From contig CALMKO010000292.1 of assembly GCA_937867415.1 (NCBI GenBank), positions 1 to 42,719 on the forward strand: 42,719 nt of DNA. The letters are read 5' to 3'. A model generated the notes under the pieces. That model made no database searches and had not been told where the DNA came from. It saw only the letters and a program-made list of their open reading frames with translations. Made by a program: the position numbers and the translations under genes. The number at the start of each line of letters is the position of its first letter. Within the stretch, counting starts at the first letter, position 1. This document shows, piece by piece, positions 1-42,719 of this stretch. Source of the DNA: an uncultured Verrucomicrobiota bacterium (GTDB lineage: Bacteria > Verrucomicrobiota > Verrucomicrobiia > Verrucomicrobiales > Akkermansiaceae).

Positions 1-817
1 GTGGGGGGGCGGTCGAGTAAATGAACGAGCGGGCGCGGTTGGTGAGTAGGTCGATCCAGTCTTGCGAGGCGGCGAGGTAGCCACCGGCCAGCCCAGCGGC
101 CTTGCTGAGGGTGCCCATCTGGAAGGTGATGCGGTGTTGCAGATCCTCCTGTTCTGCCAGACCCATGCCCGAGCTGCCGAGCACGCCGAAGCCATGCGCT
201 TCATCGAGCAGCAAGAGCGCCTCGTAGGTTTCCGCCACCGTCACGATTTCGCGCAGCGGGCAGAGATCGCCATCCATGCTGAAAATCGATTCCGTCACCA
301 CCAGGATCCGTGCGGCGGGAGCCTTGGCGCGGATGGAACCCAGCAGGCGGGTGAGCTTTTCAAGGTGATTGTGAGGAAACACCCGGAGCGTCGCGCCGGA
401 GAGCCGTGCGGCATCGACCAGGCAGGCATGGGCGAGTTTATCCATCACGACAAAGTCGTCCTTGCCGACGATGGATGGGATCGCGCCCATGGCTGTGGCA
501 AAGCCGGAGGAGAAGGTGAGTGCCGCCTCCGTTTGTTTGGCCCGGGCGAGCGCATCCTCTAACAAGCGATGGGCGGGCAAGGTTCCGGACACCAGACGGG
601 ATGCCGCGGATCCTGCGCCGTAGCGGTGCACGCCCTCGACCAGTGCGGCCTCGATCTGTGGGTGCCGGGCGAGCCCGAGGTAGTCGTTTGAAGCGAAGTT
701 CCAAAGGCACTTGCCATCTCGGCGCACCTGGGTGCCGGTGGGCGAGTCGAGCGGGCGCTGCCGGCGCAGCAGTCCCTCGGCAGCAAGGTCGCGGAGGGTG
801 TCTGCGGGGCGGATCAT
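1..817 (-). CDS. bioF: 8-amino-7-oxononanoate synthase (partial, C-terminus outside window)
   Basis: This is a PLP-dependent acyl-CoA:amino acid condensing enzyme that joins pimeloyl thioester and alanine early in biotin synthesis in the cytoplasm. The readable part is about 272 residues of an expected 380-390; the gene runs off the left edge. Visible family signatures are the N-terminal NFASNDYLGLARHP, the YGAGSAASRLVSGT glycine-rich stretch, LLLDEAHGFGVLG (PLP-ring aspartate and histidine) and MGTLSKAAGLAGGY, whose lysine is the Schiff-base residue. The start is the ATG at 817, 23 bases after the stop of the upstream carboxypeptidase gene, so the two may be cotranscribed. A related alpha-oxoamine synthase such as glycine C-acetyltransferase (Kbl) cannot be fully excluded without the C-terminus, but the pattern fits BioF better. 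Confidence 0.85.
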   Translation of the reverse strand, partial: MIRPADTLRDLAAEGLLRRQRPLDSPTGTQVRRDGKCLWNFASNDYLGLARHPQIEAALVEGVHRYGAGSAASRLVSGTLPAHRLLEDALARAKQTEAALTFSSGFATAMGAIPSIVGKDDFVVMDKLAHACLVDAARLSGATLRVFPHNHLEKLTRLLGSIRAKAPAARILVVTESIFSMDGDLCPLREIVTVAETYEALLLLDEAHGFGVLGSSGMGLAEQEDLQHRITFQMGTLSKAAGLAGGYLAASQDWIDLLTNRARSFIYSTAPP

Positions 818-840
818 GCAAGTGGCGGCTGCCGGAGCTC

Positions 841-1752
841 TCAACTTTCCGCAACCGGACGCTCAAGCGCCCAGGTGAGCAGGTCGCTGGAGTCTTTCCA
901 AACGCGCGGGGTGGTGGACTTGAGAACCACCACGATCACCGAGCGACCATTGAGCGAGCCGCTGGCGACCAGGCAACGCCCGGAGGCATCGGTGGTGCCG
1001 GTCTTGAATCCGTCGCAGTAAGGGAGCAGTTTAAGCACCTTGTTGGTATTCTCGAGCCGGCGGGTGCGGCCGTCGTTGAAGCGGAAGTCAAAGGCCTTGG
1101 TGGCGGTGAACGAGCGGATCAGCGGGCTCCGGTAGGCGGCGCGCGCAGCGATGGCCATGTCGCGAGCGGTCGAGTATTGCCCCGGCTCGGTGAGGCCGTG
1201 CGGATTTCTGAAATGGGAGTTCCTCATTCCAAGCGCCGCGCATTTGTGATTCATGGTCGTGGCGAAGGATTCCACATCGCCACTGACGTCACGGGCAAGC
1301 GAGCGTGCGACATCGTTGGCGCTTTTGACCATGAGCACCTTGAGCAGCTCGCGGCGGGTGTAGACTTCGCCGGGTTTCAGGTTGAGCTTGGTGGGTTCAC
1401 AGGCGCCGTCAGTCGCGGCGATGGTCACCGGTTGATCGACATTTCCGGCATCCAGCACGCAGAGGGCGGTGACGATTTTCTGGGTGCTGGCGACGGCCCG
1501 CGGGGCATCGGCATTTTTTGCGTAAAGCACCCGCCCGCTGACGACATCGATCACAATCGCGCTTTGTGCGGCCACCGGTGGCGGTGGATTCCTGGGAATC
1601 GCGGCGACCTGGACGGGTTGTCCGGCGGGCACGGCACGGGGCGCTTGTTGGTTGCGCGTGTTGAGAGGCGGGGGGGGATTCCCTCCGCAGGATGTGATCA
1701 ATCCCAGAAAAAATGACAGGGCGGCAAGACGCACACAGAGGCGATGTGACAT
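841..1752 (-). CDS. D-alanyl-D-alanine carboxypeptidase (PBP5/6-type serine hydrolase), lipoprotein
   Basis: The 303-residue protein is a low-molecular-weight penicillin-binding protein that trims D-Ala from peptidoglycan stem peptides in the periplasm. The three active-site motifs of the S11 family are all present: STQK (SxxK) near residue 91, SAN (SxN) near residue 144 and KTGTTDASGRC (KTG) near residue 247. The N-terminus has a hydrophobic signal ending in LITSCGG, which looks like a lipobox, so the enzyme is probably lipid-anchored. A proline-rich linker follows. It lacks the C-terminal beta-sandwich domain of PBP5, ending about 50 residues after the KTG motif. The start is ATG at 1752. 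Beta-lactamase activity is unlikely given the S11-type spacing. Confidence 0.85.
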   Translation of the reverse strand: MSHRLCVRLAALSFFLGLITSCGGNPPPPLNTRNQQAPRAVPAGQPVQVAAIPRNPPPPVAAQSAIVIDVVSGRVLYAKNADAPRAVASTQKIVTALCVLDAGNVDQPVTIAATDGACEPTKLNLKPGEVYTRRELLKVLMVKSANDVARSLARDVSGDVESFATTMNHKCAALGMRNSHFRNPHGLTEPGQYSTARDMAIAARAAYRSPLIRSFTATKAFDFRFNDGRTRRLENTNKVLKLLPYCDGFKTGTTDASGRCLVASGSLNGRSVIVVVLKSTTPRVWKDSSDLLTWALERPVAES

Positions 1753-1818
1753 GGCGGAATCAACCCCATCCCAGGCTGCGCATCAAGTCGGGAATGCGCG
1801 GAGTTGGAAAAATCAGGC

Positions 1819-2199
1819 CTATTGGGCGATGGGCGGCAAGAGACTGCCATCCAACTCGCCTCCTGTCTCCGGCAGGGTGGGTTCTTGAAAATCCACTGGC
1901 CCGTTGAAAAACCAGAAGTTCCGCTTGCGCGTATTCTGATAGGCCATGGCGCGTTCCTTGCCGGTGGGAAGTTTTTTCAAATCCTTCTCCCGGACTTCCA
2001 CCACGTTCACACGGGGGGGATTGATTTTGTTCACTGCCATTTTGGAAAGTTCCGAAACTTTGGAGGTCGTGGCGGAGGTGGTGTTTTTGACCAAGGCAAC
2101 CGAACCCGCTCCGATTTTGCTTACGGAGCTGCACGAGGTGAAGCCGAGCAAAACAGCGCAGACGAAGGGGGGGATGCACCAGATGGACGTTTTCATCAT
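1819..2199 (-). CDS. Small hypothetical lipoprotein
   Basis: I do not recognise this 126-residue protein. It has a signal peptide ending in LGFTSCSS, a good lipobox, so the mature protein is likely attached to a membrane from its cysteine at about residue 23. The mature part begins with a Ser/Thr/Val-rich helix-prone segment and then a charged stretch (VREKDLKKLPTGKERAMAY), and ends in a proline-rich tail. No catalytic motif is visible. Two adjacent ATG codons at 2197-2199 and 2194-2196 could serve as the start. The gene lies 66 bases upstream of the carboxypeptidase in the same direction, so a role at the cell envelope is possible but is only inference. Confidence 0.6.
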   Translation of the reverse strand: MMKTSIWCIPPFVCAVLLGFTSCSSVSKIGAGSVALVKNTTSATTSKVSELSKMAVNKINPPRVNVVEVREKDLKKLPTGKERAMAYQNTRKRNFWFFNGPVDFQEPTLPETGGELDGSLLPPIAQ

Positions 2200-2380
2200 T
2201 CGAGAGGGAGAGAATCTATCATGGGATGCGGACCTTTGTCGATCACTCGTTTTCGGGGTTGATAATCAAGTTTTCCGTAATAGAAAAATGAGTGGTTCGG
2301 TTCGGATCCGGAGGAAACACGGGAGCGAGATGGATTCCGCTTGCGGCGGTGGGCACTTGGGATTCGACTCAAGCCGCTCA

Positions 2381-2722
2381 ATGTCGCTTTTTTCCTTTAT
2401 CAACCCAGCCAAGGACTTTGCCATCGAAGTGGCGGTCAAGCTGTGGTTTCACCACCACCATTCCAGCTTAGGGCAAATGACTCACATCCAAATCGATTCC
2501 ACCGCCAAAACCATCCACGTCGAGCTCGAATTGAAGGGGGAAGCCAGCCCGCTTGAAATCGACATCGCCCGTTATTCTCTGCATACGGAAGCGGGAGAGA
2601 CCTTCATCGAGTTGGGGGGCATCCGCACCTCGCGCGAGTGGATTGATCAGTTGATCAACCAATATCTCCCGGCGGGTCAGAAATCGTTCAAGGTTCCGGG
2701 GGCCTTGAAGATGGTCTTGTAG
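2381..2722 (+). CDS. Hypothetical 113-residue protein
   Basis: I do not recognise the family. The first ATG with convincing downstream coding is at 2381; the frame is open further upstream but that sequence overlaps the region before the divergent lipoprotein gene and does not look coding. The product starts with a short hydrophobic stretch (residues 1-23), has a run of four histidines near residue 24, then an alternating beta-strand-like region with many acidic and Ile/Leu pairs, and ends with a helix-like segment. No signal peptide or catalytic motif is clear. It converges on the ndh gene with only 17 bases between stops. Confidence 0.5.
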   Translation: MSLFSFINPAKDFAIEVAVKLWFHHHHSSLGQMTHIQIDSTAKTIHVELELKGEASPLEIDIARYSLHTEAGETFIELGGIRTSREWIDQLINQYLPAGQKSFKVPGALKMVL

Positions 2723-2739
2723 GGCGGGGGAGATTCTTC

Positions 2740-4053
2740 TCACCCGAGAGGGACTTTTCCGGCGGTGGGAATCGTAGGCGGATTGACGATGATGCGTGCT
2801 TCCGGGTTGTTGACGAGGTAGGCGTAGGCCCAGCCAAGCAGGACGGAGAGCTTGTTGCGGAATCCGACGAGGAACGTGATGTGAATCAATAACCAGGCAA
2901 GCCAGGCGATGAAGCCTTGCAGCCGGAATTTCCCGGACTTCACGACGGCGTAGTTTTTGCCGATGATGGCCATCATGCCCTTGTCGAAGTAGTCGAAACT
3001 GGTCCGGAGTTCGTGTTTCCGCTCGGCGAGACCGGCTTGTTCGAGGCGCAGCTCTTCTTTCAGGACTCTGGCGACGTGGCCGCCCATTTGAACCGCTGCA
3101 GGAGCCACGCCGGGGACGATTTGTTGGTCGCGGTCTTTCATGCTGACCAGGTCTCCGGCGACAAAGATTCCGGGATGACCCGGGATGGAAAGATCGGGGT
3201 TGGGGGTGATTTTCCCCGCCCGATCGAGAGGGACGCCCAGTGATGCGGTGAGCGGGCTGGCGGCGATCCCGGCGGCCCAAATGATGGCTGACGCTTGCAA
3301 GGTGCTGCCATCTTTGAAATCCAAGGCGCCCTCGCGGACCTGGGTGACCCGCGTCAGGTTGCGGATTTCCACTCCCAGGCTCTCCAGTCTTTGGCGGGCG
3401 TAGCTGCATTGGGACGGGTCGTAAGCGTCCAACACGTGCTCGGAGCCCTCGATGAGGATGATGCGGAGCTTGGCGGTGTCGATCCGGCGGAAGTTGGATT
3501 TCAACGAGCGATGCACCAGGTCCGCGAAAGCGCCCGCGAGTTCCACGCCGGTAGGGCCTCCGCCGACGATGGCCACGGTCATCAGGCGGCTGCGTTCGGC
3601 TTCGTCCGTGGTCAGTTCCGCGCGTTCGAGATTGGAGAGGACGGTGCGGCGGATGTTCTGGGCATCAGCCAGGGTTTTCAAGCCGAGGCTGTGTGCCGCC
3701 CATGACTCGTTTCCGAAGAAGCCGGTGCGCGCGCCGGCGGCTAACAGGAGGTAGTCGAAGCTGTGACAGGTTCCTGAAAGGCCGTGGGCGGTTTTGGCAA
3801 CGGGGTCGATGGAGGTGATCTCGTCCATCAGGACGGTGACATTCTTGGCCTTGGCGAGGATCTGCCGGATGGAGCGGGCGATGTCCGGACCTGCCAGCGA
3901 GGCGGTGGCTACCTGATAGAGGAGGGGCTGGAAAAGGTGGTGGTTCGTGCGGTCGACCAGCGTGATTTCGAACCGAAAATCGTTGGCCAATCTGCGGGCG
4001 CATTCAAGGCCTGCGAAGCCTCCGCCGATGATGAGGAGTTTGCGTGGGATCAT
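2740..4053 (-). CDS. ndh: Type II NADH dehydrogenase (NDH-2)
   Basis: This 437-residue flavoprotein oxidises NADH and passes electrons to quinone at the inner face of the cytoplasmic membrane without pumping protons. The N-terminal FAD-binding Rossmann motif LLIIGGGFAGLECARRLA and the second, NADH-binding motif VAIVGGGPTGVELAGAFADL are both clear, and the FAD-contacting IFVAGDLVS motif follows near residue 305. The C-terminal 80 residues include hydrophobic segments (GFIAWLAWLLIHITFLVGF) of the kind that attach NDH-2 to the membrane. Length is normal for the family. Its ATG start at 4053 lies 9 bases after the stop of the polyprenyl synthase gene, suggesting one transcript; linkage of quinone-chain synthesis and a quinone reductase makes biological sense. 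Confidence 0.92.
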   Translation of the reverse strand: MIPRKLLIIGGGFAGLECARRLANDFRFEITLVDRTNHHLFQPLLYQVATASLAGPDIARSIRQILAKAKNVTVLMDEITSIDPVAKTAHGLSGTCHSFDYLLLAAGARTGFFGNESWAAHSLGLKTLADAQNIRRTVLSNLERAELTTDEAERSRLMTVAIVGGGPTGVELAGAFADLVHRSLKSNFRRIDTAKLRIILIEGSEHVLDAYDPSQCSYARQRLESLGVEIRNLTRVTQVREGALDFKDGSTLQASAIIWAAGIAASPLTASLGVPLDRAGKITPNPDLSIPGHPGIFVAGDLVSMKDRDQQIVPGVAPAAVQMGGHVARVLKEELRLEQAGLAERKHELRTSFDYFDKGMMAIIGKNYAVVKSGKFRLQGFIAWLAWLLIHITFLVGFRNKLSVLLGWAYAYLVNNPEARIIVNPPTIPTAGKVPLG

Positions 4054-4062
4054 GCATCTGTT

Positions 4063-5070
4063 CTATTTGCGACACTTTTCCAGCAGTCCGGCGAGGAACC
4101 AGGTGATCTGGGCAAGGGCATCCGAGTGGACGGATGAGCCGAGTGGAGTGAGATCCTCGCGACACTCGGCCAGAAGCGCGAGCGCGGTGTCGATCGCCTT
4201 TTCGATGGCGCCTTCATACTCGGCAATCCCTAACAAAATGGGCAGGTCGAGCGGTTCCTGATCAAGGATGCGCTTGTTGATCTTCATGCGCTGGGCTTCG
4301 GATGCGGTTTCTAACAAATTCAGGATCGGCAGGGTCAGCTTGCCCTTGATCAGGTCCGTGCGGAGGGTTTTCCCGACGACTTCCTCGGATCCGACGAGGT
4401 CCAGGCAGTCATCGTAGATCTGATAGGCGGTTCCCAGCTTCATGCCATAATCGTAGAGGCGGGCCTCGGTGGCGGCGTCGAGGCCGGAGAGATTTGCGGA
4501 AAGGCCGGTGGCAGCCGCGAAGAGGGCGCCGGTCTTCATTTCGATCACGCGGAAATACTCCGCCTTGGAAAACGTGAGGTCGAAGCGGCGCTGGGTTTGA
4601 ATGATTTCCCCCTGGCACACCTCGCGGGCCGCATTTCCAACCTTGCGGCAGATGTCGATGCTGTTGAAGTCCGTGGCGAGGGTCAGGGCGTGGGAGAAGA
4701 GCACGTCACCGAGCAGAACGGAAAGCGCGTTTCCCCACTTGGCATTGGCGGTGGGGACCATCCGGCGGGTATTGGCTCCGTCCATGATGTCGTCGTGGAC
4801 GAGGGTGGCCATATGAATGAGCTCGAGGATCACGCCGATCTTGAGGTGGTTCTCGTTGACCCCACCGGCCGCGCCACCGACGAGGATGGCGAGGGCTGGG
4901 CGGATGCGTTTGCCGGATGTGTTGCAGATGTAGGCGACGTAGGGCTCGACAGCCGGGTCGAAGGCGCGCACCTGCTCGCGGATGGCTACCTCCACGCGCT
5001 CCAGTTCAGGACGGACGAGTTCAAACGGAAAGGGGGCGCTGGTGAGCGGCGGGGTGGTGGTGGCTGCCAT
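4063..5070 (-). CDS. ispB: Polyprenyl diphosphate synthase (octaprenyl/heptaprenyl type)
   Basis: This all-trans prenyltransferase condenses isopentenyl diphosphate onto allylic diphosphates to make the side chain of a respiratory quinone. The first aspartate-rich motif is HDDIMDGANTRR near residue 93 and the second is YDDCLDLVG near residue 220, with the GKRIRP substrate-binding motif near residue 54; all catalytic aspartates are intact. An open frame extends further upstream, but I chose the ATG at 5070 because GGAAAG lies about 9 bases before it and the resulting 335 residues match the family. It precedes ndh by 9 bases. Exact chain length cannot be read from the sequence. Confidence 0.88.
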   Translation of the reverse strand: MAATTTPPLTSAPFPFELVRPELERVEVAIREQVRAFDPAVEPYVAYICNTSGKRIRPALAILVGGAAGGVNENHLKIGVILELIHMATLVHDDIMDGANTRRMVPTANAKWGNALSVLLGDVLFSHALTLATDFNSIDICRKVGNAAREVCQGEIIQTQRRFDLTFSKAEYFRVIEMKTGALFAAATGLSANLSGLDAATEARLYDYGMKLGTAYQIYDDCLDLVGSEEVVGKTLRTDLIKGKLTLPILNLLETASEAQRMKINKRILDQEPLDLPILLGIAEYEGAIEKAIDTALALLAECREDLTPLGSSVHSDALAQITWFLAGLLEKCRK

Positions 5071-5163
5071 GGTGCTAGACTTTCCACATGCTGCGCGGTC
5101 CCGCAACCCGGATGTGATGCGAAATGCAAACAATTTGTGCGAAACGAGCGGTCGCGGCTGGCC

Positions 5164-7878
5164 TCAGGCCCGCACACGGGTGAGCAGGGCCTCGGCTGAG
5201 TGGATGGTGTCGATCTCATCAAGCGACTTGTCCCGGCGGATGGCCTTGATCCGTGGAAAGCGGAGTGCAAGTCCCGAGTCGTGCCGGGGAGAGCGGCGGA
5301 TGGCATCAAAGGCGATTTCCAGCACCAGATTCGGCTCAACGTGGTGTTTCCGGCGGTCCTTTTTGAGCGTGTGGCGGGTGAAATGTTCGGTGAGGACTTC
5401 AATCTCATCATCGGTGAGCCCGGAGTAGGCCTTGCCGATCACCCGGAGCTGGCCGGTTTGATCATCGCGGACGGCAAACGTGTAGTCGGAAAGAAGGTCC
5501 GAGCGTTTGCCGTGTCCTTGTTCCGCGATGACCACGACGCAGTCGAGGGTGGGCATGACGCCCTTGAGTTTGATCCAGGATTTGCCCCGTTTTCCCGGGG
5601 TGTAGAAGCTTTGGGCGTCTTTGAGAATGAGTCCTTCATGGCCTGCTTGCAGCGCTTGTTTGAAGGCGGTGGAGATGGCCGTGGAGCCATCCGCCAGATG
5701 GATGGCGATGGGCTCGAAGGGGGGTGTCAGAGCGAGGGATTCGAGGCGGCTGCGGCGCTCGACAAGGGTATGGGAAAGCAGGTTCTCCCCGGTGTGCCAG
5801 AGGAGGTCGAAGGCGATGAAGCGCAACGGGATCGAGCTTTCGTGGCTCTCGTCCGTGAGAAAGAGGTCGCTGGCGGTGATGAGGCGGCGACCGAGGCGTT
5901 TCTGGAGATCTGAAAAGCCAAGCTTGCGGCCCTCGGCAAAGGCGATGAGCTCTCCGTCGAGGATGAAGTCGCCCTTGAGCTTTCCCGCTGCGGTGATCAG
6001 CTCGGGAAACTCCTCGTCGAGCGGGCGTAGGTCGCGTGAGAAGAGCGACACTTGGTCTCCGAGTTTATGGAGCTGGGCGCGGATCCCGTCATACTTGGGT
6101 TCTAACCAAAATGGCGGCAGGAATGGAAGTTTTTCAAAAAGCGGGCGATCATCCGCCTCGTCGCGTTCGAGAGGGGAGGCGAGCATGGATTTGACGGGTA
6201 CCAGCGGCCGGAGCGCGGCTGCGGAAAGATTTCCATGGCGTGCGAGCCGGGCGGTCTCACCGATGTCACCGGTGAGCATGTGGGCGTGGCGGACATCGGC
6301 GATGGGGGCTTGGAAGGCGGTGGCGATGGCATTTTCCAACAGTCCGCCCATGAGTCCGATTCTCAAGTCACCGGTCAGCAATTTGACGACCGTCTCGCCT
6401 TCCACTGGGTGGAGGGTGGCCAGTCGCCCAGCAAGGAGCTGGATGCGCTCAATCGAGCCGGAGGCGGTCATGATGCATTTGAAAAAAGTGGCCAATGCGG
6501 GTAGATCCAGAGCCTCCGGCTTGAGCTGGCTTTCCTGAAGGACCAGCCGGGCGGTGCGGGCGCTGTCTTGTTGCGCGAGTGAAATTTCCCGGTAGCGTTC
6601 CTCGCGCACACCCGGCAGCGAGAGGAGGGCGCGTTTGATGGTGGCTGGGCCGACGTGGAGTGTCCTCCGGCCGGACTTGCGGGGGAGGGCCTCCCCGGTG
6701 AGCCAGACTGCGGCGAGTGAGAGGTCGTCATCACTTGTGAGGCTCCTGAGATAAGCTGCGACAAATTCGGCTTTGGCGACGGTGCTGCTGGTTTCTCCGA
6801 CAAGCCGGCAGAGATCGCCGAAGTCAGCCATCGGGCAGATCGCGCGGGCGTGCCGAGAGCTGGCGGCAGAGCCGGTTTTATGGGATGCCTGGGCGATGGG
6901 AAATTCCATTTGATCCCCGCCCATCGCGCACCAGGCGTCGATGCCCTTGGAGCGCAGTTCGGCGGCGAATTCCTTGGCAAAACCGTGGACGGTAAGCACG
7001 GTTTTCGGGCGCACGCGGGTGATACATTCCATCAGGCCGGAGTGGTCCGGGTGATCGGAGAGGGGGATGACCTGATCAACCCGGTAGCGATACTTCGCCC
7101 CGGGCTGCAGCGCCCATCCCGTGAGCATGGCGGTTCTTTTTGACTTGAGGCCGCGCATGATTTTCGAGCGTAACGCATTCGGTGGAGCGATCACGACATG
7201 TCCGGGGATGGCGGACCCCGTGAATTGGATGGGTTCGGGTAGAGCTTCACAACCGGCATTGCGGCAGGCCCGTGTCATGGTGGCGACGGCGGGGTGGAGT
7301 AAGGCGGGAATGCCGTGCTCGGTGAGTAAGGCCAGTGCTTCCTGCGCTTTTCCGAGTGAATATCCAAGAAGCACAGGGGTCTCGCCATCGGAAAAGGTAT
7401 CGTTTACGAAGCGCAGGATACTTGCCTCGATCTCCATCACCGCTGGAAATTCGTAACAGGGGAGGCCGAAGGTGGTTTCCAGAATCAAGGTGTCCGCCGT
7501 GAGGAAATTGACGGGTTCCGCAGTCCGGCTGCGGCGGGTCTTGAAGTCACCGGTGTAGAGTAAGCTGGCGTTGTCCTTGATCCGGGTCACATGGAGCATG
7601 GCGGAGCCGGTGATGTGGCCTGCGGGTAACAATCGAAGCCGGAAGCCCTCGCGGATCAGGGGGACTTGAAACGCAAGACCGTCGATCCGTTTTTCCGCCA
7701 AATGGAAACGCTCATGGAGCAGCCTCGCCGTCGCTTCCGAACACAGGGCGCTCTGGTGGCGGGCAAAGTGGTCCGCGTGGGCGTGCGAGACAAATGCCCA
7801 CGGTTTCGCGTCCCATGGGTCCAGCCACAGGTCAAGTTCCGGCAAATGCAAGCCACGTTGAAAACGAACTTCGATCAA
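5164..7878 (-). CDS. Fusion of ligase-associated MBL-fold exonuclease and ATP-dependent DNA ligase
   Basis: One uninterrupted 904-residue frame holds two enzymes that are usually separate neighbours in the bacterial ligase-associated DNA damage response set. Residues 1-330 are a metallo-beta-lactamase/beta-CASP nuclease with the zinc motif SHAHADHF near residue 31 and the YTGDF motif near 115. Residues 350-904 are an ATP-dependent ligase: an all-helical N-terminal domain, the adenylation domain with active-site lysine in EPKYDGIRAQ near residue 596, HEGLILKD near 730, SWIKLKG near 751 and a C-terminal OB fold. The start is a TTG at 7878: an in-frame TAG lies four codons before it and no ATG or GTG precedes the HAHADH motif. 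The expected product probably trims and seals DNA ends. The helicase and PdeM partners of the set are not in this window. Confidence 0.88.
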   Translation of the reverse strand: MIEVRFQRGLHLPELDLWLDPWDAKPWAFVSHAHADHFARHQSALCSEATARLLHERFHLAEKRIDGLAFQVPLIREGFRLRLLPAGHITGSAMLHVTRIKDNASLLYTGDFKTRRSRTAEPVNFLTADTLILETTFGLPCYEFPAVMEIEASILRFVNDTFSDGETPVLLGYSLGKAQEALALLTEHGIPALLHPAVATMTRACRNAGCEALPEPIQFTGSAIPGHVVIAPPNALRSKIMRGLKSKRTAMLTGWALQPGAKYRYRVDQVIPLSDHPDHSGLMECITRVRPKTVLTVHGFAKEFAAELRSKGIDAWCAMGGDQMEFPIAQASHKTGSAASSRHARAICPMADFGDLCRLVGETSSTVAKAEFVAAYLRSLTSDDDLSLAAVWLTGEALPRKSGRRTLHVGPATIKRALLSLPGVREERYREISLAQQDSARTARLVLQESQLKPEALDLPALATFFKCIMTASGSIERIQLLAGRLATLHPVEGETVVKLLTGDLRIGLMGGLLENAIATAFQAPIADVRHAHMLTGDIGETARLARHGNLSAAALRPLVPVKSMLASPLERDEADDRPLFEKLPFLPPFWLEPKYDGIRAQLHKLGDQVSLFSRDLRPLDEEFPELITAAGKLKGDFILDGELIAFAEGRKLGFSDLQKRLGRRLITASDLFLTDESHESSIPLRFIAFDLLWHTGENLLSHTLVERRSRLESLALTPPFEPIAIHLADGSTAISTAFKQALQAGHEGLILKDAQSFYTPGKRGKSWIKLKGVMPTLDCVVVIAEQGHGKRSDLLSDYTFAVRDDQTGQLRVIGKAYSGLTDDEIEVLTEHFTRHTLKKDRRKHHVEPNLVLEIAFDAIRRSPRHDSGLALRFPRIKAIRRDKSLDEIDTIHSAEALLTRVRA

Positions 7879-8004
7879 TGCGCCGCAAGGCTATTCCTTT
7901 CGGTGGACAATCGCCAAGGGAAACCGAAAAACGGCACCCTTTTTTTAAAAAACCAAATCGGATGTTGTTTATTATTAAAAATAATGAATAATCTCGCTGC
8001 GCGT

Positions 8005-8676
8005 ATGAAATTCCGTTTCTTCCAGATCGCATCGATTGCGGCGACGTCCTTGTTGCCGGGGCTCGTGAGTTGCGACAAGGCGACCTCGATGGTGGCGAAA
8101 TGGAGTGATGTCACTTCGCAAGCGGGATCCATCAAGAAGCCTGCGGATGAAAGTGCGTCTGAACAAGCCAGGGCAAAGCCAGCGTAACTCCGGGATCAGG
8201 TCTCGAATATCAGCCCGGCGACTTATGCCGGGTTCGTCAGTAAAAGCGATGCCTTGGTCGTCGTGGACTTTTATGCAGACTGGTGTGGGCCTTGCAAAGC
8301 GCTTGCACCCGTCTTGAGTCGGGCTGCCGAGGCTCATCCCGGAGTGGTGTTTGTGGGGAAAATGAATCTGGATCAGGCTGGAAGCTTCCCCAGCTCGCTC
8401 GGGGTTCAAGGCATTCCGGATGTGCGGATTTTCAAGGCAGGCAAAGAGGTGGATCGCTTCGTGGGCTTTCCCGGTGAGGGGGAGGTGATGGAAAGGATCG
8501 CCCGCCATGCAAAAGGAATCCAGCCTGCGGCAGTCGCCACAATCGCTCCGGCCCCGACCACCCGGGCCGACCCTGCGGTGAAGCCGTTTTCAAAAGGTTG
8601 GCTACCTCCGGGGATGTCACGGATGGGTAGCGCGAAGACGGTGTCCAGACCCGAGGCGCGCGAATCTGCAAGGTGA
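8005..8676 (+). pseudogene. Thioredoxin-like lipoprotein interrupted by an in-frame TAA
   Basis: A lipoprotein signal (MKFRFFQIASIAAT... ending in LVSC) starts at ATG 8005 (an alternative ATG is at 7984) and runs in frame to a TAA at 8185-8187. Directly after the stop, the same frame continues as LRDQVSNISPATYAGF, followed by VVVDFYADWCGPCK, a complete thioredoxin active site near 8266-8301, a cis-proline region (GVQGIPDVRIFKAGKEVD) and a proline-rich tail to the TGA at 8676. The residues between the stop and the active site match the first strand and helix of a thioredoxin, so the frame was coding on both sides. The downstream half has no good ATG or GTG start; only a TTG at 8254 is available and it would delete the first strand. 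A single substitution such as GAA or CAA to TAA explains this best; a sequencing error or real readthrough are alternatives. Confidence 0.7.
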
Positions 8677-8720
8677 GCCTTTACGCAGCCTTTTTTGATG
8701 CTAGCCTCGGCGGTCCAAGC

Positions 8721-10670
8721 ATGTTGACCCCGTTTTATTTCGCCCGCAGATTCTCTCTGTCTCCTTACCTTGAATCCGCTAAAGGTTCCCTTCCGCCAGG
8801 TTTCAGCCGAAGGCTGCGGCGCTTGGTTCCGGCGCTCGCCCTTGTCGCCGGGTTTCTCCCTTGCTGCGCTCCGGTTCAAAAGCCTGTCCAGAACTCGGAT
8901 GTGCCGGATGCTTCCACATTCCCCGGCTTCCTTGCGGATCCGCTGGAACCCGTCAATCGCGGCATCTGGGCTGTGAATGAAGGCGTGATGCTGGGACTGC
9001 TTCGTCCAACCGGCAGGGTCTATCGGAACGTCGTTCCCATGCAAGTGCGCCGCTCAGTTAGAAATGTCGGTAGAAACATCTCCTACCCCGGACGTCTCAT
9101 CAACCATGTCTTACAAGGTCGCTGGGAAGGTGCCGGCGATGAATCTCTCAGGTTCATCTGTAACTCCACCGTCGGGGTAGGCGGGATTTTTGACGTCGCA
9201 ACGCGCTGGGACATCCCCAAGTCAAACGCCGACTTCGGGCAGACTTTCAGTCACTGGGGTTGGAGACCCAACGCTTACGTGATGTTGCCGTTTCTCGGAC
9301 CCAGTGATGATAGCCATGCGGTCGGCTTCGCTGCGGATCGCTTCACCGAACCCTTCAACTATGTCAGCGAATACGCATTTCTTTCCGCCGCTGTGACTGC
9401 CAATGGCATCGCGGAAAGCACGGAAATCGCCTCACAGTTCATCGTGTCAGAGTCCGACCCCTACGTCGGCACGAAGTATATCTGGTCCTACGCGGCAAAA
9501 GAAGAAGCACCCATGTGGGAATCCCCGGGACCCAAAGACATCCCAACGCTTCAGACCATGAATGTGGCCTTGGTTCGAACTCAGGACCCCAAGTTCATCG
9601 AGCGCGGGAAGGAAATGGCCGTCCGCTTGCCAAGCACCCGTCGCGAGATGAAATTTAACTACTGGTTGCAACCCCACAGCGCGCCATTGGTCTACATCGC
9701 TCCCGGCCTGGGCACTCACCGGCTTGCCGCTCAGTCGCTCGCCATCGCCGAGAGCCTTTTCCTGGATGGATATTCCGTCGTGACCACCACGGGATTGTTC
9801 CATCCTGAGTTCATGGAGCGGGCTTCAACTTCTGCTCTGCCTGCCTATCCGCCGAACGACTGCCGGGACCTGCTCGTCGAGTTGACCGCCTTCGATCACG
9901 CTTTGGAGAAAAAATTCAAAGGTCGTTTTACAAAACGCGCGCTCGTGGGGTTCTCAATGGGCGGATTCCAATCCATGTATCTGGCAGCCCGCGAAAAACA
10001 TGAAGAACCGGGGTTGCTCAGGTTCGATCGCTACGTTGCCATCAATCTCCCCGTGGATATTAAATACGGCGCGCGCGTGATCGACGAACTGTCCGCGGCT
10101 CCGCTTGCCGCCTGGCCGAAGGCCGAGCGCCAGGCAATCATCAACAATGCCGTCCACAAGGCATCCAAGCTCGCATCCCTCCCTCCTGCTGCGGCGGGGC
10201 TTCCTCCCTTCGACGCAAACGAATCCAAATACCTCGTCGGCCTGTCCTTCAAAGTCACCTTGCGAGATACCATCTACGACAGCCAACGCAGAAACAACAT
10301 GGGCGTGCTCCAGACGCCGATCACCCCGTGGAGAAGGGACGCAAGCTATCGGGAACTCGGGGAATACTCACTGCGCGACTATTTCCTCCGCTTCGTGGTC
10401 CCCTACAACCAATCGCGTGGCATCGGCCTCTCCGACTTTGCCCGGGAAGTCACCCTTGAATCCTACAGCAAGGAACTCCGCGCCCAGCCCAAGGCCCGGG
10501 TGATCATCAATCGGAACGACTTCCTTCTCCGTCCGCGTGATATCTCCTGGCTCCAATCCACCATGGGACCCTCAAAAATCAAAGTCTTCGCAGATGGTGG
10601 GCACCTCGGAAATCTATCCACTCCGCCCTTTCAAAAGGCGGTATCCAATTCCTTGCTGGGCCTTAAATAG
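8721..10670 (+). CDS. MlaA (VacJ) family lipoprotein fused to an alpha/beta hydrolase
   Basis: The 649-residue protein has two unrelated halves. After an N-terminal signal ending in GFLPCCAP (cysteines 48-49, an imperfect lipobox), residues 70-275 match MlaA, the outer-membrane component that removes misplaced phospholipids: DPLEPVNRGIW, ISYPGRLINHVLQG, FICNSTVGVGGIFD and the DFGQTFSHWGW block are all visible. Residues 290-649 are an alpha/beta hydrolase with nucleophile elbow GFSMGGFQS (Ser near 412), a candidate acid in NRNDFLLRP near 598 and a candidate His in DGGHLGN near 627. I chose ATG 8721; an in-frame GTG at 8673 overlaps the preceding stop. The fusion suggests that lipids extracted by MlaA are hydrolysed by the same chain, but substrate and topology are inference. 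Confidence 0.85.
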   Translation: MLTPFYFARRFSLSPYLESAKGSLPPGFSRRLRRLVPALALVAGFLPCCAPVQKPVQNSDVPDASTFPGFLADPLEPVNRGIWAVNEGVMLGLLRPTGRVYRNVVPMQVRRSVRNVGRNISYPGRLINHVLQGRWEGAGDESLRFICNSTVGVGGIFDVATRWDIPKSNADFGQTFSHWGWRPNAYVMLPFLGPSDDSHAVGFAADRFTEPFNYVSEYAFLSAAVTANGIAESTEIASQFIVSESDPYVGTKYIWSYAAKEEAPMWESPGPKDIPTLQTMNVALVRTQDPKFIERGKEMAVRLPSTRREMKFNYWLQPHSAPLVYIAPGLGTHRLAAQSLAIAESLFLDGYSVVTTTGLFHPEFMERASTSALPAYPPNDCRDLLVELTAFDHALEKKFKGRFTKRALVGFSMGGFQSMYLAAREKHEEPGLLRFDRYVAINLPVDIKYGARVIDELSAAPLAAWPKAERQAIINNAVHKASKLASLPPAAAGLPPFDANESKYLVGLSFKVTLRDTIYDSQRRNNMGVLQTPITPWRRDASYRELGEYSLRDYFLRFVVPYNQSRGIGLSDFAREVTLESYSKELRAQPKARVIINRNDFLLRPRDISWLQSTMGPSKIKVFADGGHLGNLSTPPFQKAVSNSLLGLK

Positions 10671-10698
10671 ACACCCTGCCACCCACGGGTTCCTTCTC

Positions 10699-11394
10699 AT
10701 GCGCCTCGACCGTTTTCTCATCCGCCGGGGAATCCACTCGACTCGCGAGGTGTCGCGTTTGCTTTCGGAAAAACAGGTGATCGTCGATCATCTCGTGGAA
10801 ACCAGCGGCTTGAGGAAAATCGATCGTTTCACCCGCATTGAGGTCAACGGCGAGATCTTGCAGGCACAGGAAGCCGTTTACCTGATGCTTCACAAACCTG
10901 CGGGTTACCTCAGCGCCACCTCCGATCCCATTCATCCCACGGTGATCGATCTCATCGAACACCCGCTGAGGGAACAGATCCACCTCGCAGGGCGCCTTGA
11001 TCGTGCGAGCACGGGCCTCGTCCTGCTCACCAACGACGGGCGCTGGTCCAAGCGGGTCACAGAGCCCCGCCAGCAGGTTGCCAAGGTTTATCAGGTGACC
11101 ACCTTGGACCCCATCTCCGCCGAGACTGCCGCAATCTTTGCCTCAGGCATCTATTTCGCCTACGAAAATCTAACCACTCGGCCGGCCGAATTGGAACTGC
11201 TCGGTGAGCGTGAGGCGCGTCTTACCCTTCATGAGGGGCGTTACCATCAGGTCAAACGCATGTTTCATGCCGTTGGCAACCGCGTCCTCAGTCTCCACCG
11301 CGAACAAATCGGCCCCCTGACCCTTGATGCCAGCCTCCCTCCGGGAAAAGCCCGGTCACTCCGTCCGGATGAGATCAATTTCTTCAGGCTGTAG
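10699..11394 (+). CDS. rsuA: RsuA-family 16S rRNA pseudouridine synthase
   Basis: This 231-residue enzyme isomerises a uridine in rRNA (U516 of 16S rRNA in E. coli RsuA) in the cytoplasm. It begins with an S4-like RNA-binding domain (MRLDRFLIRRGIHSTREVSR), followed by the catalytic domain with LMLHKPAGYLSAT and the universal AGRLDRASTGLVLLTNDG motif, whose aspartate attacks the uracil ring. The C-terminal KVYQV and EGRYHQVKRMFHAVGN blocks are typical. ATG 10699 lies 28 bases after the stop of the MlaA fusion gene. The frame is open further upstream, but the S4-like domain begins exactly at this ATG. RluB/RluE/RluF relatives share these motifs, so the exact target base is uncertain. Confidence 0.87.
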   Translation: MRLDRFLIRRGIHSTREVSRLLSEKQVIVDHLVETSGLRKIDRFTRIEVNGEILQAQEAVYLMLHKPAGYLSATSDPIHPTVIDLIEHPLREQIHLAGRLDRASTGLVLLTNDGRWSKRVTEPRQQVAKVYQVTTLDPISAETAAIFASGIYFAYENLTTRPAELELLGEREARLTLHEGRYHQVKRMFHAVGNRVLSLHREQIGPLTLDASLPPGKARSLRPDEINFFRL

Positions 11395-11464
11395 CGCTTG
11401 CAACCGTCAATCCGCTGGTGTATCGCCTTTCTCCCGCGGGTAATTCCGCCTTACCCTATCCTTT

Positions 11465-14400
11465 ATGATCAAGTGGATTCTACAAAAAATCGTCGGAAGT
11501 AAAAACCAACGCGAAGTCCGGCGCATTCGACCGACCGTGGCGCGCATCAACGAAATCGAAGAGGCGCTTCAACGCGAACCTGCCGAAAAACTTCGTGAAT
11601 TCACCGCAAAATGGCAGGCTCATCTCGCACGCTACCACGCTCTTGAAGTCCCGGCCAAGCCGCTCATCGAGCGGATGGATGACGCCGAGCTCCGCAACAC
11701 GGCAGAGGCCTTGGAGCTTCGCTTTGCGCCGCTTCGGGAGGAGTTCCCCTCACTGCCCTCCACCATCCTTGCCACGGCGGCCACCATCGAGGCGGCAAAG
11801 ACGGCATTTCACGAAATCGAAGGCGAATTCCCGAAATCCCGGGCCAGATATCTCGAAAAAATCCTCCCCGAAGCCTACGCGGTTGTGAAAAACGGCGCCC
11901 GCCGTCTCTGCGGAACCGAAATCATGGTCAACGAACGACCGCTCGCCTGGGAAATGATCCATTTCGACGTGCAGCTCATCGGCGGCATCGCCCTTCACCG
12001 CGGAATGATCGCGGAAATGCAAACCGGTGAAGGAAAGACCCTCGTCGCAACACTTCCCGTCTATCTGAACGCCCTCACCGGGCTCGGTGTCCACGTCGTC
12101 ACCGTCAACGACTACCTCGCCAAGCGGGACTCCGAGTGGATGGGCTCGCTCTTCCGCTTCCTCGGACTCACCGTCGGCACGATTCAGAACCAAATGCCAC
12201 CCTGGGAACGCCGCGCCGAATACGCCTGCGACATCACCTACGGCACCAACGCCGAATTTGGTTTCGACTACCTCCGCGACAACGGCATGGCTTCCACCAA
12301 GGATGAGCAAGTCCAGCGCGGCCACTACCTCGCCATCATCGACGAAGTCGACTCCATTCTCATCGATGAGGCCCGCACTCCATTGATTATTTCCGGACCT
12401 TCCAGCCAGTCCTCCCACCAGTTTGACAAATACAAGCCCCTCGTTGAACAGCTCGTCAAAAAACAGACCGAGCTTTGTAACAACCTCGCCGCGGAAGCCA
12501 AGCAGTTGTTAGATGCTGGTGATAGCGTCAACGCGGGCCGCACCTTGTTCAAAATCAAGCTCGGCCAGCCGCGCAACCGCCAACTCATGCGCTTCATGGA
12601 GGAGGCTGACATGCGCCGCTTGCTCGAAAAGGCGGAACTTTCCTTCCACCAAGACGCCCAGAAGAAGGAACTCTTCGCCCTCAAGGAAGAGCTCTATTTC
12701 ATCATCGACGAAAAAGGCCACGACTCCGACCTCATGGAAATGGGCCGCGAATTCCTCTCGCCCGGCGATCCGGACTCCTTCACCCTGCCCGATCTGGGAA
12801 CGCTCTACGCGGACATCGACACCAACCGCGAGCTCACCGAGGAACAAAGAATCACCGCCAAGGAAGCGCTCCAAATCCGCATGGACGAGCAGGCGGAGAA
12901 AATCCACAACATCTCCCAACTCCTCAAGGCATACTGCGTCTTTGAAAAGGACGTCCAGTATGTCGTCAAGGATGACAAGGTCATCATCGTGGACGAGAAT
13001 ACCGGCCGCGAGATGCCCGGCCGCCGCTGGTCTGACGGCCTCCATCAGGCGGTCGAAGCCAAGGAAGAGGTTTCCATCGAAAAGGAGACCCAGACCTTCG
13101 CCACCATCACCATCCAGAATTACTTCCGGCTCTATCAGAAGCTCGCGGGCATGACCGGCACCGCCGAAACGGAAGCCGCCGAGTTCCACGACATTTACCG
13201 CCTCGACGTGTTGCCGATTCCCACCAACACCCCGAACATCCGGGTCGACGAAAACGACCAGGTCTTCAAAACCCGCCGGGAGAAGTTCAATGCCGTCATC
13301 GCCCGCATCGAGGAAGCCCACGCAAAAGGCCAGCCCGTGCTCGTCGGAACCGCCTCGGTCGAGTCCTCGGAAACCCTCGCACGGATGCTCAAACGCGCCA
13401 AAATCCCGCACTCCGTGCTCAACGCGAAGTTCCACCAGCAGGAGGCAGAGATCATCTCCCGCGCCGGCCACCTCGGCGCCGTCACCGTCTCCACCAACAT
13501 GGCTGGCCGCGGCACGGACATCAAACTCGCCCCGGGAGTCCCCGAAGTAGGCGGACTTTTTGTCATCGGCACGGAGCGGCACCAATCCCGCCGGATCGAT
13601 CGCCAGCTCCGCGGTCGTTGTTCCCGCCAAGGCGACCCCGGGCGCTCCCAGTTTTTCATCTCCTTCGAAGATGATCTCATGCGTAACTTCGCCGCCGCCG
13701 ACAAAATGACGGCGATGATGGAGCGCTTTGGAATGAAGGAAGGCGAAGCCCTTGAGCACTCATGGCTCAACCGCTCCGTCGAGACGGCGCAAAAACGGGT
13801 CGAGCAGCGTGATTACACAGGCCGCAAGCGAGTGCTCGACTTCGACGACGTCATGAACATGCAGCGCGAGGTCGTCTATGGCTATCGCAACGAAGTGCTC
13901 ACCACCGAGGTTCCCCGCGATCTGGTCACAGAGATCATCGAGGAAACCATCCCTGCAAAGGTGCATCAATACATGGCCGAGCGTGATGGCAGCGAACCGG
14001 ACTACAACGAACTCCTTCACTGGGTGAACGCCACCCTGCCCGTCAGTGTCACCGCCGATGATTTCCTGAACAGCCACAACGAGGAGGCCATCTCAGCCAT
14101 GCTGGTGGACAAGGTGAAACAAGTCTATCAGACCCGTGTCGGTGACCTGCCCATGGAGGTGCTCGACCAGGAAGAACGCCGCATGGTCCTTGTCGCCATC
14201 GACAAGCAGTGGCAGGCCCATCTCTACAACATGGATGCCCTGCGCGAAGGGGTGGGCCTGCGCGCGCAAGGTCAGAAAGACCCTCTCATCGAGTATAAAA
14301 ATGAGGCCTACAACCTCTTCGTCACGCTGATGGACTCCATCAAGCAGGAAGCGTTGCAGAACCTTTTCCGCTCCGCCGCGAACCTTGAAGCCTTCCTTCA

Positions 14401-14647
14401 ACAACTCCACAACGCTCCCCGGCAACTCCACGGCGGTGAGTCCGCGCTGACCCATGACAATGTCGCCACCTCCGGCAGCTCGTCCCACCTCGATGCGTCC
14501 GTCCTGCCATCACCTGAAGGCACCACCCTCAAGTTGAATCTTCCCAAGAGAAAACCGAGTTTTTCCATCGAGACCACCGGTCGCAACGCGTCTTGCCCCT
14601 GCGGATCTGGGAAAAAATATAAACAATGCTGCGGCAAGGACTCCTGA
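11465..14647 (+). CDS. secA: Preprotein translocase ATPase SecA
   Basis: SecA drives proteins through the SecYEG channel by ATP hydrolysis. The 1060-residue protein shows Walker A (AEMQTGEGKTLVAT near residue 187), Walker B (IIDEVDSILIDEART near 293), GRRWSDGLHQAVEAKE, the second RecA-like domain with GTERHQSRRIDRQLRG near 700, the helical scaffold, and a C-terminal zinc motif CPCGSGKKYKQCC that contacts SecB and lipid. It is about 150 residues longer than E. coli SecA. Much of the excess is an insertion after DEARTPLIISG (roughly residues 315-430), the same type found in Bacteroidetes SecA. ATG 11465 has only a weak ribosome site. The gene ends at a strong hairpin terminator. Confidence 0.97.
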   Translation: MIKWILQKIVGSKNQREVRRIRPTVARINEIEEALQREPAEKLREFTAKWQAHLARYHALEVPAKPLIERMDDAELRNTAEALELRFAPLREEFPSLPSTILATAATIEAAKTAFHEIEGEFPKSRARYLEKILPEAYAVVKNGARRLCGTEIMVNERPLAWEMIHFDVQLIGGIALHRGMIAEMQTGEGKTLVATLPVYLNALTGLGVHVVTVNDYLAKRDSEWMGSLFRFLGLTVGTIQNQMPPWERRAEYACDITYGTNAEFGFDYLRDNGMASTKDEQVQRGHYLAIIDEVDSILIDEARTPLIISGPSSQSSHQFDKYKPLVEQLVKKQTELCNNLAAEAKQLLDAGDSVNAGRTLFKIKLGQPRNRQLMRFMEEADMRRLLEKAELSFHQDAQKKELFALKEELYFIIDEKGHDSDLMEMGREFLSPGDPDSFTLPDLGTLYADIDTNRELTEEQRITAKEALQIRMDEQAEKIHNISQLLKAYCVFEKDVQYVVKDDKVIIVDENTGREMPGRRWSDGLHQAVEAKEEVSIEKETQTFATITIQNYFRLYQKLAGMTGTAETEAAEFHDIYRLDVLPIPTNTPNIRVDENDQVFKTRREKFNAVIARIEEAHAKGQPVLVGTASVESSETLARMLKRAKIPHSVLNAKFHQQEAEIISRAGHLGAVTVSTNMAGRGTDIKLAPGVPEVGGLFVIGTERHQSRRIDRQLRGRCSRQGDPGRSQFFISFEDDLMRNFAAADKMTAMMERFGMKEGEALEHSWLNRSVETAQKRVEQRDYTGRKRVLDFDDVMNMQREVVYGYRNEVLTTEVPRDLVTEIIEETIPAKVHQYMAERDGSEPDYNELLHWVNATLPVSVTADDFLNSHNEEAISAMLVDKVKQVYQTRVGDLPMEVLDQEERRMVLVAIDKQWQAHLYNMDALREGVGLRAQGQKDPLIEYKNEAYNLFVTLMDSIKQEALQNLFRSAANLEAFLQQLHNAPRQLHGGESALTHDNVATSGSSSHLDASVLPSPEGTTLKLNLPKRKPSFSIETTGRNASCPCGSGKKYKQCCGKDS

Positions 14648-14663
14648 ACCGTGCCGTAGGCAG

Positions 14664-14700
14664 GCAAAACCGCGCGTGACGGCGCGCGGTGGCCTTTTTG
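14664..14700. terminator. Bidirectional rho-independent terminator between secA and kamA
   Basis: An 8-bp GC-rich stem ACCGCGCG / CGCGCGGT with a six-base loop occupies 14669-14690. On the plus strand GGCCTTTTTG follows, ending secA transcription; on the minus strand the stem is followed by TTTTGCC, ending the kamA-side transcript. It lies exactly between the two convergent stop codons. Confidence 0.85.
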
Positions 14701-15894
14701 TCAGCTTGAAAGGCTGAACGCGCGCTGATGGAGACTCTCCATGTCCGTCGCAGGCATCGGCGTGGGATCGGGATATTCGAAGATGTCGCCCTCGAAGTTG
14801 CGCAAGGTGATCCTTCCGCTAGCGCTATCCACCACATAGTTCGGATTGATCGGGATCTTTCCGCCGCCACTCGGACCGTCGATGACAAATTGGGGGATGG
14901 CGTAGCCGGTCGTGTGGCCGCGCAGTCCCTCGATGATGGCGACACCTTCCGCCACGGGGGTTCTGAGGTGGGATGAACCATGGATCAGGTCGCACTGATA
15001 CAGATAGTAAGGCTTCACCCGGCACATCAGCAGCTTTTGGACGAGCGCCTTTTGAACCTCTACGGAGTCGTTCACGCCACGCAGAATCACGCTTTGGTTT
15101 CCAAGGGGAATCCCGGCATCGGCCAGCCGCTCCAGCGCCACGCGGACCTCCGCAGTCAACTCGCGAGGGTGATTCGTGTGGATGGAAATGAACAGGGGAT
15201 GGTGCTTTTTCAACATCGCACACAGCTCCGGAGTGATCCGCTGAGGTAAGAAAATCGGAATCCGCGAACCGATCCTGATGAACTGAAGGTGTGGGATGGA
15301 TCGCAGCCGGGTGAGGATTTTATCCAGCTTGTCATCCGAGAACAGCAGGGGATCTCCGCCGGAAAGCAGGACGTCGCGGATCTCGGTGTGCTGCTCCAGA
15401 TACTTGAATGCGGGTTCCCACTGGGTCTCAAGATGCTGCTCACCTACGCCGGAAACCACGCGTGAGCGGGTGCAGTAGCGGCAGTAGGAGGCACAGCGGT
15501 CAGTGACCAGGAAAAGCACCCGGTCCGGGTAGCGGTGGACCAGTCCAGGGACCGGCATGTGGGAATCCTCGCCACAAGGATCGGCCATTTCCTCCGGGGC
15601 GTTCCATCCTTCTTCGATCCGCGGAATCACCTGCCGACGGATCGGGCATTCCGGGTCGTCGCGGTCGATCAAATTGAAAAAATGCGGGGTGATCGACATC
15701 GCCAGCTTGTTTCCCGCAAGCAGCACGCCCGCGCGCTCGACGTCGGTGAGGTTGAGGCGTTGCTCGAGGTCTGCCAGCGAGTCGACCCGGTTGCGGAGCT
15801 GCCAGCGGTGGTCATCCCAGTGTTCCGTGGCCTCGTCCGCCCAGTAGCCGGGAGCATGAGAAATAAAGGTAGGTTCGAGATCTTGGGCGCGCAT
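14701..15894 (-). CDS. kamA: L-lysine 2,3-aminomutase (KamA family radical SAM)
   Basis: This radical S-adenosylmethionine, PLP-dependent enzyme interconverts alpha-lysine and beta-lysine. The iron-sulfur motif is TDRCASYCRYCTRSR (CxxxCxxC) near residue 120, the GGDPLL SAM-binding motif follows near 160, and the PLP lysine lies in DGPSGGGKIP near residue 335. The length of 397 from ATG 15894 is close to the 416 of clostridial KamA and longer than EpmB, the EF-P modifying enzyme. A TTG at 15933 would add 13 residues. No acetyltransferase (AblB) for beta-lysine osmolyte synthesis and no EF-P gene is nearby, so the role could be osmolyte synthesis, lysine degradation or EF-P modification. Confidence 0.85.
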   Translation of the reverse strand: MRAQDLEPTFISHAPGYWADEATEHWDDHRWQLRNRVDSLADLEQRLNLTDVERAGVLLAGNKLAMSITPHFFNLIDRDDPECPIRRQVIPRIEEGWNAPEEMADPCGEDSHMPVPGLVHRYPDRVLFLVTDRCASYCRYCTRSRVVSGVGEQHLETQWEPAFKYLEQHTEIRDVLLSGGDPLLFSDDKLDKILTRLRSIPHLQFIRIGSRIPIFLPQRITPELCAMLKKHHPLFISIHTNHPRELTAEVRVALERLADAGIPLGNQSVILRGVNDSVEVQKALVQKLLMCRVKPYYLYQCDLIHGSSHLRTPVAEGVAIIEGLRGHTTGYAIPQFVIDGPSGGGKIPINPNYVVDSASGRITLRNFEGDIFEYPDPTPMPATDMESLHQRAFSLSS

Positions 15895-15985
15895 GGATGA
15901 AAGTGAAGGTCGGCTAACTGGATCGGGGGACAACTTGGATGACTTCGAGATTTCTGCAACCGGGAATCTTGAGCGGAATGAATTC

Positions 15986-16897
15986 TTATCTGGCGACGCA
16001 GCGGCGGATCAGCTCGATCAATCGCCCGGTCGATCCCGCCACCGTCGGGGCGAAGGGCGGGCGGTCATCCGCTTCTCTGGCGGTGATCAGGGGGCGGGTG
16101 GCCACCCGGACAGCGGGTAAATTCATTTCAAACAGGGTGCTGGCGAGGTCCGTATCGTCGCCCAGACAGACGACTTCCGCCCCATAGACGGCACCCAATC
16201 CTGACACGGCGGCCAGCGGCAGGGCGGACGTGTCGCGCGAGCTGAGCCACAGGGGCTCCCCGGCGCCCATGGACTCCACGCAGAGCAAGGCCTTCGGCTG
16301 GCCTGATTTTTTGATGGATTCCAGCAAGATCGCAGCCGTCTCAATCACCGGGGATTCGGGGTCATTCGCGTGCGGAAGGAAGACAAAATGGATGGGTGCC
16401 TTGGGCTTGTCCCGCGCGAGCGCCTGAGCGGCGGCGAGGGTGGCGGCGAGGCCGCTCGCATTCGCCTCCGCGCCCTTTGAACCTGCGCGGCTGTCGTAGG
16501 AGGTGAGCACCCAGATGGCGGGCGCTTTGGGGTCAGGGGCCGTCAGTGTGACCTGTAAGAGCGGCCATTTCGACGGTCCGGCGGTGCGCTGGATGGCATA
16601 GCCGGTGTTGGATGGACCTAGCAGTCCTTCGATCATCGATGCCATGCGGGACAGGTTCGCCGCAGCGGCTTCGGAAGTGGCGTTCCGCTCGCCGATGAGT
16701 TCCACGATCTTGCGCAGGTCGTCGCTGAGCAGTGGAATCGAGACCGCTTGGGCGAAACGTTCTTGTTCGACGAGCTCCTTTTTTTTCTCCAACTGGAAGT
16801 AATACCAGATCGCCCCACCCGCTGAAACGAAAAGCCAGAGGGGCAGCAGGAACAGTAGAAATACCATCCAGCGGGGTTTTCGAGTCGGTTGATTCAT
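15986..16897 (-). CDS. Membrane-anchored M28 peptidase homologue lacking metal ligands
   Basis: The 303-residue protein has an N-terminal transmembrane segment (residues 11-33), a coiled-coil-like charged stretch, and a domain resembling M28 zinc aminopeptidases. The family pattern of HxD, then GADDNASG, then EE can be aligned to LTSYDSRAGSKG, GAEANASGLAATLAA and FLPHANDPES. The first metal histidine is Ser, the bridging aspartate of the DDN motif is Ala, and the catalytic Glu pair is absent. The fold therefore seems kept while the active site is gone, which suggests a pseudo-enzyme with a binding or scaffold role on the membrane. It starts 2 bases after the pssA stop, so the two are almost certainly cotranscribed. 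Confidence 0.6.
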   Translation of the reverse strand: MNQPTRKPRWMVFLLFLLPLWLFVSAGGAIWYYFQLEKKKELVEQERFAQAVSIPLLSDDLRKIVELIGERNATSEAAAANLSRMASMIEGLLGPSNTGYAIQRTAGPSKWPLLQVTLTAPDPKAPAIWVLTSYDSRAGSKGAEANASGLAATLAAAQALARDKPKAPIHFVFLPHANDPESPVIETAAILLESIKKSGQPKALLCVESMGAGEPLWLSSRDTSALPLAAVSGLGAVYGAEVVCLGDDTDLASTLFEMNLPAVRVATRPLITAREADDRPPFAPTVAGSTGRLIELIRRCVAR

Positions 16898-16899
16898 TC

Positions 16900-17787
16900 T
16901 CAGAGTTTGGGGTTGCCCTCGGGGTCTTCCTCGTCACTTCCCACTTCCACTTCAATGCCTTTCCTCAGCTTCTGGGAGACCCACGGACGGATGAAGCCGT
17001 ATAACAAAAACAGGCTGAACAAGACGACGGGCATGATGTAGCGGAACTGCACGACGCAGAATCCTAACAAAAGCGCGATCACGATGGCTCCGAAGGTCCC
17101 GCGTGTATTCCAACCGACTTTCTTGAAACTCGGATAGCGCACGTCGCTGATCATCAGCAAGGAGAGCGCCAACATGGCTCCCGCGAGGATGTATTTCCAC
17201 ATCCCGATCTCGTGATCGTTCTTGTAGAGATCGATGAGCAAAAAGGTGAGCGACGCGATGAAGCCCGCGGCCATCGGGATCGGAAGCCCGCGGAAATCGT
17301 TGGTATCGGTGGGTTTTTTCGGGATCATCGCGAGGCAGTTGAACCTCGCCAGGCGCATCGCCCCGCAGACCAGGTAAATCAGCGCGATCGCCCAGCCGAC
17401 ATTGCCCAAGGGGAACAACACCGCCTTGGAAAGCAGCATCGCCGGAGCCATCCCGAAGGAGATGATGTCCGCGAGCGAATCAAATTGCTGCCCGAATGGG
17501 GATTCCTGGCCGCCGAGACGCGCGAGGCGGCCGTCCAGCAAGTCAAACAGGCAGGAACCGAAAATCAGCAGGATGGCGTATTCGTAATACTGTCGCGAAA
17601 TTTCATAGACCTCCTTGGGCGGCAACTTGCCGGAACCCGCCATTTTCTGCACTTCGATCAACCTGACCTCGGTGATGCCTTTGAAAATCATCAGCACGGC
17701 GAAGAATCCGCACGCAAGGTTGCAGGCCGTCATCAAGTTCGGCAAAAAGTAGATTTTGGGTTCGTCCGGATCGCGTTCCTTCGGCAT
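16900..17787 (-). CDS. pssA: CDP-diacylglycerol-serine O-phosphatidyltransferase
   Basis: This integral membrane enzyme makes phosphatidylserine, the precursor of phosphatidylethanolamine, from CDP-diacylglycerol and serine. The CDP-alcohol phosphotransferase signature DGxxAR(x8)Gx3Dx3D is visible as LLDGRLARLGGQ followed by FGQQFDSLADIISFG near residues 85-112. Around seven hydrophobic segments follow. The first loop is longer than usual, with a charged segment VRLIEVQKMAGSGKLPPKE between the first two membrane helices. The 295-residue length fits the Bacillus-type PssA family. It is 53 bases downstream of the DUF420 gene and 2 bases from the next gene, within a probable six-gene operon. No phosphatidylserine decarboxylase is in the window. 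Confidence 0.88.
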   Translation of the reverse strand: MPKERDPDEPKIYFLPNLMTACNLACGFFAVLMIFKGITEVRLIEVQKMAGSGKLPPKEVYEISRQYYEYAILLIFGSCLFDLLDGRLARLGGQESPFGQQFDSLADIISFGMAPAMLLSKAVLFPLGNVGWAIALIYLVCGAMRLARFNCLAMIPKKPTDTNDFRGLPIPMAAGFIASLTFLLIDLYKNDHEIGMWKYILAGAMLALSLLMISDVRYPSFKKVGWNTRGTFGAIVIALLLGFCVVQFRYIMPVVLFSLFLLYGFIRPWVSQKLRKGIEVEVGSDEEDPEGNPKL

Positions 17788-17840
17788 GGCGCGAGTTTAT
17801 GTCACGGTTTCGGGTTGAGAAACAGCGTTAATATCCAAGT

Positions 17841-18455
17841 CTAGCCGTAATAGGGCCTGAGCATCCAGTAGCAGATGGGGCCGGTGATCGCGACATAGAG
17901 CCACATCGGAAACACCCAGCGGGCCAGCTTGCGATGCGCGGCGAAGCGGTTGGTCCAGCCGGCGATGAAGGTGAAAAGGATGAACGGCAGGCTGACGCCT
18001 GCGAGCACGATGTGACTGATCAACAAAACGAGATACGTCGGTCGCGTCCCCGCCACGGCCGCGCGTTCGGCGGCGCTGAGGATGCCATCCAGATCGGCAT
18101 CACCATATTTCACATCGGATGACGTGAAATGGTAGGCCACATAACTCAGCAGGAACAGAACCGAGAGACCCATCGCCGCGAGGATGAACTTGCGATGCAG
18201 CGCGATCTTTCCTTTCATGACGGAAATGAGCGCACCGATGAGGACGAGCGCCGCCACGGCATTCACCCCGGCGTGGAAAGGCGGGAGGAATGACAGGGAA
18301 ACCCCCTCCGGCAGCGGGATTTGCAGTTCCGGGCGGCGCATCAACCCCACCAAGATCAGGACCAGTGCGGTGATCACCCATGCGATGATCCCTAACTTTT
18401 TGGAAAGCGCCTCATTCGGGGCGCGGCTCAGCCATTGCTTGCGTTCGTCGTTCAT
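17841..18455 (-). CDS. DUF420 membrane protein (CtaM/YozB-like, oxidase assembly)
   Basis: The 204-residue protein has five predicted transmembrane segments and the DUF420 pattern: FHAGVNAVAALVL, a conserved IALHRKFILAAMG histidine-arginine loop, SYVAYHF, ISHIVLAGVSLPFI and AAHRKLARWVFPMWLYV. Related proteins in Bacillus are needed for assembly of cytochrome aa3 or caa3 oxidase. An insertion between the third and fourth helices contains DADLDGILSAAERAA, which resembles an EF-hand calcium loop and is not something I expect in this family. The start ATG overlaps the upstream SCO1 stop by one base, implying translational coupling and a shared role in copper-oxidase assembly. Confidence 0.82.
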   Translation of the reverse strand: MNDERKQWLSRAPNEALSKKLGIIAWVITALVLILVGLMRRPELQIPLPEGVSLSFLPPFHAGVNAVAALVLIGALISVMKGKIALHRKFILAAMGLSVLFLLSYVAYHFTSSDVKYGDADLDGILSAAERAAVAGTRPTYLVLLISHIVLAGVSLPFILFTFIAGWTNRFAAHRKLARWVFPMWLYVAITGPICYWMLRPYYG

Positions 18456-19183
18456 CAGATCCCGGGTGTTTCGTTTTTCTCAAGCTCCGCACGGATGCGG
18501 GCGAAGAGCTCGTCCTTGAGTTTCTGATAGAGACCCGGATCGAGCTTTTTCGCTTCCTCGGAGCGTGCATCGGCGAGCGGCCACTTGCCGATCACCTTGA
18601 AATTCCGGTCCACCAGGATGAATCCGAGATCGTGGGAATATCGGCCGTTTGCCTCGATGTCCTGCGGATCGGTGCGCTCGCGGATGCCAAAAAATTTGAG
18701 CTCCTTCTCCAGGTATTCATGGGTCGTCTTCGCATCACCCGCGTTGAGGAACCACCAATTCTTGGTCTCGGCACCGAGGGCGGAGGCGTAGTCTGAGAGT
18801 TTCTCCTGCTTGTCATTTTCAGGATCCACCGAGATGCAGGCGATGTGGAAATCCGGGTGATTCCTGAATTCATCGTAGATCTTCCGGAGTTCCTCGCCAT
18901 TGCGAACCGCACAATGCGGGCAGATCGCAAAAAACTCAGCGACCACCCATACCTTGCCGCGCAAGTCGGAGAGCTTCACGGCCTGGTTGGCTTGATTGAC
19001 CGCAGGGAGATCCTTGGCGATTTCAAACCACTGCGGTGCGACATCCTTGCCGGTATTCTGGACAAGCGGGGCTTGATAGGGCTCGTCCAAGCCCTTGCGG
19101 AGATACATGGAAATGCTGAGCACGCCGACGCAAATGGCGGCAACCCCGGTGTAAAACAGAGCGATGGTAGGGATGCGTTTCAT
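18455..19183 (-). CDS. SCO1/SenC family copper chaperone-like protein
   Basis: The 242-residue protein has one N-terminal membrane anchor (residues 6-28) and a periplasmic thioredoxin-like domain. It carries the redox/copper site FFAICPHCAVRNG (CPxC near residue 93) and a downstream histidine in RYSHDLGFILVD near residue 190, the expected third ligand. SCO proteins deliver copper to the CuA site of cytochrome c oxidase or reduce its cysteines. The CPHC motif is tighter than the classical CxxxC of SCO1, so a thiol-reductase role is also possible. ATG 19183 overlaps the upstream paralogue's stop (ATGA overlap), and the stop overlaps the DUF420 start. Confidence 0.82.
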   Translation of the reverse strand: MKRIPTIALFYTGVAAICVGVLSISMYLRKGLDEPYQAPLVQNTGKDVAPQWFEIAKDLPAVNQANQAVKLSDLRGKVWVVAEFFAICPHCAVRNGEELRKIYDEFRNHPDFHIACISVDPENDKQEKLSDYASALGAETKNWWFLNAGDAKTTHEYLEKELKFFGIRERTDPQDIEANGRYSHDLGFILVDRNFKVIGKWPLADARSEEAKKLDPGLYQKLKDELFARIRAELEKNETPGI

Positions 19184-19959
19184 TCTTTCTTGAAGGGTTC
19201 GGAGAGGAGTTTGTCGATGGTGTGATTCAGCAGCGTTTCCATTTCCTCGACGTTGCTGCGCGGGGTGCCGGTCTTGGTGCCCTTGGCGTCCCAGGCGGCG
19301 GCCTGGGCGAAGTCGAATGTCGCGATGAACGGTGGTCCTCCCACTTGCTGCGGGACCACCGCGCGGCGGATGTGGCCGTTCTTGTCGATGAGAATGATGG
19401 TCGGGTCGTAGTCCCACTTGCCCGACTTGTCATTCGGATAGGTCGTGGTTTTCAGCTCGTTTTTGATGAACTTGTGGAGGGTCTTCGGCTCGTTGCTGCC
19501 AAGCCACCATTGCGGGAGGACCATGCCGCGGGCGGTGGCGGTTTCTGAGAGAAATGCGAGGAGTTGCTCGGCTGGCATGGGGTCGATCATGAGCGAAATC
19601 AACTGGAAATCCGCCTGCCCGGCACGTGACACAGACAGGCGCTTCATCACTTCCATACTGTGCTGGGCGATCTCCGGGTCCTTGGCGCTGAAGACATTGA
19701 TGGCGATGACCTTGCCCCGCAGATCTGCGATATCCACCGTTTTGCCGTCCTGACGCAGCATCCGTAGGTCGCGCTCCTTGGTGATCCGATAGATGATCGC
19801 CGGGCGGTCGTCCACGGCCTGGCTCTTGCTCCACTTCTCGTAGGCCTTGAGCACCAGCCAGCCACCGAGCAGCATGACCCCCACCAGCACGAACGCCGTG
19901 TTGCGGAGTTTCCTGGGATCGCGGATGGCGGGTTCGAGACTAGGGTCAGGCAGGCGCAT
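19180..19959 (-). CDS. SCO1-like protein without the cysteine/histidine copper site
   Basis: This 259-residue protein is a paralogue-like neighbour of the SCO protein downstream. It has a membrane anchor at residues 22-42, then a thioredoxin-like fold with DIADLRGKVIAINVFSAKDP where a SCO protein would have its CxxxC, and KWDYDPTIILIDKNG where the copper-binding histidine would be. Both cysteines and the histidine are missing, so copper binding and thiol chemistry are unlikely. The four-base overlap with the next gene indicates coupled translation. A heterodimer or regulatory partner of the active SCO protein is a reasonable inference. It appears to be the first gene of the operon reading leftward to kamA. 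Confidence 0.72.
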   Translation of the reverse strand: MRLPDPSLEPAIRDPRKLRNTAFVLVGVMLLGGWLVLKAYEKWSKSQAVDDRPAIIYRITKERDLRMLRQDGKTVDIADLRGKVIAINVFSAKDPEIAQHSMEVMKRLSVSRAGQADFQLISLMIDPMPAEQLLAFLSETATARGMVLPQWWLGSNEPKTLHKFIKNELKTTTYPNDKSGKWDYDPTIILIDKNGHIRRAVVPQQVGGPPFIATFDFAQAAAWDAKGTKTGTPRSNVEEMETLLNHTIDKLLSEPFKKE

Positions 19960-20042
19960 TGCTGGCGCAACGTAAGCGGGACCGGGGGGGAGGCAAGCTC
20001 AACGCGATGGATTTTTCAAAATAAGCGCCCGCAACCGGCGGT

Positions 20043-21110
20043 CTAGGCAAGCGGGGCAGGGGAGTCGGGCCCCGAGCGGCTGCGGAGGGTTTTTCCGTCT
20101 TTCCAAGTCGGGGTGATGAGGATGCCCCGGGGGCTGAGGGAAAGTGGCTCCTTTCCAGCGGTTGTTAGTGAGACCAGCAAGTCCACGGCGGCCTCTCCTG
20201 TCAGGTCGTTGTGCTGCTCCATGCCTGCCCAATCCTGGCAGCCACGGCGGCATTCGAGCTGGACCAGGCCGATGTCTTCGGGGATTCGGTAGCCTGAGGC
20301 AAGCAGCCATTCCTCCACCACGGTATGCAGGGTGAGAATGGCGTCGGGCTTGCGCCGCTTCAACCAATCGCGAAACACGCCCGGGTTCTCCCGACTCGCA
20401 TCCACCTTGAGAAAGGGGGCGAGCCGATCGGCAGGCCGCAGGTTTTTCAAGCCATGCTCGAAGGCTGCCGTAAACCTGCCGCCGACCAGACGGTCGATGG
20501 TTTCCTCAATGACAAGCGCTGGCCTGTGGACGCCTCGCTCGCAGATCCGCTCAAGCGCCTCGATCAGCAACGCGTGGTGGTCCACACAGACAAAGCTGAG
20601 CGTGGGATCGTAAGTCCGCACGCCCGTGACCACTGCTGCGAAATTACGCCACAAGGATTCAAACCCCGCCGGTAAAAGATTCTCCTTCATCATCCCGACC
20701 ACCAGCGCGCCGCGGATGCCTCTGGCTTTCAAGATCGACTCGAGACGCCCGTCCTGCAGTTCCGGCTGGTGCAGCCAAAACTCGTCCAAGCCGTAACCGA
20801 GCTCGGCCGCTCGCCGCCGACAACCCGCCACGTAGTCGGGCACGGTCGGATGCTGGCGGAAGGCATCGCGGTCTTGATTCGCATTCATCAACGCAAAGTT
20901 ATGCTTGTAAACCGCATCCGACCCTTTGCGCAGCTCCGCCATCAACTCGGAAATCACCGGGTTGGCCTTGTAACCCAGATCGGCTGCCACTTGGCGCACC
21001 CGCTGCCGGGTGACCTCGGGAATCTGAGGGTCGCTCCGCAGCGCCAGGGATACGGTGTTTTTCGAGACGCCGGCGCGCTTGGCCACGTCGCTCATGCTGA
21101 TGCGTTTCAT
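20043..21110 (-). CDS. LacI-family transcriptional regulator of the arabinose operon
   Basis: The 355-residue protein has a LacI-type helix-turn-helix at its N-terminus (MSDVAKRAGVSKNTVSLALR) with the hinge-helix region after LGYKANPVISELMAELR, followed by a periplasmic-binding-protein-like ligand domain ending near residue 340. I chose ATG 21110 because the HTH begins 5 residues later; upstream codons in frame read through the operator-like palindrome. The gene diverges from araB with 66 bases between starts. That position, with a perfect palindrome in the gap, suggests it represses araBAD and the symporter and is released by L-arabinose or a related sugar. Confidence 0.9.
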   Translation of the reverse strand: MKRISMSDVAKRAGVSKNTVSLALRSDPQIPEVTRQRVRQVAADLGYKANPVISELMAELRKGSDAVYKHNFALMNANQDRDAFRQHPTVPDYVAGCRRRAAELGYGLDEFWLHQPELQDGRLESILKARGIRGALVVGMMKENLLPAGFESLWRNFAAVVTGVRTYDPTLSFVCVDHHALLIEALERICERGVHRPALVIEETIDRLVGGRFTAAFEHGLKNLRPADRLAPFLKVDASRENPGVFRDWLKRRKPDAILTLHTVVEEWLLASGYRIPEDIGLVQLECRRGCQDWAGMEQHNDLTGEAAVDLLVSLTTAGKEPLSLSPRGILITPTWKDGKTLRSRSGPDSPAPLA

Positions 21111-21115
21111 CCGCC

Positions 21116-21130
21116 ACTTGACTGTCAAGT
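21116..21130. promoter_or_regulatory. Candidate LacI-family operator (perfect 15-base palindrome)
   Basis: ACTTGACTGTCAAGT is a perfect inverted repeat with 7-base arms around a central T. It sits 5 bases before the regulator's start codon and overlaps the best -35 box of araB, so binding would block araB transcription and possibly its own gene. An imperfectly spaced TCCGCC...GGCGGA pair flanks it. I saw no second copy of the 15-mer in the window. Confidence 0.55.
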
Positions 21131-21146
21131 TGCTGGCGGATTTACA
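21118..21146 (+). promoter_or_regulatory. Candidate araB promoter
   Basis: TTGACT at 21118-21123 is followed after 17 bases by TTTACA at 21141-21146. The -35 is five of six to consensus, the -10 is weak (three of six). The start codon is 30 bases downstream. The -35 box lies inside the palindrome, which is the classical arrangement for repression. Confidence 0.4.
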
Positions 21147-21176
21147 AGCACGAATCATTCATGGCTTATCAAGGGC

Positions 21177-22838
21177 ATGTTCACGATAGGTCTCGATTAT
21201 GGCTCCAATTCAGTCCGCGCATTGGTAGTCCGCTGCGCGGATGGCGCGGAGCTTGGAACGGCGGTATTTGATTACCCATCAGGTCATGAGGGGATCTTTC
21301 TGGATCCTTCGGATCACAATCTGGCACGTCAGAGCCCGGGCGATTGGTTGCTGGGCGCGGAAACGGCCATTTGCCAGGCGCTCGCGCAAGCCGCCGCATT
21401 CCCGGATTTTTCGGCGGCGAAAGTCGTCGGCATCGGCGTCGATGGCACGGGGTCTTCCCCCATACCGGTGAACGGGATGAATCAGCCCTTGGCGATGGAT
21501 TCCCAATTTGCAGGGAACCTGAACGCGCAGTGCTGGTTGTGGAAGGATCACACCGCCATTGAAGAGGCTGCCCGCATTACCGAAATCGCGGGTCGCCTGC
21601 GTCCGCATTATCTCGCGAAAATCGGCGGCACCTATTCCTCAGAGTGGTTCTGGGCAAAACTTTGGCACTGCCTCAATGCCGACCCCGCTGTGTTTGCTGC
21701 GGCCCATTCCTGGGTGGAGCTTGCCGATTTCATCCCTGCCGTGCTTGCCGGGGTCAAACGTCCTGAGGACATCGTCCGCGGGATTTGCATGGCTGGCCAC
21801 AAGGCCATGTATGCGGAAGATTGGGGCGGCCTGCCCGATGAGGAATTTCTAGGCGCGCTGGATCCTCAACTCGCGGCGCTGCGTCCGCGGCTCTATCAGG
21901 ACGCGGTCGATGCCTCGGCCCGCGCCGGCTCGCTCTGCCCGGAGTGGGCGGATAAGCTAGGTCTCCCCGCGGGCATCGCCATCGCGGTGGGGGAGATGGA
22001 TGTCCACTACGGTGCCATCGGCTGCGGCGTGGATGAGGGCACCTTGGTCAAGGTGATCGGCACCTCGACCTGCGACTGCGCGGTGGTCTCGGCCACTCGG
22101 GAGGTGGCGGATATCCCGGGCATCTGCGGCATCGTCAAAGGGGCGATTCTTCCCGGGTTTTACGGCGTCGAGGCCGGCCAATCTGCTGTGGGCGATATCT
22201 TCAAATGGTTTGTCGAAGGCGTCTGCGGCGGAGACCCTGCGCTGCACGCGACGCTCTCCGAACAAGCAGCCGAGCTCAAGCCCGGTCAATCCGGACTGCT
22301 CGCGCTGGATTGGAACAATGGCAATCGCACCATCCTCGTGGACCAACGCCTCACGGGCCTGCTACTCGGCCAAACGCTACACACGTCTCGCGCTGAAATC
22401 TATCGCGCACTGATCGAGGCCACAGCCTTCGGGGCGCGGGCGATCGTGGAGAGACTCGTGGAGTATGGCGTGCCGGTGAAACGCATCGTGTGCTCCGGGG
22501 GAATCGCGGCGAAGAACCCTCTGCTCATGCAGATCTATGCGGATGTCACCGGTTGCGAGATGCGCGTATCCCGCTCCGATCAGTCATGCGCGCTTGGCGC
22601 AGCCATCGGCGCGGCGGTCTGTGCCGGGGCCCATCCGGATTTCGCAAGCGCCCAAGCGGCCATGACCGGGCTCAAGGAAATCATCTATCAGCCGATTGCC
22701 GCCAATCAGGAAATCTATCAAAAACTCCATTCGCTCTATCGTGAACTTCATGACTCCTTCGGCGGTGTCACCACGTCCGCCGACCTTGGCCACGTCATGA
22801 AAGACCTGCTCGCCCTGAAAATCCAACAATCCCACTGA
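21177..22838 (+). CDS. araB: Ribulokinase
   Basis: This FGGY-family kinase phosphorylates L-ribulose at C5, the second step of L-arabinose breakdown. The 553-residue length matches AraB. It opens with the ATP-binding [15 protein letters not shown], contains [39 protein letters not shown] and [15 protein letters not shown], and near residue 440 the [21 protein letters not shown] block that closes the nucleotide site. ATG 21177 was chosen because the first kinase strand starts 2 residues later. The AAGGG just before it is too close to be an ideal ribosome site. It is first in an operon with araA, araD and a symporter, with a 5-base gap to araA. Confidence 0.95.
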
Positions 22839-22843
22839 ATCCC

Positions 22844-24364
22844 ATGTCTGACATCAACAAGTTCAAAAGCCTCGAAATCTGGTTCGTCACCGGTTCCCAG
22901 CACCTTTACGGCCCGGAAGCCTTGAAAAAGGTCGATGAGCATTCCAAGGCTGTCGTCAAGGCGCTCAATGCCTCGGGCTCGCTGCCACACAAGGTGGTCT
23001 TCAAGCCGGTGCTCAAGTCATCTGCCGAAATCACCCAGTTCGCCATCGACGCAAACTCGGAAAAAAACTGCATCGGCATCATCGCGTGGATGCATACGTT
23101 TTCTCCCGCGAAGATGTGGATCGAGGGCTTGCAAATCCTCCGCAAGCCGCTTGCAGACCTCCACACCCAGTTCAACCGCGACATCCCGTGGGGGGATATT
23201 GACATGGATTTCATGAACCTCAACCAAACCGCGCACGGTGGCCGTGAGTTCGGGCACATCGGGGCGCGCCTCCGCCTGCCACGCAAGGCGGTGGTGGGGC
23301 ATTGGCAGGATCCGGAAGTGCATGAACGCCTCGCCGCATGGGCGCGGGCGGCCCGCGGCTGGCATGTATCTCGCAATCTCAAGCTGGCTCGCATCGGCGA
23401 TAACATGCGCCACGTTTCGGTCACGGAGGGTGACAAGGTCTCCGCTCAAATCCGTTTCGGTTGGGAGGTCAACACCTTCGGAGTCGGCGATCTGGTCGCA
23501 AAGATCGATGCCCAGCCCAAGGCGAAGATTGACAAACTCTGTGCTCTCTATGAACAGAAATACCGGGTTGCACCGGAACTGAAAAAGGGTGCTGCCCGTC
23601 ACGAGTCGCTGCGGGATTCCGCTGCGATCGAACTGGGGCTTCGAGAGTTGTTAGAGGAAGGGGGCTTCACCGCATTCACCACCACCTTCGAAGATCTCCA
23701 TGGCATGAAGCAGCTCCCCGGCCTGGCCGTGCAGCGCTTGATGGAAGACGGTTATGGCTTCGCCGGCGAAGGCGACTGGAAAACCGCCGCGCTCACCCGC
23801 ATCATGAAAGTCATGGCGCACGGTCTCGAGGGCGGAACCTCGTTCATGGAGGACTATACCTATCACCTCGATCCGAAAAATCCGCTGATCCTTGGTGCGC
23901 ACATGTTAGAAATTTGTCCCTCGATCGCCAGCGAGGTTCCAAAGATTGAAATCCACCCTCTCGGCATCGGTGGCAAGGAGGATCCCTGCCGCATGGTTTT
24001 CGACTGCGGCGCGGGAAATGCCGTCAACGGCTCCATCATCGATCTCGGCAGCCGCCACCGGTTTCTGGTCAACGAGGTGGAGTGCGTCGCGCCACAAAAC
24101 AAGCTGCCGAAGCTGCCGGTCGCGCGTGTGCTGTGGAAGCCGCTTCCCGACCTCAAGACCGCCACGGCGGCCTGGATCTATGCGGGAGGCGCGCACCACA
24201 CCGTGCTCTCCTACGCCCTCACCACGGAGCACCTCGAAGATTTCGCGGAAATGGCAAAAATCGAGCTCAGCGTGATCGATGGCGACACCCGCCTCCGCTG
24301 CTACCGGAATGAACTCCGGCAACAAGATCTTTATTTCCATCTCGCCCAAGGCATTCAAGGTTGA
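22844..24364 (+). CDS. araA: L-arabinose isomerase
   Basis: AraA converts L-arabinose to L-ribulose using Mn2+. The 506-residue length fits. It starts [18 protein letters not shown], a near-diagnostic AraA opening, and includes [31 protein letters not shown] and [16 protein letters not shown], which holds a conserved metal-site histidine. All regions expected for the fold are intact. It begins 5 bases after araB and ends 5 bases before araD, so the three are translated from one message. No anomaly was seen. Confidence 0.96.
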
Positions 24365-24369
24365 TCCCC

Positions 24370-25065
24370 ATGAGCTACCAATCCATCAAAGAGGAATGCT
24401 TCGAGGCCAATCTAGCCCTGCCAAAAACCGGCTTGGTCGATCTCACGTTCGGTAACGTCTCGGTCGCGGACCCCGAGCGGCGGGTCTTCGCCATCAAGCC
24501 CAGCGGTGTGGATTACCACAAGCTCACGGCGGATGACATCGTGGTGCTCGACTACGAAGGGAACATCGTGGAGGGCACGCTACGGCCCTCGTCAGACACG
24601 CCGACCCACCGATGTCTGTTTCTCAACTTTCCCGGTATCCGTTCCGTGGTGCACACTCACTCGCGCAGTGCTGTCGCTTTCGCACAAGCGGCGATGGAGC
24701 TCCCTTGTCTTGGGACCACGCACTGCGATTACTTCCACGGCGCGGTGCCCGTCACCCGTGCGATGACTCCGGCTGAAGTGGCGGCCGAGTATGAATGGGA
24801 GACGGGCTTGGTCATCGTCGAGCGCTTCTCCGGAATCAACCCGCTTGATATTCCTGCGGTGCTTGTCAGGAATCACGGCCCATTCACCTGGGGGCCATCG
24901 GCGGCCAAGGCGCTTGAGACCGCGCTCGCACTCGAAATCGTTGCGGACATGGCCCTGAAAACCCTCGCGCTCAACCCGGCCGCCGCCGCCGCTCCACCCC
25001 ACCTTCTCAATAAACATTTTCTCCGAAAACATGGTCCATCCGCTTATTATGGACAAAACCGCTAG
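24370..25065 (+). CDS. araD: L-ribulose-5-phosphate 4-epimerase
   Basis: AraD converts L-ribulose 5-phosphate to D-xylulose 5-phosphate, feeding arabinose into the pentose phosphate pathway. The protein is 231 residues, equal to E. coli AraD. The class II aldolase-like zinc site appears as VVHTHSRSAVAFAQA near residue 96, the phosphate-binding LTFGNVSVAD and KPSGVDY near residues 27 and 44, and LVRNHGPFTWG with another zinc histidine near residue 170. I chose ATG 24370 over a TTG at 24361 because it keeps a 5-base gap to araA and gives the standard length. Confidence 0.95.
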   Translation: MSYQSIKEECFEANLALPKTGLVDLTFGNVSVADPERRVFAIKPSGVDYHKLTADDIVVLDYEGNIVEGTLRPSSDTPTHRCLFLNFPGIRSVVHTHSRSAVAFAQAAMELPCLGTTHCDYFHGAVPVTRAMTPAEVAAEYEWETGLVIVERFSGINPLDIPAVLVRNHGPFTWGPSAAKALETALALEIVADMALKTLALNPAAAAAPPHLLNKHFLRKHGPSAYYGQNR

Positions 25066-25089
25066 CCGCCAATCGAACCCTGAAAACCT

Positions 25090-26793
25090 ATGCAACTACT
25101 CGCTACCACACCTCAACTGATGGGCCTTGATTGGTCGATCATCGGAATCTATTTCCTGCTTCTCGTCGGAATCGTCTATTGGTCATCCGGTAAACAAAAA
25201 AGCACTTCGGACTACTTCCTTGCCGGGCGACATGCCGGATGGTTCGTGGTCGGGTGCTCGATCTTCGCGTCCAACATCGGCTCGGAACACATCGTCGGGC
25301 TTGCGGGGTCAGGCGCGAACAATGGCATGGCCCAGGCACACTGGGAAATGCACGGCTGGGTGCTCTTGATCCTCGGCTGGTTCTTCGTGCCGTTTTATTA
25401 CAGTTCCGGTGTCTTCACCATGCCGGAGTTCCTGGAACGCCGCTTCGATGCGCGCTCACGCTGGGTTTTGTCGATCGTTTCATTGATCGCTTATGTGTTC
25501 ACCAAGGTTTCGGTCACGGTCTATGCCGGAGCCATCGTCTTTCAGACGCTCCTGCCTGACACTTTCGGATCCCCGGAAAACGCGTTCTGGATCGGTGCCA
25601 TTGCCACGGTGGTGCTCACGGGGATCTATACCGTTTTCGGTGGCCTGCGTGCGGTGATCTATACCGAGGTGCTTCAGACGGTGGTCTTGATCATGGGCTC
25701 GCTTTTCATCACGTTTTATGGACTCGGGAAACTGGGTGGCTGGGAGCAACTGGTGGTCACCGCCAAGCCAAACGCTGCGAACTTCGCCCTGTGGCGTCCG
25801 CTTTCCGACCTGAATTTCCCTTGGTTGGGCGTGGTGATCGCCTCCTTCGTCATCGGTGTCTGGTATTGGTGCACGGACCAATACATCGTGCAACGCACCC
25901 TCGCCGCAAAAAACATCCAACACGCCCGCCGCGGTGCCATCTGGGGTGGTGCCTTGAAGATTCTTCCGGTATTCATCTTCCTTATCCCCGGGATGATCGG
26001 CTGGGCGCTGCACTCAAAAGGAATCATGAACATCGCCGCCAACCCGGACGGCAGCATCGTGGGGGATAAGATCTTCCCAACCATGGTGGCGGAACTCCTC
26101 CCGCTCGGTCTTCGCGGTCTGGTCGTCGCGGGACTGCTCTCCGCCCTCATGTCCTCGCTGGCTTCTTTGTTCAACTCCTGCGCCACTTTGTTCACGGTCG
26201 ATATCTACGACAAGCTGCGCCCCGGCCAAACCCAGCAGAAACTCGTGGCGGTGGGACGCATCGCGACGATCGTCGTGGTCGGCTTTGGTCTGATCTGGAT
26301 TCCGGTGATGAAAGTGATCTCGGAAAAAAGCAAAGGCCTTTACGACTACCTTCAGAACTTCCAAGGTTTCCTCGCCCCGCCGATCTTCGCGGTGTTTGTT
26401 CTCGGCATGTTCTCCAAGCGCGTCAACGCCCGCGGTGCCTTTGTCGGCTTGCTGGTTGGCTTCGTCGCGGGCATGACCAAGCTGACACTCCAAACGCTGA
26501 CCCAGTCGAACGTCATCAGTGGCGATGGCCTGCTCACCAGCATCGGAAAATACAACGGCTACTACGCCTGTGGCTGGCTCACTTTGCTCAGCATCGTGAC
26601 CATCGTCCTGGTCTCGCTTTCCTCACCGGCACCCACAGCAGAGAAGCTTTACAACATCACCTTCCGCACCTTGAGCACGGAAAAACGCGCGGAGTGGAAG
26701 GAGTCCATCACCATCGCCGACTGGCTAGGCACGCTCGCGGTCCTGGGCATCATCGTTGCCGGTTACCTCTACTTTAGCTTCTGGCTGAGTTGA
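25090..26793 (+). CDS. Sodium/solute symporter (SSS family), probable arabinose importer
   Basis: The 567-residue membrane protein belongs to the SGLT-like sodium:solute symporters. About 14 hydrophobic segments are visible. Family hallmarks include DYFLAGRHAGWFVVGCSIFASNIGSEHIVGLAGSG near residues 37-70, YTVFGGLRAVIYTEVLQ near 180 and GLLSALMSSLASLFNS near 350 with the serines that bind sodium. It is placed 24 bases after araD with no terminator between, so it is most likely the sugar importer of the arabinose operon. Substrate is inferred from context only; related carriers move galactose, xylose or myo-inositol. Confidence 0.9.
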   Translation: MQLLATTPQLMGLDWSIIGIYFLLLVGIVYWSSGKQKSTSDYFLAGRHAGWFVVGCSIFASNIGSEHIVGLAGSGANNGMAQAHWEMHGWVLLILGWFFVPFYYSSGVFTMPEFLERRFDARSRWVLSIVSLIAYVFTKVSVTVYAGAIVFQTLLPDTFGSPENAFWIGAIATVVLTGIYTVFGGLRAVIYTEVLQTVVLIMGSLFITFYGLGKLGGWEQLVVTAKPNAANFALWRPLSDLNFPWLGVVIASFVIGVWYWCTDQYIVQRTLAAKNIQHARRGAIWGGALKILPVFIFLIPGMIGWALHSKGIMNIAANPDGSIVGDKIFPTMVAELLPLGLRGLVVAGLLSALMSSLASLFNSCATLFTVDIYDKLRPGQTQQKLVAVGRIATIVVVGFGLIWIPVMKVISEKSKGLYDYLQNFQGFLAPPIFAVFVLGMFSKRVNARGAFVGLLVGFVAGMTKLTLQTLTQSNVISGDGLLTSIGKYNGYYACGWLTLLSIVTIVLVSLSSPAPTAEKLYNITFRTLSTEKRAEWKESITIADWLGTLAVLGIIVAGYLYFSFWLS

Positions 26794-27005
26794 GCGGCGC
26801 GGACTGCGGTTGGCGATGTCGCATTTGTCCCGGTGTTCCCCGCCCAGCACTCCGGCTTCTAGCAGGATCGAAAAAATTCCACGTTTAGGAACTCTTCGCG
26901 AAAACGGGCATTGGAGTTCTCCGATGTGCCGCTCCTGAGGCTGCCGAAGTGACGCGGGACCCACGGATGGGGCGGGTCGGAAAGCGGTCAAGGCTTGGTG
27001 GGAAT

Positions 27006-27899
27006 CTAAGGATTTTCCAAGCGCTGTGACCGCATTTCACCCGGAGAGACTCCATATGCTTTGCGAAATGCCCGGTGGAATTGTGATAACGACTGAAAGC
27101 CGGACTCGAAGGCAATTTCCGTGATGCTCCTGGCGGAGTGGGTCAGCAGCGACTTGGCGCGCTCCACGCGGACTTGGGTCAAATACTCGCGGAAGGTCAG
27201 CCCTGTCGAGTGATGGAACATCCGTGATAGGTGACCTTCGCTAACAGAGCAGTGACGTGCCACCTCACCAAGGCTGATGTCATCCACCAAGGCTCGGGCC
27301 CGGATGTAGGCGCAGGCTTTCTTGACGGACGGCGGCATGCTCACCTCCGGATCCACCAATTGGTCGGTGACCTTCAGGGCGATTTGTTTGGCTGCCAACT
27401 GCACGATTCTCTGAAAAGCCCCCAGCGCTTCCGCAGCTACAACCGGGGTCTGTGAAAGCAGGTATGCGAGATCGTGGTCCTTGAGGTCGATACCGTTTTT
27501 GTCCAGCAGGTGCCTTGCTTTCAACGTTGAATGCGTGCTTGGATGCCTTGGTGTGCTGCCACAGAACATGAAGTATCCCGCCCGAATCCCGCTGATGTTC
27601 AGGGGGATGACGGCCTCATTCAGACCCGCATCGCAAACGGTGCACGCTGCGTGATCCCCCAGGTTCGCGGTGGCAAGCAGCGCGTGCCGGGAACGGGCGC
27701 ACATCGCACGACCTGCTTCGGAAGCTGCCATCGCAGCGCACAAGGGTAGCTGATCACGGCGTCGATCGTCGCCAAGTCCCAACTCGTTGACAAATGACAG
27801 CTTCATCCCGCTGAGTAGTTCGAAATCCCGCTGAAACTCCAGCAACTCGGGAAGTTCCCCCAGTTTCTGGTAAAGGGCGCTGCGAATGATTCGTGGCAT
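27006..27899 (-). CDS. AraC-family regulator with PocR sensory domain
   Basis: The 297-residue protein has an N-terminal PocR-type ligand domain and a C-terminal AraC DNA-binding domain. The first 130 residues contain the cysteine pattern LPLCAAMAASEAGRAMC and CTVCDAGLNEAVIPL typical of PocR domains, which sense small molecules, often via a bound metal or cofactor. Residues 195-295 carry two helix-turn-helix motifs: ISLGEVARHCSVSEGHLSRMF and SITEIAFESGFQSLSQFHRAF, ending KAYGVSPGEMR. It converges on the arabinose operon and diverges from the DUF4914 gene, with 148 bases between starts, so the DUF4914 gene is its most likely target. Control of the sugar operon is also possible. Confidence 0.9.
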   Translation of the reverse strand: MPRIIRSALYQKLGELPELLEFQRDFELLSGMKLSFVNELGLGDDRRRDQLPLCAAMAASEAGRAMCARSRHALLATANLGDHAACTVCDAGLNEAVIPLNISGIRAGYFMFCGSTPRHPSTHSTLKARHLLDKNGIDLKDHDLAYLLSQTPVVAAEALGAFQRIVQLAAKQIALKVTDQLVDPEVSMPPSVKKACAYIRARALVDDISLGEVARHCSVSEGHLSRMFHHSTGLTFREYLTQVRVERAKSLLTHSARSITEIAFESGFQSLSQFHRAFRKAYGVSPGEMRSQRLENP

Positions 27900-27962
27900 C
27901 GGACTGGGGCCAGCTTACAACACATCGCAACAACTGACATCATAAAATGCGCATGATCTCAC

Positions 27963-28033
27963 GGCAGGTGCGATGCGCGAGGTGGCATCGGCTGCCATCT
28001 TTCCCGGTGACAGCGATTCCTAAACCACCTGCC
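27963..28033. promoter_or_regulatory. Separated inverted repeat between PocR-AraC gene and DUF4914 gene
   Basis: GGCAGGTG at 27963-27970 and its exact reverse complement CACCTGCC at 28026-28033 lie in the 148-base divergent spacer, 55 bases apart. AraC-type regulators often use separated half-sites, so this is a candidate binding pair, but an 8-base match at this distance could arise by chance in GC-rich DNA. Confidence 0.25.
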
Positions 28034-28047
28034 TGTCGCCGAATTTT

Positions 28048-29955
28048 ATGAACCACCAAACACACGTCACCTGTAAAGTTCTTCCTTTCCCCGTTCCATT
28101 CGAAGCCGCAGCATTGCTCGATGCCGCGCGCTCCGTCACGGTGGCCACCACCAGCCACGAGTTGGTGGAGCTATCCGTGCGCGACGCCGTCGATGGCTGG
28201 CACGAAGTCTCCTATGACGTCCCCGGCATGGGCAATGTGGTTGAGGCGCGCGTCTGCCGGGTTCGCAATGGCATCAATGCGAACTATCCCGATGCCTACA
28301 TGCGTCGGCGCGATCCGGACTGCATGGTCATCGGCGATCAGCTCCCCACCGACAAGCCCACCTATCAGGAGCGCTTCGGCAAGGATTTCGCCTCGGTCCG
28401 TGAGGAAACTTTCGAGTGGATGAAATCCCAGGACCTCGCGGTCTTTCCGTTTCATGCCGGTATGGAAGGAAAGGGCACGGACGCGCTGGTCATCGCGCCG
28501 GCAAATGCGGGATTTTTCGCCCTCGGCCTCTCCATGCTCCAAGGCATCCTGACTCCCGCAGAAATCCCGGCAGGCTTCACCCCGCACGCGGTGATCTACG
28601 TGGCTCCACCATTTCGTCATACCCATTTCGACGGGCAGCAGGTGGTCGTTCACAACCGGCTTTCCTCCGCCCACGAACTATTCAGCTACAATCTCTACCC
28701 AGGGCCAAGCGCCAAAAAAGGCATCTATGGGGTCTTGCTCAACATCGGCGAGGCCGAGAACTGGGTCACCATGCATTGTTCGACTGTCCAGGTCATCACG
28801 CCCTATGATAACAAAATCATCATCTCCCATGAAGGTGCCAGTGGTGGTGGAAAGAGCGAAATGCTTGAGCACGCCCACCGCCAGGCCGACGGATCCCTCT
28901 TGATCGGTAGAAACATCATCAATGGTGAAAAACGGCTTCTCACCCTGCCGCGCGCCTGTGACTTGCGGCCCGTCACGGACGATATGGCGCTATGCCATCC
29001 CACCTTGGAGAAGGGGGCGGGTAAACTTAGTCTGATGGATGCCGAAGATGCCTGGTTCGTCCGCATCAATCATATCAATCACTATGGGATCGACCCCCAT
29101 TTGGAGAAACTTACGATTCACCCGCCCGAGCCGCTTTTGTTTTTAAACGTGCAGGGGCACCCGGGGGCCACCTCGCTGATCTGGGAGCACACCGAAGATT
29201 CGCCCGGCGTGCCGTGCCCGAATCCCCGGGTGATCATTCCTCGCCGCATCGTCCCGAACGTGGTCAAAGGGGCGGTGGATGTGGACGTCCGCAGCATGGG
29301 CGTGCGCACGCCGCCATGCACTGCGGATCTTCCGAGTTATGGAATCATCGGGATATTTCACAAGCTACCCCCTTCGCTCGCATGGCTTTGGCGTTTGGTC
29401 GCACCGCGTGGCCATGCCAACCCGAGCATCGTCGCCACCGAGGGCATGTCCTCGGAAGGCGTGGGCTCCTACTGGCCTTTCGCTACAGGCCGCCGTGTGG
29501 ACCAGGCGAATCTCCTGCTCACCCAGATCATCGAGACCCCGGAAGTCAGCTATATTCTCACTCCAAATCAGCACGTGGGTGCCTGGGAAGTTGGATTCAT
29601 GCCGCAGTGGATCACCCGTGAGTTCCTCGCCCGTCGCGGAGGTGCGCGATTTACCGAAAAACAAATGAAGCCATCTCGTTGCCCGTTGTTAGGTTACACA
29701 CCCAGCTCCATCGTGATGGAAGGCCGGACGCTCGGGGTATGGTTTTTCGAGGTGGACCAGCAGCCGGAGGTGGGCACCGCCGCATATGATCGCGGGGCGG
29801 AAATGCTCGAGGAGTTTTTCCATCAGGAGTTATCCCAGTTTCTCGTTGCTGACCTGCTGCCGCTCGGTCGCCAGATCATCGAGTGTTGTCTTTCGGGAGG
29901 AACGCTCGCGGATTACGATGGTTTGCTGGGTATTCCTACCTTGGAGCCTTCGTGA
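28048..29955 (+). CDS. DUF4914-type protein with PEPCK-like P-loop
   Basis: The 635-residue cytoplasmic protein has no signal peptide. I recognise it tentatively as DUF4914, a family of unknown function. Near residue 263 it has GASGGGKSEMLEHAHRQ, a Walker A-like loop in the place and style of phosphoenolpyruvate carboxykinase. Other conserved-looking blocks are MVIGDQLPTDKPTYQERFG near 94, FPFHAGMEGKGTDALVI, HINHYGIDP, and TGRRVDQANLLLTQIIE with TPNQHVGAWEVGFMPQW near 500. These resemble a nucleotide- or phosphate-transfer enzyme rather than a structural protein, but the reaction is unknown. ATG 28048 follows a divergent PocR-AraC regulator, and the sugar operon and glycan enzyme surround it, so a role in carbohydrate metabolism is a fair guess. 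Confidence 0.65.
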   Translation: MNHQTHVTCKVLPFPVPFEAAALLDAARSVTVATTSHELVELSVRDAVDGWHEVSYDVPGMGNVVEARVCRVRNGINANYPDAYMRRRDPDCMVIGDQLPTDKPTYQERFGKDFASVREETFEWMKSQDLAVFPFHAGMEGKGTDALVIAPANAGFFALGLSMLQGILTPAEIPAGFTPHAVIYVAPPFRHTHFDGQQVVVHNRLSSAHELFSYNLYPGPSAKKGIYGVLLNIGEAENWVTMHCSTVQVITPYDNKIIISHEGASGGGKSEMLEHAHRQADGSLLIGRNIINGEKRLLTLPRACDLRPVTDDMALCHPTLEKGAGKLSLMDAEDAWFVRINHINHYGIDPHLEKLTIHPPEPLLFLNVQGHPGATSLIWEHTEDSPGVPCPNPRVIIPRRIVPNVVKGAVDVDVRSMGVRTPPCTADLPSYGIIGIFHKLPPSLAWLWRLVAPRGHANPSIVATEGMSSEGVGSYWPFATGRRVDQANLLLTQIIETPEVSYILTPNQHVGAWEVGFMPQWITREFLARRGGARFTEKQMKPSRCPLLGYTPSSIVMEGRTLGVWFFEVDQQPEVGTAAYDRGAEMLEEFFHQELSQFLVADLLPLGRQIIECCLSGGTLADYDGLLGIPTLEPS

Positions 29956-29979
29956 ACAAGCGGTGCGTCCCCGTTCGGA

Positions 29980-32900
29980 TCAGGGATTCACCGCCTCCGA
30001 AGGAACGCCGATCCGGTAGAACAGGCAGCCGTCAACAACCGCCTCGCCCTGGGGGTGTTGTGACTCATGGAACTGAATCAGTTCCATGGCTTCAAAATAC
30101 CGGCTGGTGACGTGTTTCCAATCGACAAGGTTGGAGGACGACTGAAGGGTATAGTTCCCCGCCCTCGGGGCGGTCATGCTGACCGTGAGGTTTCCGGGTG
30201 TCCCTGTGAGGGAGGGACAGGGAGGGGTGGCCGCACTTGAAGGGGCCTCCGTCATGAGCTCGAAGGCCGCAGCAGCTGGCGGCGGTGGCACTGGCATGGT
30301 AAGTGCCGGATTCTCTTCAACCCGCACATGATCCAGCAGGAGGTCAAGCGCGTTGCTGGTGACCGATAGATCCCTGAATCGCAGGGTGGTGGATGCCCTG
30401 TCTGCCACGAAGGTAAATGATTGCGGCGACCACCTGATCAAGCCGCCTCCAAGACCGTTGAGGGTGATGCTCCGGGTGAGCAGGTCACCGTTACCGCTCG
30501 CCGTGACTTGCAGGGTTTGTGGCTCGGTGTTGTATGCGAGAACTCCCACGTCGAAACGCAGTGTATAGCTTTTGCCGGCATGGGTCGGGAAGGTCTGTGA
30601 CAGGATTCCGTTTGCTGGCTGGTTACTGGTGTTGAATGCCACCAATTGGGCTCCATCTCTCGCCGTGTAGGGTGCCGCCGACCTGAGATCGACATTGCCT
30701 TGGCTGGTCCAGGCGCTGAAGCCTGCTTCGAAGCTGCCGTTGCCGAGTGCACCTACCACCGGCTGATTCACCTCGATCGTCACGGTGGTAACCGCGGACC
30801 CCAACGTTGCATCAAAAGCGCGATAGGTAAACGAATCACTCCCTGTGAAGTTTGGCGCAGCAGTGTAGGTGAATCCACCCTCTGGATTCAAATTCACGAC
30901 CCCGTTCTGCGGACCCGTCTCGATGGCCGCTCTTAATGGGTTTTGCTGCGCGTCGCTATCATTCTGCAGCACACCGGGAGCCGCAATGACGAGCGGTGAA
31001 TTCGCTGTCGCCACGTAACCGTCGGCCACGGCGATCGGGGCGGTGTTGGGAACATTCGCCGCCTGGCTGATGCGGACGTGATCCAGCAACAAATCCAGCG
31101 CGGCGGTCGAGCTTGAGAGGTCCCGGAACTGAACCAGCGCTGAGGTGCCATCCGCCACAAATGTGAAGCTCTGGGGAATCCAGCGGTTGCTGCCGTTGCC
31201 CGTGCTGGTGATCGTGATGGTGCGCGAAAGGAGATTACCTGTGCCTGTGACTGCCACCTGCAGGGTCTGTGAGTTGGTGTTGTAACCCAGCACGCCGGCA
31301 TCGAAGGCGAGTGTATAGGTTTGCCCAGGGAGGGTGGAAATGGACCGGGAAAGAACTCCGTTAGGGATAAGATTGGAGTGGTTGAACGCCACGAGCCTCG
31401 TCCCTTCGGTTGCTGAATATGGCAGGGCTCCCTGAATGGCAAGGTTCCCTGTGGTTGTCCAGCCGGTGAATCCGTTTTCAAAGCCTCCATTGTCAATCGA
31501 TGCCGCAGGTGCCTCGCTGATTCTGAGGGTTACGCTGACCGGTTCCGAATTCAAACGTCCGTCACTGGCTTGGTAGCTGAAGCTGTCCACACCTGCAAAA
31601 CCCGCCCGCGGGGTATAGATGAATCCGCCACCCGGGTTCAGCACGAGAATGCCATTGCTTGGTTCATCCACAAGCACGGCCTTGAGTGGGTCGGATTCGG
31701 AATCCGTATCATTGCCAAGAATGCCAGGGGCGGGTATTGCCAATTCCGTGTCCATTTGCATGGTATAGCTCTCCGCCAAGGCGGCTGGCGCCGTGTTGAC
31801 GACCTCGGGCAGCGGGGAGTAGGAGGCGATGATTGCCTCCTGCCAACGATTCGCCATCCATTGAAAGCCGATTTCATTCGGGTGGACCCCATCCGGGTGC
31901 AAGCCGTCTATGGGGAAACCTGAGTTCAAGTCTGCCAGATGAATGTTTCTACCAGCCGCCCTGAGGTTGGTGACGATCGTGGTCAGTTGAGCGTTATAGG
32001 TATCGACATTCGCTTGGTAAGGCGAGCGAGAGGGAATGATTTTGGCGACAAGCAACTTGCTTTCCGGTCGGAGGTTCGTGATTTTGGAAACAAGGTTTTG
32101 AAGGCGTGTCTCCACTCCAGTCAGGTTGCTGATCTCGGTGGTTCCTATGAGCATGAGAATGAGATCGGGAAACAAGGGCGCCCGCCCGGTTTCATTTCCT
32201 CCCGTAAGCCAGTGCCCTCCGTTTGGATTTCGATCCGGTTCACCGAATCGAAGAAAAGTGCTGTTGTCAAAACCATCGAGATTGTTGAACACATCAAGCA
32301 GAGTATAAGACGAATGCCCTTCATGATGCCGCTGGTCAATCGGAAGCGTGGGAAGGGAGCCTGGTCGTTCGCGTGACGAACCTACAAAACGGAAGTCTTG
32401 AGCGACGTCGAGAAGTTGATTGTAGAGGTATCCGCGGTATCCCGCATTGCTTCCGGTCGATCCCACGGTGATCGAATCTCCCAATGGCATGATCTGGATG
32501 CCGCTTGGGATGACATTGACTGAAATTCGAACCGTCGCGATGTTCGAGTCCAACCTGCCGTCATTCGCTCGATAGGTGAATGAATCGCTTCCGCTGAACT
32601 CCGGGGCTGGAACGTAGGTAAAGCCACCGTCCGCATTCAATGTTACGTTTCCGTTGCTGGGAGGAGTGTGGATTTTTGCGGTCAGCGCATTGAGTTGCTC
32701 GTCACGATCATTTGCGAGCAACGCGGCGGAGGCTAGGGTAAGGGTGCGGTTTCTCAGCGTCGCATAAGCATCATCCGCCGCGATTGGGGCGGTATTAACC
32801 TGTTCTCCAGCGGTTGACACGCGAACATGATCGAGGAGCAGGTCGATTGCCGCTGTGTTGGTCGATTGATCCTGGAATGCAAGTGTGGTCGATGGGCTGT

Positions 32901-35900
32901 TAGCCGTGAAATAAAATTGCTGGGGAATCCACTGGTTGCTACCTCCACCGCTGCCGCGGAGCGTGATGAGTCTTGAGTGAAGCACACTCGCTCCCGTGGC
33001 GATCACCTGCAGCTGTTGTTGGTTCGTGTTGTAGGCCAGCACCCCGGCGTCGAAGCTGACGGTATACGTCTGCCCCGGGGTGGTGGCGAATGTCTGGGAA
33101 ATGCTGCCGTTGGGAATCAGGTTGCTGCTGTTGAATGCGGCGAGTCTTGTTCCTTGGGTGGGTTGATAAGGTGAGGCCCCTTGCAATGCCACGTTTTGAC
33201 TGACTGACCATCCGGTAAAGCCTGCTTCGAAGCTTCCATTCACGAAGGCGACAGGTGCAACGGGACCTGATGGCGCAGGAACCACGGTGATGCTGACGCT
33301 CGTGGTGTTCGACGTCAATGTCCCGGCGATCGCTCGGTAGCTGAATGAATCACTCCCGCTGAAATTCGCCCTGGGGGTATAAATGAAGCTGCCGTTAGGG
33401 TTCAGGATGAGCGTGCCATTGGCGGTGCTTGTCACGATTGCCGCGGTTAGCGGGAACTGTGACGAATTCGTGTCATTGAGCAAAATGCCCGCTCCTTGGA
33501 TGGAGAGAGATGTTCCTTGGGGGACTTGATAGGAATCCACGACTCCCTGAGGTGGTGTGACCGGTGCCTCACCCATCTCGGTAAGCCGGATCTGGTCGAG
33601 GACCAAATCCAATCCCTGTGTGGTGGTCGAGCGATCCTGAAAAGTCGCTGTTGTGAATGACTGGTCGGCGGTGAAGGTGAATGACTGGGGAAACCAGCGG
33701 CTTGCTCCGCCGCCAACACCATTGATGGTGATACTCCTCGACAGGAGATTGTTCCTGCCGTGGACATCAAGTTGAAGGGTCTGAGAGTGGGTGGTGTAGG
33801 ATAACACCCCTGCGTCGAACTGAATTTGATAGATTTTTCCGGGAGTCGTGGCAAACGATTGGGAAAGTGTGCCATTGGGGTTTCGATTTGCCGAGTTGAA
33901 TGCGACAAGCTTGCGTCCTTCGGTGGCAGAGTAGGGGGCTGACGATTGGATGTTCAGGTTTCCCGTCGTGGTCCAACCTTGGAAATCATTTTCAAAACCG
34001 CCGTTTGCGAATCCTCTCGCAGTGATCGTGACGAGTAATTCGTCGCGATCCTGCAATCCGTTATGATCGGTAACCGTCAGGGTGATCCGATGCTCGCCGA
34101 TGGGTAAATCAAAGGTCGGCTGCACGCCGCTGCCGAGAATGGTTTCGTTCCTTGACCAGCTGTAGGAACTTATCGGGTGGATGCCTTGCCGGGTCGCGTT
34201 GGCATTGAGGGTCACGTTTTCAGATCCGCTGAGATCCTGGTCGGTTTGGGTGAGGTCGGGCCCGGCATCGGCATCCGGGCCGACCCTCGGCACCAGGTTG
34301 AACGAGATCCAGTTGACCGCCGCAGAGTTGGTGCCTGAGGGCATGGAAGAAAATGTCATTCGGAGCACATGCTTGCCCGGGCTGATGTTGATCTCGGGCG
34401 TGGAAAGGAGCTGCCATCCCACCTCGTCTTCTGTCGCAGGGATCAGAGTCCCTGTGCTGATGTCCTGGCCGTCGATGGCAAAAGTGACCTGTCCCCCACC
34501 GCCTGCGTTGATGAACCGCATGTCGATGGTATATCGATCATTTTCTGGGTGGTCGAAGGTATACTCTAACCATTCGCCACTTTCAATTCCGGTAAGATCG
34601 AATCCGCCATCTGAATCACTTGTAGGCTTGAGATCCACTGCTTCGGTGGCTCGATGGAATCCGCCTTCGTTCTCGGGGGTGAGGTCATGATAGGCAACAC
34701 CCTGGCCTCCGCGGTCGAAGTTCTCTGCCTGAATCACGGCGGGGATCCGCACAGGGTTTCCTTCAAATGGGATGTTTTCAAGAAACGAGGTCTCGCTCAC
34801 TTCGATACTCGTTCCTGATTCATTGCCCTGCTGATCCACGGCTGTCACCACATAGGAATAGGTGGTGCCCGCGGCCAGTGATGGATCGGGAAAGGCGGTT
34901 TCGCCAACTGGTAGGATGGCGATCCGGTTGTTTTCGCTGATGCTTACCGTCGGTCGATCCGAGCGGTAAATATGATAGAACGCGACGTCATCCGCAGGGC
35001 TTGGATCCCAGGAAAGCTGGATCGAGCCGTCAGGTTTTGCGGAGGGAATGAAGCCACTTGGAGCGGGTGGGGGAGTTCTGTCGCCTTCACCGACGCGGTC
35101 GATTCGGAGGGCGACATCCTCCTGGTAAACAACCGTTGCAAGCGTATGGTTTCCACCTGGATGAGTGAATTCCTCGGTCCGGAGTGTGGTTCCATCGACC
35201 GGGCGGGTCCAGACGGCCTTCCAATTGCCGGCGGGTAGATCGATGGTAAGGGCCGCGTTTTGGTTGCCCGCGTCAATGGGATCGTAAAACAGCTGGAACT
35301 GGCCACCGCTGCGACCGTGATGTAGGTAGGCGACGTATTGCTGTCCCGGGCTTGCCATGGCCTGTAAGGTCGCGCCTTGGGGGATCCCGCTCTTTACCCA
35401 GGCAAGGTTGCGCCTGAGGGCTACGAGGTGGAGGCGATCCATGTAGGTTCCGATGTCCCGCACGGGTTTCCTGAATTCGCGGCCGAGCTCGGTATCTCCT
35501 GCCTCGTTGGTGTCAGTGTAGATAAACAGTGGAATATCCAATCCGTTGTAGATGCCTCCTCCGCCCAGCAGGAACATCCACGCCTCCAAACGGGTTTGGG
35601 CGGGAGTCAGGGTGTTCGTTTCGTCCAGCGCCAGAATCTTCCCGCGGAAGTAGTGGTCGCTTAACAGCGCCTCAGCTCCTGCAATCTTCGGATCAGGCGC
35701 GGTTGCAACGATCACGGCGGGATAGTGCTCGTTGATCACGTCGAAATCAGCTGAGAGGGCGTTGATCTGTTGGGGGTAGTTGTGGGAGACCAGATGGCGG
35801 TTGGGTAACGTGGATTCTTCTTCACGGATGATGGCGAGCATGCGGTTGTGAAATTCGACCTCCTCGTCATCCTTCACAGTGGCCTCATTCCAGAAAGGTT

Positions 35901-36585
35901 CGTTTTGAATCTCGAAGTAAACGTTGTCGAAGCGGTTCGCTACCTTGACGATGCGGCGCACCGCAGCTTCCTGCGCCGCGAAAAGCTGGGCATCGACGAT
36001 CCGGTGGCTGTCGTGGCGATTGGTCGGTCCTACTCCCTGGACGTTGTTTGCCGGATTGAATGGACTGGCACGCCAGAAGGCTGGGTCATCATAAAATGCA
36101 CAGAAAAACGAAAGTTGCACCACCACGCCCCGGTCGCTGCTGGCTTGGAGGAAGCTTTCCAGGCGGGTGAAGTATTCTTCGTTCCAAGCGGAGAAATCCC
36201 ACTTGCCCAGGCCATCGAGGGCGTTTCCCCGGGTAGTGACTCGTTGCCAGGGTTGCAAAAACTGACTCGCGTCAGGCGAAAGCGGGCTCCGGGCGGTGGA
36301 CGTAACGCTCTTGTCGAGCCTGAAACCCAGAAGGAACACCCGGGTTAGATTCATTTCATCCCGCTTGAGAACATCCAGATAGGGGACAAAGTCGAAGCTG
36401 GAGTTGATAACTGAACTGTAATGCTCCGCAAAAGTCCGGAGAACGGTAGGCTGGCCTCGAAACTCAAGGATATACGGATTCTCAGGATGCGCTCGCAATG
36501 GCTCGTGGGCACTCAACTCGGACGAAATCGCGCCCGAAAGCAGACCCAACACACACCCACCACGAAGCAAAGCCAGCAATTTCAT
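29980..36585 (-). CDS. Giant secreted multidomain glycan-active protein (GH-A-like, CBM6-like, SGNH, repeats)
   Basis: This 2201-residue protein has a signal peptide (residues 1-27). Residues 28-490 resemble a clan GH-A glycosidase with the acid/base candidate in EIQNEPFW (Glu near 229) and nucleophile candidate in LALDETNT (Glu near 322). An FN3 domain (502-597), a CBM6-like domain beginning AVIQAENFDRGGQG (612-766) and a PKD-like domain (768-855) follow. The rest is four copies of a 145-residue FENGFTGW module (859-1005, 1114-1260, 1695-1842, 1945-2090) and four of an 88-residue cadherin/tandem-95-like module (1015-1102, 1268-1356, 1603-1690, 1852-1939). An SGNH esterase-like domain (1360-1592) with PLGDSITVGS and DGVHPNEIG sits in the middle. 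The tail ends in YTLQSSSNLVDW and FYRIG, common in verrucomicrobial exoproteins. It likely acts outside the cell on acetylated plant or algal polysaccharide; the substrate is unknown. Confidence 0.8.
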   Translation of the reverse strand: MKLLALLRGGCVLGLLSGAISSELSAHEPLRAHPENPYILEFRGQPTVLRTFAEHYSSVINSSFDFVPYLDVLKRDEMNLTRVFLLGFRLDKSVTSTARSPLSPDASQFLQPWQRVTTRGNALDGLGKWDFSAWNEEYFTRLESFLQASSDRGVVVQLSFFCAFYDDPAFWRASPFNPANNVQGVGPTNRHDSHRIVDAQLFAAQEAAVRRIVKVANRFDNVYFEIQNEPFWNEATVKDDEEVEFHNRMLAIIREEESTLPNRHLVSHNYPQQINALSADFDVINEHYPAVIVATAPDPKIAGAEALLSDHYFRGKILALDETNTLTPAQTRLEAWMFLLGGGGIYNGLDIPLFIYTDTNEAGDTELGREFRKPVRDIGTYMDRLHLVALRRNLAWVKSGIPQGATLQAMASPGQQYVAYLHHGRSGGQFQLFYDPIDAGNQNAALTIDLPAGNWKAVWTRPVDGTTLRTEEFTHPGGNHTLATVVYQEDVALRIDRVGEGDRTPPPAPSGFIPSAKPDGSIQLSWDPSPADDVAFYHIYRSDRPTVSISENNRIAILPVGETAFPDPSLAAGTTYSYVVTAVDQQGNESGTSIEVSETSFLENIPFEGNPVRIPAVIQAENFDRGGQGVAYHDLTPENEGGFHRATEAVDLKPTSDSDGGFDLTGIESGEWLEYTFDHPENDRYTIDMRFINAGGGGQVTFAIDGQDISTGTLIPATEDEVGWQLLSTPEINISPGKHVLRMTFSSMPSGTNSAAVNWISFNLVPRVGPDADAGPDLTQTDQDLSGSENVTLNANATRQGIHPISSYSWSRNETILGSGVQPTFDLPIGEHRITLTVTDHNGLQDRDELLVTITARGFANGGFENDFQGWTTTGNLNIQSSAPYSATEGRKLVAFNSANRNPNGTLSQSFATTPGKIYQIQFDAGVLSYTTHSQTLQLDVHGRNNLLSRSITINGVGGGASRWFPQSFTFTADQSFTTATFQDRSTTTQGLDLVLDQIRLTEMGEAPVTPPQGVVDSYQVPQGTSLSIQGAGILLNDTNSSQFPLTAAIVTSTANGTLILNPNGSFIYTPRANFSGSDSFSYRAIAGTLTSNTTSVSITVVPAPSGPVAPVAFVNGSFEAGFTGWSVSQNVALQGASPYQPTQGTRLAAFNSSNLIPNGSISQTFATTPGQTYTVSFDAGVLAYNTNQQQLQVIATGASVLHSRLITLRGSGGGSNQWIPQQFYFTANSPSTTLAFQDQSTNTAAIDLLLDHVRVSTAGEQVNTAPIAADDAYATLRNRTLTLASAALLANDRDEQLNALTAKIHTPPSNGNVTLNADGGFTYVPAPEFSGSDSFTYRANDGRLDSNIATVRISVNVIPSGIQIMPLGDSITVGSTGSNAGYRGYLYNQLLDVAQDFRFVGSSRERPGSLPTLPIDQRHHEGHSSYTLLDVFNNLDGFDNSTFLRFGEPDRNPNGGHWLTGGNETGRAPLFPDLILMLIGTTEISNLTGVETRLQNLVSKITNLRPESKLLVAKIIPSRSPYQANVDTYNAQLTTIVTNLRAAGRNIHLADLNSGFPIDGLHPDGVHPNEIGFQWMANRWQEAIIASYSPLPEVVNTAPAALAESYTMQMDTELAIPAPGILGNDTDSESDPLKAVLVDEPSNGILVLNPGGGFIYTPRAGFAGVDSFSYQASDGRLNSEPVSVTLRISEAPAASIDNGGFENGFTGWTTTGNLAIQGALPYSATEGTRLVAFNHSNLIPNGVLSRSISTLPGQTYTLAFDAGVLGYNTNSQTLQVAVTGTGNLLSRTITITSTGNGSNRWIPQSFTFVADGTSALVQFRDLSSSTAALDLLLDHVRISQAANVPNTAPIAVADGYVATANSPLVIAAPGVLQNDSDAQQNPLRAAIETGPQNGVVNLNPEGGFTYTAAPNFTGSDSFTYRAFDATLGSAVTTVTIEVNQPVVGALGNGSFEAGFSAWTSQGNVDLRSAAPYTARDGAQLVAFNTSNQPANGILSQTFPTHAGKSYTLRFDVGVLAYNTEPQTLQVTASGNGDLLTRSITLNGLGGGLIRWSPQSFTFVADRASTTLRFRDLSVTSNALDLLLDHVRVEENPALTMPVPPPPAAAAFELMTEAPSSAATPPCPSLTGTPGNLTVSMTAPRAGNYTLQSSSNLVDWKHVTSRYFEAMELIQFHESQHPQGEAVVDGCLFYRIGVPSEAVNP
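30320..34010 (-). repeat. Eight-module repeat array within the giant gene (four A and four B modules)
   Basis: Reading along the gene the order is A1 (34008-33570), B1 (33540-33281), A2 (33243-32808), B2 (32780-32517), SGNH domain (32505-31810), B3 (31775-31515), A3 (31500-31060), B4 (31030-30770), A4 (30750-30320); borders are approximate. A modules share a start like NGSFEAGFTGW, an AFNxSNxxPNG block, an FDAGVLxYNT block and an LLLDHVRV end, and are probably jelly-roll carbohydrate-binding or adhesion modules. B modules share ANDRDxxxNPL, a GGFTYxPxxxFSGSDSFTYRA core and a T-V-x-I end. The DNA copies have diverged, so recent slippage is unlikely. Confidence 0.8.
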
Positions 36586-36839
36586 GGCTGGATATTACTT
36601 CGGATTTCCTAATAATCAACGAATCTTTTAAAAATAGGGGTGTTTGGTGGATCGTGAGAAATGGGATCGAAATGGTATTGATTAGCAGCAAGTTATGATG
36701 AGTCTTCTGGGTTGCTGTGTAAAAATATTTACGATTGCGGATCGTTGAATCGGCCTTAATTGGAAATTTTTAATGGTTTTTTATGTTCTCGGTCGATCAG
36801 GGCTGCCTTCGTTCGACGATGAGTGAAAGAAGACTGGCT
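36586..36839. other. AT-rich spacer upstream of the giant gene
   Basis: This 254-base stretch is clearly lower in GC than its surroundings and has no convincing ORF. It must hold the promoter of the giant gene, which reads leftward. The inverted repeat GTAAAAATATTTAC (36719-36732) could be a regulator site. I could not fix -35 and -10 boxes with confidence. Confidence 0.35.
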
Positions 36840-37187
36840 CTACGCCTTTTTACGAAGCAATCGAGCGACTGTGGCGAGCGATCCCAGAAGCATCAGGGTG
36901 ATCAAGCTGGCTGCGATCAGCTTGGGTGCGCCAGTGGCGACGGCTTTCCAGCTCATGAATGATCGCCAGCTGAAGACGCCAGAAAGCATGATGCAGGTGG
37001 CCAGGGCGGCCCATTTGGCGAATCTGACTCCTTTGCCGACAAGGATACCCCACACGACGGACAGTCCTCCGAAGGTTGCGCCTGAGATTAATGCGGTGGC
37101 TGCGGCGCTTGGATTCGAGGCGAAGCCAGTCAGCCCGCAAACGAAGAGGAAGATTCCGTATCGGATCAGCCAGGAGGAATGAGTCAT
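36840..37187 (-). CDS. Small TMEM14-like membrane protein
   Basis: The 115-residue protein has four hydrophobic segments (about residues 8-25, 32-52, 58-75 and 87-107) with small-residue-rich helices such as LFVCGLTGFASNPSAAATALISG. The glycine/alanine spacing and size resemble the TMEM14/UPF0136 family, whose bacterial function is unknown; this match is tentative. ATG 37187 is used. The gene diverges from the ATP-grasp gene with about 237 bases between them. Confidence 0.6.
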   Translation of the reverse strand: MTHSSWLIRYGIFLFVCGLTGFASNPSAAATALISGATFGGLSVVWGILVGKGVRFAKWAALATCIMLSGVFSWRSFMSWKAVATGAPKLIAASLITLMLLGSLATVARLLRKKA

Positions 37188-37346
37188 GGTAAAAAGAGTA
37201 TGTTGAACGTAGGGTGGATGGGAGCGATGGGCAAATGGTAGCCGAAGTTCTCCGGCACACGGCCATTCCTCGGGGATGGATCCCGATGGGTCGAGCTGAT
37301 TTCATTCATGCCGTTCGGATCGTGGGTGATCCATCGGTGATTTTTT

Positions 37347-37362
37347 TTCGAATATGTTCGAA
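37347..37362. promoter_or_regulatory. Double TTCGAA element upstream of the ATP-grasp gene
   Basis: TTCGAATATGTTCGAA consists of two self-complementary TTCGAA words whose starts are 10 bases, one helical turn, apart. It lies 63 bases before the ATP-grasp start in an AT-rich patch of the divergent spacer. It could be an operator. It resembles the Gram-positive LexA box but has spacing two bases too short. Confidence 0.3.
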
Positions 37363-37424
37363 TTCTTCGGAGTACCATTTTTAAAGTTGGCCCGCGACCT
37401 GCTACCCCCCCTACCACAGAACCC

Positions 37425-38858
37425 ATGGAAATGTTCAAGGGATACGAACCCGGTAAATTTTACGATGAGATGTTTGGCACGAGCGGTGCCGTTCGAGATC
37501 ATTGCGCTCCATTGCTCCAGAAATTCGGGCAGCTTGATGAGCGTGATTTCCTCGCACGGAAAGCGAATTCCGAGCTCTACTTCCTCCGTCAAGGCATTAC
37601 TTTCAATGTCTATCACGACAATCAGGGCACCGAGCGGATTTTCCCGTTTGATCCCATTCCGCGGGTGATGCCCGCGCACGAGTGGGAGCATCTGGAAGCT
37701 GGTCTAACCCAGCGGATCGTCGCCCTCAATTTGTTCCTGCATGACATCTACCACGATCAGCAGATTCTCAAAGACGAGGTGATCCCGCGGTTCTACATCG
37801 AGCAGGCGAAGCACTACCGTCCCGAGTTCCGCGGCGTTGACGTCGCGGCTGACACTTATATCCACATCTGCGGCAGCGATTTGATCCGAGGCTCGGATGG
37901 AGTTTACTACGTCCTTGAAGACAACGGCCGCTGTCCTTCGGGAGCCTCCTACCTCTTGGAGAACCGGAACGCCTTGAAACGGGCCTTTCCTGGGATTTTT
38001 GAAACTCTCGGCGTGCGGCCCGTGGACTCTTACCCGCGGGACTTGCTCAACATGCTTCACCACATCTCTCCGCGTCGCGAGGCGGATCCCGTATGCGTGC
38101 TCCTCACGCCCGGTTGTCACAACAGCGCCTACTTCGAGCACTGTTACCTCGCCCGGGAAATGGGGATCGACATCGTCGAGGGCAAGGACCTCACGGTGGT
38201 CGACAAGTTTGTTTACATGCGGACCACCCGCGGACTCGTACGTGTAGATGTGATCTACCGCCGAATTGATGACGATTTTATCGACCCGATTGTCTTCCGC
38301 AAGGATTCCGTGCTTGGCGTTCCCGGGCTGATGAACGCCTACCGCGCGGGCAATGTGTCGCTCGCCAATGCGGTGGGAACCGGTGTTGCGGACGACAAGG
38401 TGATCTACTACTTCGTCCCCAGAATGATCGAATACTACCTCGGCCAGGAACCTATCCTGCCGAATGTCCCGACTTATCTCGCGTCTGAACCGGAGGATAT
38501 GAAATACATCCTCAAAAATCTACCCGAACTCGTCGTCAAGGCGGCCAATGAATCGGGCGGATACGGCATGCTGATGGGGCCTACCGCCAGCAAGGAGGAA
38601 ATCGCCGAGTTCCGGGAACGGATCATCGCCGATCCTCGCAATTACATCGCCCAACCGGTCATCTCACTCTCCACCTCGCCAACCTGGTGCGACGGAGCCA
38701 TGGAAGGACGCCACATCGACCTGCGCCCCTACATCATCTACGGTAAGGAAGTCAAAATCGTCCCAGGTGGTCTTACCCGGGTCGCACTGACCAAAAATTC
38801 ACTCATCGTAAACTCTTCCCAAGGCGGCGGTAGCAAAGATACCTGGGTCCTCCGCTAA
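37425..38858 (+). CDS. Circularly permuted ATP-grasp protein (DUF404/DUF407 type)
   Basis: The 477-residue protein belongs to the circularly permuted ATP-grasp type 2 family, predicted carboxylate-amine ligases that may add amino acids or make small peptides. Recognisable blocks are the opening FKGYEPGKFYDEMF, RQGITFNVY, RIFPFDPIPR, ICGSDLIRGSDGVYYVLEDNGRCPSG (split here by gaps in conservation), a VVDKFVYMRTTRGLVRVDVIYRRIDDD region, and the glycine-rich ATP-binding VVKAANESGGYGMLMGP near residue 380. ATG 37425 is close to a second ATG two codons later. It is followed after 10 bases by an alpha-E protein and then a transglutaminase-like protein, the standard partners of this family. The substrate is not known. 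Confidence 0.88.
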   Translation: MEMFKGYEPGKFYDEMFGTSGAVRDHCAPLLQKFGQLDERDFLARKANSELYFLRQGITFNVYHDNQGTERIFPFDPIPRVMPAHEWEHLEAGLTQRIVALNLFLHDIYHDQQILKDEVIPRFYIEQAKHYRPEFRGVDVAADTYIHICGSDLIRGSDGVYYVLEDNGRCPSGASYLLENRNALKRAFPGIFETLGVRPVDSYPRDLLNMLHHISPRREADPVCVLLTPGCHNSAYFEHCYLAREMGIDIVEGKDLTVVDKFVYMRTTRGLVRVDVIYRRIDDDFIDPIVFRKDSVLGVPGLMNAYRAGNVSLANAVGTGVADDKVIYYFVPRMIEYYLGQEPILPNVPTYLASEPEDMKYILKNLPELVVKAANESGGYGMLMGPTASKEEIAEFRERIIADPRNYIAQPVISLSTSPTWCDGAMEGRHIDLRPYIIYGKEVKIVPGGLTRVALTKNSLIVNSSQGGGSKDTWVLR

Positions 38859-38868
38859 TCTATCAATT

Positions 38869-39909
38869 ATGCTCTCTCGTGTTGCCAACACTCTCTATTG
38901 GATGGTCCGCTACGTGGAGCGGGCTGATAACCTCGCCCGCTTGATCGATGTTAACCAACAGCTTTTGTTAGACTTTGAAAGCCTCGACAGCGAACGGCTT
39001 CGCGGATTCTGGCAGCCGATCATCCAAAGCACGGGTGATGAGGAGGCCTTCAGCAAGCTCTACGACGACACGGGAAGCAACGAGGTGATTCGCTTCCTGA
39101 CAGATGATCCCCGGAACCCCAACAGCATCTCGTCATGCATTGCTCTCGCCCGGGAGAATGCACGCACGGTCAGGGACCAGCTTTCCGACGAACTTTGGGA
39201 AGAGCTGAACGCCCTTTATCTTTTTTCTCGCTCGGATGAGGCACTGCGTTTGATCGAATCCGACCCTCCGCGCTATTACGAAAACATCCGCCGCTCCGCG
39301 ATGACCTTCCTCGGGACCGCCGCATCCACAACCTCGCGCAATGAGGCATGGGAATTCATGGATCTGGGCCGCCACCTCGAACGCGCGGACAAGACGACTC
39401 GTTTCCTCGATGTCTCAAGTTACCTGCCAACCGCGACCGACAACGCGGATGCGATTTCCCCTGGAATCCTTCATTGGACCGCCACCCTGCGCTCCTGCGG
39501 TGCCATGGGCGCTTTTCGCAGCTCGCGACGCGAAATCACGGCCGAAAGCGTGGTGGACTTCTTAATCTTCTCCAAAGATTTCCCTCGTTCCGTGCGCTAC
39601 TGTATCGAGAAGGTCGACATCAGCCTGCATCGTATCTCCGGAATGCCACGGGGCTCTTTCTCCAACGAAGCTGAGCGCGAAGCGGGACGCCTACTGGCGG
39701 ATTTGAATTTCGGATCCACGGCCGATGTCTTCCAGAGCGGCCTCCATGCCTACCTTGACGCACTCCAAGGGCGGTTCAATCACATCGGTGGCGAAATCTT
39801 CGAAACGTATGTGCTCATGCCTGAGCGGGTGCAGGTCATCAGCATCGCGCCCAAGGCCAAGAGCCATTCAGACCTTGCTCCCTGGCACCTTGAACAAAAG
39901 CAGCAGTGA
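38869..39909 (+). CDS. Alpha-E domain protein (DUF403)
   Basis: This 346-residue, predicted all-helical protein starts with MLSRVANTLYWMVRYVERADNLARL, the signature opening of alpha-E proteins, with the conserved Tyr-Trp and Glu-Arg-Ala. A second matching block, EFMDLGRHLERADKTTRFLD near residue 163, indicates an internal helical duplication. No catalytic motif of its own is clear; in genomes it accompanies circularly permuted ATP-grasp and transglutaminase proteins and is thought to be a partner in the same reaction. It begins 10 bases after the ATP-grasp stop and its TGA overlaps a possible GTG start of the next gene. Confidence 0.87.
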   Translation: MLSRVANTLYWMVRYVERADNLARLIDVNQQLLLDFESLDSERLRGFWQPIIQSTGDEEAFSKLYDDTGSNEVIRFLTDDPRNPNSISSCIALARENARTVRDQLSDELWEELNALYLFSRSDEALRLIESDPPRYYENIRRSAMTFLGTAASTTSRNEAWEFMDLGRHLERADKTTRFLDVSSYLPTATDNADAISPGILHWTATLRSCGAMGAFRSSRREITAESVVDFLIFSKDFPRSVRYCIEKVDISLHRISGMPRGSFSNEAEREAGRLLADLNFGSTADVFQSGLHAYLDALQGRFNHIGGEIFETYVLMPERVQVISIAPKAKSHSDLAPWHLEQKQQ

Positions 39910-39944
39910 ACGATTTCCTCGAGCCGGTTCAATCCACCGTAGGG

Positions 39945-40787
39945 ATGAGGCTTGCGGTCTTTCACAAGACCACCTTCAACTACGGCTCACCGGTCACAGA
40001 GAGCGTCAACACACTCCATCTGGAGCCCAGGACTTTCCCCTATCAAAAAACCCTCGGGGCGATCATCCGCATCATCCCGGCGACAAGAGTCAGGCGCTTT
40101 ACCGATCTTTTCCAAAATATCACCCATCACTTCGAACTTCAGGGCTCTCACAATCGTCTCGAAATCGAAAGCCGGATCCGGGTGCATAACCTGCCGCTCG
40201 ATATTTCACAGGCAAGCCGGACCGCGACGCCGCTTGCCTTTGGCGATCTCTCAATCCGCGAGCAAATATGGCCCTACCTCCAGGAAAGTCGCTGGGTTTC
40301 CCGCCATCCAGAGGTCTGGCGACAGGCCGTCGATCTCAGTTCGGGATTCACGTCGGTTTATGATCAGGCGTTCGCCATGATGCAGTGGATCTATCAGGAA
40401 TTTCGCTATGAGCCGGGGGCGACTAACGTGAATACCCACCTGGAGGAAGCCTTCCAACTCCGCTGCGGGGTCTGTCAGGACTTCAGTCATGTGATGTTAG
40501 GTCTTTGTCGTTCCGTCGGAATCCCTGCGCGATATGCATCCGGCTACCTCTACAACGGCCCCCGCGACAGCTTGGTCGGAGCCCAGGCATCCCATGCCTG
40601 GACGGAAGTGTTCTTGCCGGGGGCTGGATGGATCGGCTTTGATCCGACGAACAACACCCTGGCGGACGAGCGCTATGTGAAAATTTCCGTCGGACGCGAC
40701 TATGAGGATGTTGCACCCGTACGCGGCAGTTATCGCGGCAGCGGGCACTGCCGGATGGAAGTGTTTGTCGAGGTTGAAAAAATCTAG
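39945..40787 (+). CDS. Transglutaminase-like cysteine protease/amidase of the ATP-grasp cluster
   Basis: The protein (280 residues from ATG 39945; 293 from an alternative GTG at 39906 overlapping the alpha-E stop) has an N-terminal beta domain typical of bacterial transglutaminase-like proteins (MRLAVFHKTTFNYGSPV and HLEPRTFP) and a papain-like core. The catalytic triad is visible: Cys in LRCGVCQDFSHVML, His in ASHAWTEVFLPGAGW and Asp in IGFDPTNN. I prefer 39945 because family members start directly at the first beta strand. It probably cleaves or transfers amide bonds made by the neighbouring ATP-grasp enzyme, but this is inference from context. No signal peptide is seen, so it acts in the cytoplasm. 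Confidence 0.87.
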   Translation: MRLAVFHKTTFNYGSPVTESVNTLHLEPRTFPYQKTLGAIIRIIPATRVRRFTDLFQNITHHFELQGSHNRLEIESRIRVHNLPLDISQASRTATPLAFGDLSIREQIWPYLQESRWVSRHPEVWRQAVDLSSGFTSVYDQAFAMMQWIYQEFRYEPGATNVNTHLEEAFQLRCGVCQDFSHVMLGLCRSVGIPARYASGYLYNGPRDSLVGAQASHAWTEVFLPGAGWIGFDPTNNTLADERYVKISVGRDYEDVAPVRGSYRGSGHCRMEVFVEVEKI

Positions 40788-40808
40788 TGTTTGGCGGATC
40801 TTGGGTGC

Positions 40809-41552
40809 ATGCTCACTCCCATGATTGGAATCGTCCTAGGATCTGGGTTGGGGCCATTGGCCGATGCGGTGTTGGTGGAGCGGGAGGTCTCGTTCGCGGA
40901 GGCCGGGCTGCCCGCTTCTTCAGTACCAGGCCACGCCGGAAAATTCGTCTTCGGACGCCTCAATGGCGCGGCCGTTGTGTTGATGAAAGGGCGGGTGCAT
41001 CTCTATGAGGGCCATGGCCCGCGCCTAGTCACCGCTGGAATACGCTGGATGGCTGCCCAAGGGCTTGAAATGCTCATCCTCACCAATGCGGCTGGCACGC
41101 TTCACCCCGGATTTCATCCCGGAACTTGGATGATGCTCGGTGATCACCTCAATCTAACTGGACTTTCACCGCTTGAAGGACCGCACTTTGTGGATCTGTC
41201 GGTTGCCTATGATTCGGACTGGCGGGCGGTGTTTCGTAATGCTGCAAGCCATGCCGGGATCACTCTCCATGAAGGCGTATACGCCGGACTGCGGGGGCCT
41301 CAATACGAGACTCCGGCAGAGATCCGTATGCTACGGACTCTTGGGGCGGATGCTGTCGGGATGAGCACGGTGTTAGAGAACATTCAAGCGCGTGCGCTCG
41401 GAATCCCCGTCGTCGCATTCTCCTGTTTAACCAATTGGGCTGCCGGCATCACGGCTGCGCACCTCGATCACCAGGAAGTGTTGGAAACGGGCAGGGCAGC
41501 CGCCCAGCAGATGATCGGCCTGCTTGCTGACGTGCTCGGCAAGCAGTCGTAA
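40809..41552 (+). CDS. punA: Purine nucleoside phosphorylase (trimeric type)
   Basis: This 247-residue enzyme cleaves inosine and guanosine with phosphate to give the free base and ribose 1-phosphate in salvage. Signatures include GIVLGSGLGPLAD (phosphate loop), VPGHAGKFVFG, KGRVHLYEGHGP, LTNAAGTLHPGF, GDHLNLTG, VYAGLRGPQYETPAEIRML, DAVGMSTVLENIQARALGI and FSCLTNWAAG, where the purine-binding Asn is kept. It is shorter than the usual 270-280 residues, with a compact N-terminus. An ATG at 40821 is another possible start. It begins 21 bases after the transglutaminase gene and may share its transcript without being functionally linked. Confidence 0.9.
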   Translation: MLTPMIGIVLGSGLGPLADAVLVEREVSFAEAGLPASSVPGHAGKFVFGRLNGAAVVLMKGRVHLYEGHGPRLVTAGIRWMAAQGLEMLILTNAAGTLHPGFHPGTWMMLGDHLNLTGLSPLEGPHFVDLSVAYDSDWRAVFRNAASHAGITLHEGVYAGLRGPQYETPAEIRMLRTLGADAVGMSTVLENIQARALGIPVVAFSCLTNWAAGITAAHLDHQEVLETGRAAAQQMIGLLADVLGKQS

Positions 41553-41610
41553 TGTTGAATGCAGACCCGAACATCGCCACTTTTATGTCCGCTCGTTCAG
41601 ACATTGGCCT

Positions 41611-41841
41611 TCAAAAATCGTGGCGGTCGGGGTGGGGCTTGCTTCCGAGGTGAGGCATGGAATTACGGGCGATCATGAACTCAAAGCGGCTGGTAGGGGG
41701 GATGTCGCTTGATAGCCCCCTGATCCGGAATGAGCCACCATCAATCTCGGTGATAACCATGGTCGGAAAATCGTGGGGTGCCAAGCTGCAATTAGGGAAC
41801 CCCGGGAAATCGGGATGCGTCCCATGAAGCCGGAAAGCCAC
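41611..41841 (-). CDS. Possible remnant of a hypothetical protein
   Basis: Positions 41553-42039 hold no confident gene. A minus-strand frame opening after a TGA at 41872-41874 and ending at 41611 encodes a protein-like sequence with HGTHPDFPGFPNC, APHDFPTMVITEIDGGSFRI and SRFEFMIARNSMP. Its composition looks natural, with a hydrophobic core pattern and a charged end, yet the start (a GTG at 41841) has no ribosome site and only about 76 residues remain. It may be the C-terminal end of a decayed gene. I do not recognise the family. Confidence 0.25.
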   Translation of the reverse strand: MAFRLHGTHPDFPGFPNCSLAPHDFPTMVITEIDGGSFRIRGLSSDIPPTSRFEFMIARNSMPHLGSKPHPDRHDF

Positions 41842-42039
41842 CCATCGACACGGCTGCCAATCACGGACTCGTCATCATCGTCGGATCATGGGTGCGGATG
41901 ATCGCCAAGGTGTGAATCGGTCGCAATCTCTCGCGCAACGCCCATCTGGATCAAGCATCCCAACCAGCCCGGCCTTCACGGAGTCTCGAAATACCTCGCC
42001 TATCGTAAAGCCATCTACGGTGGGGAGGGAAGCTCGAAT

Positions 42040-42525
42040 TCAATGAAGGACGTTGCCCGCCGTTGAATGAGCGGCTTGTTCGGTATCCATTCCGAACTTA
42101 CGATAGCCTCGCTCTAAATCTCGAATCTCTTGCCTTCCGATAGTAATCAGTCCCTCGTCAGCTTGCCCTTTGGCAGTCTTCAAAATGGCTCGCATACGGT
42201 CTCTCGCGTCCTTAACGAGATCCCAGCATTGATCGTCGATGTTAATACAAGCATTGAGGAGATCCCCATCATAGTGTTCCGTCTCGATCCATGGATTCGT
42301 CTCCAATAGATTCAGAGCCTTTGGGAGTAGATAGACTGTGCCAACGTCCTGCACCAAGCAAACACGCACTTCATCTGCGGTGAAATCACGCAGAAACTTG
42401 TTCCGGATCGCATGTATCTTCTGGATGAATCCTGCTTCTGACTCTGTGATCTCGAAGTCAGAAATCTGTCCTAGCTCGATGAGCGAAAGGTAGTCAGCGC
42501 TCTTTAGATGCTTTGGCCTAGTCAC
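42040..42525 (-). CDS. CDI immunity-like protein (CdiI_2-like), orphan
   Basis: The 161-residue cytoplasmic protein has the shape of contact-dependent growth inhibition immunity proteins: an N-terminal helical part, then RNKFLRDFTADEVRVCLVQDVGTVYLLPKALNLLE, where the family shows a leucine-rich LIGQ..G..YLIPLALE pattern, then the acidic YDGDLLNACI motif and a helical tail. These proteins bind and block a toxin nuclease. No CdiA/Rhs toxin gene lies beside it in this window. The DNA is visibly more AT-rich than the housekeeping genes, suggesting acquisition by transfer. Family assignment is from pattern memory and is moderate. Confidence 0.5.
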   Translation of the reverse strand: MTRPKHLKSADYLSLIELGQISDFEITESEAGFIQKIHAIRNKFLRDFTADEVRVCLVQDVGTVYLLPKALNLLETNPWIETEHYDGDLLNACINIDDQCWDLVKDARDRMRAILKTAKGQADEGLITIGRQEIRDLERGYRKFGMDTEQAAHSTAGNVLH

Positions 42526-42719
42526 GAGTTTCTTTCTAATTTTTTAGCCAACGTTCAATAGCACGCAACCCCACTAGCGGGGGCGAGGGTTGAGACGGGA
42601 GTTTAGGATCATGTTACGGGTGACGTTGCCGACAGTGCGGCTAGTAGGAGGTGATGTGCCTCGCCTTGTTGAACTAAGCCGCTGCGCGGGCAGTCTGCTA
42701 GGTGGGCCGGTGATGTGGC
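42526..42719. other. Unassigned edge region with small hairpin
   Basis: No protein-coding frame is convincing here. A short hairpin CCCC-ACTAGC-GGGG lies at 42569-42582, with flanking CAACCC and GGGTTG that could extend it. The rest is GC-rich and does not match an RNA gene or insertion sequence I know. It may be the edge of a mobile element or an intergenic scar, but the window ends too soon to tell. Confidence 0.25.

Follow-up and report, generated by a model that had tools for sequence, protein, structure and literature searches.

A probably glycan-degrading multi-modular protein of an Akkermansiaceae bacterium with a glycosidase of an uncharacterised family at its core

The window (the whole 42,719-nucleotide stretch of DNA analysed here) encodes a 2201-residue protein that we read, with a probability of about 0.6, as a multi-modular glycan-degrading enzyme, in which a clan GH-A glycosidase of an uncharacterised family forms the core, most modules are of known types, an SGNH domain is impaired, and the target is a fucosylated, ester-bearing glycan attacked together with a GH29 partner. 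The GH-A domain would be the working catalytic unit, its model and conserved glutamates suggesting cleavage of a glycosidic bond by retaining double displacement with E229 as acid/base and E322 as nucleophile. The CBM6 and four DUF642 jelly-roll modules would hold the enzyme on an insoluble or particulate glycan, and the FN3, PKD-like and tandem-95 modules would act as spacers. The SGNH domain appears to be derived from a CE3-like carbohydrate esterase and, its oxyanion-hole asparagine lost, probably has little or no activity; it may be retained for binding or as a structural element. The joint attack on a fucose-bearing, ester-decorated polysaccharide would involve a separate GH29 protein of the same genome. 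The steps of this explanation differ in sureness: the GH-A enzyme at the N-terminus, with its confident fold model, is the surest, the impairment of the SGNH domain comes second, and the nature of the target, a best guess, is the least sure.

Gene and modular organisation

The gene runs from 36585 to 29980 on the minus strand (a strand not given in the preliminary description) as a single open reading frame from ATG to TGA without internal stop, confirming the 2201-residue protein already described at 29980-36585. It is convergent with a DUF4914 gene 24 bp away. The protein is probably secreted, as had been proposed, judging by the look of its signal-like N-terminus. Domain borders were taken from HMMs built from the protein itself, which reproduce the order A1 B1 A2 B2 SGNH B3 A3 B4 A4 described earlier and give a complete layout of GH-A, FN3, CBM6, PKD-like, A1-B1-A2-B2, SGNH, B3-A3-B4-A4 and C-terminal domain:

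29980..36585, minus: whole gene, 2201 aa, ATG at 36585, TGA at 29980-29982
36508..36585, minus: residues 1-26, signal-peptide-like N-terminus, as judged from the sequence
35092..36507, minus: residues 27-498, predicted GH-A glycosidase, DUF6298-like family, divergent clade
35899..35901, minus: E229 codon (NEP, end of barrel strand 4), candidate acid/base, invariant in 89/89 rows
35620..35622, minus: E322 codon (DETN, barrel strand 7), candidate nucleophile, invariant in 89/89 rows
34756..35091, minus: residues 499-610, fibronectin type III (PF00041 25.0 bits, cut-off 25; own HMM)
34282..34752, minus: residues 612-768, CBM6 (Pfam, own HMM, PDB 2y8k/5la2 8.1e-18)
34012..34281, minus: residues 769-858, PKD-like (PKD_4 19.6 bits, below cut-off 27; own HMM)
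33583..34005, minus: residues 861-1001, A1, DUF642/choice-of-anchor C (Pfam, NCBIfam, own HMM)
33283..33558, minus: residues 1010-1101, B1, tandem-95/cadherin-like (Pfam, NCBIfam, own HMM)
32818..33240, minus: residues 1116-1256, A2 (Pfam, NCBIfam, own HMM)
32518..32799, minus: residues 1263-1356, B2 (Pfam, NCBIfam, own HMM)
31819..32502, minus: residues 1362-1589, SGNH domain, CE3-like (Pfam, own HMM, phmmer, alignment)
32473..32475, minus: S1371 codon, block I serine, present (alignment)
32137..32139, minus: T1483 codon (ACC), at the site of the block III oxyanion-hole Asn in homologues (alignment)
31882..31893, minus: D1565-H1568 codons, block V, present (alignment)
31519..31800, minus: residues 1596-1689, B3 (Pfam, NCBIfam, own HMM)
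31069..31491, minus: residues 1699-1839, A3 (Pfam, NCBIfam, own HMM)
30769..31050, minus: residues 1846-1939, B4 (Pfam, NCBIfam, own HMM)
30319..30741, minus: residues 1949-2089, A4 (own HMM, fold model; stretch folded 30316-30753)
29983..30318, minus: residues 2090-2201, C-terminal domain common to other proteins of the genome

Pfam and NCBIfam matches at or over their cut-offs comprise Big_9/Cadherin/tandem-95, DUF642/choice-of-anchor C, CBM_35_2, SGNH/GDSL and CBM6 (48.5 bits, Pfam cut-off 28.9), the last bearing out the CBM6-like region noted before; CBM_4_9 and AlcCBM31, also at or over cut-off, fall on the A modules. With Pfam on the whole protein, fn3 stands exactly at its cut-off and DUF6298 marginally over. 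The FN3, PKD-like and C-terminal domains had been missed in the preliminary description. Type A scores 104 bits for DUF642 (cut-off 27) and 189.6 bits for TIGR04362 (cut-off 120), type B scores 190.4 bits for tandem-95 (cut-off 90), and because of these scores and the four stretches found of each type the repeats cannot be ascribed to chance. We discounted one more B row, a weak match of 27 bits at residues 2060-2129 that runs across parts of A4 and the C-terminus. The repeats had been thought to have a mirrored order (AB AB then BA BA) around the SGNH domain, but a mirrored duplication is rejected, the copies being 51-61% identical among A and 40-54% among B with mirror partners not favoured; instead A and B alternate strictly, and the ABAB-SGNH-BABA order results from the SGNH domain taking the place of one A.

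A model of A4 built from the four A copies (pLDDT 82.2) resembles CBM61 (Z 14.4) and also CBM4 and CBM16, the likeness to CBM families that the preliminary description had proposed to look for; it is, however, also near MAM (meprin, 14.0) and gingipain adhesins (13.6), and jelly rolls from Cry proteins fill the first five Foldseek rows. Searched against PDB sequences, the A profile gave no match at E<=1. The modelled fold makes it likely that the A modules bind sugar. The DUF642/TIGR04362 and tandem-95 scores lie well over the curated cut-offs, as in choice-of-anchor C systems, with the difference that an enzyme-like SGNH domain here occupies one A slot. The name choice-of-anchor C (TIGR04362) suggests pairing with C-terminal anchors; no C-terminal anchor family is among the Pfam or NCBIfam matches of the protein, and a literature search for choice-of-anchor in Verrucomicrobia found nothing. 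The same genome encodes two further giants in which an N-terminal SGNH domain precedes an A/B array, one of 4125 aa (C294, 15 A and 13 B) and one of at least 3847 aa that reaches the contig end (C249, 9 A).

The glycosidase domain and its family

An AlphaFold2 model of residues 24-500, computed from an 81-row alignment (pLDDT 89.2, pTM 0.92), shows the (beta/alpha)8 barrel of clan GH-A followed by a C-terminal sandwich. The motifs QNEP (residues 227-230) and DETN (residues 321-324), earlier put forward as holding the catalytic glutamates, are well placed for the role: E229 (E206 in model numbering) directly follows strand 199-205 and E322 (E299) lies within strand 294-300; counted by hand on the model's secondary structure, these are barrel strands four and seven. 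In clan GH-A two such glutamates serve as acid/base and nucleophile. Both are invariant in 81/81 and in 89/89 aligned rows, the latter including the window protein, and on sequence and model the domain is probably active. Residues 28-490, for which the preliminary description had allowed the alternative of a non-catalytic family, thus take a predicted GH-A fold with both glutamates kept, and the glycosidase likeness it proposed agrees with both the predicted fold and the PDB matches.

The best solved folds (Foldseek, VIA-align) are the GH140 apiosidase, BT_1012 and GH5 mannanases, at 11-13% identity. GH140 8t9w shares the barrel and C-terminal sandwich (Z 29.4 over 381 residues, 3.1 Å) but at 12% identity, and the profile matches only its C-terminal part, weakly (E 0.0015). 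BT_1012 (5msy), which we take to be GH140, shares barrel and sandwich along almost the full domain (Z 27.4). The Pfam Apiosidase family (PF13204) has no match in the window domain (E<=0.001) or whole protein (E<=1) and matches one of 81 family members, the window protein not being that one. The GH5 enzymes, ManDH5 and fungal mannanases, are alike in fold and two-glutamate active site, yet ManDH5 is only 12-13% identical to the domain, and the window protein falls under the Pfam Cellulase cut-off (13.6 against 23.5 bits), a family that matches 54/81 members (E<=0.001). DUF6298 (PF19815) matches 52/81 members and the window protein marginally, at 28.4 bits for a cut-off of 28.1 with 108/487 positions aligned; a literature search on the family name found no described function or assay. 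The top PDB match of the profile, the putative glycoside hydrolase BVU_0362 (4n0r, E 4.5e-6), is aligned over only about 60 profile positions. With Pfam applied to all 81 members, no single CAZy-linked family covers the domain.

The family is widespread and uncharacterised. Of 515 candidate stretches from a scan of named genomes, 476 were confirmed as relatives; the best 80 of these (31-36% identity) were kept and, with the window protein, form the 81-row alignment; these 80 come from Planctomycetota, Acidobacteriota, Verrucomicrobiota, Armatimonadota, Bacteroidota, Bacillota and others. Matches to the GH domain occur in 27/288 genomes of the phylum and in 10/73 of the genus, the own genome included, two of the ten (G419 and G446) holding partial pieces only. 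A quick SH-aLRT tree groups five rows, the window protein, G458, G439 twice and G427, in a clade with an SH-aLRT value of 100, whose branch has a length of 1.42 changes per column, while the remaining rows of the genus scatter elsewhere in the family. All five clade rows differ or are gapped at 32 positions where at least 85% of 83 other sequences agree (the long-branched CG465 was excluded from these 83 but included in the 89 rows checked for both glutamates), and these positions include the surroundings of NETGF and the following GHEDGT...PGGG loop. Among the sequences compared the divergent clade is met only in the window genus, and its altered positions make a shift of substrate plausible.

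We clustered 689 ORFs from the loci of the 80 relatives all-against-all as possible evidence for a substrate, and rejected this line as no partner gene dominates: the top clusters after the GH itself cover 10, 9, 9 and 7 loci, and the largest consists of ORFs that lie across the GH gene on the other strand and are probably spurious. One 9-locus cluster is sulfatase-like by sequence.

The conserved active site also bears on whether the protein is an enzyme in the first place. It could be a mainly adhesive cell-surface protein whose DUF642/tandem-95 arrays bind glycan or surface and whose enzyme domains are minor or relic, as might be suggested by the two giants C294 and C249, which are mostly A/B arrays with an N-terminal SGNH domain, by the pairing with anchors that the TIGR04362 name suggests, and by the gingipain adhesin-like and MAM-like fold of the A modules. 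We hold this to be unlikely, since both catalytic glutamates are invariant in every one of the 89 rows, the window protein included, and since two members of the same clade, G439b (571-codon ORF) and G439a (739-codon ORF), show neither A nor B modules in an HMM search, from which it follows that the GH domain can exist without the repeat array.

Fucose, arabinose and the likely target

Our reading of the target as fucosylated starts from a congener. In G458 a 3079-codon ORF (L176, first Met at codon 17) matches window residues 1-1590 (52% identity) and then residues 425-1719 (57%) of another protein of the window genome, C407, with a Laminin_G_3 domain between the window-like and C407-like parts. 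Both the fusion and C407 carry a Pfam Alpha_L_fucos match, which in C407 covers just positions 78-335 of the 345 in the profile, and the SGNH domain of the fusion is intact (GTND), so that GH-A, SGNH and GH29 are present in one chain. C407 itself (1720 aa) is ordered A-B-A-B, GH29, CBM6, PKD, A-B-A and ends in the same C-terminal domain as the window protein. As L176 matches both, the GH-A/SGNH and GH29 halves form one protein in G458 and two here. We rejected misassembly or a break in the contig as the origin of this split because both ORFs start and stop inside their contigs.

Since GH-A, SGNH and GH29 are fused in one chain in G458, a fucose-bearing, ester-decorated polysaccharide would be the likeliest target, as a best guess. 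The own genome gives 30 GH29 match rows, all over cut-off (some ORFs give two rows), one Fucose_iso_C match (152.3 bits) and 13 sulfatase rows, 12 over cut-off. Across the 73 genomes of the genus the median of GH29 rows is 12.5 in the 10 with the GH-A family and 1.0 in the other 63, or 12.5 and 5.0 among the 49 genomes of at least 3.1 Mb, counts that saturate at the roughly 24 candidates scored per genome. A size-stratified permutation gives p 0.029, a statistic that ignores phylogeny, includes the partial pieces in G419 and G446, and has G460 entered in the size strata as 2.9 Mb instead of 3.0 Mb. The fusion-bearing genome itself, G458, counts just 3 GH29 rows. Fucosidase-rich Verrucomicrobiota have been described, in an account that gives Akkermansiaceae genomes at most three GH29 each (PMC8857213). 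Against the fucose reading stand the single fusion in a single genome, the arabinoxylanase-like CBM6 and the arabinose operon nearby.

These last features raise the alternative, close to the one favoured at first, of a bifunctional glycosidase and acetylesterase that acts on acetylated arabinan, arabinoxylan or arabinogalactan and serves the arabinose operon. Genes for ribulokinase (araB), araA, araD and a sodium symporter lie on the plus strand at 20.8-26.8 kb, about 3-9 kb from the gene, followed by an AraC/PocR-type regulator, then DUF4914 and then, on the opposite strand, the 2201-aa gene. GH43 gives 13 match rows in the genome, of which 12 are over cut-off, and the closest PDB match of the CBM6 is that of the arabinoxylanase CtXyl5A (2y8k/5la2, 8.1e-18). 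The neighbourhood of arabinose genes noted in the preliminary description is therefore real, but the gene is neither on the strand of araBAD nor contiguous with it, being convergent with DUF4914, and is no operon partner; as it is not in the ara operon, the arabinose link is weak. No ara genes were found among the 10 ORFs scanned beside the GH loci of three congeners. CtXyl5A is likewise a GH-A glycosidase with CBM6 and Fn3, but belongs to another glycosidase family, and the module list in its description (GH5_34-CBM6-CBM13-Fn3-CBM62) has no SGNH, DUF642 or tandem-95; since its CBM6 is reported there to stabilise the GH5 module (PMC5063996), likeness to it says little on the ligand. The SGNH domain, moreover, has lost the oxyanion-hole Asn. 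The first proposal, action on an acetylated arabinose-containing glycan, is unsupported by gene order or relatives, though with this CBM6 and these GH43 matches the substrate may yet bear arabinose, and we consider a role serving the arabinose operon unlikely, to the same degree as the adhesive one.

The altered SGNH domain and its implications

The SGNH domain scores 29.7 bits for Lipase_GDSL (cut-off 23.6) and 32.9 for Lipase_GDSL_2 (cut-off 32.9). It retains block I as GDSIT with S1371 and block V as DGVHPN with D1565 and H1568, both as described before, and the glycine of block II in HHEGHSS, the same as in homologues. Block III, in contrast, is GTTE and not GTND, its Asn replaced by T1483; the Asn is present in 29/29 other aligned homologues, rows of the window excluded. 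L152 was removed from this alignment as too short, and the SGNH of C294 is not among the aligned matches; its sequence reads GTND. The nearest relatives, C311 of the own genome (59.5% identity) and the G458 ortholog (60.2%), both have GTND. Of the columns that five close homologues keep invariant, the window domain departs from 10/78, compared with 0/68 for G458, 2/70 for C311, 5/73 for G215, 10/78 for G388 and 9/77 for G335.

Among solved structures the best match is the CE3 esterase CtCes3-1 (2vpt; phmmer E 2.4e-18), alike in blocks I, II and V but unlike in that the window domain lacks the block III Asn and has about 30 extra residues before block III; the acetyl esterase 5b5l/5b5s is another match. 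In a review of such enzymes 2vpt is named CtCes3 and placed in CE3, the block III Asn is called strictly conserved, and an Asn-to-Ala change is said to leave the enzyme inactive, as happens in other SGNH hydrolases (PMC9487903). Esterase activity is doubtful because this Asn is lost, and the aligned sequences indicate that the domain is probably impaired. Of the earlier SGNH esterase-like assignment, then, blocks I and V hold and the domain is CE3-like, but a working esterase is not supported; the loss in block III was missed there. That the chemistry has instead switched, the T1483 form being an acetyltransferase or using another oxyanion-hole donor, is very unlikely: S1371, D1565 and H1568 are retained and the same review describes transferases whose divergent oxyanion holes leave the block III Asn unused (PMC9487903), but those families compensate with other residues, the domain is otherwise CE3-like with its block II Gly kept, and the 10/78 departures fit relaxed constraint, weakly, as G388 and G335 reach 10/78 and 9/77.

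A more specific history can be set beside the main reading of a GH-A enzyme with an impaired SGNH domain, and we offer it tentatively, as rather unlikely. The glycosidase would be the divergent arm of an unrecognised GH-A family found across many phyla and cleaving the backbone of a fucosylated polysaccharide, built in this genus with a GH29 fucosidase and an SGNH deacetylase into a one-chain degradation line, of which one species has the fused and another the split form. After the split the SGNH domain would have lost its oxyanion hole and become a binding module in an A slot.

The glycosidase belongs to a family with hundreds of relatives for which no assigned activity was found. The natural pair of fused and split forms ties this family to an alpha-L-fucosidase, and together with the family offers a direct route to the substrate, while the altered SGNH domain and its intact homologue in the same genome provide a ready test of the role of the block III Asn.

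Sibling giants and fucosidase content

The genome carrying the 2201-residue protein encodes two giant proteins that likewise join an SGNH domain to DUF642 (A) and tandem-95 (B) modules:

Locus L041, 4414-16791, (-): giant of 4125 aa, 15 A and 13 B modules
Locus L042, 3850-15390, (+): giant of at least 3847 aa, 9 A modules

Some A copies of the 4125-aa giant are, as judged by eye, nearly identical. A profile search of this one genome (4.9 Mb) returned 30 match rows for GH29 α-L-fucosidases, five of which fall in open frames longer than 1000 aa.

Gene surroundings

Congener G439, locus L179, 5817-10856, (-): stretch in which a glycosidase gene of the divergent GH-A clade adjoins secA
Window, 11465-14647, (+): secA
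Window, 28048-29955, (+): DUF4914 protein gene (1037.5 bits)
Window, 42040-42525, (-): ORF matching CdiI_3, a contact-dependent-inhibition immunity protein (63.5 bits, cut-off 28)

In the congener, secA and the clade glycosidase gene are directly adjacent; in the window, about 15 kb separates secA from the studied gene. This may reflect chance or old synteny. The DUF4914 gene adjoins the arabinose genes and is convergent with the studied gene; the CdiI_3-matching ORF lies close to the window edge.

The C-terminal domain

29983-30318, (-): C-terminal domain of the studied protein, residue pattern Y..Q.S..L..W...FYR

Scanning the whole protein against Pfam and NCBIfam gave no match to this domain, and a model search (E up to 1) found it in 37 rows of its own genome. 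The match stops at most 12 codons before the stop codon in 17 of 30 own-genome loci (L207-L236), seven of which are seeds of the model, and in 10 of the 23 non-seed loci taken separately. Possibly, the domain serves as a tail for sorting or secretion.
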